Assembly (NCBI RefSeq): GCF_008107625.1
Contig: NZ_SDKK01000001.1
Location: 247,070-311,069 of the forward strand
Reading direction: 5' to 3'
Length of the DNA stretch: 64,000 bases
From: Zoogloea oleivorans
GTDB taxonomy: Bacteria > Pseudomonadota > Gammaproteobacteria > Burkholderiales > Rhodocyclaceae
Shown: positions 1-64,000 of the stretch, in pieces
How positions within the stretch are numbered: position 1 is the stretch's first letter
How the letters are laid out: each line of letters opens with the position of its first letter
Notes under the pieces: generated by a model
Told to the model about the DNA's origin: nothing
Database searches by the model: none
The model's input: only the letters and a program-made list of their open reading frames with translations
Position numbers and translations under genes: made by a program

Positions 1-708
1 GCGCAGGGCGTCGAGGTCGGTGTCCTGATCCATCTTGTCAAAGTAGTTGAAGCCGGCCATGAAACTGGCTTCGAACTCCTTGAGGGCGTCGTCCTTGCGG
101 CCCTGCTTGAGGCGCAGGATCGCCAGGTTGTAGGACACCAGGGACTGTTTCGGATCACGTGCCCGGGCTTCGAGGAGATCCTTTTCGGCGTCCTCGAGTT
201 TGCCCTGGGCCATCTTGGCGATGGCCAGCTTGAGCATTTCGTTGGCGGCGGCCTTGCTGCCGGCCTGTTCGGCGCTGGCGGCCTCGCCGGAGACGAGTTT
301 GGCCTGACTTTCTTCACGCAGCTTCTGGGTTTCGGCCTCGGAAGGCGGGATTCCCGAGTTGGTGGCCGGCGCGGCGACGGGGGCCGGTGCAGGAGCTGGT
401 GCAGGAGCTGGTGCAGGAGCCGCGGCTTCCTGGGTGATCGGCGGAGGTTCCGGGGCCTTGGCGGGCTTGGCGGTGAAGTAGTATCCGCCGCCTGCCAGAA
501 TCAGCACGGCGGCTGCGCCGGCTGCGATCAGGAGCGTCTTGCTGCCACCGCCACCGCCACCACCGCCACTGCCGCCCGGTGTTGCCACCGGATCCAGCAG
601 GGTGCCGCAAGCCGGGCACTTGAGTTCCTCGCCAGGGGCGCGCTCGAAAATTTCGCCGGAATTTGCCTTGTCGCAATCGCCCAGGGTCGGGCATTTGTAT
701 TTCGCCAT
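1..708 (-). CDS. Zinc-ribbon / TPR membrane protein (3' end outside window)
   Basis: The frame starts at the ATG at 706-708 and stays open to the window edge (236 codons), so the C-terminus is missing. The first 35 residues hold four cysteines (C6, C12, C31, C34) in a zinc-ribbon-like layout. A run of glycines follows, then one hydrophobic segment at about residues 58-78, a Pro/Ala-rich linker made of a short DNA repeat, and helical TPR-like sequence from about residue 150. It is the last visible gene of the minus-strand operon led by the tubulin-like gene, 60 bp downstream of it. The expected topology is a cytosolic zinc ribbon with an extracytoplasmic TPR. A scaffold role in the same complex is inference; no specific function is recognised. 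Confidence 0.7.
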   Translation of the reverse strand, partial: MAKYKCPTLGDCDKANSGEIFERAPGEELKCPACGTLLDPVATPGGSGGGGGGGGSKTLLIAAGAAAVLILAGGGYYFTAKPAKAPEPPPITQEAAAPAPAPAPAPAPAPVAAPATNSGIPPSEAETQKLREESQAKLVSGEAASAEQAGSKAAANEMLKLAIAKMAQGKLEDAEKDLLEARARDPKQSLVSYNLAILRLKQGRKDDALKEFEASFMAGFNYFDKMDQDTDLDALR

Positions 709-768
709 TTTTGCTCTCTTCGTATGACTGTGTCTGGTAAGCCGGGGGGCCGGCTGGTCGCTGTGGAT

Positions 769-3700
769 TTAATCTTCCTGCGGCGGGAGGCCCAGGATTT
801 CGAGCAGGGGTTTCTGCATCGCGCTGAGCGCCAGGAACTCGGGGTCCTGGTCGTCTTCACCCGAGTTGCTGAAGCAGTCCAGAACCATTTGCTGATAGGC
901 GCTGCGCAGTTCGATTTTCTTGTCGATGTGCTTGTATTCCGCGTCGAGCCGTTTGGCGACTTCCTTCTCGATGGCGCCCTGGACTTCGGCAGGATGATCG
1001 CCATTCAGGATGTCGCTCCAGGTCTTGCCCTGCAGAACCACGACTTTGGGCAGGCCGCCGGAGATGTAGCTGAAGATCCACTCCATCAGGCCGGACGTCT
1101 TGTTCTGACGTTCCTTGACCATGCCAAGCAGGCGCGCGATGAGGAGGTAGGGCTTGCGCTTGGCCTGGGCGTTGACTTCGGACGTGGAGCGGGCGAACAG
1201 GGGCGGGAGCTTCTTGCCGTCACCCTCGCCGTGCAGCAGGACCGCTTCCTTGGTGTCGCCGAGCAGTCCGTCATAGTGACGCTTGAGTTCGGTGAGGGAG
1301 TCTACGAAGCGCGCCGGCATCAGCGAGGCGATCTTCATGATCACGATCTGGTTGGACAGATGACCGGTGGCCACCTTGGTGTCGGAGGCCGGGTCTTTCT
1401 GCTGGTCGAAAAGTGCTGCCAGACTGCCGCGGAAGTCCTTCTGGTTCTCGCATTCGGGCAGGAAGACGCCAATGGTCTGGGCGCGCCCGCGGGTGCCACC
1501 GGCGTTGTTGGCGACGCTGCGGTCCACTTCGGTCTTGTTGAAGAGGAGCATTGCGCCGGCTTCGTCGTACAGCTCGGAGACGAAGGCCTTGAGGCCGCTG
1601 GGGTTGGCATCGTATTTTTTCTGCAGGCGCTCGACGATGTTGACGTGCAGCACCGGCGGCAGGGTTTTGGCGATCTCGGCGTGGGCCAGCTCGACGATCT
1701 GCGCGGACTCCTGTGACAGCGTGGAGATCACGCTGCCCAGCGAAATGCCCTGGCGTAGTTGCTCGAAACTGTCTACCTCGGTGCCGGCCAGGTCGATGAT
1801 GGTCTGGCGAACGCGCTGGGTGCGGGCGGCCTGGGCGGCTTCATCGACGATCAGGGCCTTCATGATGCTGCCGATGGCGTTCTGGTCGAAGATGCGCTTC
1901 TGGTAGGCGGCGTCGGAGGGGCCGAGGCGGGCGGCACGCTCCTGGTTGACCTTCTCGGTGGCGGCGGCGAGGTTCTGGTGCAGCTCGTCGATGGCGCCAC
2001 GCAGGGCGGTGAGCTGTTCCTTGATGAAGGGGAGCAGGCTGCAGGCGAACTTGAGGCCCTGGTGGGTGGTGTTCAGGATGTATTGGTCCTGAATCTGCGT
2101 GCCGATGTCGGCGAACAGCCCGCCGCGCTTGTCGGTAAGGTGCTTGCCAAGAAAGCCGACCTTGTTGAACTGGGCGGACAGTTCGGCAATACGCTGCTGG
2201 ACGGCCTGCAGCTCCGTCGGCATCTTGCTGACTTTTTCGGACAACAGAAGGTTGCGCTCGTCGAGCATGGCGATCAGCGCATCGGTGAACTGGCGCAGTT
2301 GCATCAGCGAGGCGGTGCCAGCCTTCCAGCGGGCAAACATTTCTTTCTCGATGTGGCGTCCGATGTGGCGGGCCATTTCGAGGCGGGCGTTACCCTTGAC
2401 TTCATAGAACTTGCGGACGCCGCCCATCGTGCGATAGGTGTCATCGAAGACTTTGGATAGCCGGGTGTTGAGCACCGGAATCCAGTCGGTTTCCTCGATG
2501 GTCTTGTCGTCCTTGATGTTGGGCACCTGAAGGCTGACGATCTGCTTCCAGTATTCGCGCGGCGGCTTCCAGGAGGCGTTTTTGGCGTCGTCGTCGAGAA
2601 TGCCGGTTTCCAGCGTCAGGTGCGCATCCGTCAGCAGCAGGGACTGCAGGGTGTCGGGCTTGCGGGCCTCGAAGCCCCAGTCCTTCTCCACGGATTCGTC
2701 GGCATAGCCTTCGCCCTGCCGGAAGTTGTTGTACATCAGCTGGCGGGTGGCCTGCTCGGCAAACCCGTAGGCCAGGAATTCCTTGATTTCCTGCTCGGGC
2801 ACCACGACGCGCTTGATGCCGAAAGACAAGAACAGCTTGGCGCGGGCCTTGCCGATGTCTTCCTCGCTCTCGAAGTTCTTGATGTCGTTCTCGCCCTTTT
2901 CGGCGCGACCCAGGCCTTCCCATTCCTTGTTCATCGTCTTTTGGAAGATGAACTCACCAACGATCCGTGGCACTTCCGATTCGACTTCGAACTGGATGTT
3001 GTGCTCGTTGATGTTGTTGATCAGGTAGCAGCCGTTGAAATAGATGTCGTGATCGAGGCGCGAACCGTCGAGCAGGTTGGTCGGCTTGTACTTGCCCACC
3101 GCCAGCGCGTTGAGTTCGGAGAGGGCGGCGTAGCCGTTGGCGTAGTAGGTCGAAAAGCCGGCTACGTCCTTGACGCGGCGGGAGTTCTTCTCGGGCAGCA
3201 TCGCGTAGATCAGGATGCGGTACTGGTCGTGGTCGGGGCATTTGTGGCGGATCTGGGCGACTGCATCGACGATGGAGCCGCTGCCGGTGCCACCAGCCAG
3301 GCCGCAGACCACGTGGATGACGGCGCCGACCTTGCCGCCGGGGCTCGATTCGAGCACCGCCAGGCGGTCTTCGAAGGCTTTGACGAAGCGTGAGGCGTTT
3401 TGCGCAAATACCAGGCGCCCGAGCTTGCGCCGCTGGGCTGCGCCAGCGGTTGTCGCATTGACGAAGTCGAACACGTTGCGCGGTTCGATCCAGTCTTTCA
3501 GGCCGGGGAAGGAGTCCGGGTCACCGAGTACCGGGCGGACGCTGCTGGCCGTATTGATGAGGTACTGGCTGCGTGCCAGGTCGATTTCCTTGCCGAGGAC
3601 TTTCCATTCCTCTTTTTTGTCCATCTCGTCCTGGGACGTATCGATGTAGAGGAATTCGAAGCGTGCGTCGGACGGGCTCTTGCCCTGGGTGTCCTTGCTG

Positions 3701-3780
3701 CGTTCAATGGTCTTGCGCAGGTGGCGAATGACTTTGCCCCCGGTGCCGCCCAGGCCGACGATCAGGTGATTGTTGCTCAT
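769..3780 (-). CDS. Tubulin/FtsZ-like GTPase (Tubulin_2-like family)
   Basis: A 1003-residue protein starting at the ATG at 3778-3780. The N-terminus has a nucleotide-binding glycine loop (GLGGTGGK, residues 9-16). The tubulin signature loop follows at about residues 162-168 (AGGTGSG). Both match the diverged prokaryotic tubulin-like proteins annotated as tubulin-like domain proteins rather than FtsZ, which is far shorter. The remaining ~700 residues are largely helical and are not recognised. It lies 19 bp downstream of the DUF4384 gene and 60 bp upstream of the zinc-ribbon/TPR gene, inside one operon with a caspase-like lipoprotein. Relatives have been proposed to act in membrane remodelling; polymerisation and GTPase activity here are inferred from the motifs only. 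Confidence 0.85.
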   Translation of the reverse strand: MSNNHLIVGLGGTGGKVIRHLRKTIERSKDTQGKSPSDARFEFLYIDTSQDEMDKKEEWKVLGKEIDLARSQYLINTASSVRPVLGDPDSFPGLKDWIEPRNVFDFVNATTAGAAQRRKLGRLVFAQNASRFVKAFEDRLAVLESSPGGKVGAVIHVVCGLAGGTGSGSIVDAVAQIRHKCPDHDQYRILIYAMLPEKNSRRVKDVAGFSTYYANGYAALSELNALAVGKYKPTNLLDGSRLDHDIYFNGCYLINNINEHNIQFEVESEVPRIVGEFIFQKTMNKEWEGLGRAEKGENDIKNFESEEDIGKARAKLFLSFGIKRVVVPEQEIKEFLAYGFAEQATRQLMYNNFRQGEGYADESVEKDWGFEARKPDTLQSLLLTDAHLTLETGILDDDAKNASWKPPREYWKQIVSLQVPNIKDDKTIEETDWIPVLNTRLSKVFDDTYRTMGGVRKFYEVKGNARLEMARHIGRHIEKEMFARWKAGTASLMQLRQFTDALIAMLDERNLLLSEKVSKMPTELQAVQQRIAELSAQFNKVGFLGKHLTDKRGGLFADIGTQIQDQYILNTTHQGLKFACSLLPFIKEQLTALRGAIDELHQNLAAATEKVNQERAARLGPSDAAYQKRIFDQNAIGSIMKALIVDEAAQAARTQRVRQTIIDLAGTEVDSFEQLRQGISLGSVISTLSQESAQIVELAHAEIAKTLPPVLHVNIVERLQKKYDANPSGLKAFVSELYDEAGAMLLFNKTEVDRSVANNAGGTRGRAQTIGVFLPECENQKDFRGSLAALFDQQKDPASDTKVATGHLSNQIVIMKIASLMPARFVDSLTELKRHYDGLLGDTKEAVLLHGEGDGKKLPPLFARSTSEVNAQAKRKPYLLIARLLGMVKERQNKTSGLMEWIFSYISGGLPKVVVLQGKTWSDILNGDHPAEVQGAIEKEVAKRLDAEYKHIDKKIELRSAYQQMVLDCFSNSGEDDQDPEFLALSAMQKPLLEILGLPPQED

Positions 3781-3799
3781 GAGGTTCTCTTTAGCGCGA

Positions 3800-4663
3800 T
3801 TACTGGTGGGACAGCTTGATCTTCAGGAACAGGCCGGTGTCCGGGGTGCTGGTTTTCTTGACGACGTAGGAGGCGACCTGGGCACCGGTGCCGGTGGGGG
3901 CCGCGTCGTCGCTGAAGGCGATGCCCTTCGCCGCGTAGGCGGATGCGGCCGGCTTCGCGCCGTCCTTGACGCAGTTCGGCTCTTCGGCAAAGGCAATGCC
4001 CTTGGAGGCGTATTGGCGATCGCTGTTGGTAGTGACCGCGTCTGTCGGCGCCGTGTTGTCGGCCAGTGCCTGCGGTGCGCAGGCTGGGGCCGCGTCAGGC
4101 AGCACGGAAACGACATCGGGACGCATCTTTTTGACGCGCTCCGGCATGCCCGCCTGGATGGGGGTCGGCGAGACATAGACCAGCAACTGTTCGGTGCCGG
4201 GCTGCTGATCGAATTCGAACGAGCCCTGGCTGGGCAGAAAGACGACGCCCATTGCGTTGACGAAGTTGTCACCCCCCGGCTGGGGATAGAGCTGGACGAT
4301 CTTGCCGCTGGGGTCTTCGTTGAGGATGTAGATATAGGACGGGCGATTGACTTTCACACCGAGCTGGAAACGTTCGCCGGTCTTGAACTTGCGGCTGGAG
4401 AGCACATCGCGGGAAGTGCCATCGGGGCTTTTCAGGCGAATGAAATAGCTCGCGCCGATGTTCGCCGGCTTTTTGTGGGCGACAGTCTTGGTGGCTTTCT
4501 TGATGCTTTCCGGTGCGCTCGCGACTTTGGCCTTTTCGGCGGTCGAGACGGCGATGACGGAGTCGTCTTCGCCGAAAAACAGGGATTTGGCACTGTAGCT
4601 CTCTTCGGCGCAGACACCGCCGGCCAGCAGGAAAAAGGATAAGGCGGTCAGCGTGGTTCGCAT
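3800..4663 (-). CDS. Exported DUF4384-domain protein
   Basis: A 287-residue protein with a signal peptide (about residues 1-19, predicted cut after VCA; no lipobox). The middle (about residues 80-180) has the DUF4384 pattern: a 'GERFQLGV' strand, 'YIYILNEDPSGKIVQLYPQ', then 'LPSQGSFEFD' and 'EQLLVYVSP'. DUF4384 domains often accompany caspase-like peptidases and Ser/Thr kinases; here the neighbour upstream is a caspase-like lipoprotein. The C-terminal third contains three short repeats around 'YA(S/A)KGIAF(A/S)' at roughly residues 220-265, an internal repeat of unknown meaning. It is probably periplasmic and part of the tubulin-like operon. Confidence 0.8.
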   Translation of the reverse strand: MRTTLTALSFFLLAGGVCAEESYSAKSLFFGEDDSVIAVSTAEKAKVASAPESIKKATKTVAHKKPANIGASYFIRLKSPDGTSRDVLSSRKFKTGERFQLGVKVNRPSYIYILNEDPSGKIVQLYPQPGGDNFVNAMGVVFLPSQGSFEFDQQPGTEQLLVYVSPTPIQAGMPERVKKMRPDVVSVLPDAAPACAPQALADNTAPTDAVTTNSDRQYASKGIAFAEEPNCVKDGAKPAASAYAAKGIAFSDDAAPTGTGAQVASYVVKKTSTPDTGLFLKIKLSHQ

Positions 4664-4714
4664 AATGGCGGGCTCCCGGGAAAAGATGAGGATGTGATTG
4701 GGGGTGTCAGTGGC

Positions 4715-6088
4715 TCAATCGTAGAGTGTGCTGGCGTCACCGGCGGGCAAGGGGGGATTCAGGCGTGGCAGTTGCTGGATGGGCACCGGGCCTTTCCAGT
4801 TTTGCGGCGGCGGAATCGTGCTGACCTTGTTGTAGGTGAATGTCTGGGCTGCGGCGAAGGCAGGTTCCAGGTGGCCTTTGTATTGCCGCAGGTATTCAAA
4901 GAAGGCCTGCGTGAAGAAGGAGCCCTGGAGCTTTTTGTCCGGCGATACGGGGCTTTGGAAGCTGCCACCGGCGGACGGGCCCCAGGAGAGTTCGCCGTCG
5001 CTGGTGGCCGTGATGACGGTGTAGCGGTTCGGGTCGATGGCCTGTTGTCCGGCGGCAGGGCGCTGGTCTTTGCCCCTGGCTTGCGCAGAGGAGGCCGGCC
5101 CGGATTCGTTGTTCATGAAAATGGCCTTCGAGGCATAGGCCTCTCCCGTCCACGCCTGCATCGAAATGCCGGAGCGTTCGGGCACGCCGCCGTTGGTCTT
5201 GAGAATGTAGCGGCTGCTCTCGTCGGCGATGCCTTTGAGGATTTCGCCGCTGTAGCAGGTGTCAATGATGACGCGGGTTTGCCGGGTCGGGATCTGGGCC
5301 AGTTCCTGTACCTTGGTATCGGACACCGAGGTCTCGTGCACCTTCAGCTGAAAGGCCGTGCCGTTGCCGGGCGTGCCGGTGTCGCCGGTGTCATAGGCTG
5401 CGATCGACATCTTGCGTGCGTCCTTGGCTCGCGGCGACGGAATCGGCTTGTTGCCATGGCTGGAGATGTAGATCAGCAGGCTGTCATCCGGCCCGATCTC
5501 GCGTTTCAGCCGTGCCAGGGCGGTTTCAATGTTGGCCTTGGTGGCCTGCGCACCGAGCAGTGTGGTGGTCTTGTAGCCGGCCTTCTCGGCTTCCTGCTTG
5601 ACGAGTCTGGCATCGTCCTCGCCCAGGATCGGCGTCAGCCTGTCGTCGCGAAAGGTGTTGATGCCGACGATCAGGGCGCGCTTCTCCGACTTGGCGGCGG
5701 TGCCGCGGCTGGTTTTGGTGAATTGACTCAGGGCCCGTCGGGCGTCGGCTTCCCAGCGTTTTTCCTTGATGTCTTCAGGGTAGAAGGGGGAGGTTGATTT
5801 GATCCCGATGATGGACTGCACGATGACGAAGGCTTTGTCGACTTCGTCCTCGTCCCGGTAGCTGCCGGTCAGGCGGATGCGACCGACGTTGTCGCGGGCG
5901 ATTTGTGCGCCTGGGAGGCCGTTACGCTTCAACTCGACCTTTATCTGTTCCACCAGGGATTCGGGAACCGTGTAGCCCTGGTAGGCGTTTTCAAAGCCAT
6001 GCAGGCTGCTGGCGGCGCAGGCGCTCAGAAGCAGCGGGCTCAGCAGAAGCAGGATGCGTTGCAAGAACTGGATTTTGATGAGGTGCAT
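4715..6088 (-). CDS. Caspase-like (peptidase C14) lipoprotein
   Basis: A 457-residue protein. The N-terminus is a lipoprotein signal with lipobox LSAC (C24). Residues ~42-105 look like a BON-type domain. A caspase fold follows from ~136 ('KRALIVGINTF'), with catalytic His in 'YISSHGN' (H211) and catalytic Cys in 'IIDTCYSG' (C278). Both dyad residues are present, so activity is plausible. Lipidation would place it in the periplasm or on the outer membrane, unlike cytosolic defence caspases. It sits 73 bp downstream of the glycine-zipper gene and 51 bp upstream of the DUF4384 gene in the same operon. The substrate is unknown; neighbouring exported proteins are candidates (inference). Confidence 0.88.
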   Translation of the reverse strand: MHLIKIQFLQRILLLLSPLLLSACAASSLHGFENAYQGYTVPESLVEQIKVELKRNGLPGAQIARDNVGRIRLTGSYRDEDEVDKAFVIVQSIIGIKSTSPFYPEDIKEKRWEADARRALSQFTKTSRGTAAKSEKRALIVGINTFRDDRLTPILGEDDARLVKQEAEKAGYKTTTLLGAQATKANIETALARLKREIGPDDSLLIYISSHGNKPIPSPRAKDARKMSIAAYDTGDTGTPGNGTAFQLKVHETSVSDTKVQELAQIPTRQTRVIIDTCYSGEILKGIADESSRYILKTNGGVPERSGISMQAWTGEAYASKAIFMNNESGPASSAQARGKDQRPAAGQQAIDPNRYTVITATSDGELSWGPSAGGSFQSPVSPDKKLQGSFFTQAFFEYLRQYKGHLEPAFAAAQTFTYNKVSTIPPPQNWKGPVPIQQLPRLNPPLPAGDASTLYD

Positions 6089-6161
6089 CGGGCTGCTTTC
6101 GCGGGATGTGAGCGGAGTCCGGAATGACCGCGGGAGCCATGTCCCGCGGCGTGTGGTGGGC

Positions 6162-6887
6162 TTACTGAACGGTCACGGTTTCCTTGACGGTGGAGACAGG
6201 CTTGCCGCCTGCGCTCACGCTGAATTCAAAGCGGTACTGGGTGTCGGCCTTGGCATCGGAGGGAATCGGCAGGCGGGCGGTGTCCTGATGTTCGCCGGGT
6301 TCCACGGTCCGTTCTTCTGAGTTCCTGCCGGTAAAGGTCAAGGCGGTTTCCTTGCCCTCCACAATGGCGAACAGTTTGCGCTCGATCACGATCGGGGTTT
6401 CTGCGCCGTTGGGCGTCAGCACGATGAAGGTGCTGACAATATCCATCGGTACGCCTGCCTTGATGGTGGTTGGCATTTCAATTTTGGTGGCTTGGGCCTT
6501 GATGCCTTCGGTCGGTTTGTATTTGGTGTCTTTCTTGACCTGGGCATAGGCCTTGGTGCGCTCGATTTTGGATTCCGGAATCCATGCCGGGTTTTTCTTG
6601 AAACAGGTATCGACTGCCGTGAAGTAGGCGGTTGCGAAGCCGGCAGCCCCACCTACCACGGCACCGATGGCCGCATTCTTGAGCGCGTCTTTCTTGTTGT
6701 TGGAAAAAAGGGCTGCACCCAGACCGGCCAGTACACCTGCACCGGCGCCCTTTGCAGTCAGCATGATTTGTTCTTCCTTGACGCAGGCATCCAGCTCCGT
6801 ATTGGCAGATTCCTGTGCGTGGGCTGCGGTGGACAGGCACAGCAGGGCGGCAATGGCTTTGGCGGCAATTTTTTGAGTGGTGTGCAT
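6162..6887 (-). CDS. Exported protein with glycine-zipper segment, first gene of the tubulin-caspase operon
   Basis: The ATG at 6885-6887 gives 241 residues with a clear signal peptide ending TAAHA. A Gly/Ala-rich hydrophobic stretch at about residues 45-85 ('GAGAGVLAGLGAALF', 'AAIGAVVGGAAGFATAY') resembles the glycine-zipper segments of outer-membrane-associated proteins. The C-terminal half is beta-rich with no domain I recognise. The frame is open further upstream, and a near-perfect Shine-Dalgarno lies at 7062-7068 in that extension, but the signal peptide argues for the start given. It is the first gene downstream of the c-di-GMP riboswitch and probably heads the five-gene operon. Confidence 0.7.
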   Translation of the reverse strand: MHTTQKIAAKAIAALLCLSTAAHAQESANTELDACVKEEQIMLTAKGAGAGVLAGLGAALFSNNKKDALKNAAIGAVVGGAAGFATAYFTAVDTCFKKNPAWIPESKIERTKAYAQVKKDTKYKPTEGIKAQATKIEMPTTIKAGVPMDIVSTFIVLTPNGAETPIVIERKLFAIVEGKETALTFTGRNSEERTVEPGEHQDTARLPIPSDAKADTQYRFEFSVSAGGKPVSTVKETVTVQ

Positions 6888-7110
6888 TTTGCGAATGTAC
6901 GTGGTTGTCGTAATGCGGATTGGCTGTACGCGGCTGTGGCCTGCAGGCGTGGCGCTGGCGGGCGGGTATTCGGGCAAGGCAGTGAGGCGCCGCAATGCAT
7001 GGGCATCAAGCGGCGTGGCGGGCCTGGTGCCGTGAGCGGTCTGGTGCAGAAGAATTTTGCGCCTCCTTCTTTATTGACGAGTCGTTATGCTCATCAAAGG
7101 AAACGCTGAA

Positions 7111-7148
7111 CCGGGATGCAGGTGAATAAGAAACTGACTGCAACCCGG
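7111..7148 (-). promoter_or_regulatory. Alternative hairpin overlapping riboswitch 3' end (candidate expression platform)
   Basis: On the minus strand CCGGG-T-TGCAG pairs with CTGCA-T-CCCGG (one T:T mismatch) across a 16-nt loop. The 5' arm is also the 3' conserved segment of the GEMM-I aptamer, so the two folds should be mutually exclusive. No U-run follows, so it does not look like a standard intrinsic terminator. Confidence 0.5.
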
Positions 7149-7222
7149 CTGCCCGCCAATAAGAAAGAGGGGCCCGTGGCTTTGCGTCCTACAGTCACCC
7201 ATAGTTTGCCTTTGAATTGTTA
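7138..7222 (-). ncRNA. Cyclic-di-GMP class I riboswitch (GEMM-I)
   Basis: Read on the minus strand the conserved GEMM-I blocks occur in order. First is AAAGGCAAAC, then a 6-bp stem CTATGG/CTGTAG (two G-U pairs) capped by a GTGA GNRA tetraloop, then the hallmark GACGCAAAGCCACGGG. A second variable stem follows, closed by GCCC/GGGC, and last the receptor-side segment GCAGCCGGGTTGC. The tetraloop, the ACGCAAAGCC core and the CCGGGTT segment are the diagnostic parts. It lies about 250 nt upstream of the glycine-zipper gene and points into the tubulin-caspase operon. Whether ligand turns expression on or off cannot be read from sequence. Confidence 0.88.
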
Positions 7223-7304
7223 CAAACCTTATCACAAGCCAATGCGAGAGCGGTAACTTCGTGGCTGTTCTTGTGATGGGGTTGGCGCGTGCTCTCCCGC
7301 GGCA

Positions 7305-7811
7305 TCAAAAGGCCCCGATCGCCAGGCCGGTGGCGAAGGCCGCGCCAAGCTCTTCGCCCTTGGTCAGCTCGGTGGAGGCAACGCTTTTGGGGGCGAGGAT
7401 TTCTTCGGGTGTCTGGGCGTGGGTGCACACGATCAGGGGCGGGGTGATTTCGCGCAGGCGCCAGCCCGTGGCAATGCGGGCAATCTGGCGGGCCGCGTTG
7501 CTGCCGTCGCTGCCGGCGCAGACGATGCTGGCGTAGGGGCGGCCGTTGAGTTGATCGAGTGCCGCGTAATAGCTGCGGTCGAAGAAGTCCTTCATCAGTC
7601 CGGCAATGGCCGCCAGGTTTTCAGGGGTGGCGAAGACGTAGCCGTCGGCGGTCAGCAAGTCCTCCGGCCCCGCCTCGACGGCCCGCAGCAGGCGAACGCG
7701 CACATCCGGCTCGCAGGCCGCGCCACGGGCGACGGCGTGGATCATCTGTTCAGTGGCGCCGGTCCATGAGTGGTAGACCAGCAGGAGGGTCTTGCGGGCG
7801 GCGTCGGGCAT
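7305..7811 (-). CDS. Flavodoxin-like / NAD(P)H-dependent FMN-binding protein
   Basis: A 168-residue protein of the flavodoxin-like fold. The N-terminal strand 'KTLLLVYHSWTGATEQM' carries the phosphate-binding loop (SWTGAT). The 'FATPENLAAIAGLMKDFFDR' and 'VCAGSDGSNAARQ' segments match the FMN-contacting loops of NAD(P)H:quinone oxidoreductase and flavodoxin-like proteins. The start is the ATG at 7809-7811. It is transcribed away from the J-domain gene and lies upstream of the c-di-GMP riboswitch on the same strand. Redox partner and substrate are not evident. Confidence 0.75.
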   Translation of the reverse strand: MPDAARKTLLLVYHSWTGATEQMIHAVARGAACEPDVRVRLLRAVEAGPEDLLTADGYVFATPENLAAIAGLMKDFFDRSYYAALDQLNGRPYASIVCAGSDGSNAARQIARIATGWRLREITPPLIVCTHAQTPEEILAPKSVASTELTKGEELGAAFATGLAIGAF

Positions 7812-7958
7812 GGTCGGTGGTGTCTGCGGGGGATGTTTCGAGCCTAGTGGGCACTTGCTGAGGGGTCAATGGAAAAATGCCGCATGAACATCAACGGTTG
7901 CCAATGGAATCCTTTTGCGGCGACTATGGTGGCGAACATCGGCCAGAAAGGAAGATCC

Positions 7959-8759
7959 ATGAGCATTCTCCGGTTTCTGGCTGTCTTCCAGGCTGCCGCG
8001 GAGCAAAGGCCTGCGTTGTCCGGCGTGCAGACGTGGGACGACCCGGAAGTCGAAGCCCTGCGGAAGAAAATCGCCGGGCTGGATGTGCGCATTGCCGAAC
8101 TTTCCGCCCGCAAGACGGTGATCGACGAGGTCATCCTGGCCTTCCAGATCGCCCAGTACGAAGCCCTCGGCGGGTCGTTTGAAAGCTGTCTGCGCCTGCG
8201 TCTCGAATTCCTGCGTCTCAAGGCTGCCCGCTCCGGCGCCGAGGCAGACCTGCACGCCGAGCGTGAAGCGGCTGCCGAGTGGGAGGGCTGTCAGCCCTTC
8301 GCGGCGGACGACAACGCCGCGCTGGACGCCCTGGGCGACGATGAACGGGCCGAACTCCGGCAGCGTTACCGGAGCGCCGCCATGCGCTGCCACCCGGACC
8401 GGGTTCCCGAGGCGGGCAAGGCCACGGCCCAAGGCTTCTTCCTGCGCCTGCAGGAGGCTTACCGCAGTGGCGATCTGGCCGCGCTGCGCGCCGTCTGCCG
8501 CGAGCTGGACGGCGCCGCCACGCTGCAGGTGGATGCGCTGTCGTTGCCGGGGTGCGAACTGCTGCGGCGGCATTTGTCGGATCTGCAGGATCATGCCGCC
8601 GACCTGATTTTGGCTGTTCAGAGTGCTCAGCTCGATCCCCTTTACCGCAAGGCCATCCATCCGGCCGATTGGGACGCGGAGTTCGCTGAAATCCGCGAGC
8701 GCCTTGAAGAGGAGTGTGACGTGCTGCAACGGCAGATTCGCATTCTCTCGCGCGGCTGA
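7959..8759 (+). CDS. J-domain (DnaJ-like) protein
   Basis: The ATG at 7959 is chosen because a Shine-Dalgarno-like GGAAG lies just upstream; it gives 266 residues. The N-terminal half is charged and helical, probably coiled coil ('VEALRKKIAGLDVRIAELSA'). A J-domain helix pair with the diagnostic HPD tripeptide ('AMRCHPDR') lies at about residues 140-185. There are no Gly/Phe or zinc-finger regions, so it is a type III J-protein that would direct DnaK to specific clients. The partner is unknown. A palindromic repeat array begins 9 bp after the stop. Confidence 0.7.
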   Translation: MSILRFLAVFQAAAEQRPALSGVQTWDDPEVEALRKKIAGLDVRIAELSARKTVIDEVILAFQIAQYEALGGSFESCLRLRLEFLRLKAARSGAEADLHAEREAAAEWEGCQPFAADDNAALDALGDDERAELRQRYRSAAMRCHPDRVPEAGKATAQGFFLRLQEAYRSGDLAALRAVCRELDGAATLQVDALSLPGCELLRRHLSDLQDHAADLILAVQSAQLDPLYRKAIHPADWDAEFAEIRERLEEECDVLQRQIRILSRG

Positions 8760-8768
8760 ACGTGTGCA

Positions 8769-9002
8769 GTCGGACTGAAGTCCGACCCACAAAACCGGTG
8801 CGCTCTTCCTGTGGGTCGGACTTCAGTCCGACTCGACCGGCCGAGCGCGTGTAGTCGGACTCAAGTCCGACCCACAAAACCGATACGCCCTTCCTGTGGG
8901 TCGGACTTCAGTCCGACTCGACCGGCTGAGCGCGTGTAGTCGGACTCAAGTCCGACCCACAGAACCGATGCGCTTTTCCTGTGGGTCGGACTTCAGTCCG
9001 AC
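8769..9002. repeat. Three tandem copies of an 85-bp palindromic (REP-like) unit
   Basis: Each unit starts with a 23-nt arm (GTCGGACTGAAGTCCGAC plus CCACA), followed by an 18-nt loop and the inverted arm TGTGGGTCGGACTTCAGTCC plus GAC. Units begin at 8769, 8854 and 8939, a strict 85-bp period, with a 21-bp spacer around TCGACCGG. Arms in unit 1 are exact inverted repeats; units 2 and 3 have one change (ACTCAAGT). Each arm is itself nearly palindromic. Related copies occur at 28020, 38741 and 51649. The 9003-9156 stretch beyond it shows nothing recognisable. Confidence 0.9.
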
Positions 9003-9156
9003 AAGCCCGGGCTGAGCCAGGCCGGCGATGCCTGCCTTTGCGCCATGTCAAAAGTCCGGTCTGCTTGGCGGCCGTACTATTGGGCATTGCTGCACTGCAA
9101 TGACCCGCGCCAAGACGGGGCACCCGAGACGCCGAACCTTCCATCAGGGAATTGTC

Positions 9157-12734
<3,578 letters not shown>

Positions 12735-12738
<4 letters not shown>

Positions 12739-13748
12739 TCGATCTGTCCACCGACTACCTGGGCCTCAAGCTCAAGAATCCGCTGGTGCCGTCGGCCTCG
12801 CCGCTGTCCAAGCACATCGACACCCTGCTGCAACTCGAAGACGCTGGGGCGGCGGCCGTGGTGCTGCACTCCCTGTATGAAGAAGAACTCATCGCCGAGG
12901 ACGCGATGGCCGACCGCTTCCTGTTCCACGCCGATCTGCACGACGGCGAGGCGAGCGGCTTTTTGCCGGATCACGGGCAGTACCAGAGCTCCCTCGACCG
13001 CTATATTGCGCATCTGCAACAGGCCAAGGCACGTCTGTCGATCCCGATCATCGCCAGCCTCAACGGCGTAACGCCCGGCGGTTGGGTTGATCTGGGCAAA
13101 GAGTTGCAGGATGCCGGCGCCGACGCGCTGGAACTCAACGTTTACCACGTGGCTGCCGACCCGCTGGAAAGCGGCGATCTGGTCGAGGGGCGCTACGTAG
13201 CGCTGCTCCACGAGCTCAAAAGCGTGGTCAGCATCCCGATTATCATGAAGCTGTCGCCGTTCTTCTCGTCGCTGCCCAATCTCGTCAAGCGCCTCGAAGC
13301 GGGCGGTGCCAGCGGCGTGGCCCTGTTCAACCGCTTCTTCCAGCCGGATATCGACCTCGACAGCCTCGAGATGGTCGATCAGCTGCATCTGTCGAGCCGC
13401 GAGGAAGCGCTGCTGCGCATTCGCTGGACGGCCATTCTGCGCAGCCACACGACAATGACCCTGGCCGCAACCGGCGGCGTGCACGGTTACGAGGAGGCGA
13501 TGAAGCTGCTCCTCGCCGGGGCCGACGTGGTGCATCTGGCGTCCTGCCTGCTCGAACACGGCCCCGGCCGGCTGTCGCAGATCCTGCAGGACATGCGAGC
13601 CTGGATGATCGAACGGGAATACAGCTCCGTTGCCCAGCTCAAGGGCAGCATGAGCCAGAAGAATCTGCGCGACCCCAGCGCGGTGGCGCGCCTGAGCTAC
13701 ATCCGGGTACTCGACAGCTTTACGCCGCGGGCGGGCGTGTGGCGCTGA
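12735..13748 (+). CDS. Dihydroorotate dehydrogenase-like protein
   Basis: A 337-residue TIM-barrel flavoprotein of the DHOD family: 'YLGLKLKNPLVPSASPLS' at the N-terminus, 'ELNVYH', 'IIMKLSPF' and 'AATGGVHGYEEAMKLL' for FMN phosphate binding. It overlaps nifJ by 4 nt. The same pairing is familiar in other genomes, which suggests a role linked to PFOR electron flow rather than pyrimidine synthesis (inference). It is not a clear PyrD. Confidence 0.85.
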
Positions 13749-13867
13749 GCGGGGCGCTGTTCAAGGCAGGCATTTGATTCGGGCGGTATGTGCAGCACGC
13801 TGGCAAAAGTGCTTATATACTCGCCCGGTCTTGTGCCTCCGTCATTTTTCAGCCCTCCGTCCGTCCC

Positions 13868-15163
13868 ATGCAAGAAGCCGAAGAACTTCCCGCCCAGCTC
13901 GGCACCGCTCTGCCTAGCGTTGAACGCCTGTTCGATCACCTCGCGGACGCGGTCTATCTGATCGATCCTGATACGTCGTGCATCGTGTGGGGCAACCGAA
14001 AAGCATGGGAATCCCTGGGCCTCAGCCGTGACGATGTCCTTGACCACAGCGTGCTGAGTCTGCAGAAAGACGTGCACGGCATGCCCCAGTGGGCGCAAAT
14101 CGCTGGCGCCATTCGCGGCAGTGATTGTTTCCGCTTCATCGGTCGGCACCGTCACCAGCAAGGGCATGAGATCGAGGTGGAAGTGAACACCACCCACTTC
14201 ACGCTCGACGGACGCGAGTACTTCCTGTCGGTAGCCCGCGACATCACCCGGCGCGTGGCGCAGGAGGCTGATGCCCAGTGGCGGGAGAAGCAGCTCTGGT
14301 TTGCCCTGAACGAAGCCTGCGACGGCCTGTGGGACTGGGAAGTGTCGACCGGGGCGCTGTTTTTCAGCCCGCAATTGAAGCGCATGCTGGGCTACGGCCC
14401 GGACGAGATGGCGCCGGTACTCGAAACCTGGAGCCACAATGTGCACCCCGAGGATGTCCAGCGGGTCATGGCCGCGCTGCAAGCGCATATGCAGGGCAAA
14501 TGCTTCCGTTACGAAGCCGAGTACCGCATCCGCAACCGCGACGGCCATTACCTGTGGGTGCATGACCGGGGACGCGTCTGCGATCACGACGCCGATGGCC
14601 AGCCCCGGCGGGTGGTCGGCATGGTGCAGGACATCAGCGCGCGCAAGACGCTGGAACTACAACTGCAGGAACTGGCCTCCAGCGACATGCTGACCGGCCT
14701 GGCCAATCGCCGTCAGGGAACCGACTTCCTGAAGGCGCAGGTCGAGTTGTGCCAGCGGCTTGGCCTGCCCCTCGGACTGGCCTTCATCGACATCGACAAC
14801 TTCAAGGCCATCAACGATCTGCGCGGGCATCTCGTCGGTGACAAGGTGATCCAGCGGGTGGGGCAGGTGGTGAAAGACGGAGTACGTGGCTCGGACCTGG
14901 TGTGCCGCTGGGGCGGCGAGGAATTCATCGTGATCGCCCCCAATACCGGCATCGAACCCATGGGGCTGGTCGCCGAGAAACTGCGCCTGGCTGTGATGCG
15001 CGAACTCGCCAGCCATGTCCCGCCGGTCACCATCAGCGTGGGCGTTGCCTCGGCCGCAGGACTCTCGATGGATATCCCGTCACTCCTGGAGGGCGCCGAT
15101 GCCGCCCTCTACAAGGCCAAGCAGGGCGGTCGCAACCGGGTGGCACTGGCCGATCAGCGCTAA
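13868..15163 (+). CDS. PAS-PAS-GGDEF diguanylate cyclase
   Basis: The ATG at 13868 gives 431 residues; no strong RBS is visible. A first PAS covers about residues 20-130 and a second about 140-260 ('WFALNEACDGLWDWEVSTG' and 'YRIRNRDGHYLWVHDRGR' are typical PAS core and PAC). The GGDEF domain begins near 275 and has the active-site signature RWGGEEF. An RxxD inhibitory site (RGSD) sits five residues before it, so product inhibition is likely. There is no EAL domain or membrane segment, so it should be cytosolic. It is the only c-di-GMP enzyme in the window, some 7 kb from the GEMM-I riboswitch. Confidence 0.9.
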   Translation: MQEAEELPAQLGTALPSVERLFDHLADAVYLIDPDTSCIVWGNRKAWESLGLSRDDVLDHSVLSLQKDVHGMPQWAQIAGAIRGSDCFRFIGRHRHQQGHEIEVEVNTTHFTLDGREYFLSVARDITRRVAQEADAQWREKQLWFALNEACDGLWDWEVSTGALFFSPQLKRMLGYGPDEMAPVLETWSHNVHPEDVQRVMAALQAHMQGKCFRYEAEYRIRNRDGHYLWVHDRGRVCDHDADGQPRRVVGMVQDISARKTLELQLQELASSDMLTGLANRRQGTDFLKAQVELCQRLGLPLGLAFIDIDNFKAINDLRGHLVGDKVIQRVGQVVKDGVRGSDLVCRWGGEEFIVIAPNTGIEPMGLVAEKLRLAVMRELASHVPPVTISVGVASAAGLSMDIPSLLEGADAALYKAKQGGRNRVALADQR

Positions 15164-15702
15164 ATGCCCGGTGGGAGCCTGGAGGCCATCATCTTCTTCC
15201 GGTCAATCTTGCGCCCGTCGACAATGAATGTTCCGTCACCCACCGCGTGCACCGTGCGCGTCTCCTGGCGTGCGCTATCGATGTAGGCGGCAACCCCCTC
15301 CAACACAACAATGTTGTGCTTTTCGACAATGTCGATGACCTTGCACTCAATGTTGGCGAGGCATTCCTTGATCAAGGGTGGCCTGACGAGCCTGGCCTGC
15401 ACGGGCGTCAGTGCGAACCTGGCAAACTTGTCGGTGTCCGCCCCGGAGCACGTCCCGATGCCAACCACCTTGTCCAGCAGGTCGACGGTGGGAATGGCAA
15501 TGACGCACTCCCGATTCTTTTGCAAGGCCGCGAAGGAGTGATTCCATTCCCCCGTGGTGATGGCAAATACCGGCGTGAAATCCATCACCATGGTCCAGGA
15601 TATCGTCATGATGTTGTCGTGCTTCCCGTCATGGGTTGTCACGAGCACCACCGGCCCTGGCTCAATCAGGGTAAATGCCTTGCTCAGTTCCAGCTCATGC
15701 AT
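15160..15702 (-). CDS. Flavin reductase-like / flavoredoxin family protein
   Basis: The ATG at 15700-15702 (180 residues) is preferred over one seven codons upstream because a GGAGGT Shine-Dalgarno sits 6 nt before it. The sequence 'GPVVLVTTHDGKHDNIMTISW' is the FMN-binding start of the flavin-reductase-like domain, followed by 'NRECVIAIP' and a 'GIGTCSG' loop. These proteins bind FMN and reduce flavin or accept electrons. Its stop codon overlaps that of the convergent diguanylate cyclase gene by a few bases. Confidence 0.8.
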   Translation of the reverse strand: MHELELSKAFTLIEPGPVVLVTTHDGKHDNIMTISWTMVMDFTPVFAITTGEWNHSFAALQKNRECVIAIPTVDLLDKVVGIGTCSGADTDKFARFALTPVQARLVRPPLIKECLANIECKVIDIVEKHNIVVLEGVAAYIDSARQETRTVHAVGDGTFIVDGRKIDRKKMMASRLPPGI

Positions 15703-15816
15703 GGGAGCACCTCCGAGAGTCATGCCGGGATTGAGCGCTTGATGTCTGGTTCAAGGCGGTGTGCTGAGCCGGGACTGAACGGGATTCGTTTGGTCATGGC
15801 TTGGTTTCTGCGGTAC

Positions 15817-16158
15817 TCACTCCTGATTTTTCAGGGGCTCATCCTTGCGGCGCTGGGACGTCAGGAACGCAGCGAGGGCCCCGATTGCAGTTGACCCAAG
15901 TGACAGCAGTCCTTCAGGAATCTTGATTTCCCTTGGGATTCCGGCGCTACCGCCAAGCCCAATGGACGTGGTCCACAGCACGTAGCCTGGAATTGAAATG
16001 GCTACGATGGCGAGCGTCCAAACAACAATCCGGAAGTTCCATCGATTTTCGTCAGGTGGCGCGCTCTTGCGGAGTTCGTTCATCAAGATCTTCTTGTCCT
16101 GGATGTCCAAGGAGCTATCCAATACATCCTTGAACAACAGTCGCAGTTCTGCATCCAT
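15817..16158 (-). CDS. Small membrane protein, function unknown
   Basis: 113 residues from the ATG at 16156-16158, preceded by a purine-rich GGGAGAGGG. A charged N-terminal half is followed by two hydrophobic segments at about residues 43-65 and 85-100, with a charged C-terminal tail ('QRRKDEPLKNQE'). Two-TM hairpin topology is likely. No family is recognised. It lies between the flavin reductase gene and the nir cluster, without clear operon partners. Confidence 0.55.
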   Translation of the reverse strand: MDAELRLLFKDVLDSSLDIQDKKILMNELRKSAPPDENRWNFRIVVWTLAIVAISIPGYVLWTTSIGLGGSAGIPREIKIPEGLLSLGSTAIGALAAFLTSQRRKDEPLKNQE

Positions 16159-16349
16159 GGTTTTGCCCTCTCCCTGACTGAATCGCGGTGCCCTGTTCGG
16201 GGGCGGTTGTGACGCCTGACGGAGTAGCCGTCATCGCTGGATACGATATTACATCCGGCCCATGCTTTGTGACTGCAGCGCTTGCTTGAACTGAATTTGT
16301 CCCGTCGTCTTGCCTGATGTCGCGTGATGCTGAAGCCCGGTGGGCTGCT

Positions 16350-18089
16350 TCAGTGTTCGAGTATGCGCAGGGCGAGGAGGGTGAGGACGGCCAGGGTGAG
16401 GAGGGCGGTTGAGCACTTCCAGAACAGGACGGGGTTGCGTTCGATCAGCGGGGTGGTGCGCTGCTGGTGGAACTGGGCGCCGGGGGCCTTGAGGTCGTGG
16501 ATGAATTCGGAGATGACTTCCTGTCGTTTGGCCGGGTTGGGATGGAGGGCCTTGGCGAGGACGGCATCGACCCAGGCGGGCAGGTCGGGGCGGTGGTGGC
16601 GGAGGGGGACGTAGCGCAGGCTGCGCAGGTCTTGCGGGGTGCGGACTCTGGCGGCATTGAGGCCGTAGGGGAGTTGCCCGGAGAGCATCTGGTAGGTGAT
16701 GGCGGCCAGTGCGAAAAGCTCGCTGCGCGGGCTGCCACCTTCGCCAAGCAGGTATTCGGGGGCGGTGTACTGGAGGGTGCCGGGGACGGCGGCGCTGACG
16801 AGGGCGTCGCGGTGGTATTCGGCCAGCCCTTCCACGTGGGCGGTGGCCAGGTCGATGAGCTTGACCGTTCCCTGGTGGTCGATCATGACGTTTTCGGGGC
16901 GCAAGTCCTGGTGCAGCATTTCGCGCCGGTGGAGGGCCTGGAGGCCCTGGGCGAGTTGTTCAATGATGCTGCGTGCGCTGTCCAGGCCCGGGTGGGGGTT
17001 GTCCCGCATCCATTGGGCCAGGGTTTGACCATCGATGAATTCCATCGCCACGAAGAGGTGCGTGCGCGGCCGATCGGAGGGCCAGGTCTTGATGACGTGG
17101 GGGCTGTCGATGCGGCGGGCGATCCATTCTTCGAGGACGAAGCGGTCCAGGTAGTCGGCGTCCTGACTCAGGTCCACCGAGGGGGTCTTGATGACGTATT
17201 GCTGTCCGCTGTTGTTGTCGACGGCCAGGTGCAGGTGGCTGCGGGCGCTCACCTGCATTTCGCGCAGGATGGTGAAGCCCTCGAATTCCATGCGCGGGGC
17301 CAGGGTGGGCGGCAGGCTCAGCCCTTCGCGGCGCAGTTGGGGATGGGGCGCGTCGCTGGCGGGTAGTTCGTCGATGCGCAGGAGTTGCAGGGTGGCGTCG
17401 TCGTCGGAGCCGCGGCGGCGGGCCAGGCTCACCAGATCGCTGGCGGCGGCGTCGAGGTCGGCAGGATGTTCGCGCAGGGCGGCGTGGATGTCCTCGGCGT
17501 GGAGATGGCCGTAGGCACCGTCGGTGGCGAGCAGGTAGATCTCGCCCGCTTCGGCTTCCCAGCCGCGGTAGTCGATCTCTACATAGGGGCCGGCCCCCAG
17601 GGCGCGGCCCAGGTAGGATTCTATGGAGGACAGGCGTACCCGGTGGTCTTCGGTGAGCTGTTCGAGGGCCTGGGGATGAAGGCGGTAGATGCGTGAATCG
17701 CCCACATGGATCAGGTGCAGGTCGCGGCCCTTGAGAATGAGGGCGCTGAAGGTGCACACATAACCGCGGTCTTTCTCGAAGCGTCCGTCGCTGCCCATGG
17801 TCTGGGCATGCAGCCAGGCGTTGGTGGCGCTGAGCACCCGTTCGGCGGCGCGGCGCACCGACCAGGCTTCGGAGGTGGCGTAATAGTCTTCGAGAAAGGA
17901 GCGGACGGCGGTCTGGCTGGCCAGCTGGCTGACCTGGCTGGAGCTGATGCCGTCGGCCAGGGCCAGGGCGATGCCCTTGCTGGCGAGCTGGTGCCCGCGA
18001 GGCAGCAGGGCTCCGTGAAAATCCTGGTTGGTGGCGTGCGTGCCGGCCAGGGACGCCTGGCCGAGGGTGACGCGCAAGGTCTTGGACAT
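16350..18089 (-). CDS. PP2C phosphatase - Ser/Thr kinase fusion with C-terminal membrane anchor
   Basis: 579 residues. Residues ~1-245 are a PP2C domain with metal-binding motifs 'ALADGISSS', 'HVGDSRIYRL', 'LATDGAYG' and 'GSDDDATLQL'. Residues ~275-530 are a protein kinase domain: Lys in 'YVIKTPS', catalytic loop HQDLRPEN (HQD instead of HRD), 'LIDLATA' in place of DFG, and 'GTLQYTAPEYL'. A single hydrophobic segment closes the protein (about 553-573). The same fusion is commonly annotated beside nitrite transporters, matching the gene order here (30 bp after the nirC-type gene). A role in controlling nitrite uptake or assimilation is inference. Confidence 0.88.
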   Translation of the reverse strand: MSKTLRVTLGQASLAGTHATNQDFHGALLPRGHQLASKGIALALADGISSSQVSQLASQTAVRSFLEDYYATSEAWSVRRAAERVLSATNAWLHAQTMGSDGRFEKDRGYVCTFSALILKGRDLHLIHVGDSRIYRLHPQALEQLTEDHRVRLSSIESYLGRALGAGPYVEIDYRGWEAEAGEIYLLATDGAYGHLHAEDIHAALREHPADLDAAASDLVSLARRRGSDDDATLQLLRIDELPASDAPHPQLRREGLSLPPTLAPRMEFEGFTILREMQVSARSHLHLAVDNNSGQQYVIKTPSVDLSQDADYLDRFVLEEWIARRIDSPHVIKTWPSDRPRTHLFVAMEFIDGQTLAQWMRDNPHPGLDSARSIIEQLAQGLQALHRREMLHQDLRPENVMIDHQGTVKLIDLATAHVEGLAEYHRDALVSAAVPGTLQYTAPEYLLGEGGSPRSELFALAAITYQMLSGQLPYGLNAARVRTPQDLRSLRYVPLRHHRPDLPAWVDAVLAKALHPNPAKRQEVISEFIHDLKAPGAQFHQQRTTPLIERNPVLFWKCSTALLTLAVLTLLALRILEH

Positions 18090-18119
18090 GGATGCGCGGC
18101 CCCCGGCTGGCGTTCAGGT

Positions 18120-18932
18120 TCAGGCGAGGCGGCGCTTGGGAGCCGTCTTGTAGTGGGTGGAGTACAGGGTGGCGCCGACGAAGGTCAGACCGCCCACCAG
18201 GTTGCCCAGCACGGTGGGGATCTCGTTCCAGATCAGGTAGTCCATGAAGGTGAAGTTGCCACCCAGCATGAGGCCCGACGGGAACAGGTACATGTTGACG
18301 ATGCTGTGCTCGAAGCCCATGTAGAAGAACACCAGGATGGGCATCCACATGGCGATGACTTTGCCGGAGACGCTGGTGGACATCATGGCGGCGACCACGC
18401 CAGTGGACACCATCCAGTTGCACATCACGGCGCGCACGAACAGCGTCAGCATGCCGCCGGCCCCGTGGGCGGCGTAACCGACGGTGCGGCCTTCACCGAT
18501 GTGGCCGATCTTCTGGCCGATGGCGTTGGGGGCTTCGGTGAAGCCGCTGGTGAAGATGATGGCCATGAAGACCGCCACGGTGAGCGCACCGGCAAAGTTG
18601 CCGGTGAACACCAGGCTCCAGTTGCGCATCACGCCGCTCCAGGTGGCGCCGGGGCGCTTGTCGAAGACGGCCAGCGGGGCCAGCGTGAACACGCCGGTCA
18701 AGAGGTCGAAGCCCAGCAGGTAGAGCATGCAGAAGCCCACCGGGAAGAGCAGGGCGCCGATCAGCGGGTTGCCGGTATTGACGTTGACGCTGACCGCGAA
18801 GGCGGCGGCCAGGGCCAGGATGGCACCGGCCATGTAGGAGCGGATCAGGGTGTCGCGGGTGGACATCAACAGCTTGGATTCACCGGCGTCCACCATTTTG
18901 GTGACGAACTCGGCAGGGGCAAGATAGGCCAT
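18120..18932 (-). CDS. nirC: Formate/nitrite transporter family channel (NirC-like)
   Basis: 270 residues with six hydrophobic segments of the FNT family. FNT signatures include 'NPLIGALLFPVGFCMLYLLG', 'WSGVMRNWSLVFTGNFAGA' and 'CNWMVSTGV'. An AGGAAA Shine-Dalgarno precedes the ATG. Being directly downstream of nirBD, it most likely moves nitrite across the inner membrane; the symbol rests on that context and a formate role cannot be excluded from sequence. Confidence 0.85.
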   Translation of the reverse strand: MAYLAPAEFVTKMVDAGESKLLMSTRDTLIRSYMAGAILALAAAFAVSVNVNTGNPLIGALLFPVGFCMLYLLGFDLLTGVFTLAPLAVFDKRPGATWSGVMRNWSLVFTGNFAGALTVAVFMAIIFTSGFTEAPNAIGQKIGHIGEGRTVGYAAHGAGGMLTLFVRAVMCNWMVSTGVVAAMMSTSVSGKVIAMWMPILVFFYMGFEHSIVNMYLFPSGLMLGGNFTFMDYLIWNEIPTVLGNLVGGLTFVGATLYSTHYKTAPKRRLA

Positions 18933-18977
18933 GGGGTTTCCTGTGTAATTCAGTTGATAGCGCGGAGCAGGCGGGCC

Positions 18978-19316
18978 TTAGCCCAGGGCGACCAGTACGC
19001 GGCCGTCCTCGATGCGCACCGTGTGGGCGCGCACCGAATGCTCGGGAGCCTCCAGGCATTCGCCGGTGGCCAGGTCAAAATGGTTCTTGTAGAGGGGCGA
19101 GGCGACAACGATGTGCGTGCCCAGGTTACCCACCAGGCCCCGGGACAGGACGCTGGCGCCGGACTTGGGGTCCACGTTGTCGATGGCGAAGAACTGCGTT
19201 TCACCGACGCGGAAGACCGCCACGTGGCGGCCCTCCAGCAGGGCACACACGCCGGTATTGGGCAGGATGTCCTTGACCGTGCAGACGGCGTTCCATTGAA
19301 GGGTTGCGGTGCTCAT
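18978..19316 (-). CDS. nirD: Nitrite reductase (NADH) small subunit
   Basis: 112 residues with a Rieske-like NirD fold: 'GVCALLEGRHVAVFRVGE', 'FFAIDNVDPKSGASVLSRG' and 'YKNHFDLATGECLE'. Cys/His cluster ligands of true Rieske proteins are absent, as usual for NirD. It lies 11 bp downstream of nirB. It pairs with NirB for NADH-dependent reduction of nitrite to ammonium in the cytoplasm. Confidence 0.93.
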   Translation of the reverse strand: MSTATLQWNAVCTVKDILPNTGVCALLEGRHVAVFRVGETQFFAIDNVDPKSGASVLSRGLVGNLGTHIVVASPLYKNHFDLATGECLEAPEHSVRAHTVRIEDGRVLVALG

Positions 19317-19327
19317 GGGGGGCGTCC

Positions 19328-21865
19328 TCAGGCAGGTATGGCGCGGGTGGCGGATTCGTCGGCGGCACGTTCGTCGGGGCGGGCCGGGCGAATCTGGCCG
19401 CGTTCCTCCACGAAGATGATGTGCTCGTCGGCCTTGTCGCTATTGACGAAGGAGCGGAAGCGCTGGCGCACCTCGGGGTTGGTGACGGCGGTCTTCCACT
19501 CGCACTGGTAGGTGTCCACCACGTGCTGCATCTGGCCTTCGAGTTCGGCGGCGAGGCCGAGGCTGTCGTTCACCACGACATCCTTCAGGTAGTCGAGGCC
19601 GCCTTCGAGGTTGTCGCGCCAGGTGCTGGTGCGCTGCAGACGATCGGCGGTGCGCACGTAGAACATCAGGAAGCGGTCCACCAGCTGGACGAGTTGCGCC
19701 TGGGTCAGGTCGGCGGCCAGCAATTCGGCGTGGCGGGGTTTCATGCCGCCGTTGCCGCACACGTAGAGGTTCCAGCCCTTTTCGGTGGCGATGATGCCCA
19801 CGTCCTTGCCCTGGGCTTCGGCGCATTCGCGGGTGCAGCCGGATACGCCGAACTTGATCTTGTGGGGGGCGCGCAGGCCTTTGTACCGGTTCTCCAGATC
19901 CACCGCGAAGCCCACGCTGTCACCCACGCCGTAGCGGCACCAGGTGGAGCCGACGCAGCTCTTTACGGTGCGCAGGGATTTGCCGTAGGCGTGGCCGGAT
20001 TCGAAGCCGGCGCTGATCAGTTCGTCCCAGATGAAGGGCAGTTGTTCGACGCGGGCACCGAAGAGGTCGACCCGCTGGCCGCCGGTAACCTTGGTGTAGA
20101 GGCCGTATTTCTTGGCGACCTGGCCGACGGCGATGAGGCCGTCGGGGGTGACTTCGCCGCCGGGCATGCGCGGGACCACCGAGTAGGTGCCATCCTTCTG
20201 GATGTTGCCCAGGTAGTAGTCGTTGCTGTCCTGCAGGCCGGCGAGGTCTTTCTTGAGCACGAACTCGTTCCAGCACGAGGCGAAGATGCTGGCGGCGGTG
20301 GGCTTGCAGATGTCGCAGCCGAGGCCCTTGCCGTGCTTTTCCAGCAGTTCGTCGAAGGTCTTGATTTCGCCCACCTTGATGAGGTGGAAGAGTTCCTGGC
20401 GGGAGTACGGGAAGTGCTCGCACAGGTGGTTGTTCACCGCCATGCCGAGGCGGGCCATCTCGGCCTTCATGACCTGGGTGACCAGCGGCACGCAGCCGCC
20501 ACAGGTGGCGCCGGCCTTGGTGCAGGCCTTCATGTCGCCGATGGTGGTGGCACCGTCGGCCACCGCTGCGCAGATCTGGCCCTTGCTGACGTTGTTGCAC
20601 GAGCAGATCTGGGCGCTGTCGGGCAGCGCATCGACGCCCAGGCCGGGCTTGGCCTTGCCGTCGCTGGACGGGAGGATCAGGAATTCCGGATCTTCCGGCG
20701 GCGCGATGCCGTTGAGGGCCATCTGCAGTAGGGTGCCGTATTCGTCGGCGTTGCCCACCAGCACGGCGCCGAGCAGGCGCTTGCCGTCTTCGCTGACCAC
20801 GATCTTCTTGTAGATCTGCTTGCGCTCGTCGGTGTAGCGGTAGCTGCGGCAGTTGGGGGTCTTGCTCTGGGCGTCGCCGATGCTGGCCACGTCCACACCC
20901 ATCAGCTTGAGCTTGGTGCTCATGTCGGCGCCGGCAAAGCTGGCGTCCTTCTGGCCGGTGATGTGGCGGGCCACCACGCGGGCCATGTCGTAGCCGGGGG
21001 CAACCAGGCCGAAGAGCTGTTCCTTCCAGGCGGCACACTCGCCAATGGCGTAGATGTCGTGATCGCTGGTGCGCAGGTGGTCATCCACCGCGATGCCGCC
21101 GCGGGGGCCGACTGCCAGCGCGTTCTGGCGGGCCAGTTCGTCGCGGGGGCGGATGCCGGCCGAAAACACGATCATGTCGGTTTCGAGGTGGCTGCCGTCG
21201 TTGAAGACCATGCGATGGCGGGCGCGGGTGCCGTTGGTGATCTCCACCGTGTTGCGGCTGGTATGCACGTGCAGGCCGAGTTCCTCGATCTTGCTGCGCA
21301 GCACGCGGCCGCCGTCTTCGTCCACCTGCACCGTCATCAGGCGCGGGGCGAATTCGACCACGTGGGTTTCGAGGCCGAGGTCGCGCAGGGCCTTGGCGCA
21401 TTCCAGGCCAAGCAGGCCGCCACCGACAACCACGCCGCTGGTGGAGCGGGCGCCGCATTCGGTCATGGCCTCCAGGTCTTCGATGGTGCGATAGACGAAG
21501 CAGTCGGGGCGATCGTTGCCCTTGACGGGCGGCACGAAGGGCACGGAGCCGGTGGCCAGCACCAGCTTGTCGTAGGCCAGCACTTCGCCATCGGCGGTGG
21601 TGACGGTCTTCTTGCGGCGGTCGATGGTTGCGGCCGGGGTCTTGAGGCGCAGCGAGAAGCCGCTCTTCTCAAAGAAACCCGGCTCGACGACGGACAGCTC
21701 GTCGGCCGTCTTGCCGGCGAAGAATTCGGACAGATGGACCCGGTCGTAGGCGGCGCGAGGCTCCTCGCACAGCACGGTGACTTCGGTAGGAACAGATGCC
21801 AGTTGGTGAAGTTCTTCGAGGAACTTGTGGCCCACCATACCGTGGCCGACAACAATGATTTTCAT
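19328..21865 (-). CDS. nirB: Nitrite reductase (NADH) large subunit
   Basis: The ATG at 21863-21865 gives 845 residues starting 'MKIIVVGHGMVGHKFLEEL'. The N-terminal FAD/NAD domain is followed by a BFD-like [2Fe-2S] domain ('CSCNNVSKGQIC', 'CTKAGATCGGC'), a nitrite/sulfite reductase ferredoxin-like domain, and siroheme-[4Fe-4S] ligands ('CVGSTWCRYG' and 'GVSGCTRECAEAQGKD'). It performs six-electron reduction of nitrite to ammonium. It heads the nirB-nirD-nirC-kinase unit and has a long regulated leader with sigma-54, ANTAR and RBS-hairpin elements, which indicates an assimilatory role. Confidence 0.96.
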   Translation of the reverse strand: MKIIVVGHGMVGHKFLEELHQLASVPTEVTVLCEEPRAAYDRVHLSEFFAGKTADELSVVEPGFFEKSGFSLRLKTPAATIDRRKKTVTTADGEVLAYDKLVLATGSVPFVPPVKGNDRPDCFVYRTIEDLEAMTECGARSTSGVVVGGGLLGLECAKALRDLGLETHVVEFAPRLMTVQVDEDGGRVLRSKIEELGLHVHTSRNTVEITNGTRARHRMVFNDGSHLETDMIVFSAGIRPRDELARQNALAVGPRGGIAVDDHLRTSDHDIYAIGECAAWKEQLFGLVAPGYDMARVVARHITGQKDASFAGADMSTKLKLMGVDVASIGDAQSKTPNCRSYRYTDERKQIYKKIVVSEDGKRLLGAVLVGNADEYGTLLQMALNGIAPPEDPEFLILPSSDGKAKPGLGVDALPDSAQICSCNNVSKGQICAAVADGATTIGDMKACTKAGATCGGCVPLVTQVMKAEMARLGMAVNNHLCEHFPYSRQELFHLIKVGEIKTFDELLEKHGKGLGCDICKPTAASIFASCWNEFVLKKDLAGLQDSNDYYLGNIQKDGTYSVVPRMPGGEVTPDGLIAVGQVAKKYGLYTKVTGGQRVDLFGARVEQLPFIWDELISAGFESGHAYGKSLRTVKSCVGSTWCRYGVGDSVGFAVDLENRYKGLRAPHKIKFGVSGCTRECAEAQGKDVGIIATEKGWNLYVCGNGGMKPRHAELLAADLTQAQLVQLVDRFLMFYVRTADRLQRTSTWRDNLEGGLDYLKDVVVNDSLGLAAELEGQMQHVVDTYQCEWKTAVTNPEVRQRFRSFVNSDKADEHIIFVEERGQIRPARPDERAADESATRAIPA

Positions 21866-21870
21866 GATTA

Positions 21871-21908
21871 ATCCTGCATGTCCGGGCTCTCTGGGGACCA
21901 TGCAGGAT
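21871..21908 (-). promoter_or_regulatory. Hairpin covering the nirB ribosome-binding region
   Basis: ATCCTGCATG and CATGCAGGAT are exact 10-nt inverted arms with an 18-nt loop. The 3' arm holds the only SD-like AGGA and ends five nt before the nirB ATG, so folding would limit translation start. Confidence 0.6.
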
Positions 21909-22027
21909 CTCTGTGCCAGGTCTCACGGTGTGAGTGGCGCAGACATCAGGGCCCCCGCGAAACGCGGATCGAAGTCGGGTTGGAACAACGAGGTGACGTG
22001 TGCATGCGCACTCGATTGACTCGGGTT

Positions 22028-22077
22028 CCGCCGTCGTTGGCGGAGGCAACAAGACCCGCGGCGACACTGCCTGCGGG
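22028..22077 (-). promoter_or_regulatory. ANTAR-target two-hairpin leader (NasT/NasR type) upstream of nirB
   Basis: On the minus strand, hairpin P1 (22055-22077) has outer stem CCCGC/GCGGG, a bulged A, inner stem GGC/GCC and hexaloop AGTGTC. After an 11-nt linker, hairpin P2 (22028-22043) has stem CCGCC/GGCGG and hexaloop AACGAC. Both loops are six nt with A at position 1 and G at position 4, the defining feature of RNA bound by ANTAR-domain antiterminators. The element starts within a few nt of the start predicted for the sigma-54 promoter. No canonical U-tract terminator follows it. Confidence 0.8.
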
Positions 22078-22090
22078 CAAGAACTGTATA

Positions 22091-22105
22091 GCAGGTATCG
22101 TGCCG
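22091..22105 (-). promoter_or_regulatory. Sigma-54 promoter of nirB
   Basis: Minus-strand GGCACG-N4-CTGCT matches the -24/-12 consensus (GG and GC with correct 10-nt spacing); the weak points are C for T just before -24 GG and in the -12 TTGC. The start would fall at about 22080, immediately before hairpin P1. Confidence 0.7.
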
Positions 22106-22167
22106 GGTCGTTTTCCCCGTAATTCGGGGTTCTTCAGGGGGGTGGTCGCCGTGGCGGGACGCCGGAG

Positions 22168-22182
22168 GCGCCAAGTTGGTGC
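22168..22182. promoter_or_regulatory. Possible NtrC-binding site
   Basis: GCGCCAAGTTGGTGC (minus strand GCAC-N7-GCGC) differs at one base from the GCAC-N7-GTGC dyad of enteric NtrC sites. It lies about 65-90 bp upstream of the sigma-54 promoter, a normal enhancer position. Confidence 0.5.
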
Positions 22183-22256
22183 GTGGTGGTGTCCACAATG
22201 GCGCATGGACGCCTTGCGGGAGCGAGGCTCGGGGATAGTGAGGCGGTAAAACGCGA

Positions 22257-22299
22257 AAAGCCGCAGGAGGCGTCTGGAACGACGCGCGCCTGCGGCTTT
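22257..22299 (-). terminator. Intrinsic terminator of the liv operon
   Basis: AAAGCCGCAGG and CCTGCGGCTTT are inverted arms around a GC-rich loop, ending in CTTTT on the minus strand, 14 bp after the hemerythrin-LivF stop codon. Confidence 0.8.
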
Positions 22300-22312
22300 A
22301 CGACCTGCGTGC

Positions 22313-23623
22313 TTACATGCCCAGGTAGGCGGCGCGGACCTGTTCGTCCTCGATCAGCTCCCGGCCACTGCCGGTGAGGGTGATGTTGCCGGTTTCCAGC
22401 ACATAGCCCCGATCGGCGATGGCAAGGGCCGAGAAGGCGTTCTGTTCGACCAGCAGGATGGTCATGCCCTGGGCCTTCAAGGTCTTCACCACGTTGAAGA
22501 CTTCTTCGACGAGCAGCGGGGCGAGGCCCATCGACGGTTCGTCGAGCAGCAACATCTTGGGGCGGCCCATCAGCGCGCGACCGATGGCGAGCATTTGCTG
22601 CTGACCGCCGGAGAGGGTGCCGGCGGGGAGCTTCCGCTTCTCTTTCAGGATCGGGAACATGGCGAAGATCTTTTCCAGATCGCCTTCCACCTGCTGCTTG
22701 GGCTGCGTATAGGCACCCAGGCGCAGGTTGTCCTCGATCGACAGCGGTCCGAAGACCTGGCGGCCTTCCGGCGACTGGCAGATGCCGCGGCGCATGCGCA
22801 TGTCGGAGCGCAGCTTCGAGATGTCTTCGCCGTCGAAAGTGATCTTGCCGGCCGACATCGGCTGCACGCCCGACAGGGTGCGCAGGAAGGTCGTCTTGCC
22901 GGCACCGTTGGCACCGACCAGGGCTACCGTTTCGCCGCGTCGCACTTCGAGGGAGATGCCTTTGAGCGCCTTGATGCGTCCGTAGCAGCTTTCCAGGCCG
23001 CTGACGCTGAGCAGCACTTCGGCCTTGCCGCTGGCGGGTTGCAGTTCGCCGGCGCTCTGGCCGCCGAGTCCGACCGACACCGGCGCCAGACTGGCAACCT
23101 TGTGGAACAGCTCGCGGAATTCGGCCCGTGCAGCGCTGCCAAAGACCGGATCGTCGTTATCCAGGAAGGCTTGGTCGATCTCGGCCCAGTCGGCGGCGGT
23201 GAGCACTTCGCTGGCCAGCGGGTAGATGTCCTTCTCTTCGCTGCGGATGTGCGCTTTCTGGTCGTTGAGGTAGAGGCGCAGGGCTTCCGCCAGTTCATTC
23301 ACGCTGCTGCGGCCGGCGGCGGTATCGGCCAGTTGCCGGCGCAGGGCTGCGAGGTTCTGCGGCCCGTTGCGGTGTTCGGCCTGCAGGCGGTCGAGGAGCG
23401 GCCCGGCCTTGTCGCTGCGCTGGCGCAGGATGCGGAACAGGTACTCGTCTTCCTTCTTGTGGTGGCAGCCATCCATGAAGTGCTCGAAGTAATCGAGCAC
23501 GGAGCCGATGAAGGCCGGGTCGGCCTTCTGGTCCTGTTCCATCTCGCCGATGACCTGGTCGAGGGTGATGGCCAGGCGCCACAGGTTGCGGTGCTCGTCC
23601 TTGATGATGCGCAGTGCTTCCAT
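22313..23623 (-). CDS. livF: Hemerythrin domain - LivF-type ABC ATPase fusion
   Basis: 436 residues, against about 235 for an ordinary LivF. Residues ~1-165 form a hemerythrin/HHE four-helix domain with candidate di-iron ligands H11, H48, H54/H55, E58, H84, H125 and E129. A linker (~165-200) leads to a complete ABC ATPase: Walker A 'GANGAGKTT', 'ICQSPEGRQVFGPLS', signature 'LSGGQQQM' and Walker B 'LLLDEPSMGLAPL'. It is the last gene of the liv operon, ending at a terminator. The frame is continuous with no sign of an artefactual join. The hemerythrin part could sense O2, NO or iron and tune uptake; that is inference. Confidence 0.9.
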   Translation of the reverse strand: MEALRIIKDEHRNLWRLAITLDQVIGEMEQDQKADPAFIGSVLDYFEHFMDGCHHKKEDEYLFRILRQRSDKAGPLLDRLQAEHRNGPQNLAALRRQLADTAAGRSSVNELAEALRLYLNDQKAHIRSEEKDIYPLASEVLTAADWAEIDQAFLDNDDPVFGSAARAEFRELFHKVASLAPVSVGLGGQSAGELQPASGKAEVLLSVSGLESCYGRIKALKGISLEVRRGETVALVGANGAGKTTFLRTLSGVQPMSAGKITFDGEDISKLRSDMRMRRGICQSPEGRQVFGPLSIEDNLRLGAYTQPKQQVEGDLEKIFAMFPILKEKRKLPAGTLSGGQQQMLAIGRALMGRPKMLLLDEPSMGLAPLLVEEVFNVVKTLKAQGMTILLVEQNAFSALAIADRGYVLETGNITLTGSGRELIEDEQVRAAYLGM

Positions 23624-23640
23624 CTTTTTATCCTCGGGCT

Positions 23641-24402
<762 letters not shown>

Positions 24403-24404
24403 GC

Positions 24405-25337
24405 TCAGTCTCCCTTTCCGAATTTGGCGGCCAGAGTCGGAACCAGGCCCTTGGGCATGAAGATCATGCACACCATGAGGATCATGCCGAAAGCGACGGT
24501 TTCCCAGCCTTCGAAGGTGGCCAGGGCCTGGGGCAGGGCGGTGAGGAGCACCGCGCCGATCAGGGAGCCATACACCGAGGCCATGCCGCCAATCACCACC
24601 ATCGTCACCAGCTCAATCGAGTGGAAGAAGTCGGCCAGGTTGGGGGTGACGAAGCCCACGTAATGGGCGGTGACGCTGCCCATCAGGCTCGCAAACACCG
24701 CCGACATGACGAAGATGGCGACCTTGTAGCGGACCACGTCCACCCCCACCACCTGCGAGGCGACTTCCGAGCCGTGCAAGGCGCGCAGGGCGCGGCCGAA
24801 GGGCGAGTCGATGAGGTTGATGGAGGCCCACACGCTGACCGACAGCATCAGCGCGACGACCCAGTACCAGTGCTTGTCGCTGGTCAGCTCGAAGCCCATG
24901 AGGCCCATTGCCGGCACCGGCATGCCGTCGGGGCCGCCGGTCCAGGTGGCCTCGTTGCGGATGGCGATGTTGATGATGATGCCCAGGCCGAGGGTGGCCA
25001 TGGCCAGGTATTGGCCTTTGAGTTTGAAGATCGGGCGCGCCAGCACGGCCGCCAGCAGGCCGGTGACGGCAGCGCCGGCGCCCATCGCCAGCAGCGGATG
25101 CCAGCCGAAATGGGTGGGCAGCACGGCCGAGGCGTAGGCTCCGATGCCCAGGAAGCCGGCATGGCCGAGACTGATCTGGCCGGCAAAGCCGATCAGCAGG
25201 TTGAGGCCGAGGACGATCACCGCGTTGATGGCCATGCGGATGGCCAGGTCGAGATAGAAGCTGTTGGGCACTACCAGCGGCAGCACGGCGAGTACCGCGA
25301 TGACGATGTAGAGCCCGAAGTAGGCGCGTTTCTGCAT
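24405..25337 (-). CDS. livM: Branched-chain-type ABC transporter permease LivM
   Basis: 310 residues from the ATG at 25335-25337; the frame is open further upstream but that part overlaps livH in another frame. Many hydrophobic segments and the LivM signature 'GLNLLIGFAGQISLGHAGF' and 'LKGQYLAMATLG' identify it. It forms the inner-membrane pore with LivH. Given the paa neighbourhood, the substrate may be phenylacetate or a related aromatic acid (inference). Confidence 0.92.
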   Translation of the reverse strand: MQKRAYFGLYIVIAVLAVLPLVVPNSFYLDLAIRMAINAVIVLGLNLLIGFAGQISLGHAGFLGIGAYASAVLPTHFGWHPLLAMGAGAAVTGLLAAVLARPIFKLKGQYLAMATLGLGIIINIAIRNEATWTGGPDGMPVPAMGLMGFELTSDKHWYWVVALMLSVSVWASINLIDSPFGRALRALHGSEVASQVVGVDVVRYKVAIFVMSAVFASLMGSVTAHYVGFVTPNLADFFHSIELVTMVVIGGMASVYGSLIGAVLLTALPQALATFEGWETVAFGMILMVCMIFMPKGLVPTLAAKFGKGD

Positions 25338-25339
25338 GG

Positions 25340-26215
25340 TTACACCCGGTCGGTGACCCGGGCGCCGAACAGGCCGCGGGGCATGAAGAAGAGGATGAAG
25401 AGGATCAGCACGAAGGGAATCGCGTCCTTGTAAGCCGACGACAGGTAGCCGGCGCCGAAGGATTCGAGAATGCCCACCAGCAGGCCGCCGATGACGGCGC
25501 CGAGGCCGTTGCCAAGCCCGCCGACCACCGCCGCCACGAAGCCCTTGAGGCCAAGCATGATGCCCACGTCGTAGGAGGTGAGGGTGATCGGGGTGACGAG
25601 GATGCCGCCGACAGCGCCCAGCGCCGCCGACATGGCGAAGCTCATGAACAGCACCTTGCTGGTGTTGATACCGACCAGTTCTGCCGCCAGGCTGTTGTAG
25701 GAGGTGGCCAGCATGGCCTTGCCGGTCAGGGTGCGGTTGAAGAAGTACCACAGCACCACCACCACCACGGCGGTCACGCCAAGCACCCACAGGCTCTGGG
25801 GCATCAGGGTGGCGCCGAGGATTTCGATCGGGGTGTCGCCGGAGAAGGCCGGCAGGCTGTGCGTGCCCTTGCCCAGAAAGACGGCGGTGAGGCCGCGGAT
25901 CACCAGCGAAGTGCCGATGGTGATGATGATGAGGGTGACCGTTTCGGCGCCCTTCACCGGCTCGATGGCCAGCTTTTCAACCACGATGCCGACGATGGCC
26001 GGAATCAGCGTGGCGAGCACCAGAGCCACCGGCAGGGGCAGGCCGGACTGGGTGAAGAACACTGCCAGCATGCCGCCCAGCATGATGAATTCGCCCTGCG
26101 CGAAGTTGATCACGTTGCTGGCGTTGTAGATCAGGGTGAAGCCGAGGGCGGCGAGGGCGTAGGTGGCGCCGACGGTGGCTCCCGAGAAGAGGAACTGGAG
26201 GAATTGGGCAAGCAT
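25340..26215 (-). CDS. livH: Branched-chain-type ABC transporter permease LivH
   Basis: 291 residues, polytopic. The LivH signature 'YALAALGFTLIYNASNVINFAQGEF' region is near the N-terminus, and 'GLKGFVAAVVGGLGNGLGAVIGG' toward the C-terminus. It is the first gene of the operon livH-livM-livG-hemerythrin-livF. The 26216-26450 stretch upstream holds an AT-rich promoter region with a PaaX-like dyad. The matching solute-binding protein is not here but inside the paa operon (37583-38728). Confidence 0.92.
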   Translation of the reverse strand: MLAQFLQFLFSGATVGATYALAALGFTLIYNASNVINFAQGEFIMLGGMLAVFFTQSGLPLPVALVLATLIPAIVGIVVEKLAIEPVKGAETVTLIIITIGTSLVIRGLTAVFLGKGTHSLPAFSGDTPIEILGATLMPQSLWVLGVTAVVVVVLWYFFNRTLTGKAMLATSYNSLAAELVGINTSKVLFMSFAMSAALGAVGGILVTPITLTSYDVGIMLGLKGFVAAVVGGLGNGLGAVIGGLLVGILESFGAGYLSSAYKDAIPFVLILFILFFMPRGLFGARVTDRV

Positions 26216-26351
26216 TACGCTCCCCTTCCAGACGGGTTGGTATCGCGTTGGTGGTTCATTTTTGTCTCCTGTCGTGCTGGGTATTGGACGGGTGACCTGC
26301 GCCGAGATTGGGCGGGTTCTGTATTTTGTAATCTGTTCTGCGGATTAGAAA

Positions 26352-26389
26352 TGATACAAAAATACTAGTCAAGAAGAAAATTTGTATCG
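26352..26389. promoter_or_regulatory. Putative PaaX operator upstream of livH
   Basis: TGATAC(N26)GTATCG, with flanking AAA/TTT extending the dyad to GATACAAA/TTTGTATC. The same arrangement recurs at 30233-30271. It resembles the TGATTC(N27)GAATCA layout recalled for E. coli PaaX. Confidence 0.55.
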
Positions 26390-26450
26390 GAATGAGCCGG
26401 CGTGTAAAAAGGGCTTCGGAAGGGCTGGCGACAGGTGCCCGCAGAAACAC

Positions 26451-26476
26451 AAATCCCGGCGCCGGGGCCGGGATTT
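26451..26476. terminator. Terminator hairpin after the IclR gene
   Basis: AAATCCCGGC and GCCGGGATTT are exact 10-nt inverted arms with a 6-nt loop, 31 bp beyond the IclR stop. T-rich sequence follows in minus orientation. Confidence 0.65.
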
Positions 26477-26507
26477 GCGGGGTACGAAAGAGAGGAGGCG
26501 GATTTTT

Positions 26508-27308
26508 CTACGCTGCGCTGTCGACTTCGCGGGTCGAGCCCAGACGGAGCGAAAGATTGTGGGCGGATTTTTTCAACTCGATGATCGTCGGACTTTCGGC
26601 GCGCATGTCGGTGGAGCCTTCGACCCCGACGATGACCAGCGCCATGGTGAGTTCGTTCTTGAAGTTGAACACCGGGGCCGCCAACGCTTCGACGCCCTTT
26701 ACCGCGTAGTTGCCGGAGATGGCGGCGATGCCTTCGCGCTCGACCTCGGCGAGCATGGCGTAAGCGTCGTCGAGGGTGTGGATGTCGGCGGGGGCGCTGC
26801 CACTGGCCAGTTCCTTGAGAATCTGCTCTTCCACCTGGTCGCGCGGCAGCCATGCGGCAAAGACGCGGCCGGCTGCCGAGCTGAGCAGTTTGAGGTGGGT
26901 GCCGGTGACCACGTTGACGATGATCGGGCGGTTGGGGCGTTCCCAGCGGACGATCACCGGGCCGTGGTCGCCCCACACGGCGAGGGCGGTGGTTTCGTTG
27001 ATGGTGTCGCGCAGCTCGGCGATGGCCGCCATGCCCAGGCGCACCCGGTCGAGGCGGTCGATGGCGACCAGGCCGATCTTGAGAGCGAAGGGCCCGATGT
27101 TGTAGCGGGAGGTGAGCGGGTCCTGCTCGACCAGCCCGACGCGGATCAGGCTGACCAGATAGCGGTGGGCCTTGGAGGGCGGCATTTCAGCGGCAGCGGC
27201 GATGTCCTTGAGCATCATCGAGCGCTGGCCGCCGACCATGGCCTTGAGGATGCCCATCCCTACCTCCAGGGACTGCACCCCATGCTTTCCTTCCAGTTCT
27301 TCGCTCAT
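26508..27308 (-). CDS. IclR-family transcriptional regulator
   Basis: 266 residues. The N-terminal winged helix-turn-helix ('[22 protein letters not shown]') is followed by the IclR effector domain ('[23 protein letters not shown]', '[11 protein letters not shown]', '[21 protein letters not shown]'). It is divergent from paaY with an 82-bp AT-rich gap, the usual layout for an autoregulated local regulator. A second paa-type regulator, PaaX, lies 0.8 kb away. The likely effector is an aromatic acid or its CoA ester (inference). Confidence 0.85.
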
Positions 27309-27390
27309 GATCCTGATTTCTCGGTTATGTTACGTATTGAAGAATAGATTTCATTATAAGAAACCATCTGTCAAGCAAGGAGATCAATTC

Positions 27391-28011
27391 ATGACAACAA
27401 AGCTGCGCGTGTATGCCATCGACGGCATCGTTCCGGTGGTGGACCCGACCGCCTATGTGCATCCTTCCGCGGTGCTGATCGGTGACGTGATCGTCGGCCC
27501 CGACTGCTACGTGGGGCCGTGCGCCAGCCTGCGTGGGGATTTTGGACGGCTCATTCTCGAACGCGGCGCTAACCTGCAGGACACCTGCGTGATGCACGGT
27601 TTTCCGGGCACCGATACGGTGGTCGAGGAGAACGGCCACATCGGCCATGGCGCAGTGCTGCACGGCTGCCGCATCCGCAGGAATGCGCTGGTGGGGATGA
27701 ACGCAGTAATCATGGACAACGCCATCGTCGGCGAATCGTCCATCGTGGCGGCCAGTGCCTTTGTGAAGGCTGGCGCCGAGATTCCACCGCGGGTGCTGGT
27801 GGCGGGCATGCCGGCCAAGGTGATCCGCGAACTGAGCGACGAGGAGATTCGCTGGAAGGGGGAGGGCACGGCGACTTACCAGGACCTGACTCGGCGCAGC
27901 CTGGCGACGATGGTCGAAACCGCGCCGCTGACTGCCGTCGAAGCCGACCGCAAGCGCATCCACATGCCGGACGTGGTGCCGCTGGTGGAACTTCGTAAAA
28001 AGGAAGGCTAG
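27391..28011 (+). CDS. paaY: PaaY-like gamma-carbonic-anhydrase-fold thioesterase
   Basis: 206 residues from the ATG at 27391, with AAGGAG 8 nt before it. Hexapeptide left-handed beta-helix repeats fill residues ~15-130 ('[17 protein letters not shown]', '[13 protein letters not shown]', '[16 protein letters not shown]'). The extended C-terminal helix is typical of PaaY. PaaY hydrolyses dead-end CoA adducts formed during phenylacetate breakdown, protecting the pathway. Confidence 0.9.
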
Positions 28012-28019
28012 GACGTTTC

Positions 28020-28085
28020 TGTGGGTCGGACTTCAGTCCGACTCAGACGCTGAACTCGCGTTGTCGGACTGAAGTCCGACCCACA
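28020..28085. repeat. REP-like palindromic unit between paaY and paaX
   Basis: Arms TGTGGGTCGGACTTCAGTCC plus GAC (28020-28042) and its exact inverse (28063-28085) around a 20-nt loop. It sits between two convergent genes, 8 bp after the paaY stop and 6 bp before the paaX stop, so it could act as a two-way terminator. Confidence 0.88.
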
Positions 28086-28091
28086 GGGCTT

Positions 28092-29045
28092 TCAGCCTGG
28101 CAGCGCGAGGGGATCGTCTTCGCGGAAGCGCTCGTGGAGTGTCGGGGTGGCTTCGGGAGTTTGGCCGTTGGCGAGCTGGAAGTGGGCGTCCAGGTGGCGC
28201 TCGGACGGGGCGAGCAGGCGGCGATAGAGTTCCTTGCACAGCAGCCGGGCCTTTTGCCCGGGCCACTCGGGCGGGAGCAGCACGTCGGGCAGCTCCGGGT
28301 CGCGCAGAAGCAGGCGGCGGTAGTCGTGGATCAGCAGGATGCGCAGCAGTAAAGCGCTTTCGCCGTCGATGTCGCCCTGTCCGTCGGCGCGCAGCTGTTC
28401 GAGAACGGGCTGGTAGTGTTCGACGAACTCGGCGTAAACGCCGGCCAGCCGTTCCAGGTTCCAGGCCCCGTGCACCATGTCGATGTCGTTGGCGGCGTTG
28501 CCGAACTGGGCGTCGGCGGCAAGCAGCGGCTTGAGCTTGCCGAGCACGTCCGACAGGCCTTCGGCGATCAGCGCGTCGAAAGCCGCCGACAGGTCGGCGC
28601 TCGGGTGCACGAAGCAGTCACCGTTGAGAATCCCGAAACCCTGCCAGAACAAGGCGCGGCGGAGTGCTTCGCGGCGCTTGGGGGGGAGTTCGCCGACCGT
28701 GATGATGAGACGCCAGCGGCGATCCCAGCGGGGCGCGCTGGACGCGTAGATGTGCCGCGAGGCTTCTTCGAAGCGACGCTGGCCGGACGGGGTGAGCAGG
28801 TAATCGGTGCGCCGGCCGGCCGGTTCTGTGCGCAGCCATTCCTCTTTGGCGAGGCGAAATACCGAAGTGCGCACCAGGCGTTCGTTGAGCTCCAGCGGCT
28901 CCAGCAGGCGGATCAGGCTGCCCAGCCAGATGCGGCTGCCCCGCGGCAAAACCGCGTCGCCAAACACTGAAATGATGAGGGAGCCGGCCTGGACACGGCC
29001 TTGTTGACGGAAGTCGTCGAGACGTTTCTGGATCGGGGGCAGCAC
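28092..29045 (-). CDS. paaX: Phenylacetate repressor PaaX
   Basis: 317 residues from a GTG at 29043-29045. The N-terminal winged helix ('SLIISVFGDAVLPRGSRIWLGSL', 'LNERLVRTSVFRLAKEEWL') and 'GRRTDYLLTPSGQRRFEEAS' are typical of PaaX, as is 'RRALFWQGFGILN'. PaaX represses paa promoters until phenylacetyl-CoA is bound. The two TGATAC dyads in this window are its likely targets. Confidence 0.93.
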   Translation of the reverse strand: MLPPIQKRLDDFRQQGRVQAGSLIISVFGDAVLPRGSRIWLGSLIRLLEPLELNERLVRTSVFRLAKEEWLRTEPAGRRTDYLLTPSGQRRFEEASRHIYASSAPRWDRRWRLIITVGELPPKRREALRRALFWQGFGILNGDCFVHPSADLSAAFDALIAEGLSDVLGKLKPLLAADAQFGNAANDIDMVHGAWNLERLAGVYAEFVEHYQPVLEQLRADGQGDIDGESALLLRILLIHDYRRLLLRDPELPDVLLPPEWPGQKARLLCKELYRRLLAPSERHLDAHFQLANGQTPEATPTLHERFREDDPLALPG

Positions 29046-29136
29046 TGGATTTGCCGAATGAATGGGGCAGAAAAGCGCGACAGTCTAGCGGCTCGCCCCG
29101 GATCTGGGTAGCACGGCCGGGCCGGCCTGCAGGGCC

Positions 29137-30195
29137 TTAAATGACAAGGAGATGATCTGCGTCGGGCGCGATGGGCTGCTGCCGGGCGAAGAAGGCTTCG
29201 GTATGAATCAGTGTGGACTGCGCCCCCAGCGCCTTTACCGTGGCGACGCAGCTGTCCACAAACGGTGGGCTGCCGGCCACGAAAATGGTGTGTTTCGACA
29301 GGTCGGAAAACAGCCCGGGGAGCACTGCCCGGATGCGCCCGGCGAGGTAGCCATCCTGCTTTTCGCGGGTGAGCGTGATCTTGTAGTCGAGGCCCGGATG
29401 CCGGCTGCGCCACCAGGCCATCAGGCCCTGACTGTAAACGTCGGCCCGGCTGCGCGCCGAGAAAATCAGGCTTACCGGCTGGCGAAAGCCGCGTCGCAAG
29501 GCGGCTTCGGTCAGCGCCAGGATGGGCGCCAGCCCGGTGCCGGCGGCAAGACACAACACAGGCGTATCCACCGACGGGTCGCCGATGAAGCTGCCGTAGG
29601 CGCCGGCCAGTGTGACGCTGTCGCCGGGCTGCAACTGGTCGTGGATCCAGTTGCTGGTGATGCCGCCGTCGGCACGGGCGACCTGCAGCACCAGTTCGCC
29701 ATCCGGGCGTGGCGTGTTGGCGATGGAATAGGCACGGGCCGGAATACCGGCGTCCGGATGGCCCAGCGTCACGTACTGGCCGGGCCAGTAGCGGATCGGC
29801 TCGCCGACCGGGCGCAGGCGCAGTTCGACCACCCGCTCGGTAAGCCGGTGCTTGTCAGTCAGCACAAAGAGGGCAGCGTCGCGCGGCGGAAAGAGCTTGG
29901 GCCGGGCGTCAGCAGTGCCCCATTCAATACTCAGTTCGTCGGAAATCGGCTTGGCCATGCACATCAGGCCGTAGCCCTGGCGACGCTCGTCGCGGGACAA
30001 GGCCATGTCGAGCACCATGCCCTGGTCGAACTGCCCCGATGTGACTTTGACCTTGCATTCGCCACAGGCGCCGGCCCGGCAGTTGTTGGGCAGCGCGTAG
30101 CCGGCTTTTTCGAGGGCCATCAGGACGGTGTCGCCGTCGGCGCACGTCACCGACTTGCCCGAGGGTTGCAGGATGATGCGAGCGATGTTTGTCAT
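29137..30195 (-). CDS. 2Fe-2S ferredoxin-NAD(P)H reductase (oxygenase-reductase type)
   Basis: The ATG at 30193-30195 gives 352 residues. A plant-type [2Fe-2S] domain comes first ('CRAGACGECKVKV' and the distal Cys in 'LMCMAKP'), then FAD ('RAYSIANTP') and NAD(P) ('LAAGTGLAPILALTEAAL') domains. This order is opposite to PaaE, where the ferredoxin is C-terminal, and is the order of phenol hydroxylase and CDP-glucoseen reductase-like proteins. It is divergent from paaN across a shared operator. Its electron acceptor is unclear; a spare reductase for the PaaABC(D)E oxygenase is one option. Confidence 0.82.
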   Translation of the reverse strand: MTNIARIILQPSGKSVTCADGDTVLMALEKAGYALPNNCRAGACGECKVKVTSGQFDQGMVLDMALSRDERRQGYGLMCMAKPISDELSIEWGTADARPKLFPPRDAALFVLTDKHRLTERVVELRLRPVGEPIRYWPGQYVTLGHPDAGIPARAYSIANTPRPDGELVLQVARADGGITSNWIHDQLQPGDSVTLAGAYGSFIGDPSVDTPVLCLAAGTGLAPILALTEAALRRGFRQPVSLIFSARSRADVYSQGLMAWWRSRHPGLDYKITLTREKQDGYLAGRIRAVLPGLFSDLSKHTIFVAGSPPFVDSCVATVKALGAQSTLIHTEAFFARQQPIAPDADHLLVI

Positions 30196-30232
30196 TGGCC
30201 TGTAATTCCATTCTTTCTGTAGGGTTAATAAA

Positions 30233-30271
30233 TGATACAAAATAAAATTATTTTATATAAAAAATGTATCT
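30233..30271. promoter_or_regulatory. Putative PaaX operator between the reductase gene and paaN
   Basis: TGATAC(N27)GTATCT in an A/T-only setting, 38 bp before the reductase start. It is the same dyad as at 26352-26389, with one more base between the half-sites. Confidence 0.55.
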
Positions 30272-30441
30272 ATTTTGCGGGGGCGAGAAAAATCTCTGCG
30301 CTTTTTTGTTTGTCCGAAAAATCGTTTTTTTCTGATGTTTTTCAAAATAACTAACTGAAAATTATAATATTTTAAAATATGGAACTGATTTCTATGGGGG
30401 GAATGTTGTGCATTCATACCAAAAAAATGCGATACCAAGCA

Positions 30442-30470
30442 TTGACATAGATCATCTAGGTTTGTAACGT
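30442..30470 (+). promoter_or_regulatory. paaN: Sigma-70-type promoter of the paa operon
   Basis: TTGACA, 17-nt spacer, TAACGT (weak -10), 38 bp before the paaN ATG. The 30196-30507 gap is otherwise AT-rich sequence with the PaaX-like dyad. Confidence 0.5.
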
Positions 30471-30507
30471 TTGCTCCAGAAGACAAAACCCAACCGGAGA
30501 CAGACGA

Positions 30508-32175
30508 ATGACGCATCCCCTGTTCGAAAAGCATCGCGCCACCCTCGAAGGCGCCCTCGGCGCCATCGCCACCCGCAGCTACTGGTCGGCCTACCCGGAA
30601 ATGCCGAGCCCCAAGGTGTATGGCGAAACGGCTCCCGACGACGGCAAGCGCGCTTTCGAGGCGCATCTGGGCCAGCAATTCGAACTGGGTCAGCCGGGCC
30701 AGAACGGCTGGCTGGGTGGTGAGTCCTCGCCCTACGGCGTGGCGCTGGATGTGCGCTACCCGGTGTGCGATCCGGATGCGTTGATCGCCGCCGGCCTTGA
30801 AGCCATGAAGGGCTGGCAGGCCGTGGGCGCCGATGGCCGCACCGGCATCTGTCTGGAAATCCTTGAGCGCCTCAACAAGCAGAGCTTCGAGCTGGCCCAC
30901 GCGGTGATGATGACCACCGGCCAGGGCTGGATGATGGCCTTCCAGGCCGGCGCCCCCCACGCCCAGGACCGCGGCCTCGAAGCCGTGGCCTATGCCTGGC
31001 GCGAGCAGAGCTTCGTGCCCGCCGAGGCGGTATGGGAAAAGCCCCAGGGCAAGAACCCGGCGTTGGTCATGAAGAAGCACTTTCAGATCGTCGGCCGTGG
31101 TATTGGCCTGGTGATCGGCTGCGGCACCTTCCCGACCTGGAACACCTACCCGGGCCTCTTCGCGGCGCTGTCCACCGGCAACGCGGTGATCGTCAAGCCG
31201 CACAGCAACGCCATCCTGCCGGCCGCCATCACCGTGCGCACGGTGCGCGCCGTGCTGGCTGAAAACGGCATCGACCCCAACCTGGTCAGCCTGTGCGTCA
31301 CCGACAAGCGCGCCACCACCCAGGCCCTGGCCACCCACCCGGCGGTCAAGTCGGTCGATTTCACCGGCGGCAACGTGTTCGGCCAGTGGCTCATCGACAA
31401 TTCCCGCCAGGCCCAGGTGTATGCCGAGCTGGCCGGTGTGAACAACATCGTCATCGACTCCACCAACGCCTACAAGGCGATGCTGGGCAATCTGGCCTTC
31501 ACGCTGTCCCTGTATTCGGGCCAGATGTGCACCACCTCCCAGGCGCTGTTTGTGCCGGCTGGTGGCATCGAGACCGAAGATGGCCACAAGTCCTACGACG
31601 AGTTCTGCGCCGATCTGGCCAAGTCTGTCGAACGCTTCCTGTCCAAGCCCGAAGTCGCCCATGCCGTGCTCGGCGCAATCCAGTCCGCCGACACTGCCGA
31701 GCGCATCAATCTTGCCAACAGCGGTGAGCTGGGCAAGGTCGTGCTGGCCTCCACCAAGCTCGACAACCCGGACTTTCCGGCTGCCAACGTGCGCACCCCG
31801 GTGCTGCTGGCTTGCGATGCCGCTGACGAGAAGCTCTACATGGAAGAGCGCTTCGGCCCGATCAGTTTCATCGTCAAGGTGGCCGACACCGCCGCCGGCA
31901 TCGCCCTGTCCGAGCGCGTGGTCAGCACCCACGGCGCGCTGACCACCGGCGTGTATTCCACCCAGCAGGACGTGATCGACGCGATGACCGAAGCTACCTG
32001 GCGCAGCAAGGTGGCCCTGTCCATCAACCTGACCGGCGGCGTCTTCGTGAATCAGTCAGCGGCGTACTCCGACTACCACGGCACCGGTGGCAACCCGGCC
32101 GCCAACGCGTCCTACTCGGACTCGGCCTTCGTCGCCAACCGCTTCCGCGTTGTGCAACGTCGCTACCACGCCTGA
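30508..32175 (+). CDS. paaN: Phenylacetate degradation aldehyde dehydrogenase PaaN
   Basis: 555 residues of the ALDH superfamily, PaaN subtype. The catalytic Cys is in 'SGQMCTTSQ', the general-base Glu region in 'YAELAGVNN', and the cofactor loop is 'FTGGNVFGQ'. It lacks the MaoC-like hydratase domain of PaaZ, so it can only supply the semialdehyde-CoA dehydrogenase step; a separate oxepin-CoA hydrolase is needed and none is obvious nearby. It is the first gene of the long operon, with an RBS-like CGGAGACAGACG before the ATG. Confidence 0.9.
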   Translation: MTHPLFEKHRATLEGALGAIATRSYWSAYPEMPSPKVYGETAPDDGKRAFEAHLGQQFELGQPGQNGWLGGESSPYGVALDVRYPVCDPDALIAAGLEAMKGWQAVGADGRTGICLEILERLNKQSFELAHAVMMTTGQGWMMAFQAGAPHAQDRGLEAVAYAWREQSFVPAEAVWEKPQGKNPALVMKKHFQIVGRGIGLVIGCGTFPTWNTYPGLFAALSTGNAVIVKPHSNAILPAAITVRTVRAVLAENGIDPNLVSLCVTDKRATTQALATHPAVKSVDFTGGNVFGQWLIDNSRQAQVYAELAGVNNIVIDSTNAYKAMLGNLAFTLSLYSGQMCTTSQALFVPAGGIETEDGHKSYDEFCADLAKSVERFLSKPEVAHAVLGAIQSADTAERINLANSGELGKVVLASTKLDNPDFPAANVRTPVLLACDAADEKLYMEERFGPISFIVKVADTAAGIALSERVVSTHGALTTGVYSTQQDVIDAMTEATWRSKVALSINLTGGVFVNQSAAYSDYHGTGGNPAANASYSDSAFVANRFRVVQRRYHA

Positions 32176-32184
32176 GGAGTCGCC

Positions 32185-32982
32185 ATGGACTACCAGAACA
32201 TCCTCTTCACGGTGGAGGCGGGCATTGCCCGCCTGACGCTGAACCGCCCGGACAAGCTCAACAGCTTCACCGGCGAGATGCACGCCGAACTGCGCGACGC
32301 CCTCGACACCATCCAGGCCGACAAGCGCATTCGCGTGCTGGTGCTCAGTGGCGCCGGCCGGGCCTTCAGCGCCGGCCAGGATCTGGCCGACCCCGAAATG
32401 GCGATGGCCCCGGGCCAGCCCATGCCGGACATCGGCAACGTGGTCGAAAAGAACTACAAGCCGCTGGTGCTGCGCCTGCAAAACCTGCGCGTGCCGACCA
32501 TCGCCGCGGTAAACGGCATTGCCGCCGGTGCCGGCGCCAGCGTGGCGCTGGCCTGTGACCTGGTTGTCGCCACCAAGTCGGCGTCCTTCCTGCAGGCCTT
32601 CAGCAAGATCGGCCTGGTGCCCGACACCGGCGGTACGTGGTTCCTGCCCCAGCGCGTCGGCATGGCCCGCGCCATGGGCCTGGCCCTGCTGGCCGAAAAG
32701 CTGCCCGCCGAAAAGGCTGCCGAATGGGGCCTGATCTGGGCTGCGGTTGAAGATGCCGAGTTCGCCGCCACCGTCGATCGTCTGGCCACCCAGCTTTCCA
32801 CCGCGCCGACCAAGGCCCTGGTGCGCACCCGTCAGGCCCTGCATGCGGCGCCCGGCCATACGCTCGAGCAGCAACTTTCCTTTGAAGGCAGCTTCATGCG
32901 CGAACTGGGCTGGAGCCCGGATTACGCCGAAGGCGTCGCCGCCTTCATGGAAAAGCGCGCACCGAAGTTCACCGGGGAATGA
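32185..32982 (+). CDS. paaG: Ring-1,2-epoxyphenylacetyl-CoA isomerase (crotonase family)
   Basis: 265 residues. The crotonase fold has the oxyanion-hole motif 'AGRAFSAGQDLAD', 'ACDLVVATKSASFLQAFSKIGLVPDTGG', and a C-terminal 'GVAAFMEKRAPKF'. The 'GQDLADP' and 'GLVPDTGGTW' signatures are PaaG-like. It converts the epoxide to oxepin-CoA. It starts 10 bp after paaN and overlaps paaH by 4 bp. Confidence 0.92.
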   Translation: MDYQNILFTVEAGIARLTLNRPDKLNSFTGEMHAELRDALDTIQADKRIRVLVLSGAGRAFSAGQDLADPEMAMAPGQPMPDIGNVVEKNYKPLVLRLQNLRVPTIAAVNGIAAGAGASVALACDLVVATKSASFLQAFSKIGLVPDTGGTWFLPQRVGMARAMGLALLAEKLPAEKAAEWGLIWAAVEDAEFAATVDRLATQLSTAPTKALVRTRQALHAAPGHTLEQQLSFEGSFMRELGWSPDYAEGVAAFMEKRAPKFTGE

Positions 32983-34514
32983 GCGTGACCGAGGCGCTCA
33001 AATCTTCTTCCGTCGTCGCTGTAGTCGGCACCGGTGCCATGGGCGCCGGCATCGCCCAAGTGGCGGCTGCCGCTGGCCACGTGGTCAAGCTGCTCGACAA
33101 CCGCCCCGAGGCGGCTGCCAAGGCGGTGGCCGGCATCCGTGCCCAGTTCGCCCGTCTGGCCGAAAAGGGCAAGCTGACGGCTGAGGCGGCGCAGGCCGCC
33201 GGCGCGCGGCTGCTTCCGGTCGACCAACTGGCCGATCTGGCGGACGCCGCGCTGGTCGTCGAAGCCATTGTCGAAAGCCTCGAAGCCAAGCAAAAGCTCT
33301 ACAGCGATCTCGAAGCCATCGTCGGCGCCGACTGCATCTTCGGCACCAACACCTCATCGATTTCGGTGACCGCCATCGGTGCCGCCCTCAAGCGTCCCGA
33401 GCGTCTGGCCGGCCTGCATTTCTTCAACCCGGCGCCGCTGATGGCGCTGGTGGAGATCGTCTCCGGCCTGGCCACCGACAAGGCCGTTGCCGACACCCTG
33501 TTCGCCACTGCGGCGGCCTGGGGCAAGACGCCGGTGCATGCCCGCTCGACCCCCGGCTTCATCGTCAACCGGGTGGCCCGGCCGTACTACGCCGAATCCC
33601 TGCGCATCCTCAACGAAGGCGGCGCCGACTGCGCCACCCTCGACGCGGTGATGCGCGAGGCGGGTGGCTTTCGCATGGGCCCCTTCGAGCTGATGGACAT
33701 GATCGGCCACGACGTGAATTTCGCCGTGACCCGCTCGGTGTGGAACGCTTTCTATAACGACCAGCGCTTCCTGCCGTCGCTGATTCAGCAGGAACTGGTG
33801 GATGCCGGCTTCTATGGTCGCAAGAGCGGCCGTGGCTTCTACGATTACCGGGACGGCGCCGAGCGCCCGCAGGCGAAGAACGCGGTCGCCCAGGGTGTGC
33901 CGGGCCAGATCGTGCTGCACGGCGAGTCTGCCGCCGCGCTGGCGCTGGCCGACCGGCTGCATGAGCGGGACGTTGCCTACAGCTGGGGCGAGGCCGACGA
34001 CGGCCGTATCGCCGAAGCCGGTGACGCCGTGATTTACGTGACCGATGGCCGCACCGCCACCCGTCGGGCTGCCGATACCGGCATCACCAACACGGTGCTG
34101 ATCGATCTGGCCCTCGACTACACCCAGGCCAGCCGCCTGGCGATGAGTGCGGCGCAGGGCTGTTTTGCTCCGGCCGTCGGTGCGGCCATCGGTTTGCTGC
34201 AGGCCGCCGGTTTCTCGGTCTCGCGCCTGGCTGACGTACCCGGCCTGGCCGTGATGCGTACGGTGGCGATGCTCGCCAACGAGGCCGCCGACGCCGTGAA
34301 TCAGGGCGTGTGCGATGTGGCCGGTGCCGATTCGGCCATGCGCCTGGGTGTCAATTACCCCCGCGGGCCGCTGGCCTGGGCCGATCTGGCAGGCTTGCCG
34401 GCCATCTGCCGGGTGCTCGCCAACCTCGGCCAGTTTTACGGTGAAGACCGCTACCGCATCTCGCCCCTCATTCAGCAGCAGGTTTCCGCCGGAAAGAACA
34501 TCCATGACCGATAA
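32979..34514 (+). CDS. paaH: 3-hydroxyadipyl-CoA dehydrogenase
   Basis: 511 residues starting at an ATG that overlaps the paaG stop (ATGA). The N-terminal Rossmann motif is 'VVGTGAMGAGIAQVAAAAGH', the 3-hydroxyacyl-CoA dehydrogenase motif 'HFFNPAPLMALVEIV', and 'GFIVNRVARPYYAESLRI' follows. A second C-terminal HAD domain ('GVNYPRGPLAWADLAGL') gives the long PaaH form. NAD-dependent oxidation of 3-hydroxyadipyl-CoA. Confidence 0.93.
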   Translation: MSVTEALKSSSVVAVVGTGAMGAGIAQVAAAAGHVVKLLDNRPEAAAKAVAGIRAQFARLAEKGKLTAEAAQAAGARLLPVDQLADLADAALVVEAIVESLEAKQKLYSDLEAIVGADCIFGTNTSSISVTAIGAALKRPERLAGLHFFNPAPLMALVEIVSGLATDKAVADTLFATAAAWGKTPVHARSTPGFIVNRVARPYYAESLRILNEGGADCATLDAVMREAGGFRMGPFELMDMIGHDVNFAVTRSVWNAFYNDQRFLPSLIQQELVDAGFYGRKSGRGFYDYRDGAERPQAKNAVAQGVPGQIVLHGESAAALALADRLHERDVAYSWGEADDGRIAEAGDAVIYVTDGRTATRRAADTGITNTVLIDLALDYTQASRLAMSAAQGCFAPAVGAAIGLLQAAGFSVSRLADVPGLAVMRTVAMLANEAADAVNQGVCDVAGADSAMRLGVNYPRGPLAWADLAGLPAICRVLANLGQFYGEDRYRISPLIQQQVSAGKNIHDR

Positions 34515-34971
34515 GCACCTCAACAAGGCAGAAGCCCAGGCCCTGGCCGAGTCCGTCGCCGAAGTCATGTGGGCCCGCGACCGCGCCACCAACGCCCTCG
34601 GCATGAAGATCGAGGCGGTGCGGCCGGGCTATGCGCGGATCTCGATGACGGTGCGCGGCGACATGGTGAATGGCCATCACATCTGCCACGGCGGCCTGAT
34701 TTTCACGCTGGCCGACAGCGCCTTTGCCTACGCCTGCAATAGCTATAACAAGAACACGGTGGCCTCCGCCTGCAACATCGACTTCCTGGCTCCCGGCCGG
34801 GAAGGCGACACGCTGGATGCCGAAGCCGTCGAGCAGTCCCAGGCCGGCCGCACCGGCGTCTATGACGTGACCGTGCGGGACAGCGCGGGCAAGACCATCG
34901 CCCTGTTCCGGGGCAAGAGCTACCGCATTTCCGGCGAAGTCATTGCCGGACTGGCTGCCGAGAAATCCTGA
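34504..34971 (+). CDS. paaI: Hotdog acyl-CoA thioesterase PaaI
   Basis: 155 residues, overlapping the paaH 3' end by 11 bp. The hotdog core motif 'NGHHICHGGLIFTLADSAFAYA' and 'NIDFLAPGREGDTL' are typical of PaaI, which hydrolyses phenylacetyl-CoA-type thioesters and frees CoA when the pathway stalls. Confidence 0.93.
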   Translation: MTDKHLNKAEAQALAESVAEVMWARDRATNALGMKIEAVRPGYARISMTVRGDMVNGHHICHGGLIFTLADSAFAYACNSYNKNTVASACNIDFLAPGREGDTLDAEAVEQSQAGRTGVYDVTVRDSAGKTIALFRGKSYRISGEVIAGLAAEKS

Positions 34972-35011
34972 GCAGCCTTTTATCGAATAACACGGAGAGG
35001 AGAGACACCCC

Positions 35012-36337
35012 ATGACCGCAAGAATCCCCCAGCCCGGCGATCTCGAGCCCATCGAAACCGCCAGCCGCGACGAAATCTCGGCCCTGCAACTCGAACGCCT
35101 GAAGTGGTCGGTGCGCCACAGCTACGACAACGTCGCCCCGTACCACGCGCGTTGCGTTGAAAAAGGCGTTCATCCGGACGACCTGAAGACGCTGGCCGAC
35201 CTCGCCAAGTTTCCGTTCATGACCAAGACGGACCTGCGCGACCACTACCCGTTTGGCCTCTTTGCCGTGCCGCGCACCAAGCTGGCACGCCTGCACGCCT
35301 CCAGCGGCACCACCGGCAAGTCGGTAGTCGTCGGCTACACCAAGAACGACATCGACAACTGGTCCAACGTGGTTGCCCGTTCGATCCGCGCCGCGGGTGG
35401 CCGGGCCGGCGACATGGTGCATATCGCCTACGGCTACGGGATGTTCACCGGCGGCCTTGGGGCCCACTTCGGTGTTGAGCGCGCCGGCTGTTGCGCGGTG
35501 CCGATGTCCGGCGGCCAGACCGAAAAGCAGGTCCAGCAGATCATGGACTTCAAGCCCGAAATCATCATGGTGACGCCGTCCTACTCGCTGGTCATCGCCG
35601 AGGAGTTCGAGCGCCTGGGCATCAAGCCCGATGAAATCTCGCTGAAAGTTGGCATCTTCGGCGCCGAGCCGTGGGGGCAGGGCATGCGTCACGAGATCGA
35701 GCGCAAGCTCGGCATCGACGCCATCGACATCTACGGCCTGACCGAAGTGATGGGCCCCGGCGTGGCCTGTGAATGCATCGAGTCGAAGGACGGCCCGGTG
35801 ATCTGGGAAGACCATTTCTACCCCGAGATCATCGACCCGGAAACCGGCGAAGTGCTGCCCGACGGCGAAGAGGGTGAGCTGGTGTTCACCTCGCTGACCA
35901 AGGAAGCCTTCCCGGTCATCCGCTACCGCACCCGCGACCTGACCCGCCTGCTGCCGCCCACCTCGCGCTCGTTCCGGCGCATGGACAAGATCACCGGTCG
36001 TTCCGACGACATGCTGATCATCCGCGGCGTCAATGTCTTCCCGACCCAGATCGAGGAGCAGATCCTGCGCGACCCGCGCCTGACCGGCAACTACCAGATC
36101 GTGCTGACCCGCGACGGCCACATGGACAACGTGGAAGTGCGTTGCGAAGTGCAGCGCGAACTGTCCGGCAAGCTCGGCCGCGGCACCATCGAAGAGATCG
36201 CCCGCGCGCTGCAGCACCACATCAAAACCATCATCGGCATCTCGACCAAGGTGAACGTCATGGACTTCGAGTCCATCCCGCGCACCCAGACGGGCAAGGC
36301 CCGCCGCGTTGTCGACCAGCGCCCGAAGCAGATCTGA
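35012..36337 (+). CDS. paaK: Phenylacetate-CoA ligase
   Basis: 441 residues with GGAGAGGAG upstream of the ATG. The ATP-binding loop 'HASSGTTGKSVVVGYT', 'GAEPWGQGMRHEIE', 'YGLTEVMGPGVACE' and 'RTRDLTRLL', plus C-terminal 'GRSDDMLIIRGVNVFPTQIE', are those of PaaK. It makes phenylacetyl-CoA from phenylacetate, ATP and CoA, the entry step and the source of the PaaX inducer. Confidence 0.95.
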   Translation: MTARIPQPGDLEPIETASRDEISALQLERLKWSVRHSYDNVAPYHARCVEKGVHPDDLKTLADLAKFPFMTKTDLRDHYPFGLFAVPRTKLARLHASSGTTGKSVVVGYTKNDIDNWSNVVARSIRAAGGRAGDMVHIAYGYGMFTGGLGAHFGVERAGCCAVPMSGGQTEKQVQQIMDFKPEIIMVTPSYSLVIAEEFERLGIKPDEISLKVGIFGAEPWGQGMRHEIERKLGIDAIDIYGLTEVMGPGVACECIESKDGPVIWEDHFYPEIIDPETGEVLPDGEEGELVFTSLTKEAFPVIRYRTRDLTRLLPPTSRSFRRMDKITGRSDDMLIIRGVNVFPTQIEEQILRDPRLTGNYQIVLTRDGHMDNVEVRCEVQRELSGKLGRGTIEEIARALQHHIKTIIGISTKVNVMDFESIPRTQTGKARRVVDQRPKQI

Positions 36338-36347
36338 GGACGACCCC

Positions 36348-37553
36348 ATGACTGAAGCCTTTATCTGCGACGCCATCCGCACGCCCATTGGTCGCTATGC
36401 CGGCACCCTCGCCAGCGTGCGCCCCGACGACCTCGGCGCGGTGCCCCTCAAGGCCCTGATGGCCCGCAACCCGCAAGTCGACTGGGCCGCTGTCGAGGAC
36501 ATCATCTACGGCTGCGCCAACCAGGCCGGCGAAGACAACCGCAACGTGGCGCGCATGTCCGGCCTGTTGTCGGGCCTGCCCATCGAGGTGCCGGGCACCA
36601 CGGTGAACCGCCTGTGCGGTTCCGGCATGGATGCCATCGGCCTGGCTGCGCGCTCCATCAAGTCGGGTGAAACCGAGCTGATGATTGCTGGCGGCGTCGA
36701 GAGCATGTCCCGTGCGCCCTTCGTGATGGGCAAGGCCGAATCCGCCTTCTCCCGTAACGCTTCGATCTTCGACACCACCATCGGCTGGCGCTTCATCAAT
36801 CCGATGATGAAGAAGCTCTACGAGACCCACTCGATGCCGCAGACGGCCGACAACGTCGCCGCCGACTTCGGCATCTCCCGCGCCGATCAGGACGCCTTTG
36901 CGCTGCGCTCGCAACAGCGCTGGGCCGCCGCCAACGAAGCCGGCCGTTTTGCCGACGAGCTGGTGCCGGTGGAGATCCCGCGCAAGAAGGGCGAGCCGAT
37001 TGTCTTCACTACCGACGAGCATCCGCGCCCCGAAACCACGCTGGACATGCTGGCCAAGCTGAAGGGCGTCAATGGCCCCGAACTGTCGGTTACCGCTGGC
37101 AACGCCTCCGGCGTCAATGACGGCGCCTGTGCGCTGCTGCTGGCGTCCGGCGCTGCCGCTGCCAAACACGGCCTGACGCCGAAGGCGCGTGTCGTCGCCA
37201 TGGCGACCGCCGGCGTTGCCCCGCGGATCATGGGCTTCGGCCCGGCGCCGGCCGTGCGCAAGGTGCTTGCCAAGGCCGGCCTCACGCTGGCCCAGATGGA
37301 CGTCATCGAACTCAACGAAGCCTTCGCGGCGCAGGGCCTGGCGGTGCTGCGTGACCTCGGCCTGGCCGACGACGAAGCGCGGGTCAATCCGAATGGCGGC
37401 GCCATCGCCATGGGCCATCCGCTGGGCATGAGCGGTGCCCGCCTGGTGACCACCGCAAGTTACGAACTGGCCCGGCGGGGCGGCCGCTATGCCCTTTGCA
37501 CCATGTGCATCGGCGTCGGCCAGGGCATTGCCATCATCATCGAACGCGTTTGA
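36348..37553 (+). CDS. paaJ: 3-oxoadipyl-CoA thiolase
   Basis: 401 residues from the ATG at 36348, 10 bp after paaK. Thiolase motifs: nucleophilic Cys in 'VNRLCGSGMDA', 'NGGAIAMGHPLGMSGAR', and the second Cys in 'ALCTMCIGVGQG'. 'ELNEAFAAQGL' is also conserved. It cleaves 3-oxoadipyl-CoA and the related dehydrosuberyl-CoA intermediate. The sequence alone does not separate PaaJ from PcaF; context favours PaaJ. Confidence 0.92.
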   Translation: MTEAFICDAIRTPIGRYAGTLASVRPDDLGAVPLKALMARNPQVDWAAVEDIIYGCANQAGEDNRNVARMSGLLSGLPIEVPGTTVNRLCGSGMDAIGLAARSIKSGETELMIAGGVESMSRAPFVMGKAESAFSRNASIFDTTIGWRFINPMMKKLYETHSMPQTADNVAADFGISRADQDAFALRSQQRWAAANEAGRFADELVPVEIPRKKGEPIVFTTDEHPRPETTLDMLAKLKGVNGPELSVTAGNASGVNDGACALLLASGAAAAKHGLTPKARVVAMATAGVAPRIMGFGPAPAVRKVLAKAGLTLAQMDVIELNEAFAAQGLAVLRDLGLADDEARVNPNGGAIAMGHPLGMSGARLVTTASYELARRGGRYALCTMCIGVGQGIAIIIERV

Positions 37554-37582
37554 CACACAACACCCGTAGAGGAGACAACCCG

Positions 37583-38728
37583 ATGAAAAAAACGATGAAG
37601 ACCTTCCTTGCCGGCGCCGTACTGGCGCTGGGCAGCCTGGCCGCAATGGCTGCCGATCCGATCAAGGTCGGTTCGGTGCTGTCGGTAACCGGCCCCGCTG
37701 CCTTTCTGGGCGACCCGGAGCTGAAGACCCTGCAGTTGTACGTGGAGGACATCAACAAGAAGGGCGGCGTGCTTGGCCGTCAGCTCCAGCTCGTTCATTA
37801 CGACGACGGCAGCGACGCCAACAAGGCCAACGGCTTTGCCAAGCGCCTGCTCGACGACGACAAGGTGGACATCCTGATCGGCGGCACCACCACCGGTTCC
37901 ACCATGTCGATGGTGCCGCTGGCCGAGAAGTCGGGCACGCCCTTCATCTCCCTGGCGGGCGCCGTGGTGATCATCGAGCCGGTCAAGAAGTTCGTCTTCA
38001 AGACGCCGCACACCGACCGCATGGCCGCCGAGAAAGTCTTCGAGGACATGAAGAAGCGCGGCCTCACCAAGGTGGCGCTGTTCTCCGAAACCAGCGGTTT
38101 TGGCCAGTCCGGCAAGAAGGAAACCGAGCTGGTGGCCGGCAAGTACGGCATCACCCTGGTGGCCAACGAAACCTACGGCCCCAAGGACACCGACATGAGC
38201 CCGCAGCTCACCAAGATCAAGGGCACGCCGGGCGTGCAGGCGGTGTTCGTGTTCGGTCTGGGTCAGGGCCCGGCCATCGTCACCAAGAACTACAAGCAGC
38301 TCGGCATCACGCTGCCCCTGTACCAGTCCCACGGCGTCGCGTCGGATGAGTTCCTGAAGCTCGCCGGCCCGGCTGCCGAAGGTGTGCGCCTGCCGTCGCC
38401 GGCTCAGTTGATCGCCGACAAGCTGCCTGCCAATGACCCGCAGAAGCCTGTCGTGACCGCCTACGACAAGGCCTACAAGGAGCGCTACAAGCAGGACGTG
38501 TCCACCTTCGGCGGCTACGCCTACGACGGCCTGATGCTGGCTGTCGATGCGATCAAGCGCGCCGGCAGCACCGACAAGGCCAAGGTTCGCGACGCCATCG
38601 AAGCCACCAAGGGCTATGTGGGCTCCAGCGGCAAGGTGACCATGTCGGCCACCGACCACATGGGCCTCGACCTGTCTTCCTTCCGCATGCTGGAAGTGAA
38701 GAACGGCGACTGGACGATCTCGCAGTAA
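37583..38728 (+). CDS. Periplasmic solute-binding protein of the liv-type transporter
   Basis: 381 residues from the ATG at 37583 (AGGAGACAACCCG upstream). A signal peptide ends 'LAAMA'. The mature start 'ADPIKVGSVLSVTGPAAFLGDPE' is typical of the LivK/Peripla_BP_6 family. It lies inside the paa operon, away from its likely partners livHMG and hemerythrin-livF (22313-26215). That split and shared regulation suggest the system imports phenylacetate or a related aromatic acid (inference). Confidence 0.9.
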   Translation: MKKTMKTFLAGAVLALGSLAAMAADPIKVGSVLSVTGPAAFLGDPELKTLQLYVEDINKKGGVLGRQLQLVHYDDGSDANKANGFAKRLLDDDKVDILIGGTTTGSTMSMVPLAEKSGTPFISLAGAVVIIEPVKKFVFKTPHTDRMAAEKVFEDMKKRGLTKVALFSETSGFGQSGKKETELVAGKYGITLVANETYGPKDTDMSPQLTKIKGTPGVQAVFVFGLGQGPAIVTKNYKQLGITLPLYQSHGVASDEFLKLAGPAAEGVRLPSPAQLIADKLPANDPQKPVVTAYDKAYKERYKQDVSTFGGYAYDGLMLAVDAIKRAGSTDKAKVRDAIEATKGYVGSSGKVTMSATDHMGLDLSSFRMLEVKNGDWTISQ

Positions 38729-38740
38729 TCGCAAAACCCT

Positions 38741-38807
38741 TGTGGGTCGGACTTCAGTCCGACAACGCAGGTTCCGCCAGCCGCGTCGGACTTCAGTCCG
38801 ACCCACA
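38741..38807. repeat. REP-like palindromic unit inside the paa operon
   Basis: Arm TGTGGGTCGGACTTCAGTCC plus GAC at 38741-38763 and partner GTCGGACTTCAGTCCGACC plus CACA at 38785-38807. It follows the solute-binding gene stop by 12 bp and lies 57 bp before paaF. The arms pair over most of their length. In this position it could stabilise the upstream mRNA or partly end transcription. Confidence 0.85.
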
Positions 38808-38864
38808 GGGTGTGCAAAAAAATAAAGATGGGCGGCCCTCGGGCGGCCCCTCCGGAGGCAGCAA

Positions 38865-39638
38865 ATGTCGAACGTAGTCATTCACGAAGTGCACGGCAAG
38901 GTCGGGTTGATTCGCATCAACCGGCCGGAGTCGCTGAATGCCCTCAACAACGAAGTCGTCGACGGCATTGCCGCCGCCATCGATATCTTCGAAGCCGACG
39001 AGAACATCGGCTGCATCGTCCTCACGGGCAACGAGAAAGCCTTCGCTGCGGGAGCCGACATCGGCTTCATGAAGGATTTCGACTACATGCACGCCTACAA
39101 GACCGACTTCATCACCCGCAACTGGGAGCGCATCAAGACGACGCGCAAGCCCGTGATTGCGGCGGTGGCCGGTTTTGCCCTCGGGGGTGGCTGCGAGATG
39201 GCGATGATGTGCGACATGATCTTCGCCGCCGACACGGCCAGGTTCGGCCAGCCGGAAGTGCGTCTGGGCACCATGCCCGGCGCCGGTGGCACCCAGCGTC
39301 TGCCGCGTGCCGTCGGCAAGGCCAAGGCCATGGATCTGTGCCTCACCGCCCGCATGATGGATGCGCTCGAAGCCGAAAAGGCCGGGCTGGTGGCCCGCGT
39401 GATCGCCGCCGACCAGCTGCTCGACGAGACCATGAAGGCTGCCCAGGCCATCGCCGGCTATTCGCTGCCGGTGGTCATGATGATCAAGGAGTCGGTCAAC
39501 CGCGCCTTCGAGTCGTCCCTCAACGAGGGGCTGCTCTTCGAGCGTCGTGTCTTTCATTCGGCCTTCGCCCTCGAAGACCAGAAGGAAGGCATGGCGGCCT
39601 TCGTCGAGAAGCGCAAGCCGGCTTTCACGAACCGCTGA
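38865..39638 (+). CDS. paaF: Enoyl-CoA hydratase PaaF
   Basis: 257 residues, SD CGGAGG upstream. Crotonase motifs 'NRPESLNALNNEVVDGI', oxyanion loop 'NEKAFAAGADIGFM', and catalytic glutamates in 'CEMAMMCDMIFA' and 'GQPEVRLGTMPGAGGTQRL' match classical 2,3-dehydroadipyl-CoA hydratase. 'FAAGADI' and 'GAGGTQRLPRAVG' are the fully active hydratase type. Confidence 0.9.
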   Translation: MSNVVIHEVHGKVGLIRINRPESLNALNNEVVDGIAAAIDIFEADENIGCIVLTGNEKAFAAGADIGFMKDFDYMHAYKTDFITRNWERIKTTRKPVIAAVAGFALGGGCEMAMMCDMIFAADTARFGQPEVRLGTMPGAGGTQRLPRAVGKAKAMDLCLTARMMDALEAEKAGLVARVIAADQLLDETMKAAQAIAGYSLPVVMMIKESVNRAFESSLNEGLLFERRVFHSAFALEDQKEGMAAFVEKRKPAFTNR

Positions 39639-39645
39639 GGCAAGC

Positions 39646-40437
39646 ATGGCAAACCACTACGAAACCCTCGAAGTCGAACGCCACGGCCGCGTGGCGACGA
39701 TCTGGATGAACCGTCCGGAAGTCTTCAACGCCTTCAACGAGCAACTCATCGCCGATCTGGGCCAGGCCTGCGCCGAGCTGGACGGGGACGTCGGTGTTCG
39801 CGTCGTGGTCCTGGCCGGGCGGGGCAAGCATTTCTCCGCCGGCGCTGACCTCAACTGGATGAAGCGCGCCTCGGCCTTTGGCGAGGCCGAGAACCTGGCC
39901 GACGCCCGGCGCTTCGCCCGCATGTTGCGGGCCTTGTCGGACATGTCCAAGCCGACCATCGCCCGCGTGCAGGGCGCTGCCCTGGGTGGCGGCACCGGCC
40001 TGGCGGCGGCCTGTGACATGGCGGTGGCGGCCAGCGACGCGGTGTTTTCGACCTCCGAAGTGAAGTTCGGAATCATCCCGTCGGTGATCAGCCCCTATGT
40101 GCTGCGCGCTGTCGGGCCGCGTCACGCGTTGCGCTTCTTCCAGAGCGCCGAGCGTGTTTCGGCCGAGCGGGCGCTGGCCATTGGCCTGGTGGGCGAAGTG
40201 GTGGCAGTGGAGGCGCTGGATGCGGCGGTTGCCGCGCTGGCCGACACCCTGATTGCCGGCGCACCGCAGGCCCAGAAGGCGGCCAAGGACCTGATTGCCG
40301 CTGTGACCGGCCGTCCGATTGACGACGCGGTGAGCGAGGAAACCGCCCAGCGCATTGCCCGCCAGCGGGCGACCGACGAAGCGAAGGACGGCATCGCTGC
40401 CTTCCTGGAAAAACGCCAGCCCGCCTGGCTGCTGTAA
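39646..40437 (+). CDS. Second crotonase-family enoyl-CoA hydratase/isomerase
   Basis: 263 residues from the ATG at 39646, 7 bp after paaF. 'NRPEVFNAFNEQLIADL', 'GRGKHFSAGADLNWMKRA' and 'STSEVKFGIIPSVISPYVLRAVG' resemble methylglutaconyl-CoA hydratase/LiuC-like proteins more than PaaF or PaaG. It may act on another enoyl-CoA of the pathway. A role in opening the oxepin ring is possible but not supported, since known hydrolases are MaoC-like. Confidence 0.82.
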   Translation: MANHYETLEVERHGRVATIWMNRPEVFNAFNEQLIADLGQACAELDGDVGVRVVVLAGRGKHFSAGADLNWMKRASAFGEAENLADARRFARMLRALSDMSKPTIARVQGAALGGGTGLAAACDMAVAASDAVFSTSEVKFGIIPSVISPYVLRAVGPRHALRFFQSAERVSAERALAIGLVGEVVAVEALDAAVAALADTLIAGAPQAQKAAKDLIAAVTGRPIDDAVSEETAQRIARQRATDEAKDGIAAFLEKRQPAWLL

Positions 40438-40476
40438 CGATCCTGAATGGGTTTAACCGAGAGGAGACAGAACACT

Positions 40477-41490
40477 ATGTACACACAGTCATTCAACGTG
40501 CCCGACCAGGCCGGACAAAAAACGGTGGCGGTGACCCCGTCCACCGAGAACCCGGAACTGATGGCCCGTTTCGACGCCCGCATCGACGCGGACGGTCGCA
40601 TCGAGCCGCAGGACTGGATGCCGGAAGCCTACCGCCGGACCCTGGTGCGCCAGATCAGCCAGCACGCCCACAGCGAAATCGTCGGCATGCTGCCCGAAGG
40701 CAACTGGATTTCCCGCGCCCCCAGCCTCAAGCGCAAGGCCATCCTGATCGCCAAGGTGCAGGACGAGGGCGGCCACGGCCTCTACCTGTATTCGGCCGCC
40801 GAAACCCTCGGCACCAGCCGCGACCAGATGCTCGAAGGCCTGCATTCCGGCAAGGCCAAGTACAGCTCGATCTTCAACTACCCGACCCTCAACTGGGCCG
40901 ACGTGGGGGCAATCGGCTGGCTGGTGGATGGCGCCGCGATCATGAACCAGATCCCCTTGTGCCGCTGCTCCTATGGCCCGTATTCGCGCGCCATGGTGCG
41001 CGTCTGCAAGGAAGAGTCCTTCCATCAGCGCCAGGGTTACGAAGCCCTGCTGGTGATGATGAAGGGCACTGAAGCCCAGCGCGAGATGGTGCAGGACGCG
41101 GTGAACCGCCTGTGGTGGAAGTGCCTCGCCATGTTCGGGCCGCCCGATGCCGACAGCCCCAACAGCGCGCAAGGCATGCGCTGGGGCATCAAGCGCATCA
41201 GCAACGACGACCTGCGCCAGAAGTTCGTCGATGCCACCGTGCCCCAGGCCAAGGTGCTCGGCATCACCCTGCCGGACCCCGACCTCAAGTGGAACGAGGA
41301 ACGCCAGCACTACGACTACGGCCAGATCGACTGGCAGGAATTCTGGGACACCGTGGAAGGCAACGGCCCCTGCAACAAGGAACGCCTGGCCACCCGCGTC
41401 AAGGCCCACAACGATGGCCAATGGGTGCGCGACGCCGCCCAGGCCTACGCCCGCAAACAACAAGAACGTGCAATGAAGGAGGCAGCATGA
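40477..41490 (+). CDS. paaA: Phenylacetyl-CoA 1,2-epoxidase catalytic subunit
   Basis: The ATG at 40477 (SD GAGGAGAC) gives 337 residues. Ferritin-like di-iron motifs are visible: Glu/His in '[15 protein letters not shown]', '[13 protein letters not shown]' (ExxH) and '[15 protein letters not shown]' (ExxxH). This is the catalytic alpha subunit that epoxidises phenylacetyl-CoA with O2. It overlaps paaB by 4 bp. Confidence 0.95.
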
Positions 41491-41783
41491 CCACCACCGC
41501 CCTTAAAGAATGGCCCCTCTGGGAAATCTTCGTCCGCAGCAAGCAGGGCCTCGAACACAAGCATTGCGGCAGCCTGCACGCCGCCGACGCCAGCCAGGCC
41601 CTGCACATGGCCCGCGACGTGTACACCCGCCGCCAGGAAGGCGTGAGCATCTGGGTCGTGCCCTCGGCAGCGATCACCGCCAGCAACCCCGACGAGAAGG
41701 GCGAGTTCTTCGATCCGGCCGCCGACAAGATCTACCGTCACCCGACCTTCTACGAAATTCCCGATGAAGTGGGGCACATGTAA
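41487..41783 (+). CDS. paaB: Phenylacetyl-CoA epoxidase subunit PaaB
   Basis: 98 residues from the ATG at 41487, SD AAGGAGG. '[25 protein letters not shown]' region and '[13 protein letters not shown]' are the PaaB signatures; the length is typical. The stop shares bases with the paaC start. It bridges PaaAC subcomplexes. Confidence 0.94.
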
Positions 41784-42565
41784 TGAGCGCAACCATCGAC
41801 TACCTGCTGCATCTGGCCGACAACGCCGTGGTTCTCGGGCAGCGTGATGCCGAATGGTGCGGCCACGGCCCGATCCTCGAGGAAGACCTGGCCCTCGCCA
41901 ACGTCAGCCTCGACCTGATCGGCCAGGCCCGGCTGCTCTACCAGCGCGCCGCCGAACTGAAGGGCGACGGCACGACGGAAGACCAGCTGGCCTACTTCCG
42001 CGACTCGCAGGCCTTCCGCAACTACACGCTGCTGGAGCTGCCCCATCACGGCGCACTGGTCGGCTACGCCGTTGCCGACCGCGACTACGCCACCACCATC
42101 GTGCGCAACTTCCTGTACTCGGCACTGATGGTGCATGTGTGGGATGCGCTGCAAACGTCCGCCGACAGCGAACTGGCCGGCATTGCCGCCAAGTCGCTGA
42201 AGGAAGCCACCTACCACCTGCACCACAGCCGTGACTGGCTGCTGCGCATGGGCGATGGCACCGACGAATCCCACGCCCGGGCGCAGGCCGCAGTGAATCA
42301 TCTGCTGCCCTACACCGAGGAGTTCTGGACCGTCAGCCCGGCCGAAACCGCGGCAGTGGAAGCTGGCGTTGGCGTGGATGTGCGCACCCTGCGTGCCGCC
42401 TGGGATGCGCTGGTGAACGACGCCCTGGCCGAAGCGACCCTGACCCGGCCGCAAGTCCGTGGCTATGTGCCGCAAGGCAAGGTCGGCCTGCATTCCGAGC
42501 ATCTGGGTTTTCTGCTCGCCGAAATGCAGAGCCTGGCCCGCGCTCACCCCGACGGTTGCTGGTAA
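41783..42565 (+). CDS. paaC: Phenylacetyl-CoA epoxidase structural subunit PaaC
   Basis: 260 residues, starting at the ATG that overlaps the paaB stop (TAATG). A ferritin-like fold without the full di-iron set: 'LHLADNAVVLGQRDAEWCGHGP', 'EEDLALANVSLDLIGQAR', and 'LKEATYHLHHSRDWLLRMGDG'. It partners PaaA in the oxygenase complex. Confidence 0.94.
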   Translation: MSATIDYLLHLADNAVVLGQRDAEWCGHGPILEEDLALANVSLDLIGQARLLYQRAAELKGDGTTEDQLAYFRDSQAFRNYTLLELPHHGALVGYAVADRDYATTIVRNFLYSALMVHVWDALQTSADSELAGIAAKSLKEATYHLHHSRDWLLRMGDGTDESHARAQAAVNHLLPYTEEFWTVSPAETAAVEAGVGVDVRTLRAAWDALVNDALAEATLTRPQVRGYVPQGKVGLHSEHLGFLLAEMQSLARAHPDGCW

Positions 42566-42569
42566 GCCC

Positions 42570-43073
42570 ATGACCACCGCCACCCTTGAGCAGGTGTGGG
42601 TCGCCCTGGAGGGCCTGACCGATCCGGAGATTCCGGTGGTCACCCTCCGGGAGCTCGGCATCCTGCGCGATGTGAGAAGCGGCCCGGACGGCCTCGTGGA
42701 GGTGGTGATCACGCCAACCTACAGCGGCTGTCCGGCCATGGGGCAGATCGAGGACGACGTGCGGGCGACGCTGGAAAGTTCCGGCATTGCCGCCCGCGTC
42801 ATCACCCAGCTGTCGCCCGCCTGGACCACCGACTGGATGAGCGACGTCGCCAAGGAAAAGCTGCGTGCCTACGGCATTGCGCCGCCGCACCAGACCAAAC
42901 CGGACGTCAGCGTCGTGCGCTTCATGCGCCGCCCGGCGGCCGAGCCGGTGGCCTGCCCCCAGTGTGGCTCGACCCACACCGTTGTCTCTTCGCAATTCGG
43001 CTCGACGGCATGCAAGGCGCTCTACAAGTGCCTCGACTGCCAGGAGCCCTTCGATTATTTCAAGCCTTACTAG
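42570..43073 (+). CDS. paaD: Fe-S assembly / maturation protein PaaD
   Basis: 167 residues. An N-terminal MIP18/DUF59 domain ('GLTDPEIPVVTLRELGIL', 'TPTYSGCPAMGQIEDDV') precedes a C-terminal four-Cys segment ('CPQCGSTHT' and 'CLDCQEPFDYFK'). PaaD is needed for epoxidase function, probably for Fe-S maturation of PaaE. It lies 4 bp after paaC. Confidence 0.93.
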   Translation: MTTATLEQVWVALEGLTDPEIPVVTLRELGILRDVRSGPDGLVEVVITPTYSGCPAMGQIEDDVRATLESSGIAARVITQLSPAWTTDWMSDVAKEKLRAYGIAPPHQTKPDVSVVRFMRRPAAEPVACPQCGSTHTVVSSQFGSTACKALYKCLDCQEPFDYFKPY

Positions 43074-43092
43074 GCTTTCCGGAGCACCCGAC

Positions 43093-44187
43093 ATGTCCGC
43101 TCTCCGTTTTCATGAACTTACCGTCAAGCGCGTCAGCCCCGAGGCGGCGGGCTCCGTTGCCATCACCTTCGACATTCCGCCTGCCGAGCTGGAGCGCTTC
43201 CACTTCGAGCCGGGCCAGTTCCTGACGGTCAAGGCCGTCGTCGATGGCCAGGAAGTGCGCCGCAGCTACTCGATCAGCAGCCCGCGCAGCCGCCTCGCCA
43301 AAAAAGGCGAGCTGGAAATCGGCATCCGTCCGGTGGAAGGTGGCGTTTTCTCGAACTGGGCCGCCCAGTCCGTCAAGGCCGGCGACACCATCAGCGTGAT
43401 GCCGCCCGACGGCCGCTTCGTCGTCAAGAAGCAGCGCGCCATCCACCGCGTCGGTTTTGCCGCCGGCTCGGGCATCACGCCGATCCTGTCGATTGCCGCC
43501 ACCACGCTGGAAGAGCAGCCCGAATCCAAGTTCACCCTGGTGTACGGCAACCGCCGCATGTCCTCGGTGATGTTCAACGAAGCCCTGCAGGATCTGAAGG
43601 ACCGCTACCGCGACCGCCTGACCCTGATCCATGTGCTGTCCCGCCAGGCCCAGGAAGTAGACCTGCTGCAAGGCCGCATCGACGCCGACAAGGTGCGTGC
43701 CGTGATCGACGCGCTGCTGCCGGTGAAGAGCATGGACGAAGTCTTCATCTGCGGCCCCGAGGCGATGATCGAGGACACGACCAAGGCCCTGGTGGACGCC
43801 GGTGTGCCGGCCAGCCGGGTGTATTCCGAGCGTTTCACCGCCAACACGCCGCTGCCCAAGGGCGTGGTGCCCATCGGCACCCTGCATCCCGAACTCGAAA
43901 GCGCCAAGAGCGTGGCCCTGTCGGTCATTCTCGACGGCAAGGAGCACGAGATGATGATGGCGCCCAACGAGCATGTGCTCGATGTGGCCCTCAACGCCGG
44001 TCTCGATCTGCCCTTCTCGTGCAAGGCCGGCGTGTGCTGCACCTGCCGCGCCAAGGTGCTCGAAGGCACGGTCGAGATGGACAAGAACTTCACCCTCGAA
44101 GGCTCCGAGATGGCCCAGGGTTTTGTGCTGAGCTGCCAGGCCCGCCCGACCAGCGGCCGTTTGCTGGTGAGTTTCGACGAACGTTAA
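43093..44187 (+). CDS. paaE: Phenylacetyl-CoA epoxidase reductase PaaE
   Basis: 364 residues. The FAD domain comes first ('RRSYSISSPRS'), then NADPH binding ('FAAGSGITPILSIAATTL' and 'VFICGPEAMIEDT'), and a C-terminal plant-type [2Fe-2S] domain ('CKAGVCCTCRAKVLEG' with a distal Cys in 'LSCQARP'). It passes electrons from NADPH to PaaA. Last gene of the operon, 34 bp before the terminator. Confidence 0.95.
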   Translation: MSALRFHELTVKRVSPEAAGSVAITFDIPPAELERFHFEPGQFLTVKAVVDGQEVRRSYSISSPRSRLAKKGELEIGIRPVEGGVFSNWAAQSVKAGDTISVMPPDGRFVVKKQRAIHRVGFAAGSGITPILSIAATTLEEQPESKFTLVYGNRRMSSVMFNEALQDLKDRYRDRLTLIHVLSRQAQEVDLLQGRIDADKVRAVIDALLPVKSMDEVFICGPEAMIEDTTKALVDAGVPASRVYSERFTANTPLPKGVVPIGTLHPELESAKSVALSVILDGKEHEMMMAPNEHVLDVALNAGLDLPFSCKAGVCCTCRAKVLEGTVEMDKNFTLEGSEMAQGFVLSCQARPTSGRLLVSFDER

Positions 44188-44221
44188 ACGCATCAACGCG
44201 CGAACTTGGTTCGCACCCCTC

Positions 44222-44246
44222 GCGGCCGCCTTGTGCGGCCGCTTTT
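44222..44246 (+). terminator. Intrinsic terminator of the paa operon
   Basis: GCGGCCGC, 5-nt loop, GCGGCCGC, then TTTT. Confidence 0.88.
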
Positions 44247-44368
44247 CATTGTGGCGAAGGAAAAGTAAAGCCATCTGCCAGCCCGGAACACACATCCGGG
44301 CTGGCAGATATCTGTTACGACGTCGATGAACTCAATGTAGCGCGCCCGGATTGCTTATCAGGCACATC

Positions 44369-44535
44369 GGAACAGTGATCCGATAGGTAAAAACAGTCTT
44401 CCGACGTGCCGGATGAAGATTGCGGACTATCGGATAAGGAATACGACCGGCCTGAACAGTGATTCGATAGGTAAAAACAGTATTCCGATGCGTCGTATGA
44501 CGATTCAGGACTATCGGATTGATCATCCGGGGCCG
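44369..44535. repeat. Two 84-bp direct repeats, each with an inverted-repeat core
   Basis: The sequence GAACAGTGATYCGATAGG followed by TAAAAACAGTMTTCCGA occurs at 44369 and again at 44453. Each copy later has GGACTATCGGAT, so CGATAG and CTATCG form facing half-sites about 47 nt apart within each copy. The 595-bp gap between paaE and the STAND-like gene (44247-44841) contains this, then G-rich sequence without recognisable genes. It is probably a structured intergenic repeat; a promoter-proximal regulatory role is possible. Confidence 0.75.
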
Positions 44536-44841
44536 CAACTTGAATGAATGAGGCGGCAGATCAAGGATAGGGACGGCGGAGGAGGGGGTCGTCGCGGGAT
44601 TGAGGGTGTGGCGGTGTGCGATGAGCGGCATGGCGGCGAGGCGAATGAGGGATTCGCGCGGGCAGGGGCTTGCCGCGAGGCGTGGAAGGGGGGCGTGGCT
44701 GGGGGAGGGGGGGCTGTTTGTTGGCCTTTGCTGCCGTTCGGGTTGGAGGATTCCTATGACCGGTATCAGGCGCATAACAGCCGCCGGCAGCCCAACCCTT
44801 GGTTTGACCTTCTACCGCTGGCAGGTGGTACCCTGGTGCGC

Positions 44842-47800
44842 ATGTCGTCCAGCCTCAACGACCTGCCAGACCCCTTCTCAAACCCCTGTGAGCTGGCGGG
44901 CGACCCCGCGCGGCAGGCGGTTGCCTCTATCCGAGGCATCGTGTATCAGATTTGGTGGTCGATTGATGCCTGGTTGCGGCTTCGCTCACCTGACGAAGTC
45001 ATCTTCCTAGAGGGGGCCGAGGACCTCGACCGAATAACCTCGAGCGGCGCCATCGCCGGACAGATCAAACATGAGGCAGAAGGCCTCTCGCTCAACAACA
45101 AACGTTCCCATGAGGCCCTCGAGAACTTCTGGACTCTCAGCCTGCGGGAGTCGACTCGGCGCATCGACTTCCACTACATCACGACCGCGTCCGCTGCACT
45201 CGAGCGAGATGCGCAGTTCGAGGGGGTCGCGGGACTTGAGGCCTGGCGCATTGCCCAAACCGATGCTGAAATGGCGGCGCGGATTCAGGCCTACCTGGTG
45301 CCAAAACTCGCTTCTACCAGTGCGCTGAGGGCGTTCCTTACCTCGGCCACCTCGGAACAGGTTCAGGAACGACTCATTCGTCGGGTTCATTGGTTTCTGG
45401 ACCAGCCCGGCGTTGATTCGGTGAAGCAAAGCGTCGACGACAGGTTGGTGGTCCGGCTCAACCACGCAAACGTCACGCTGTCGTACGTAGGGACCGTCCG
45501 GGACCGACTTCATGCCTTCGCCTGCGACGTGCTCGTGCGACCGGAGTCTGCCAGGCGCCGTTTGGGTCTTGCAGACCTCCTGCGGGAAATTGACGCGGCT
45601 ACGACGGAACATGTCCCGGTTCCTGCAATGCAGTACCAGCAGTTCCAGAGGGCACTCCAAGCGGGCGCGTTTGACCTTGGGGCTGCGCTCCTAAGGGCCA
45701 TGCGACTGCCCTTGCCACAAGCACCAGCCCCCCTCCTGAACCGAACATCTCTCGTTGAGCACGTTCGTCTGCGAATGACGGAAAGAAAGGCTGTGTTGCT
45801 TACCGGCACCATCTACAAGGGCAAGACGACCATCGCCCAACTTGTGGCGAATGCACTATGTCCGGATGCTTGGTGGTTCCCGGTGGCCTCTCGCAGTGGA
45901 GTTGACACCGACAACCTGCTGAAAGCGATAGCAGCCAGCATCGCTGATGAATCTACTCCTTCGCTTGTCGTAGTCGACAACATTGACCTGTCTCCGAGTG
46001 CGAATGCTGCATACGGGCAGGCATTGGCACTGCTGGTCAGTCGTGCCACTCGCTCGGGCCGTGGCTTGCTTCTGACCGCGCGCGGTGAGTCGGGTGAAGC
46101 CGCGCAGCTCTCGGACTTCGTGGGCATCGAAGCCATTGATGTGCCTGAGCTGTCGGTCGAAGAGATCCAACAGCATTGTCTGACCAACGGCTGTCCAGAG
46201 GGTTTTTCACAAGCGTGGGCCGCATTCATTAGCAGCACTACCGGGGGCCACCCAAAGCTGGTTCAGGTGAGGATTGCCGAACTCGGCACGAAGGGGTGGC
46301 CAGCGCCCACGCCGGCTGACATCACGTCAACCTCCCTAGCTATCACTACTGCCAAGCAGGTCGCACGCCGGATGCTGAGCGAGACCGTTTCCCCCGAGAC
46401 CGCAGCGTTTGTGTACACCGCCGCGGAGGCAACCTTCCCGCTGACGCGCCCGATGTTGCTGAGCCTGACTCGAGCTGTCGGAGGCATCATGAATGGTGGC
46501 GACGTCATTGACTCACTGCAAGGCAAGTGGCTAGAGCTGCCTCTCGTCGGACGCCTCAGTGTGACTCCGATGTTGAAAGGGTCTGCTGCAGAGGTCTGGC
46601 CATTGGACCGCAGGCAGCTCGCCCACAGCCACATCTACGACGCGATCGCAGGCGTCAGGAGTCTCAATGTCGCCGATGCTGCGGCGCTTCTGTTCCACGC
46701 CTACATCGCGCACGACGCGTCCCGTCTCGCGCATTGTGCTCGCAATCTGGAGACCATCGGCGAGGAAACGATTTCGGCCGCTGTCTTTCAGCAACTGGTT
46801 TGGCTGCCGTACGTTTCGTTGTCCGAGGGCCAGCGCTTCTTCGAACCCAAACCATTCGTCAGCGCCATGTTGCGCCAACTTCAATTCTCTGTGGCGAACC
46901 AGGTTGACTCCGAGTCGCTCCTAACCATATTGGCCCGTTGGAGCGACGAGGTTCGTCAGATCCCGGAGCAAGAACCGCGTGCTGCCCTTGAGGTCATGCG
47001 TTGCTATAAGTTGCTCATCAATAGAAATCCGCGGGTTCCATTGAGGTCGAAGTTGGCCGCGATTGGAACCCTGAGCAAACTGAGGGGCGAGGCTGCCGAT
47101 GTGGCTGAGGAATATGGCTTTCGGTTCATAGCCCAGTCCAACGGTGCGCTTGACGGCATCCCCGCAAGCGCGACGAGTTCCCAGTTCTACCTCTCGCTTC
47201 AAGCGCCTTCTATTCGTGGCCTAAAAGACTTGGCGGAAGTGCTCGACTGGCTTGAACTTGATTCCGATGCCGAGGAGAGGCAGGCCTTTGAAGCAGTGCT
47301 TCATTGGCCCCTGGTGAACTCTTGTGGAGCCTTCGTGCACGGTGCCTGGGCCTCACGCCACTCCGGTGAGACCGAATGGGCGCCAACTGTCGCGTTGCTG
47401 TCCCGAGCTAATGCGATTGCACGTCGCTTCGGCCTCGTCCAGTTCGGGAGTGAGGTCGCGAAGGCGACGTCAATCGTCCAGTGCGAGCACCTTCACGACC
47501 ATGCGGCGGCAATGCAGACCCTGGCCGATGCGGCGTCGGCGTTCGGAGAGACGGCCACTATCCGCGAACAGCGAGTCAACGCGCTCTACCAAGTTAATGA
47601 TGACGTCGGCGCCCTAGCAGTTTGGGACTCCCTGATTTCTGACCCCGAAGCAACGACTGCCATAGACGCCTTCGCGTTCCGACGAGCAGGGATCTGTGCC
47701 TGTCGACTTCAGCGATGGCCACTGGCTGAGCGCTACTTTCTTGCTGGCTCCGCTGTGCCGGCCGAATATCGGCTCGCCATTACGAGGTTTGGGCTTGTGG

Positions 47801-48909
47801 TTGACGCAAGTCACGTTGCTGCCTTAGCTGGCGCGCCTCAGCGCGCGGCACGGATGCTCTCGGACATGTTGGCCGAGTTGCCAGCGGCGGCCTGGGAGGA
47901 CGGACATGACGATTGGGAGGCACTCCTTCGGGTCGTCAATAGCACGTTCAATCTCATCGAAGCCATTTCGAAGCAGGAAGACATCTCAACGCTGAGCCTA
48001 CCCTTCGGTAAGGCCTCGGAACCAGGCCTCAGCTTCGGGGCTTCGCAGCCCAATCAAGCGCTGCGAACGCAGCTGGCCATTGCCAGAGCTGGGCTCCTGG
48101 CATCGCAGCTTGGCGACGTATCTCCTGTCTACCGGGTTCAGTTGGAAGCAGTGCGAACCTCAAACTTTCCGCTGGTGAGGTTCATCGTCGCCAAGGCCCT
48201 ACTCGCGTTCGAGTTCAACGCTGGGGCTGGCGCAGGGTTCGTTAGCGCACTCGCTGCCTTCGAGCGAGCGTTCAATACCCTCGCATCACTCCCTGACCGC
48301 CAGCAGACCATACAAAGTGATGGCGGCGACACCCCGCCGACCCAGTCCAAGTTGAACGTCGAGGGCTGGTTTGCGGTGTTTGCAGCGGGTGCCATTTGCT
48401 GCGATGGCCCAGTGCAGGCCGTCACCGCGTGGCACGATGAGGCATTGCACACCTGGGGCGCCGGTAGTCCGGTCGTCACAGCACTTGCCGACATGTCCCG
48501 CGGGCTGGCGCTGTCGAATCAGGCTGCCCGCGACGTTGCTTGCGGTCGAGTAGAACGGTCAATTGGCGAAACATTCGGAGCCGCGCTGGCACTCATGCGT
48601 GGCCCCACCCTCGGCCCCGAAGAGACGTTTCGCATCCAGGTTCTTCTGGCATCGGCTACGGTCTGCTTCTCCGAAGGCTTAGTGCTTCAGGTGACATTCG
48701 GCAGAGCTGTGGCAAGGCGATTCACCAGCGTGTGGAAGAAGCTTGCGTCAAGTCCGTTTCTGCTCGTCTCGCCTCGCACCAGCGTTCCCGCGTTGCTTGC
48801 CTCCATCTCCGCAGTTGAGCAAGGCATTGGCTCTATCCGCGTGCTTTTGACTGCTGCTGCCCAAGCCGTTGGAGCAACCCTCGGTGAGGTGGGAACGAGG
48901 CTTGAGTAA
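44842..48909 (+). CDS. Putative antiviral STAND-type protein: Cap4/DUF4297-like nuclease + P-loop NTPase + helical repeats
   Basis: The ATG at 44842 gives 1355 residues; no strong SD is visible. Residues ~20-110 match the Cap4/DUF4297 nuclease pattern: 'GIVYQIWWSIDAW', then 'FLEGAEDLD' (E57/E60, D61) and the PD-(D/E)xK-type 'GQIKH' (Q74, K76). A P-loop NTPase follows: Walker A 'GTIYKGKTT' (322-330) and Walker B 'LVVVDNID' (D379). The ~800-residue C-terminal part is alpha-helical, TPR-like, as in sensors of STAND/Avs defence proteins. Codon use is visibly less GC-biased than in the adjacent paa genes, which hints at transfer. Single gene, no partner. Specific Avs class and activity are inferred. 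Confidence 0.7.
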   Translation: MSSSLNDLPDPFSNPCELAGDPARQAVASIRGIVYQIWWSIDAWLRLRSPDEVIFLEGAEDLDRITSSGAIAGQIKHEAEGLSLNNKRSHEALENFWTLSLRESTRRIDFHYITTASAALERDAQFEGVAGLEAWRIAQTDAEMAARIQAYLVPKLASTSALRAFLTSATSEQVQERLIRRVHWFLDQPGVDSVKQSVDDRLVVRLNHANVTLSYVGTVRDRLHAFACDVLVRPESARRRLGLADLLREIDAATTEHVPVPAMQYQQFQRALQAGAFDLGAALLRAMRLPLPQAPAPLLNRTSLVEHVRLRMTERKAVLLTGTIYKGKTTIAQLVANALCPDAWWFPVASRSGVDTDNLLKAIAASIADESTPSLVVVDNIDLSPSANAAYGQALALLVSRATRSGRGLLLTARGESGEAAQLSDFVGIEAIDVPELSVEEIQQHCLTNGCPEGFSQAWAAFISSTTGGHPKLVQVRIAELGTKGWPAPTPADITSTSLAITTAKQVARRMLSETVSPETAAFVYTAAEATFPLTRPMLLSLTRAVGGIMNGGDVIDSLQGKWLELPLVGRLSVTPMLKGSAAEVWPLDRRQLAHSHIYDAIAGVRSLNVADAAALLFHAYIAHDASRLAHCARNLETIGEETISAAVFQQLVWLPYVSLSEGQRFFEPKPFVSAMLRQLQFSVANQVDSESLLTILARWSDEVRQIPEQEPRAALEVMRCYKLLINRNPRVPLRSKLAAIGTLSKLRGEAADVAEEYGFRFIAQSNGALDGIPASATSSQFYLSLQAPSIRGLKDLAEVLDWLELDSDAEERQAFEAVLHWPLVNSCGAFVHGAWASRHSGETEWAPTVALLSRANAIARRFGLVQFGSEVAKATSIVQCEHLHDHAAAMQTLADAASAFGETATIREQRVNALYQVNDDVGALAVWDSLISDPEATTAIDAFAFRRAGICACRLQRWPLAERYFLAGSAVPAEYRLAITRFGLVVDASHVAALAGAPQRAARMLSDMLAELPAAAWEDGHDDWEALLRVVNSTFNLIEAISKQEDISTLSLPFGKASEPGLSFGASQPNQALRTQLAIARAGLLASQLGDVSPVYRVQLEAVRTSNFPLVRFIVAKALLAFEFNAGAGAGFVSALAAFERAFNTLASLPDRQQTIQSDGGDTPPTQSKLNVEGWFAVFAAGAICCDGPVQAVTAWHDEALHTWGAGSPVVTALADMSRGLALSNQAARDVACGRVERSIGETFGAALALMRGPTLGPEETFRIQVLLASATVCFSEGLVLQVTFGRAVARRFTSVWKKLASSPFLLVSPRTSVPALLASISAVEQGIGSIRVLLTAAAQAVGATLGEVGTRLE

Positions 48910-49199
48910 TCACTGAAGGTTGCCGCCAGCAGCCACTCTAACGACGCCTTGCCCGGTGAGGGACCGAAGTCTGACTGCATTGCTGACATCCAGGTTGGAG
49001 TGGCGACCGACAGCAGCGGGTACGGATACTGTTCCTCGTACTTACGTAAGGGCCATTCAGACCGACTTCATGTTCAACGTCGGCAAGGGGGTTGGCACCG
49101 GCCCTTGAGACGTGCCAGCATCAACGTCCGCAAAGGCCGATAAACCGTCGCTCGCTCAGAAACTACCGGTCGATCAAGGTGACGATTCATGCCGGCGTT

Positions 49200-49460
49200 T
49201 CAATCAAACCGGTTTCTCGCGATTCGGCGCTGACAATTGTCCGAGACGGTGTGCCGCGTCAAGCAAGGCCCGGCTATTTCGCCCTTGCCGTGCATCACCA
49301 TGAACGTTTGCGGCTACACCGCACAGAGGGTTTCCCGGCCGTCCTTTACCGCAAATACTTCGGCGCTGGTGACAATCAGCGTGCGGCCGGGGCGGATGAC
49401 CTGGCCGCGGGCGATGAATTTTTCGCTGTCGGCCAGTGCCAGCAGGTTCAAATTGCTTAC
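49200..49460 (-). pseudogene. Decayed C-terminal fragment of a PaaI-like hotdog thioesterase
   Basis: A minus-strand frame touching the amtB stop reads 'NLLALADSEKFIARGQVIRP' then 'GRTLIVTSAEVFAVKDGRET', then an in-frame TAG (49314-49316) followed by 'QTFMVMHGKGE'. The 'ARGxVIRxGRTLxVxxAEVFAVKDG' pattern is the C-terminal half of PaaI-family thioesterases. The N-terminal half is absent and no start exists. The 48910-49199 stretch before it holds nothing I can identify. Confidence 0.55.
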
Positions 49461-50659
49461 CAGTGGGTTTCCCGGTCCGGCGTGGCGGTGATTTTGTGGA
49501 TCGTCAGGTCAGCGCCGTCGTATTCCTCTTCGGGGTCGAGGCGGATGCCGACGAAGGCTTTCAGGGTGCCATAGACGATGGCGCCTCCGGCCAACGCGAT
49601 GACGATGCCGCCGAGCGTGCCGATCACCTGTGCCATGAAGCTCACGCCGCCCATGCCGCCCAGCGCCTGCGTGCCGAAGATGCCCGCTGCCAGCCCGCCC
49701 CATGCGCCGCACAGGCCGTGCAGAGGCCATACGCCGAGCACATCGTCGATTTTCCAGCGGTTCTGGGTGATGGTGAACAGGCTTACGAACATGCCGCCGG
49801 CGATCAGGCCAGTGGCCAGGGCGCCGATTGGGTGCATCAGGTCGGAGCCGGCACAAACGGCCACCAGGCCGGCCAGCGGGCCGTTGTGGATGAAGCCGGG
49901 GTCGTTCTTGCCGAGGACCATTGCCGCCAGGGTGCCACCGACCATCGCCATCAGCGAGTTGAGGGCGACCAGGCCGCTGACCTTGTCGAGGGTTTGCGCC
50001 GACATCACGTTGAAGCCGAACCAGCCGACGGTGAGGATCCACGCGCCGAGGGCCAGAAACGGAATGTTGGAGGGCGGATGGGCGGCGACGTTGCCGTCCT
50101 TGGTGTAGCGTCCGCGGCGGGCACCGAGGAGCAGCACGGCGGGCAGGGCGATCCAGCCGCCGACCGCATGCACCACCACCGAGCCGGCAAAGTCATGGAA
50201 CTTGGCACCAAAGGCCGCTTCGATCCACGGCTGGATGCCCAGGTTGTCGTTCCATACGATGCCTTCGAAGAAGGGGTAAACAAAGCCCACCAGCACGAAG
50301 GTGGCGATGCTTTGCGGGTGGAACTTGGCGCGTTCGGCAATGCCGCCGGAAATGATTGCCGGGATGGCTGCCGCGAAGGTCAGCAGGAAGAAGAACTTGA
50401 CCATCTCGTAGCCGCTCTTCTGGGCCAGCACTTCGGCGCTGGCGAAGAAGTTGACTCCGTAGGCGATGGTGTAGCCGATGAAGAAATAGGCGAGGGCGGA
50501 GACGCCAAAGTCGGTCAGGATTTTGACCAGCGCATTGACCTGGTTCTTCTTGCGGACCGTGCCGAGTTCGAGAAAGGCGAAGCCTGCATGCATCGCGAGC
50601 ACCATGATGGCGCCTAACAGCACAAAGACAACATTACTGGCGTTACTTGATTGCTCCAT
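49457..50659 (-). CDS. amtB: Ammonium transporter
   Basis: The ATG at 50657-50659 gives 400 residues; the open frame extends upstream but across the sigma-54 promoter. Amt hallmarks: 'MHAGFAFLELGTVRKKNQVN', 'FAGSVVVHAVGGWIAL' and 'WPLHGLCGAWGGLAAG' carry the twin pore histidines, with 'AKFHDF'. About 11 hydrophobic segments. It lacks a long cleavable signal. No glnK is next to it. Sigma-54 control points to induction under nitrogen limitation. Confidence 0.95.
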   Translation of the reverse strand: MEQSSNASNVVFVLLGAIMVLAMHAGFAFLELGTVRKKNQVNALVKILTDFGVSALAYFFIGYTIAYGVNFFASAEVLAQKSGYEMVKFFFLLTFAAAIPAIISGGIAERAKFHPQSIATFVLVGFVYPFFEGIVWNDNLGIQPWIEAAFGAKFHDFAGSVVVHAVGGWIALPAVLLLGARRGRYTKDGNVAAHPPSNIPFLALGAWILTVGWFGFNVMSAQTLDKVSGLVALNSLMAMVGGTLAAMVLGKNDPGFIHNGPLAGLVAVCAGSDLMHPIGALATGLIAGGMFVSLFTITQNRWKIDDVLGVWPLHGLCGAWGGLAAGIFGTQALGGMGGVSFMAQVIGTLGGIVIALAGGAIVYGTLKAFVGIRLDPEEEYDGADLTIHKITATPDRETHW

Positions 50660-50689
50660 TTTGGGCTCCAGAATCGAAGGGGAGCACCA

Positions 50690-50705
50690 AGCAGGTGCCG
50701 TGCCA
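50690..50705 (-). promoter_or_regulatory. amtB: Sigma-54 promoter of amtB
   Basis: Minus-strand TGGCACG-N4-CTGCT: perfect -24 element, one mismatch in the -12 element. It lies about 31 bp before the ATG. The 50706-50836 stretch upstream has GGTGCGC/GCGCAC half-sites that may bind NtrC, but with non-standard spacing. Confidence 0.75.
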
Positions 50706-50836
50706 GTCTGTTTTGCGGAAAAAACCTGCCGGATGAAGGGTTTGTAAATCAAATGCCAGGTTTTAATGCACCTGTAACGTGCGCTTTGTGGATTTGCGCA
50801 CCAAACAAAGGCGCATTTTAAGCGTTCGCGGGTCGC

Positions 50837-51613
50837 TTACCAGGCATTTTCGACTGCAATCTGGGCGGGGGCCGCCAGTCTGCTGAGGCTAAAGCCCCGC
50901 GCCATCAGGGCTTTGTGGGTGTCATGCACCATCTCGGGGCTGCCGCAAATCATGATTCGCGAGTTCTCCAGGGTGAGCGGGATGCCCACCCGGGATTCCA
51001 GCGTGCCATCCCGCAGGAGTTCGGGTATGCGCGCCTGGAGCGCGCCCGGCAGGCTCTCCCGGGTGGCCACCGGCTGGTAGATCAGCTTGTGGCCATGCTC
51101 GCCCCACAGGGGATGCGTGCGCAGTGCGGCGATCTCATGCCGGTAGGCCAGGTCTTCGCCATTGCGGGCGCAGTGCACAAGGATCAGGCGTTCGAAACGC
51201 TGCCAGGTACTTTCGTCCTGCAGGATCGCCATATAAGGAGCGAGGCCGGTGCCGGTGCCCAGCAGCCACAGGTCGCGGCCGTCGGCGAAGCGGTTGGTGG
51301 TGAAGAAGCCGAAGGGCTGGCTTTCGATCATGACCTCGTCGCCAACGGCCAGTTGTTCCAGGCGCGACGTGAAGGCGCCGTCGGGTACCACGATCGAGTA
51401 GAACTCCAGGTAATCCTCCCAGTTCGCCGAGGCCATCGAGTACGCGCGCCACACCGGCGCACCATTGGCCTTGGTCAGGCCGAGGCGGGCGAACTGGCCC
51501 GGCACGAAGCGGAAGCCCGGCGCCCGGGTCAGCCGGAAGGACAGCAGCCGGGGGCTCCAGCGGTGCATCCATAGAATGCGGCTGGTACGCACTTTGTCGC
51601 CGGTTTCGTCCAT
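50837..51613 (-). CDS. fpr: Ferredoxin-NADP+ reductase
   Basis: The ATG at 51611-51613 (258 residues) follows AAAGGGAA; a start seven codons upstream is less likely. 'FVPGQFARLGL', FAD-binding 'RAYSMASANWEDYLEFYSI', 'LLGTGTGLAPYMAIL' (NADP), 'CGSPEMVHDTHKAL' and C-terminal aromatic ending 'VENAW' are those of bacterial Fpr. It balances NADPH with ferredoxin/flavodoxin pools. Confidence 0.9.
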   Translation of the reverse strand: MDETGDKVRTSRILWMHRWSPRLLSFRLTRAPGFRFVPGQFARLGLTKANGAPVWRAYSMASANWEDYLEFYSIVVPDGAFTSRLEQLAVGDEVMIESQPFGFFTTNRFADGRDLWLLGTGTGLAPYMAILQDESTWQRFERLILVHCARNGEDLAYRHEIAALRTHPLWGEHGHKLIYQPVATRESLPGALQARIPELLRDGTLESRVGIPLTLENSRIMICGSPEMVHDTHKALMARGFSLSRLAAPAQIAVENAW

Positions 51614-51648
51614 GATCGTTTCCCTTTGGGTCATCCCACCCGCGTTTC

Positions 51649-51710
51649 TGTAGGTCGGACTGCAGTCCGACTAGGCTGGTTCCGTACGTGTCGTCGGGCT
51701 GAAGTCTGAC
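51649..51710. repeat. Degenerate REP-like palindrome overlapping the aldolase-family gene 3' end
   Basis: Arm TGTAGGTCGGACTGCAGTCC plus GAC (51649-51671) and a diverged partner GTCGGGCTGAAGTCTGAC (51693-51710). The inner part encodes the last residues of the neighbouring class II aldolase protein. Confidence 0.7.
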
Positions 51711-52345
51711 ATCCGAGGGCTGGGGAGACCGGCGCTCAGAACGATGCGGCAGATGTGTTCCAGCCGTTCCACGTGCTCGAAGGCTTCCCACGGGTTGCGG
51801 CCGACAGCGACCACGCCGTGACGATCCAGACCGACGATGTGCGGCATCGGGCCGAGGGCGGGGCGGAACGCCGCTTCGCAGGCAATTGCGAGTTCCTCGC
51901 TGGTGGCAGGCAGGGCCGGCACGTCGGCGCCGACGCGGGTGTAGCGGGTCACCTCCGGAAAATTGGCGCACAGCTCAGCCAGCCGGTGCCCTGCATACAG
52001 GGCGGCCACCGTGTGGGTGGGGTGGAGATGCAGCACGGTGAGCGGGCCGCTGCCGACCGTTGCCTGGATGCGCCGGTGCAGTTCCAGTTCGCCCGACGGA
52101 GGCGGGTAGGCGTCGGCCGATGGTGCGCCGGTTTCGCCGTTGGGCACGAAGACGAACTGGGTCGGCACCAGGCTGTGCTTGACGACTCCGCTGGCCGAGA
52201 CGAGAAAGCCGCGCCGGTCGCTCATGGCCACCGAGATGTTGCCGTCGCGGGTGCTGATCCAGCCTTGTTCATAGGCCTTGCGCATCACTGCGCTGGCTTC
52301 GGCGAGGGTCGGATGTTCGTGCGGGGCTGGGGCTGGCAGGGTCAT
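51671..52345 (-). CDS. Class II aldolase/adducin family protein
   Basis: 224 residues. 'GWISTRDGNISVAMSDRRGFLVSASGVVKHSL' and zinc-ligand motifs 'VLHLHPTHTVAAL' and 'HVERLEHICRIV' are typical of the class II aldolase/adducin family (L-fuculose-phosphate aldolase, MtnB-like). Substrate is not clear. It is divergent from nsrR with shared operators, so it may be NO-responsive. The last ~13 residues come from a palindromic repeat and look added. Confidence 0.82.
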   Translation of the reverse strand: MTLPAPAPHEHPTLAEASAVMRKAYEQGWISTRDGNISVAMSDRRGFLVSASGVVKHSLVPTQFVFVPNGETGAPSADAYPPPSGELELHRRIQATVGSGPLTVLHLHPTHTVAALYAGHRLAELCANFPEVTRYTRVGADVPALPATSEELAIACEAAFRPALGPMPHIVGLDRHGVVAVGRNPWEAFEHVERLEHICRIVLSAGLPSPRMSDFSPTTRTEPA

Positions 52346-52392
52346 GGCGCTCTTTCTGGTGGGTGTTTTGTCGGGTTCTTGAAGCTGAATAT

Positions 52393-52431
52393 AAAAAGCA
52401 TCTTTAAAAGAGTCAACAAAAATGCATCTTT
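52393..52431. promoter_or_regulatory. Likely NsrR operator(s)
   Basis: AAATGCATCTT at 52420-52430 equals one arm of the AAGATGCAT/ATGCATCTT NsrR consensus; a second AAAGCATCTTT starts at about 52395. They lie between the class II aldolase gene and nsrR, and the palindrome is spaced by about 25 bp rather than adjacent, so this looks like two direct half-site copies. Confidence 0.55.
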
Positions 52432-52484
52432 ATGGAGTGTCCCTTATACTGGCGGGGTCAAGTCGATTTCCCGTCCCGTCCGCC

Positions 52485-52955
52485 ATGCACATCACCCAGC
52501 ACACGGATTACGCCCTGCGCGTCCTGATTTTTCTGGCCTCCAACGACCATCGCCTGGCGACAATCCAGGAGATTTCCGAGCGTTTCCAGGTGTCGCGGGC
52601 GCACCTCATGAAAGTGGTGAACCAGCTCATCCGCAATGGCTTCGTCGAAGGGCTTCGCGGCAAGGGCGGTGGCTTGCGTCTGGCCCGCCCTGCGCCGGAT
52701 ATTTCAGTCGGCGATGTCATCCGCAAAATGGAGACGGACCTGGCGCTGGTGGAGTGCTTCAACGAGGACAGCCGTTGCCTGCTGACTGCCAGTTGCCAGC
52801 TCAAGGGTGTGCTGGCCGAGGCCCTTGAAGCCTTCTTCGCCAGCCTTGATCGGGTGTCCCTTGCGCAGATACTCGGCCCGACCCAGCGCCAGATGCTGTT
52901 CATGCCTCGACGCGGCACGCAAACTGATGATACCGGCCCTGACGCCAAGCTATGA
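52485..52955 (+). CDS. nsrR: Rrf2-family NO-sensing repressor NsrR
   Basis: The ATG at 52485 gives 156 residues ('MHITQHTDYALRVLIFLA'). Winged helix with 'TIQEISERFQVSRAHLMKVVNQL' and 'GLRGKGGGLRLARP'. Three cysteines 'VECFNEDSRC' and 'LLTASC' at the NsrR Fe-S positions. NsrR loses repression when NO damages the cluster. It is autoregulated, judging from the ATGCATCTT motifs upstream. Confidence 0.9.
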   Translation: MHITQHTDYALRVLIFLASNDHRLATIQEISERFQVSRAHLMKVVNQLIRNGFVEGLRGKGGGLRLARPAPDISVGDVIRKMETDLALVECFNEDSRCLLTASCQLKGVLAEALEAFFASLDRVSLAQILGPTQRQMLFMPRRGTQTDDTGPDAKL

Positions 52956-52977
52956 CTGACGCATTTCGGCAGGTGGC

Positions 52978-52998
52978 GTGACGAAAAGCGTCACTTTT
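52978..52998 (+). terminator. Terminator after nsrR
   Basis: GTGACG, AAAAG loop, CGTCAC, then TTTT, 23 bp after the stop. Confidence 0.72.
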
Positions 52999-53090
52999 GA
53001 TGAGGAAATGCCTGTTGAAAAGTGTGACTTTTTTCACGAGACACGACGAGTCGCCTGATTCAAAAGGAGAAAGTCATTTTTATGTATTTT

Positions 53091-53105
53091 TGGCACGTCA
53101 ATTGC
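53091..53105 (+). promoter_or_regulatory. pilA: Sigma-54 promoter of the pilin gene
   Basis: TGGCACG-TCAA-TTGC is a perfect -24/-12 match, 66 bp before the pilin ATG. RpoN-PilR control of type IV pilin genes is well known in Pseudomonas. Confidence 0.88.
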
Positions 53106-53171
53106 CTGTAAGAAACCGGACGGGTCGCAAAACCCTGACTGAATTCAACCAAGCAAGTGGAGGTTCTCATC

Positions 53172-53597
53172 ATGAAGAAGCAAGCCGGTTTTACACTGAT
53201 CGAACTTATGATCGTCGTCGCGATCATCGGCATTCTGGCCGCGGTCGCTGTTCCCCAGTATCAGGATTACACCAAGAAGGCCCGTTTCAGCGAAGTGCTG
53301 ACCCTGAGCGATACCTACAAGCAGGCTGTGGCTGTGTGTGCGGCGGACAATCCGACCAACCCGACGACGCCGCTCACTGGTTGCAGTAACGGACTGCTTG
53401 GCGTACCGTCTGCACCTGCCGCTACCACCAACGTGGCCACTTTGGTGACAACCAATGGCATTATTAAAGGTACCGCGACTTCAGCGGCTGATGGTGTCAT
53501 CTCTATCCTGACCCCGACGCTTGATGTCAATGGCACCAACATCACGTGGAAGAACTCTGGTAGTTGTGTAGATAAGGGTTGGTGCAAGAAGGAATAA
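53172..53597 (+). CDS. pilA: Type IV pilin (major or major-like)
   Basis: The ATG at 53172 (SD GGAGG) gives 141 residues. Short leader MKKQAG, PilD cut before F, then '[20 protein letters not shown]' with Glu5. A C-terminal Cys pair ('[13 protein letters not shown]') forms the likely D-loop disulfide. The length and a strong sigma-54 promoter suggest the major pilin. The glycan-modifying cluster downstream could modify it (inference). Confidence 0.93.
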
Positions 53598-53624
53598 CTG
53601 TTTCGTTAGTTTGATTTGTTGAAA

Positions 53625-53652
53625 CAACAAGACCGCTGCGGCGGTCTTGTTG
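53625..53652 (+). terminator. Hairpin terminator after pilA
   Basis: CAACAAGACCGC and GCGGTCTTGTTG are exact 12-nt arms with a TGCG loop; only a weak T-tract follows. Confidence 0.72.
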
Positions 53653-53693
53653 CATTTGAAGGCCGCATGCGTAAAAAGCAGGCCCTAGGATTC

Positions 53694-54320
53694 ATGAAAA
53701 ATTGCCGAGTCGAAGTCTCGCCCAACTGCGACAGCCGTCCTCTCGATGAGGCCGTGTCGCTTGTCGTCGTTCACGCGATCAGCCTGCCCCCGGATCGCTT
53801 CGGCGGTCCGGGCGTCAGGCAACTGTTCCTGAACTGTCTCGACCCATCCGAAGATCCGTTCTACGCGCAGATCCAGCATCTGCGGGTCTCCGCCCATTTC
53901 TTCATCCGGCGCACTGGTGAGTTGATCCAGTTTGTTCCGCCCGAGGCGCGTGCCTGGCACGCGGGTGCATCAACCTGGAAAGGGCGGGAACGCTGCAACG
54001 ACTTTTCCATTGGTGTCGAACTTGAAGGCTGCGACACGTTGCCCTTTGAGCCTGTTCAGTATCAGGTGCTGGCCGAATTGCTGGTGGATTTGGGCGAGCG
54101 TTTTCCGATTGCCGATGTGGTCGGACATTCGGATGTGGCTCCGGGGCGCAAGACCGATCCGGGGCCGTTTTTCGACTGGTGCTTCCTGCGGGATGTGCTC
54201 GCAGGGATCGACGCCCCGGAGAGAATCGCCGGGCTGCTGAGGGGTGTGGCTGGCGGCGGAGACGCCGCGTCGGTGGACCTCATGCGCTGGCCGTTTCCCG
54301 TTACCGCCAGGCCGGGCTAG
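53694..54320 (+). CDS. ampD: 1,6-anhydro-N-acetylmuramyl-L-alanine amidase AmpD
   Basis: The ATG at 53694 (TAGGA five nt upstream) gives 208 residues; earlier in-frame ATGs exist but overlap the terminator region. Zinc-amidase motifs: His in 'LVVVHAIS', 'VSAHFFIRRTGELIQFV', 'AWHAGAS', and 'VVGHSDVAPGRKTDPG'. It is cytosolic and recycles murein; the product feeds beta-lactamase regulation in some species. Confidence 0.92.
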   Translation: MKNCRVEVSPNCDSRPLDEAVSLVVVHAISLPPDRFGGPGVRQLFLNCLDPSEDPFYAQIQHLRVSAHFFIRRTGELIQFVPPEARAWHAGASTWKGRERCNDFSIGVELEGCDTLPFEPVQYQVLAELLVDLGERFPIADVVGHSDVAPGRKTDPGPFFDWCFLRDVLAGIDAPERIAGLLRGVAGGGDAASVDLMRWPFPVTARPG

Positions 54321-54324
54321 GCAT

Positions 54325-55503
54325 CTAGCGCGGCACACTTTCCTTGTGCAGGTGGGAAAACAGGGCTACGTACTGGGAGGTGAGGTGATCCCAGTCCCAT
54401 TTTTTGCGAGCAAAGACGGCTGCGTCCGTACGGATTTCCGCCATGTCGCTGGCGGTGAGCATGTCCTGCAGCGCCGTTAGCCATTCTTCGGGTTGTGTGG
54501 TGGCGGGGGAGTAGGGGACTGCCCGGATCGCTCGTGGAAACGCCGGCGCGCCAGCGGCGGTTTCTTCCGAGATGACGGTGGGGGTGCCACAGGCCAGTGA
54601 TTCCTGGACGACCAATGGAAAGCCCTCGCCGTAGCTGGGCAAAACGAGCACGTCGGCCATTCGGTAGAGTTCGGCCAGGCTTTCTCCATGCTGCCCTTTC
54701 CAGACACGCACTTGCGGGAGCTCCCAGGTGTCTGGATGGCACGGGCCGTCGGGTCCCCAGCCGGCGCACCACCACTGCCAGTCCGGGCGTAGGGCCGCCA
54801 GTTGGCGGATAAAGGCCAGTCCCTTCTTCTCGACGAAGCGTCCGACGAACAGAACCACCGGCTGGTCGGCCGAAATCCCCAGGCCGGCCCGGCGAGCAAG
54901 GCGTTCGGGGGGAGCAAGGGGCGTATAAATCTGCGTATTCACGCCGTTCGGCCAGTAAACGGGGCCCGAGCGGAAGGCGGTAAAGCTCCGGAAGATCTCC
55001 TTCACCCGCGGGCTGATGAAGACCACCTGGCTGGCACGGCCCAGAATGAGGCGTCCGAAGCTTCGGTTGACGCCTTTCAGCACGGCCCTGAGGACCGGGT
55101 TGCGGTAGTCGATGTCGCCGATGTGCTGGGTGATGACGACCGGCTTGCGCCGAAGACGGGCGAGGCAGAACGCCACAATGTTTGCCGGGTAAATGAAGTC
55201 GTGGAGGTGGATGATGTCGGCCTCGCCCACGGCGCCATACAGGGTTTTCCATCCGCGCCAGCCCCACAGCGGCCAGGGAAGCCCGAAGCGCTCCAGGCCG
55301 TTCCAGGCCTTTTGCCCGTCGATGCGTGCATTCGGCAGGGACGGCGCCGGGTCGCAGTCTGCGGCGAGCCAGCGCAGCGCGAAGTGCTTGTTGAGTCGGG
55401 AGGCCAGTTCGCCGGCAACGATTTCCACGCCACCCCGGTGCGCGGGAAAGTAATGGGTAACGACAAGCAGACGCGGTTTGACGGTGGCTGGCTGGCTGGA
55501 CAT
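54325..55503 (-). CDS. Glycosyltransferase family 4
   Basis: 392 residues with a GT-B fold. N-terminal 'LLVVTHYFPAHRGGVEIVAGEL', donor-site 'VVLFVGRFVEKKGL' and 'VLVLPSYGEGFPLVVQESLA' (the E-x7-E motif). Convergent with ampD with only 4 bp between stops. It is the 3' end of a minus-strand glycan run. Donor and acceptor unknown. Confidence 0.88.
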   Translation of the reverse strand: MSSQPATVKPRLLVVTHYFPAHRGGVEIVAGELASRLNKHFALRWLAADCDPAPSLPNARIDGQKAWNGLERFGLPWPLWGWRGWKTLYGAVGEADIIHLHDFIYPANIVAFCLARLRRKPVVITQHIGDIDYRNPVLRAVLKGVNRSFGRLILGRASQVVFISPRVKEIFRSFTAFRSGPVYWPNGVNTQIYTPLAPPERLARRAGLGISADQPVVLFVGRFVEKKGLAFIRQLAALRPDWQWWCAGWGPDGPCHPDTWELPQVRVWKGQHGESLAELYRMADVLVLPSYGEGFPLVVQESLACGTPTVISEETAAGAPAFPRAIRAVPYSPATTQPEEWLTALQDMLTASDMAEIRTDAAVFARKKWDWDHLTSQYVALFSHLHKESVPR

Positions 55504-55512
55504 GAATGGGGG

Positions 55513-56223
55513 CTAGTCGGTGTGGCGGGGGCGGGCCACCAGCATGTAGATGGCCGAGTTGGTCTCGCGAAGAGCCTTGGGGGTAATGAGGTCTTCGAGC
55601 AGCATGCGGCCATACATCAGTGCGCACAAGCCTGCTCCGCAAAGTCGTCCGAGTGGGCCCAGGTGCGACAGGACATGGTGATAGGCGAGGGTGCGGAACT
55701 GGGTCGTCCAGGCCAGCGGGCCGACGATGGGGTGCACGTCAAGCACCTCGAAGCCGCGTTCTTCCAGTTCCTTGCACAAGCCGTCGCGGGTCCAGCGGCG
55801 GTAGTCGGTGGGGTGAGGGTGATACAGCCAGGTGCCGTGGGTGGATAGCACGAGGCGTCCGTCCCGGGCAAGAACGCGGCGGCATTCTGCCAGATAGGCA
55901 TCGATATCCCAGACGTGCTCGAGCACCTGGAAGGAGACGACGCAATCGGCCGATGCGGCAGCAAGATCGAGCGCTTCGCCCGGCTTGAATACAATGTCGA
56001 TCTGCGGCCCGGCTGTCAGGTCGCAGGCCAGGTACTTTCCGCAGTGAGGCGCGAACAGTGGTCGGTAGGGGGTGTCACCAGCCCCGAAGTCGACAACCGT
56101 GCCCGTTGCCGTGAGCAAGCCCCCCGAAACGAGCTTATTGACGATGCCCTGGAGGGCTGTCGCCAGCTTCCTCAGGGTGTAGGCATCGTGGCGCCAAATG
56201 GGCGGGTTCATTCTGGGGTGCAT
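55513..56223 (-). CDS. Class I SAM-dependent methyltransferase
   Basis: 236 residues from the ATG at 56221-56223, or 232 from 56209-56211. SAM motif 'GTVVDFGAGDTPYRPLF', acidic 'LACDLTAG', post-I 'VVSFQVLEHVWDIDAYLAE' and 'GRLVLSTHG'. Nine bp upstream of the GT4 gene. The first possible start lies in a CATG shared with the divergent GtrA frame. Substrate is likely a glycan (inference). Confidence 0.83.
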   Translation of the reverse strand: MHPRMNPPIWRHDAYTLRKLATALQGIVNKLVSGGLLTATGTVVDFGAGDTPYRPLFAPHCGKYLACDLTAGPQIDIVFKPGEALDLAAASADCVVSFQVLEHVWDIDAYLAECRRVLARDGRLVLSTHGTWLYHPHPTDYRRWTRDGLCKELEERGFEVLDVHPIVGPLAWTTQFRTLAYHHVLSHLGPLGRLCGAGLCALMYGRMLLEDLITPKALRETNSAIYMLVARPRHTD

Positions 56224-56659
56224 GGGTTTTCTGTTTTCGGGCTTTTATGTGATGTTTTTTCAAGACAGGCGATGGTGGCGTTTTCTGGCGGTGGGGGGGG
56301 CGTGTTTCCTGACCAACCTCCTGGTGCTCTACGTCGGTACCGAGCTGGCCGGTCTGCATTACCTGGTGTCAATGCTGATTTCCATCGTCATCGCCAACAC
56401 GCTCGGCTGGGCTTTGAACCGGCAATGGACCTTTGCCTCTACCTCGACGGCCTGGTTTGCGGAATACACGCGCTATCTTGCCGTCAACCTTTCCAGTTTT
56501 CTCGCCAGTCTTGGCTTGATGGCCTTACTGGTGAGTGGGGCGGGTGTTCATTACCTGCTGGCGAGTGCCGGCATTGCCGTGGTCTTGACCGCGTTCAATT
56601 TCATCGCCCATCGGGGATGGAGTTTTGCGGGTAATGATCAGCCCGGCTCCCGTTCATAG
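56222..56659 (+). CDS. GtrA-family membrane protein
   Basis: 145 residues from 56222, or 135 from 56252 ('MFFQDRRWWRFLAVGG'), which fits family starts better. Four hydrophobic segments; 'FLAVGGACFLTNLLVLYVG', 'ANTLGWALNRQWTFAS' and 'FNFIAHRGWSFAG' are GtrA signatures. GtrA proteins flip or transfer lipid-linked sugars. It is the only plus-strand gene among minus ones and overlaps both neighbours. Confidence 0.82.
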   Translation: MGFLFSGFYVMFFQDRRWWRFLAVGGACFLTNLLVLYVGTELAGLHYLVSMLISIVIANTLGWALNRQWTFASTSTAWFAEYTRYLAVNLSSFLASLGLMALLVSGAGVHYLLASAGIAVVLTAFNFIAHRGWSFAGNDQPGSRS

Positions 56660-57219
56660 AGAGCCACGTACTGCAGCGAATTGGTCAGCAGGCCAAGGGG
56701 GCCAACGTGGCAGGGGGCTGGGTGAATGAATATTTTCTGGACCCATCCGCGGCGGGCCAGATGGTCCGTCCAGCTCCAGGCATGCTGGTAATTGTAGGGG
56801 GAGGGGATTCCGAACTTTCGGTTGCCCAGCTCGTCCAGTACCGCGAGGGCGAGGCGACCCGTTGCGCTGGAATAGTTGTGATCCTTGAGGAGCAGGTAAC
56901 GCCTGGAGACGCGGGTCAGCTCATCCAGTTGCCTGAACGGGTCCGCGCAGTGATGCAGCACGTCGACGGAGTAGGCCAAGTCGAAAGTTTCGTCTGGGAA
57001 GGGGAGTGGCGCGTCGGGCGTGCAGATCAAAGGCTCCACAAAAACATGCTCGCGTCGTTTGACATCAAGCGGCACCAGTTCCCGGACCTGCATGTGGGCG
57101 AGCACCTGGCTGGCGAACCAGCCGTCGCCGCACCCGAAGTCGAGCACCTTGTCCAAAGGACCCTGTGCTTCGAGGATGGGCTTGAGCATTGACCATATGC
57201 GCTGTCGGTAAGGGTTCAT
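56638..57219 (-). CDS. Class I SAM-dependent methyltransferase
   Basis: 193 residues. 'DKVLDFGCGDGWFASQVL', 'LPFPDETFDLAYSVDVLHHC' and 'RRYLLLKDHNY' are Methyltransf_11/23 motifs. It overlaps the 3' end of the convergent GtrA gene by 22 bp, and follows the large membrane protein gene by 45 bp. A glycan or lipid-linked substrate is inferred from context. Confidence 0.83.
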   Translation of the reverse strand: MNPYRQRIWSMLKPILEAQGPLDKVLDFGCGDGWFASQVLAHMQVRELVPLDVKRREHVFVEPLICTPDAPLPFPDETFDLAYSVDVLHHCADPFRQLDELTRVSRRYLLLKDHNYSSATGRLALAVLDELGNRKFGIPSPYNYQHAWSWTDHLARRGWVQKIFIHPAPCHVGPLGLLTNSLQYVALYEREPG

Positions 57220-57264
57220 GATCGGTTTGGCTTGTGTTGTTTGAGCGAATTCAGGTTGTTTCGA

Positions 57265-59277
57265 TCAAGGTATCTGCGTCCGGCCCCTGGGGGGCATCTC
57301 AGGGCAGTTTTCCTGCAGATGTCGTTGCTGTGCATCCTCCAGAACCGTGACATTGCCGCCGACGCCAGGCTTGGCGGTGATCAGCTGACCTCCGGATTCT
57401 AGGAGAAGGGTTTCCGTGCTGGCGAAAAAGCGGCGTCGTTGTCTCGGCATTTGCTCGCTCCACGCTTCTGCAGGGGCAAAGTAGGCAGGACAATGCCTTG
57501 TCCACCAGGCCATCCTTTCATCGATGTTCTTGCGGCGGGCGGCCTCCTCGGCAGGCATGGGCGGGGCATCCGTCACGGCACAGCTGATGATTACGCTACG
57601 CGGCATCTCAAGGGTGTAGGTGTCACTCGGGGTCGTCTGCTGCCAGTGCAGGGGAGGTCTGCCCTTGCCGTCAAGCACAAGCCACTGGCAGTCGTTCCTT
57701 TGTGTCTGCAAGCCGTATTCCGACAGCAGGGCATCCTGCACATCAAGGCTGGAGAGCGGGACGCCACCTGACTCGGCAAGGATCGGGACCAGATACAGCG
57801 TACGCCATGGCAGCCCGCTGTGCTGGTGACGCTGGCGTACCGTGGTCCAGACCAGTCCGGCCGGATTCAGCGTGTTTTGCCCGATCACGTTGATGAAGCG
57901 GGATGCGGGAGCCAGCTCCGCGCTCAGGCTGGAAAATGACTGGAGTTGAAGGGAAATATAGTAAGCGGGTTGTGTTCGCAGCTTGTCCGGCATCTCCAGG
58001 TCAAACCAGGATTCCGTCCAGTCCCGTTTCTCATGTCGGACGGCGTTGAGGGTGAGGCTGACGGTTCCTTGGGCAGTCAGTGGCAGCAGGATGACCAGCA
58101 AGGGCCAAATGTCGCTGCGGCCGGGGATGCGCAGGGCGGTCCAGGCGAGCCCCGGTCCCAGGAGGAGAAGCCCCTGTATGGCGTAGCGGGTGTTTCCGCT
58201 CGTGTATAGCCACGCCGGCATGAAAATGAGCAGGGTCAGCCAGAACAGTTTCGCTGCCGCCGGGTTCGCGCCGTGCTGGGTCCTGCCTTCTTTTTTACGG
58301 AATCGGCTCAGCACCGTGACGAGGAGTAGCGCGCCGATCAGCCAGAGCGGGCGTACATCCACGGCGATGCCTTCGAATCCTGGGCGCTGGAATGCATTGG
58401 CAAGGTCGAGCGGGTAGCGCAATGCGACCATCAGGGATTCGGGCCTAAAACGATCGGAGACGACGCTTTCGGCAGGAAACCAGGGGGAGGCGAACAGGCT
58501 GTTGAAGAGGGGGAAAACTGGGTTGCCGAAATTTTTCCACAGCATGAATGCGTGGGGGCCACCTGTGATGGCAAGGCCGGCGAATCCGCTGGCGGCGGTT
58601 CTCCACAGTACGCTCCAGCCGCGAGACCCGGCCACCAGCGTTGCGGCAAGCGCCAAGGCGCCGCAGAAAACGAGGGCAGAGGGTTTGAGTCCCATGGAGA
58701 CTCCCGCCAGCAGCCCTGCAAGGTACAGCAGGCGCCAGGTGTGTCTTGATGAGCGGGGATTGAAGTCACGCAGCCAGTAAAGCAGGCTCAGCAATGCGCC
58801 GAGGGACGGAATGCTCACGATCACGTCGGTAAAGCTGCTGCCCACTTCGATCAGGAATGCGGGGGTCAGCCCGCCAAGCAGCACGCCACAAAAGACCATC
58901 AGGCGGCGCAGCCGGTTTGTTGGTGGCGTGAGTTCGACGGCAATGAAGTGCAGCAGCCACAGATTGATGCTGTGCAGCGCAGCAACCGTAACGGTGATCA
59001 GGATGCTGTGCCAGCCCGTGCTGTACGCCGCAAAAAAGGGCAGGTGCGCCAGGGGGTTGAGGTATCCCTGCGAGCTGGCGGCAAACAGTTCTTCCGGCAG
59101 GCGGTTCTGCCACCAGGCCTGGGCAACGTAGAGGTGGTAGTTGAGCTGGTCCCAGCTTTGATCCCGGCCCGCCCAGATACTCCAGCCAAGGCACAGCAGG
59201 GTGTATGTCAGGCAGCAGGCGAGGTGGAAACCCGGGCCTGCTGGTGTGTTCGCGTTGGCGTCGTGCTGGGTGCTCAT
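57265..59277 (-). CDS. Large polytopic membrane protein, possible glycosyltransferase (GT-C-like)
   Basis: 670 residues from the ATG at 59275-59277, overlapping the GT2 stop. About ten hydrophobic segments in the first ~450 residues, an early 'GRDQSWDQLNYHLY' luminal acidic loop, then a large soluble C-terminal domain. The layout resembles GT-C enzymes (dolichyl-phosphate-mannose transferase type), where a DD/DxD acidic loop is catalytic. No definite family is claimed. It pairs with the GT2/DPM-like gene just upstream, which would make the lipid-linked donor (inference). Confidence 0.7.
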   Translation of the reverse strand: MSTQHDANANTPAGPGFHLACCLTYTLLCLGWSIWAGRDQSWDQLNYHLYVAQAWWQNRLPEELFAASSQGYLNPLAHLPFFAAYSTGWHSILITVTVAALHSINLWLLHFIAVELTPPTNRLRRLMVFCGVLLGGLTPAFLIEVGSSFTDVIVSIPSLGALLSLLYWLRDFNPRSSRHTWRLLYLAGLLAGVSMGLKPSALVFCGALALAATLVAGSRGWSVLWRTAASGFAGLAITGGPHAFMLWKNFGNPVFPLFNSLFASPWFPAESVVSDRFRPESLMVALRYPLDLANAFQRPGFEGIAVDVRPLWLIGALLLVTVLSRFRKKEGRTQHGANPAAAKLFWLTLLIFMPAWLYTSGNTRYAIQGLLLLGPGLAWTALRIPGRSDIWPLLVILLPLTAQGTVSLTLNAVRHEKRDWTESWFDLEMPDKLRTQPAYYISLQLQSFSSLSAELAPASRFINVIGQNTLNPAGLVWTTVRQRHQHSGLPWRTLYLVPILAESGGVPLSSLDVQDALLSEYGLQTQRNDCQWLVLDGKGRPPLHWQQTTPSDTYTLEMPRSVIISCAVTDAPPMPAEEAARRKNIDERMAWWTRHCPAYFAPAEAWSEQMPRQRRRFFASTETLLLESGGQLITAKPGVGGNVTVLEDAQQRHLQENCPEMPPRGRTQIP

Positions 59278-60485
59278 TGAGTACGGCGGTCCAGTGTGAA
59301 TTGAAGGAATGTCAGCCAGAAACTGGCGATGAGTAGTTCCATGCCGCTGATCCCGAGTGCGGCGGCCGGAATGGCACGGCGCATGGTGGCGCTCGGATTG
59401 AGCGCAGCAAAGCCACCGGTTTCCCAGCCAGCCAGCGTTTGCCAGGCCAGGCCAAGGGCGCAGATGACGATGAACACGGCGACCAGCAGCCCGAGCTCCA
59501 GCCTGAATTTGGCGATCAGCCAGCGCGTGAGCGGTGAGTGGGGGAGCAGACCCAGGCAACTGCCGGTGCACCGGGCCAGGATGCCGAACAGCACCATCTG
59601 CATGCCTACGACGCTGGCTGCCGAGGCGTACAGGAGGGAGTGAATGTCGAAACCCACGCCGCCCACGATGCGCGTCTCCGGCAGGATCCACAGGCTGCCG
59701 AGCAGGCCGCTGATGAACAGCAGCAGGCCCGGGTAGAAGAACAGCCAGCGCGGCGACAGCAGCAGCATGAAGCGCAGGTGGCGCCATCCGTCCCGCCAAC
59801 TGCGCAGGTGGGGTGGCCGGTTGCGGCCGTCTGGCTTGAGGGTGGTCGGAATCTCGCAGATCTTCAATTGCGCCATCGATGCCTTGATGACCATTTCGCT
59901 GGCGAACTCCATGCCTGTGGTTTGCAGTTTCAGGGCGCGGATGGCTGCCGTGTTGAAGCCTCGCAGGCCGCAGTGGAAATCACGCACCGGAATGCGGAAG
60001 AACAGGCGCCCGATGAAGCTCAGGACCGGATTGCCGAGGTAGCGATGGAGGGGCGGCATGGCGCCCGGGGCGATGCCGCCGAGGAAGCGGTTGCCCATGA
60101 CCAGCTCGTGGCCTTGCTTCAGGGCCGCATGGAAGGGATCGATGGCATCGAAGGCGTAGCTGTCGTCGGCATCGGCCATGATGATGAAGCGTCCGCGGGC
60201 GGCGTCGATGCCTGCCCGCAAGGCGGCACCGTAGCCGCGCACCGGTACATTGATCACCCGCGCTCCAGCCGCTTGCGCAATGGCCTGCGAGCCGTCCGTG
60301 GAGCCGTTGTCGGCAATCAGGACTTCACCCGACACGCCGAGCCTGGCCAGGCTGGCCTGCGCCTTGGCGATGCAGATGCCCAGGGTCGCCGATTCGTTGA
60401 GGCAGGGCATCAGAACGCTTAATTCGCACCCGTCGGAGGGGAGGAAGGGGGCTTTTTCAGGAGAAGCAGTCGAGTCGTTGATCAT
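59274..60485 (-). CDS. Glycosyltransferase family 2, DPM1-like with C-terminal membrane helices
   Basis: 403 residues from the ATG at 60483-60485 (a GTG 15 codons upstream is possible). GT-A motifs 'LSVLMPCLNESATLGICI', 'VLIADNGSTDGSQ', 'FIIMADADDSY' (DxD) and 'DFHCGLRGFN'. Four to six C-terminal hydrophobic segments. Such proteins make polyprenyl-phosphate sugars. It heads the minus-strand glycan run. Confidence 0.88.
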   Translation of the reverse strand: MINDSTASPEKAPFLPSDGCELSVLMPCLNESATLGICIAKAQASLARLGVSGEVLIADNGSTDGSQAIAQAAGARVINVPVRGYGAALRAGIDAARGRFIIMADADDSYAFDAIDPFHAALKQGHELVMGNRFLGGIAPGAMPPLHRYLGNPVLSFIGRLFFRIPVRDFHCGLRGFNTAAIRALKLQTTGMEFASEMVIKASMAQLKICEIPTTLKPDGRNRPPHLRSWRDGWRHLRFMLLLSPRWLFFYPGLLLFISGLLGSLWILPETRIVGGVGFDIHSLLYASAASVVGMQMVLFGILARCTGSCLGLLPHSPLTRWLIAKFRLELGLLVAVFIVICALGLAWQTLAGWETGGFAALNPSATMRRAIPAAALGISGMELLIASFWLTFLQFTLDRRTQ

Positions 60486-60650
60486 TGCGTTGTCGAAGGA
60501 AAAATGGCTGGCTGGAACACTTCCTGCCACACCGGCCGGCAGCCTGGATTCGCCAATCAGGCGCGGGGGTGTGAGCCTACAGGGACTTCGTGCTCCGAGT
60601 CAAAAACATGCCCAAGGCATCGTTTGGAAAGGGGTGTCAATCCCGCCGAC

Positions 60651-60679
60651 TTGACAAAAGTGAGTCGAATCAATAGAAT
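60651..60679 (+). promoter_or_regulatory. Strong sigma-70-type promoter
   Basis: TTGACA, 17-nt spacer, TAGAAT, which is close to consensus. It points toward the lytic transglycosylase gene 335 bp away. The 60486-60650 and 60714-61013 stretches show nothing else I can name. Confidence 0.65.
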
Positions 60680-60686
60680 GCAGTCT

Positions 60687-60713
60687 GTGTGCAATGCAGC
60701 ACGCAATTTTTTT
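60687..60713 (+). terminator. Terminator-like hairpin immediately after the promoter
   Basis: GTGTGC, loop AATGCA, GCACGC, then AATTTTTTT. The stem starts at about the predicted transcription start. Confidence 0.5.
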
Positions 60714-61013
60714 GTTACACGTCGGTGTCGAAACCGCTGCATGATCGGGATTCTCACTCCTGGTTACTGACCATCTCAAGGTCTGGTTTTGATGCTTTTT
60801 TTGGCACGCTGTCTGGTTGCGTCAGCGTGTTTGGATCCAACCCCTGGCGACCTAGTCTTTTGAATGCCGTTGGCCGTTTCACTGGCTGATGAGTTGAACT
60901 CCGCCCTGTTGTTTTTGGGCTGTCGGGTGATACAACCGGATGCTTGTCTCATTGCTTTGTGAGGCAGACCTGCGCGCGCGTTCGATGGATTGTGGCCACA
61001 GAAAGGAGAGCCC

Positions 61014-61715
61014 ATGTTCGCAACTCGTATCGCGAAGTACGCACGTCACGCGGCTTCATTCATGCTTCACTTCGCCCACGGCGGTCTTCTCGTCGCTGGC
61101 CTTATCGTTACTCTCTTTGTTGCATCACGTATTGCCAATCACGGCGTACAAGGCTTGTCCCTCGGTAGTTTGACCGGTGAATCGTCCGCCAGCGCGGTCA
61201 TTGATGAGCCGGAAGTAGACGTAATCCAGGTGGCGGAGAATCCGTCATCCCAGTTGAGCCCCGATCTCCAGCGGGTCAAGACATACGTAGCCAAGCGTTA
61301 CCAGGTTTCCGCAGTGGCGCTTGAGCCGCTCCTGGCGGCAGCCCAGCAAACCGGGCGCAGTGTGGGTGTGGACCCCTTGCTGCTGGTGGCGGTGATGGCC
61401 ATCGAGTCCCGTTTCAATCCCTTTGCCGAGAGCCCGATGGGTGCCCAGGGACTGATGCAGGTGATTCCAAAATGGCATCCCGACAAGATTGATGTGAAGT
61501 CTGACAAGGGGGCAATGTTCGATCCCGATACCAACATCCGTGTTGGAGCCCTTGTGCTCAAGGAATACATCAAGAGCACCGGCTCGATCGAAATGGCTCT
61601 GCAGAAGTTCAACGGTTCCAGCGATCCCTCGGCACCCTACGCCAACAAGGTTATGGCTGTGAAAGCCCAGTTGAGCCAGGCTGCCCGCAGCGGCAGCCGA
61701 TTCGTCGGCGTCTGA
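61014..61715 (+). CDS. Lytic transglycosylase (SLT domain)
   Basis: The ATG at 61014 (SD AAAGGAGAG) gives 233 residues. One N-terminal hydrophobic segment (about 18-42) acts as anchor or signal. The SLT domain lies in the C-terminal half: catalytic Glu in 'AVMAIESRFNPFAESPMG', then 'GAQGLMQVIP' and 'NIRVGALVLKEYI'. It cuts periplasmic peptidoglycan. Its nearest gene is the divergent glycan run. Confidence 0.88.
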   Translation: MFATRIAKYARHAASFMLHFAHGGLLVAGLIVTLFVASRIANHGVQGLSLGSLTGESSASAVIDEPEVDVIQVAENPSSQLSPDLQRVKTYVAKRYQVSAVALEPLLAAAQQTGRSVGVDPLLLVAVMAIESRFNPFAESPMGAQGLMQVIPKWHPDKIDVKSDKGAMFDPDTNIRVGALVLKEYIKSTGSIEMALQKFNGSSDPSAPYANKVMAVKAQLSQAARSGSRFVGV

Positions 61716-61768
61716 GGCTTGTCCGTGACGCTGGCTGTTCAGCTGGCGTCACCTTTTGTTCTTCCCCC

Positions 61769-62929
61769 TTAATTTTTCAGTACCTTGCGAATCCGTTCTG
61801 CGGCTTCGACTAGCCTCGCTTCGTCGGTTGTGTAGGCGATGCGCAGGTGGCGTTCGGGGGCGTTATCGCCGAAGTCGAGGCCGGGCGTGGTGGCGACGCC
61901 GGCTTCTTCGATGAGCCGTTTTGCCAGGCTTTCGCTGCTGTCGGCCAGCCCGGAGATGTCGGCGTACAGGTAGAAGGCGCCCTGTGGTTCCGTTGCGAAG
62001 CGAAAGCCCAGTTCGCGCAGGGCTGGCAGCAGTGCGTTGCGCCGGTTGGCGAAGGCGTGGCGGCGGGCTTCGAGAATTTCCAGGGTTCCCGGTGCGAAGG
62101 CCGCGAGTGCCGCGTGCTGGGCCGGGGTCGATGGCGAGATGAAGAAGTGCTGGGCGAGCTTTTCGATCTCGCGCACATAGGCGTGCGGAACGACCATCCA
62201 GCCCAGGCGCCAGCCGGTCATGCCGAAATACTTGGAAAAACTGTTTACCACAAACACGTCATCCAGCCGGCTCAGCGCGCTGCTCGCCTCGATGCCGTAG
62301 TTGAGGCCCTGATAGATCTCGTCGACGATCAGCACGCCGTCTCGGGCGCTGACCGTTTGTTGCAATGCGATGATTTCGTCCTGGCTCAGCAGGGTGCCGG
62401 TCGGGTTCGCCGGTGAGGCGACCATCAGGCCCCGGGTGCGCGGCGTCCATGCCGCTTCCACGTGCGCCGGGGTCGGCTGGAAGCGGCTGGAGGCATCCAC
62501 GGGGAGCGCCTTGGCCACGCCTTCGAAGCTGCGTACCAGATGGCGGTTGGACGGGTAGCCCGGATCGGGCAGCAGCCATTCGTCGCCCGGATCGGTGAGC
62601 ACTGCCAGGGCCAGCATCAGTGCGCCCGAGGCGCCGGGCGTGACGATGATGCGTTCCGGCGACACATCGGCGCCAAAACGATCCTGGTAGAAGCGGGAAA
62701 TCGCTTCGCGCAGGGCGGTGAGGCCGAGTGCCGGGGTGTAATGGACGTGTCCGCCGGCCAGAAAGCGCTGGGCCGCCTCGACGATGGGTGGGGGGCTGGG
62801 GAAATCCGGCTCGCCCACTTCGAGGTGGATGATGTCCCGACCCGCGGCCGCCAGTTCGTGAGCGCGCTTGAGGATTTCCATCACGTGGAAGGGCTGGATG
62901 TCGGCCATGCGGCGGGCGATGCGGGTCAT
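61769..62929 (-). CDS. PLP-dependent class I aminotransferase
   Basis: 386 residues. 'DIIHLEVGEPDFPSP', 'VTPGASGALMLALAVL', 'VASPANPTGTLLS', 'LIVDEIYQGLNYG', and the Schiff-base Lys in 'VNSFSKYFGMTGWRLGW' are fold-type I AspC/AlaT motifs. 'RHLRIAYTTDEARL' near the C-terminus holds the carboxylate-binding Arg. It is a general amino-acid aminotransferase; specificity is not readable. Confidence 0.9.
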   Translation of the reverse strand: MTRIARRMADIQPFHVMEILKRAHELAAAGRDIIHLEVGEPDFPSPPPIVEAAQRFLAGGHVHYTPALGLTALREAISRFYQDRFGADVSPERIIVTPGASGALMLALAVLTDPGDEWLLPDPGYPSNRHLVRSFEGVAKALPVDASSRFQPTPAHVEAAWTPRTRGLMVASPANPTGTLLSQDEIIALQQTVSARDGVLIVDEIYQGLNYGIEASSALSRLDDVFVVNSFSKYFGMTGWRLGWMVVPHAYVREIEKLAQHFFISPSTPAQHAALAAFAPGTLEILEARRHAFANRRNALLPALRELGFRFATEPQGAFYLYADISGLADSSESLAKRLIEEAGVATTPGLDFGDNAPERHLRIAYTTDEARLVEAAERIRKVLKN

Positions 62930-62952
62930 ACCTGTACTTTCTTCTGCAAAAC

Positions 62953-62982
62953 AAAAAAGCGCCGATTGCTCGACGCTTTTTT
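62953..62982 (-). terminator. Intrinsic terminator after the PEPCK gene
   Basis: AAAAAAGCG(T/C)C and GGCGCTTTTTT form a palindromic stem 34 bp after the stop. The arms work in both orientations. Confidence 0.85.
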
Positions 62983-63016
62983 GCGGTTTCAGAGCAGCCT
63001 CGCGGCGGCTGTGAAA

Positions 63017-64000
63017 TTACACCGACAGGGCCAGTTCGAACAGTTCGCGCTTGAGCATGAACTGCTTGGGGAGGCGATCCTGCAGCTTGTCGAACCACTC
63101 CTTGTGGCCGGCCAGCTCGGTCTTCCAGGCTTCGGCGTCGATCTTGACCAAGGCGTTGAATTCTTCCTTGGTGACGTCGGAGCCGGTCCAGTCGATGTCT
63201 TCGTACTGGGGCATCCACCCGAGGGCGTTCTCGGTGGCGTGGACGCGGCCACGGACACGGTCGACAACCCACTTCAGGACGCGCATGTTCTCGCCGAAGC
63301 CGGGCCACATGAAGTTGCCATCCTGGTCCATGCGGAACCAGTTCACGCAGAAGATGCCGGGAGCCTGGTCGACCGTGTGACCCATCTTCAGCCAGTGGTT
63401 GAAGTAGTCACCCATGTGATAGCCGCAGAACGGCAGCATGGCGAACGGATCGCGACGGACCACGCCCTGGGCGCCAAAGGCGGCGGCAGTGGTTTCGGAA
63501 CCGAGGGTGGCAGCCATGTAGACGCCGTAGTTCCAGTTGAAAGCCTGGTACACCAGCGGCACGGTGGTGGCACGACGGCCGCCGAAGATGAAGGCGGAAA
63601 TCGGCACGCCAGCCGGATCTTCCCAGTTCGGGTCGATGGACGGGCACTGGCTGGCCGGGGCGGTGAAGCGGGAGTTCGGATGCGCAGCCTTGCGGCCGGT
63701 TTCCTTGGCCAGCTCCGGCGTCCAGTCCTTGCCTTGCCAGTCGATCAGGTGAGCCGGGGCTTCCTTGGTCATGCCTTCCCACCACACATCGCCATCGTCG
63801 GTCAGCGCGACGTTGGTGAAGATGATGTTTTCCTTGAGGGTGGCCAACGCGTTGAAGTTGGTCTTCTCGGAGGTGCCCGGTGCGACGCCGAAGAAGCCGG
63901 CTTCCGGGTTGATGGCGTAGAAACGGGTGGTGCCGTCGGCTTCCTTGCGGGGCTTGATCCAGGCGATGTCGTCGCCGACGGTGGAGATCTTCCAGCCGTC
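63017..64000 (-). CDS. pckG: GTP-dependent phosphoenolpyruvate carboxykinase (5' part outside window)
   Basis: 327 C-terminal residues, open to the window edge. '[17 protein letters not shown]', '[19 protein letters not shown]', '[20 protein letters not shown]', '[20 protein letters not shown]' and '[24 protein letters not shown]' are GTP-type PEPCK signatures, including the GTP-binding FGEN loop. It interconverts oxaloacetate and PEP. The N-terminus with the substrate and P-loop regions lies outside. Confidence 0.95.

Follow-up and report, generated by a model that had tools for sequence, protein, structure and literature searches.

A c-di-GMP-I aptamer heads a Tubulin_2–caspase operon in Zoogloea whose relatives carry FliA-type promoter sites and whose caspase shares a short motif with its neighbour

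In the window (the whole 64-kb stretch of Zoogloea oleivorans DNA that was analysed), a run of five minus-strand genes is headed by what is, judged by sequence and covariance model, a c-di-GMP-I riboswitch aptamer, which presumably binds c-di-GMP. The operon is a variation on the Tubulin_2/FtsZl1 operons already known, and it probably has to do with whether the cell swims or settles, since the riboswitch in Zoogloea and the flagellar sigma factor FliA in Paraburkholderia/Caballeronia would both place it within the motile/sessile switch. We propose that its products form an envelope-spanning tubulin–caspase machine programmed by that switch, in which the caspase most likely acts on a motif common to itself and the DUF4384 protein, a reading that we regard as evenly poised between right and wrong. 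To our knowledge, the function of the Tubulin_2/FtsZ-like proteins described in 2010 is still without experimental proof, and we know of few exported bacterial caspases with known substrates. Both questions become open to test in this one conserved operon, whose regulation points to c-di-GMP and the flagellar programme and whose short motif predicts exact cleavage or docking sites.

The genes, in the order glycine-zipper protein, C14 caspase lipoprotein, DUF4384 protein, Tubulin_2 GTPase and zinc-ribbon protein, are separated by gaps of 73, 51, 19 and 60 bases (Table 1). This run had been proposed in a first-pass annotation of the sequence, and it holds: Pfam identifies Peptidase_C14, DUF4384 and Tubulin_2, and the block is a conserved unit whose gene order is shared by 10 other loci (L024 matches the zinc-ribbon gene only in part, and the tubulin match in L026 consists of two overlapping pieces). 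A distant operon (L092, tubulin 34%) retains the caspase, DUF4384 and Tubulin_2 genes. The operon is patchily distributed (6/120 genomes and 3/399 genomes, own genome counted in both), its flanking genes differ between loci, and the species label of one locus, L025 (a Chitinophaga MAG), is doubtful. The glycine-zipper gene starts at an ATG where inspection found no obvious ribosome-binding site; its product gave no Pfam match at 0.001 and a weak YiaD-type NCBIfam match (2e-5), far under the cut-off. The zinc-ribbon/TPR label of gene 5 comes from inspection (two CxnC knuckles and one TM stretch), and its first 179 residues matched nothing in Pfam except DUF4799 at 0.015. In the caspase, whose fold matches are metacaspase, MALT1 and caspase, His211, Cys278 and the lipobox Cys24 are invariant in 10/10 aligned sequences, and the alignment also shows an invariant D276; among the nine Paraburkholderia copies examined separately, the lipobox of L069 escaped the pattern applied. 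We take a D at Cys-2 to accompany cleavage after Arg/Lys, and as a sign of such cleavage by this caspase it is suggestive only.

Table 1. Positions of the operon genes, leader elements and motif copies in the window
Feature	Position	Strand	Basis
Zinc-ribbon, one-TM, TPR-like protein, 5' part, runs past window edge, partly masked as N	1..708	-	labels by inspection; orthologues 3' of tubulin gene in other loci
FtsZ/tubulin-like GTPase (Tubulin_2), 1003 aa, GGTGSG loop	769..3780	-	PF13809 3.1e-57
Exported DUF4384 protein, 287 aa	3800..4663	-	PF14326 5.4e-16
Motif copy 3 in DUF4384 protein, YAAKGIAF (K246)	3914..3937	-	motif search
Motif copy 2 in DUF4384 protein, YASKGIAF (K221)	3989..4012	-	motif search
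Motif copy 1 in DUF4384 protein, YSAKSLFF (K26)	4574..4597	-	motif search
C14 caspase-like lipoprotein, 457 aa	4715..6088	-	PF00656 (Peptidase_C14) 1.4e-14; lipobox by inspection; catalytic His211, Cys278
Motif in caspase, YASKAIFM (K321), 43 residues past Cys278	5114..5137	-	motif search
Exported glycine-zipper protein, 241 aa	6162..6887	-	weak YiaD-type NCBIfam match; orthologues in 10 loci
Conserved hairpin, candidate expression platform; 8-bp GCGTTTCC / GGAGGCGC, then AAAATTCTTCT	7059..7106	-	conserved in Z. ramigera
c-di-GMP-I (GEMM-I) riboswitch aptamer	7135..7219	-	RF03167 62.4 bits; RF01051 59.3 bits; orthologue L011:10925-11004(-), 64.6 bits

The operon resembles the FtsZl1/Tubulin_2 operons of Makarova and Koonin (2010; PMC2875224) in its PF13809 GTPase, its multigene organisation and its exported or membrane partners; a role in envelope or membrane remodelling is predicted for them, and Tubulin_2 has been equated with this FtsZ-like group (PMC9871819). 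Whereas the operons described there carry vWA proteins, Ser/Thr kinases and OmpA-like proteins, this one carries a C14 caspase lipoprotein and a DUF4384 protein under putative riboswitch or FliA control; no vWA or kinase Pfam domain was found in the operon proteins scanned (first 179 residues for gene 5), and the word 'caspase' has 0 occurrences in the main text of PMC2875224. The caspase itself is like the C14B orthocaspases/metacaspases, as portrayed in PMC6426788, in its p20 fold, His-Cys dyad, D at Cys-2 and low-confidence stretch past the Cys, and fusions of DUF4384 to C14 domains also occur (PMC6426788 and sequences examined). It is unlike them in being a lipoprotein, in its modelled N-terminal alpha-beta-beta-alpha domain, in its motif-triplicate partner and in its predicted tubulin link. 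In agreement with the first-pass view that no described system combines these elements, our searches of the open-access literature showed no description of such a tubulin–caspase–c-di-GMP system.

Of the 4 matches to the motif [YF]xxK[GAS][ILV]x[FYM] among all window ORFs of at least 100 aa (68,173 aa), one lies in the caspase and three lie in the DUF4384 protein. In 11 other loci, no gene beyond those for the caspase and the DUF4384 protein contained the strict motif, and the Cys-to-Lys distance was 43 in 10/10 aligned caspases as well as in 9/9 Paraburkholderia copies, three of which repeat loci already used. Shuffling the DUF4384 protein never yielded three motifs (0/20,000, loose pattern), while 333/20,000 caspase shuffles contained one, a single copy there being not very improbable. 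The strict pattern is missed by YAAKGIFA in the Z. ramigera caspase and by YNAKSLFF, the first copy in the DUF4384 protein of L018; the distant operon carries similar variants, FASKDLV in its caspase (by eye) and FAGKDLV in its DUF4384 protein. As a general trait of DUF4384 proteins the motif was rejected: 0/27 other DUF4384 ORFs had the strict form and one, in L151, the loose form (survey of 29 ORFs, each in the frame of its match, with L145 left out and several cut by locus ends). Conservation flanks the Lys on both sides, which is wide for a protease site. Caspase residues 278–366 and both DUF4384 tails have pLDDT values below 50, consistent with flexible stretches; with mean pLDDT of 58 and 55, however, the models are too uncertain overall for these low values to say much about disorder.

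We infer that the caspase is a C14B-type protease with a basic P1 preference, most likely acting at [YF]xxK[GAS], in which case the site in its own p20/p10 linker would serve activation and the three sites in the DUF4384 tails would mark a substrate. The motif could instead be a docking peptide (an added beta-strand or SLiM) through which the caspase and its partner bind a common periplasmic scaffold, for which the glycine-zipper protein and the TPR-like portion of the gene 5 product are the candidates, an account whose chances we put somewhat short of even. Docking would suit the position of the motif in low-pLDDT stretches, the alternation of hydrophobic residues around the Lys and the conservation over at least 8 residues; in the distant operon, moreover, the caspase motif, which mismatches the pattern used and was placed by eye, lies near the C-terminus and not in the p20/p10 linker, a place as fitting for a docking tag as for a cleavage site. 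Against docking, the invariant Lys accompanies an intact His-Cys dyad in a family whose proteases cleave after basic residues (PMC6426788), and the fixed 43-residue distance from the Cys places it in the p20–p10 region where caspases are cut.

In the machine that we favour, the cytosolic Tubulin_2 GTPase would connect with three exported components, the DUF4384 protein, the outer-membrane caspase lipoprotein and the glycine-zipper protein, and the one-TM zinc-ribbon protein would probably form the connection. More tentatively, and possible rather than probable in our estimation, the tubulin may drive or position an extracytoplasmic caspase cascade, in which the outer-membrane lipoprotein caspase, activated as part of the motile/sessile programme by the c-di-GMP riboswitch or FliA, would cleave itself in the linker and its dedicated periplasmic partner at the three repeat sites, and so remodel the envelope.

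The aptamer is the single gathering-score match in the window (cmscan), with 62.4 bits for RF03167 (gathering 59, E 2.4e-12); RF01051 matches at the same place with 59.3 bits, well past its gathering score of 35. The covariance search thus bears out the earlier claim of a GEMM-I leader, and all of the hallmarks then named are present, including a P2 stem of 6 bp with a GUGA cap. In the 5.68-Mb genome, where the best 150 candidates were scored, the two families match once each, and neither matches in any of 14 control genomes. The alignments show both ligand-core elements, GGCAAAC and GACGCAAA, in canonical form, at letters which we take to be the ligand contacts (Vc2 G20/A47). At the A/G position dividing the Rfam consensuses, RF01051 has GACGCAAA and RF03167 has GACGCGAA; the window reads GACGCAAA, with an A where the RF03167 consensus has the bracketed G of GACGC[G]AA, so the core is that of an ordinary c-di-GMP-I aptamer although the top-scoring family is the 'GGC' one. 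In sequence and structure the aptamer is like known c-di-GMP-I riboswitches, from which it differs in the gene set controlled.

The aptamer is present in both Zoogloea leaders read (the window and Zoogloea ramigera), and its core and the hairpin downstream are conserved across the two species, whereas the intervening DNA has diverged. In Z. ramigera, the 5' arm and 3' flank of the hairpin are identical to the window, and the 3' arm reads GGAAGCGC, with all pairs kept. The riboswitch would sense cellular c-di-GMP and set operon expression, perhaps through this hairpin; a scan of the minus strand from aptamer to gene found no intrinsic terminator. In both leaders, a reading frame continues without a stop from the hairpin up to the first ATG (168 and 261 nt), but its codon-position GC is not clearly that of coding sequence. 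Chance capture of the riboswitch, with a promoter in the aptamer–gene 1 interval driving a housekeeping-regulated operon to which c-di-GMP is irrelevant, is improbable: the leader is lineage-specific and the 168 and 261 nt separating hairpin and start codon are divergent, but the aptamer core and hairpin were conserved while the intervening DNA diverged, and no sigma-70-like promoter was found in 6700–7330, which includes that stretch, nor upstream of the aptamer. Such a promoter had been named at the outset as an observation that would count against the riboswitch. A GEMM-I element need not act, since in V. cholerae the c-di-GMP control of gbpA was found not to depend on its Vc1 element (PMC4545359), a precedent that speaks for chance capture.

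An Rfam scan found the aptamer in 0/9 non-Zoogloea operon leaders (L016, L019 and L015/L027, with upstream region missing or in fragments, are excluded from the leader counts, and L067–L072 lay outside the scan). In six of the nine aptamer-less genomes RF01051 had no match anywhere at E <= 0.001, and in L025, the closest of these leaders, a lax search gave chance-level matches to other families only. The riboswitch hence looks like a lineage-specific Zoogloea addition, and c-di-GMP control as a general trait of the system was rejected. The first-pass annotation had named homologous operons that consistently lack the leader as a refuting result, and the scan comes close to that outcome. The PAS-GGDEF cyclase gene to which that annotation had pointed at 7 kb is indeed present (13790–15163, 6.6 kb from the aptamer); as tblastn (E <= 1e-4) found no PAS-GGDEF or HD-GYP neighbour in 18 operon/tubulin loci, its closeness is not evidence for a link, and that part of the suggestion is unsupported.

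A FliA (sigma-28) promoter footprint precedes 8/10 distinct Paraburkholderia/Caballeronia copies, about 150–190 nt 5' of gene 1, with 13–15 of 16 positions matching what we assume to be the FliA consensus at 11-nt spacing. Before merging, the counts were 3/11 upstream regions and 7/9 Paraburkholderia regions; L011/L017, L024/L065 and L022/L066 were merged as the same genome, and L010/L073, with an identical site, are probably the same strain. Mean pairwise identity among the 8 sites is 0.92 in the -35 and 0.80 in the -10 box, against 0.24 in the spacer and 0.34/0.30 in the flanks. Of 400-nt windows drawn at random from ten of these loci, 3/942 reached a score of 13 and 0/942 reached 14 (58/1000 windows were dropped for overlap with the operon's own site). 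The site is missing in 2/10 Paraburkholderia/Caballeronia loci and in the Massilia, Duganella and Janthinobacterium copies; the best score in the window's own copy is 10/16, equalled by 43.5% of shuffles, and at the distant operon both candidates were rejected (best FliA score 10/16, Rfam empty). In boxes and spacing (TAAAGTT-N12-GCCGA) the sites are like FliA class III flagellar promoters, and the pattern also lies 5' of a flagellin gene (L088, Paraburkholderia G496), an LPP20-FlgT pair (L077) and an MCP gene (L090); they are unlike class III promoters in having a tubulin–caspase operon as target. Across five genomes the pattern occurs 1–5 times per genome (18 in total) and its reversed control 0–4 times (10 in total), which is hardly an enrichment, and 3/15 matches away from the operon precede recognisable flagellar or chemotaxis genes. 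Judged from these FliA-type sites, the Paraburkholderia/Caballeronia operon would be under FliA, and the wider regulatory theme of the system seems to be the motile/sessile programme.

An anti-phage or suicide operon that triggers the caspase upon infection, with c-di-GMP control incidental, is very unlikely: caspase-like proteases are known in defence systems, and the patchy distribution and differing neighbours would fit, but PADLOC, by which a known anti-phage system was rejected, gave one weak match among the five proteins (caspase, 3.7e-6; 0 of the other four, gene 5 over 179 residues), FliA or riboswitch control is ill-suited to a defence trigger, and the lipobox means that the caspase probably leaves the cytosol by export.

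The regulatory swap recurs in a second gene family (blastp 39% over 113 aa, 85.9 bits), which has GEMM-I in Zoogloea (L064, L119) and, on the basis of one site, a FliA-type promoter in one Paraburkholderia genome (L083).

The first-pass annotation had placed a c-di-GMP riboswitch ahead of the five-gene operon, and a covariance search bore this out: the leader of gene 1 holds a c-di-GMP-I-type aptamer that exceeds the cut-offs of both RF01051 (c-di-GMP-I) and RF03167 (c-di-GMP-I-GGC) and is the sole RNA family match at the gathering score in the whole 64-kb window (cmscan). Each model matched once in the 5.68-Mb genome and in none of 14 control genomes. The core letters of the window aptamer, GGCAAAC and GACGCAAA, which presumably correspond to the ligand-contacting residues, are those of the RF01051 consensus, the RF03167 consensus there being GACGCGAA. 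Because GGCAAAC and GACGCAAA are kept, the "GGC" of the family name should not be read as a sign of an altered ligand core. A promoter between the aptamer and gene 1 was also looked for, and no sigma-70-like one was found.

Positions of the aptamer, the operon genes and the small secreted protein family
Feature	Position	Strand	Remarks
c-di-GMP-I-type aptamer	7135-7219	(-)	RF03167 62.4 bits, cut-off 59; RF01051 59.3 bits, cut-off 35
glycine-zipper protein (gene 1)	6162-6887	(-)	
C14 caspase lipoprotein (gene 2)	4715-6088	(-)	
DUF4384 protein (gene 3)	3800-4663	(-)	
Tubulin_2 GTPase (gene 4)	769-3780	(-)	
zinc-ribbon protein (gene 5)	1-708	(-)	start only, continues beyond window and includes a masked stretch of N; zinc-ribbon and TPR labels by inspection
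small secreted protein family	L064:1723-2148, L119:202-627, L083:997-1410		

The expectation that homologous operons carry the same leader held for a second Zoogloea species and failed outside the genus. In Zoogloea ramigera, whose tubulin is 88% identical, an orthologous aptamer lies in the same place (64.6 bits), whereas nine non-Zoogloea leaders (L010, L018, L020-L026) have no aptamer at the Rfam cut-off. With the 150 best candidates scored per genome, whole-genome searches gave five RF01051 matches in Z. ramigera and none in six of those non-Zoogloea genomes (E <= 0.001). These comparisons suggest that the operon acquired its riboswitch in Zoogloea. RF03167 matches at E <= 0.001 occur in 17 of 23 genomes of the genus (9 above the cut-off); the genes that follow them encode, among others, a GspH-type pilin, a dynamin-like GTPase and a pentapeptide protein.

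Paraburkholderia and Caballeronia operons have a TAAAGTTN-N11-GCCGANAN-like site about 150-190 nt ahead of gene 1 (second box GTCGATAC in L026). Scored as matches out of 16 to the sigma-28 boxes at 11-nt spacing, three of 11 upstream regions (L010, L024, L026) reach 14/16, a value attained by 0/200 shuffles, and the other eight, the window included, score 8-10. In a search of 144 genomes, 7/9 regions score 13-15/16, L066 and L070 being without a site; with duplicates merged, the site is present in 8 of 10 distinct loci. As a control, 942 stretches of 400 nt were drawn at random from ten loci of this kind; three reach 13 and none 14. Mean pairwise identity is 0.92 and 0.80 in the boxes, 0.24 in the spacer and 0.34 and 0.30 in the flanks; because both boxes are conserved while spacer and flanks are near random, the pattern is that of a putative promoter footprint rather than of general similarity. 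The pattern is also present upstream of an LPP20-FlgT pair and of genes for a flagellin and for a chemotaxis receptor. Two counts speak against the FliA reading: five genomes gave 18 hits where the reversed control gave 10, and these 3 are the only ones of the 15 hits away from the operon that lie ahead of recognisable flagellar or chemotaxis genes. A second family, a small secreted protein with no Pfam match (L064 and L083 scanned), lies behind GEMM-I in Zoogloea (L064, L119), while in one genome of Paraburkholderia (L083) the site ahead of it is FliA-type, the proteins being 39% identical over 113 aa (85.9 bits). The two cases, few as they are, point the same way, namely that a c-di-GMP riboswitch in Zoogloea may stand where Paraburkholderia has the flagellar sigma factor.

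Behind the aptamer, both Zoogloea operon leaders have a hairpin (7059-7106 in the window) whose 5′ arm and 3′ flank are identical and whose 3′ arm differs by one change that preserves pairing. It is the likeliest candidate for the expression platform, because its 23-base 5′ part (<=3 mismatches) is confined to these two leaders among the loci compared. A scan from the aptamer to gene 1 found no minus-strand terminator. The GEMM-I element Vc1 of V. cholerae gbpA, as mentioned in PMC4545359, shows that such elements need not act. Ahead of its first ATG, gene 1 has a reading frame that stays free of stops back to the hairpin in both leaders, over 168 nt (window 6888-7055(-)) and 261 nt; both lengths are multiples of three, yet the sequences differ.

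Elsewhere in the genus, two genomes (L120, L121) have GEMM-I aptamers ahead of a GTPase gene; the L120 protein has a dynamin-type Pfam hit, and the one in L121 looks similar by eye. In Z. ramigera, another GEMM-I aptamer, divergent from the operon's own, lies 240 nt from it (L011:11245-11329(+)) and is directed toward a pentapeptide-repeat gene (L011:11713-12339). Here, A replaces the first G of GGCAAAC (AAAAGCAAAC), which we take to be position G20. The replacement looks like the G20A change mentioned for cGAMP-type switches (PMC6274999).

The proposal that the five genes form one unit was sustained by their order, which is kept in 10 loci (L010, L017, L018, L020-L026), counting L024, with a partial zinc-ribbon match, and L026, with a tubulin match in two overlapping pieces. 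Contigs of 84,980 species were searched with an alignment of three tubulins and two seed peptides, which gave 12 loci, and a plasmid search added one full-length copy (L010). The intergenic gaps are 73, 51, 19 and 60 bases from gene 1 to gene 5, whose zinc-ribbon and TPR labels found no confirmation from Pfam. Flanking ORFs of at least 120 aa in the 10 loci match closely between the two Janthinobacterium only, with five further pairs at 31-33% identity. Window neighbours (flavodoxin-like, DnaJ-like, POR, PyrD-like, PAS-GGDEF, antiporter, HD-GYP-like) had no tblastn match in 18 loci, and the suggested link between the PAS-GGDEF cyclase and the operon was dropped. Distribution is patchy: 6/120 relatives (two of the close type, one fragment, three at 29-34% identity) and 3/399 genomes of the order, the own genome included in both counts. 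In L012-L014 (tubulin 27-34%), the other four operon proteins had no tblastn match. The distant operon L092 (tubulin 34%) encodes, on one strand, OmpA, DUF4384, Tubulin_2, two zinc-ribbon-like, exported C14-DUF4384 and CHAT proteins; because it also combines them, the grouping of tubulin, caspase and DUF4384 appears to predate the Zoogloea copy. No published description of the operon was found in the open-access literature on the riboswitch, Tubulin_2/FtsZl1, caspase-DUF4384 and sigma28 regulons, among the matches listed (Tubulin_2, best 15 of 247; sigma28, best 10 of 241), which agrees with the earlier statement that no described system of this kind was known. We regard it as a variant Tubulin_2 operon preceded by a riboswitch of a known class.

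Several single loci deserve mention. The L092 CHAT-domain protein (L092:1617-4718(-); PF12770, 2.4e-42) is a second caspase-superfamily protease. At the edge of L012, some 7 kb away from its tubulin, is an ORF that looks C14-like by eye. The same-genus genome G021 shows only a tubulin gene fragment (L015:10583-11164, = L027); the part that matches contains an in-frame TGA, and two tRNA genes lie about 1.6 kb from the fragment. Outside the window, about 1.9 kb past the zinc-ribbon ORF end, lies an HD-GYP phosphodiesterase-like protein (by eye; L003:9371-10627(+)), to which none of the other operon loci gave a match.

The caspase and the DUF4384 protein share a motif. In six-frame stop-to-stop ORFs of at least 100 aa (68,173 aa in the window), the strict form, [YF][AST][ASTG]K[GAS][ILV]x[FYM], occurs four times, at caspase K321 and DUF4384 K26, K221 and K246, and in 11 other loci it is confined to these two genes; two copies fall outside it, YAAKGIFA in the caspase of Z. 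ramigera and YNAKSLFF in L018. Three loose-pattern copies arose in 0/20,000 residue shuffles of the DUF4384 protein, and one in 333/20,000 of the caspase. In a DUF4384 control (30 loci from 60 genomes, 29 readable in their own match frame), both operon proteins had the motif and 0/27 others the strict form, with one loose match. The catalytic Cys and motif Lys are 43 residues apart in 10/10 aligned caspases, in which K321, I323, His211 and Cys278 are invariant, and in 9/9 copies from Paraburkholderia, of which three duplicate loci that had been counted before; the motif Tyr is Phe in some of the latter. AlphaFold models from shallow alignments had mean pLDDT values of 58 (caspase) and 55 (DUF4384), falling below 50 at caspase 278-366 and DUF4384 1-64 and 190-262. 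The best PDB matches of the caspase model are GSU0716, metacaspases, MALT1 and caspases.

C14B proteases are stated to cleave after basic residues, and metazoan caspases to be activated by a cut between p20 and p10 (both mentioned in PMC6426788). The simplest reading of the motif is that a Lys-directed caspase would cut its own linker and also its DUF4384 partner. As the chief alternative, the motif would serve for docking to a common scaffold in place of cleavage. L092 has similar variants, FAGKDLVF in the DUF4384 protein and, by eye, FASKDLVA in the caspase, and the place of the latter near the caspase C-terminus favours docking. For the topology, the lipobox, the signal peptides and the single TM of gene 5 were assigned by inspection. 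Tubulin_2 is equated in PMC9871819 with the FtsZ-like group of FtsZl1; since FtsZl1 proteins are predicted, as mentioned in PMC2875224, to remodel membranes, we infer that the operon tubulin may do the same.
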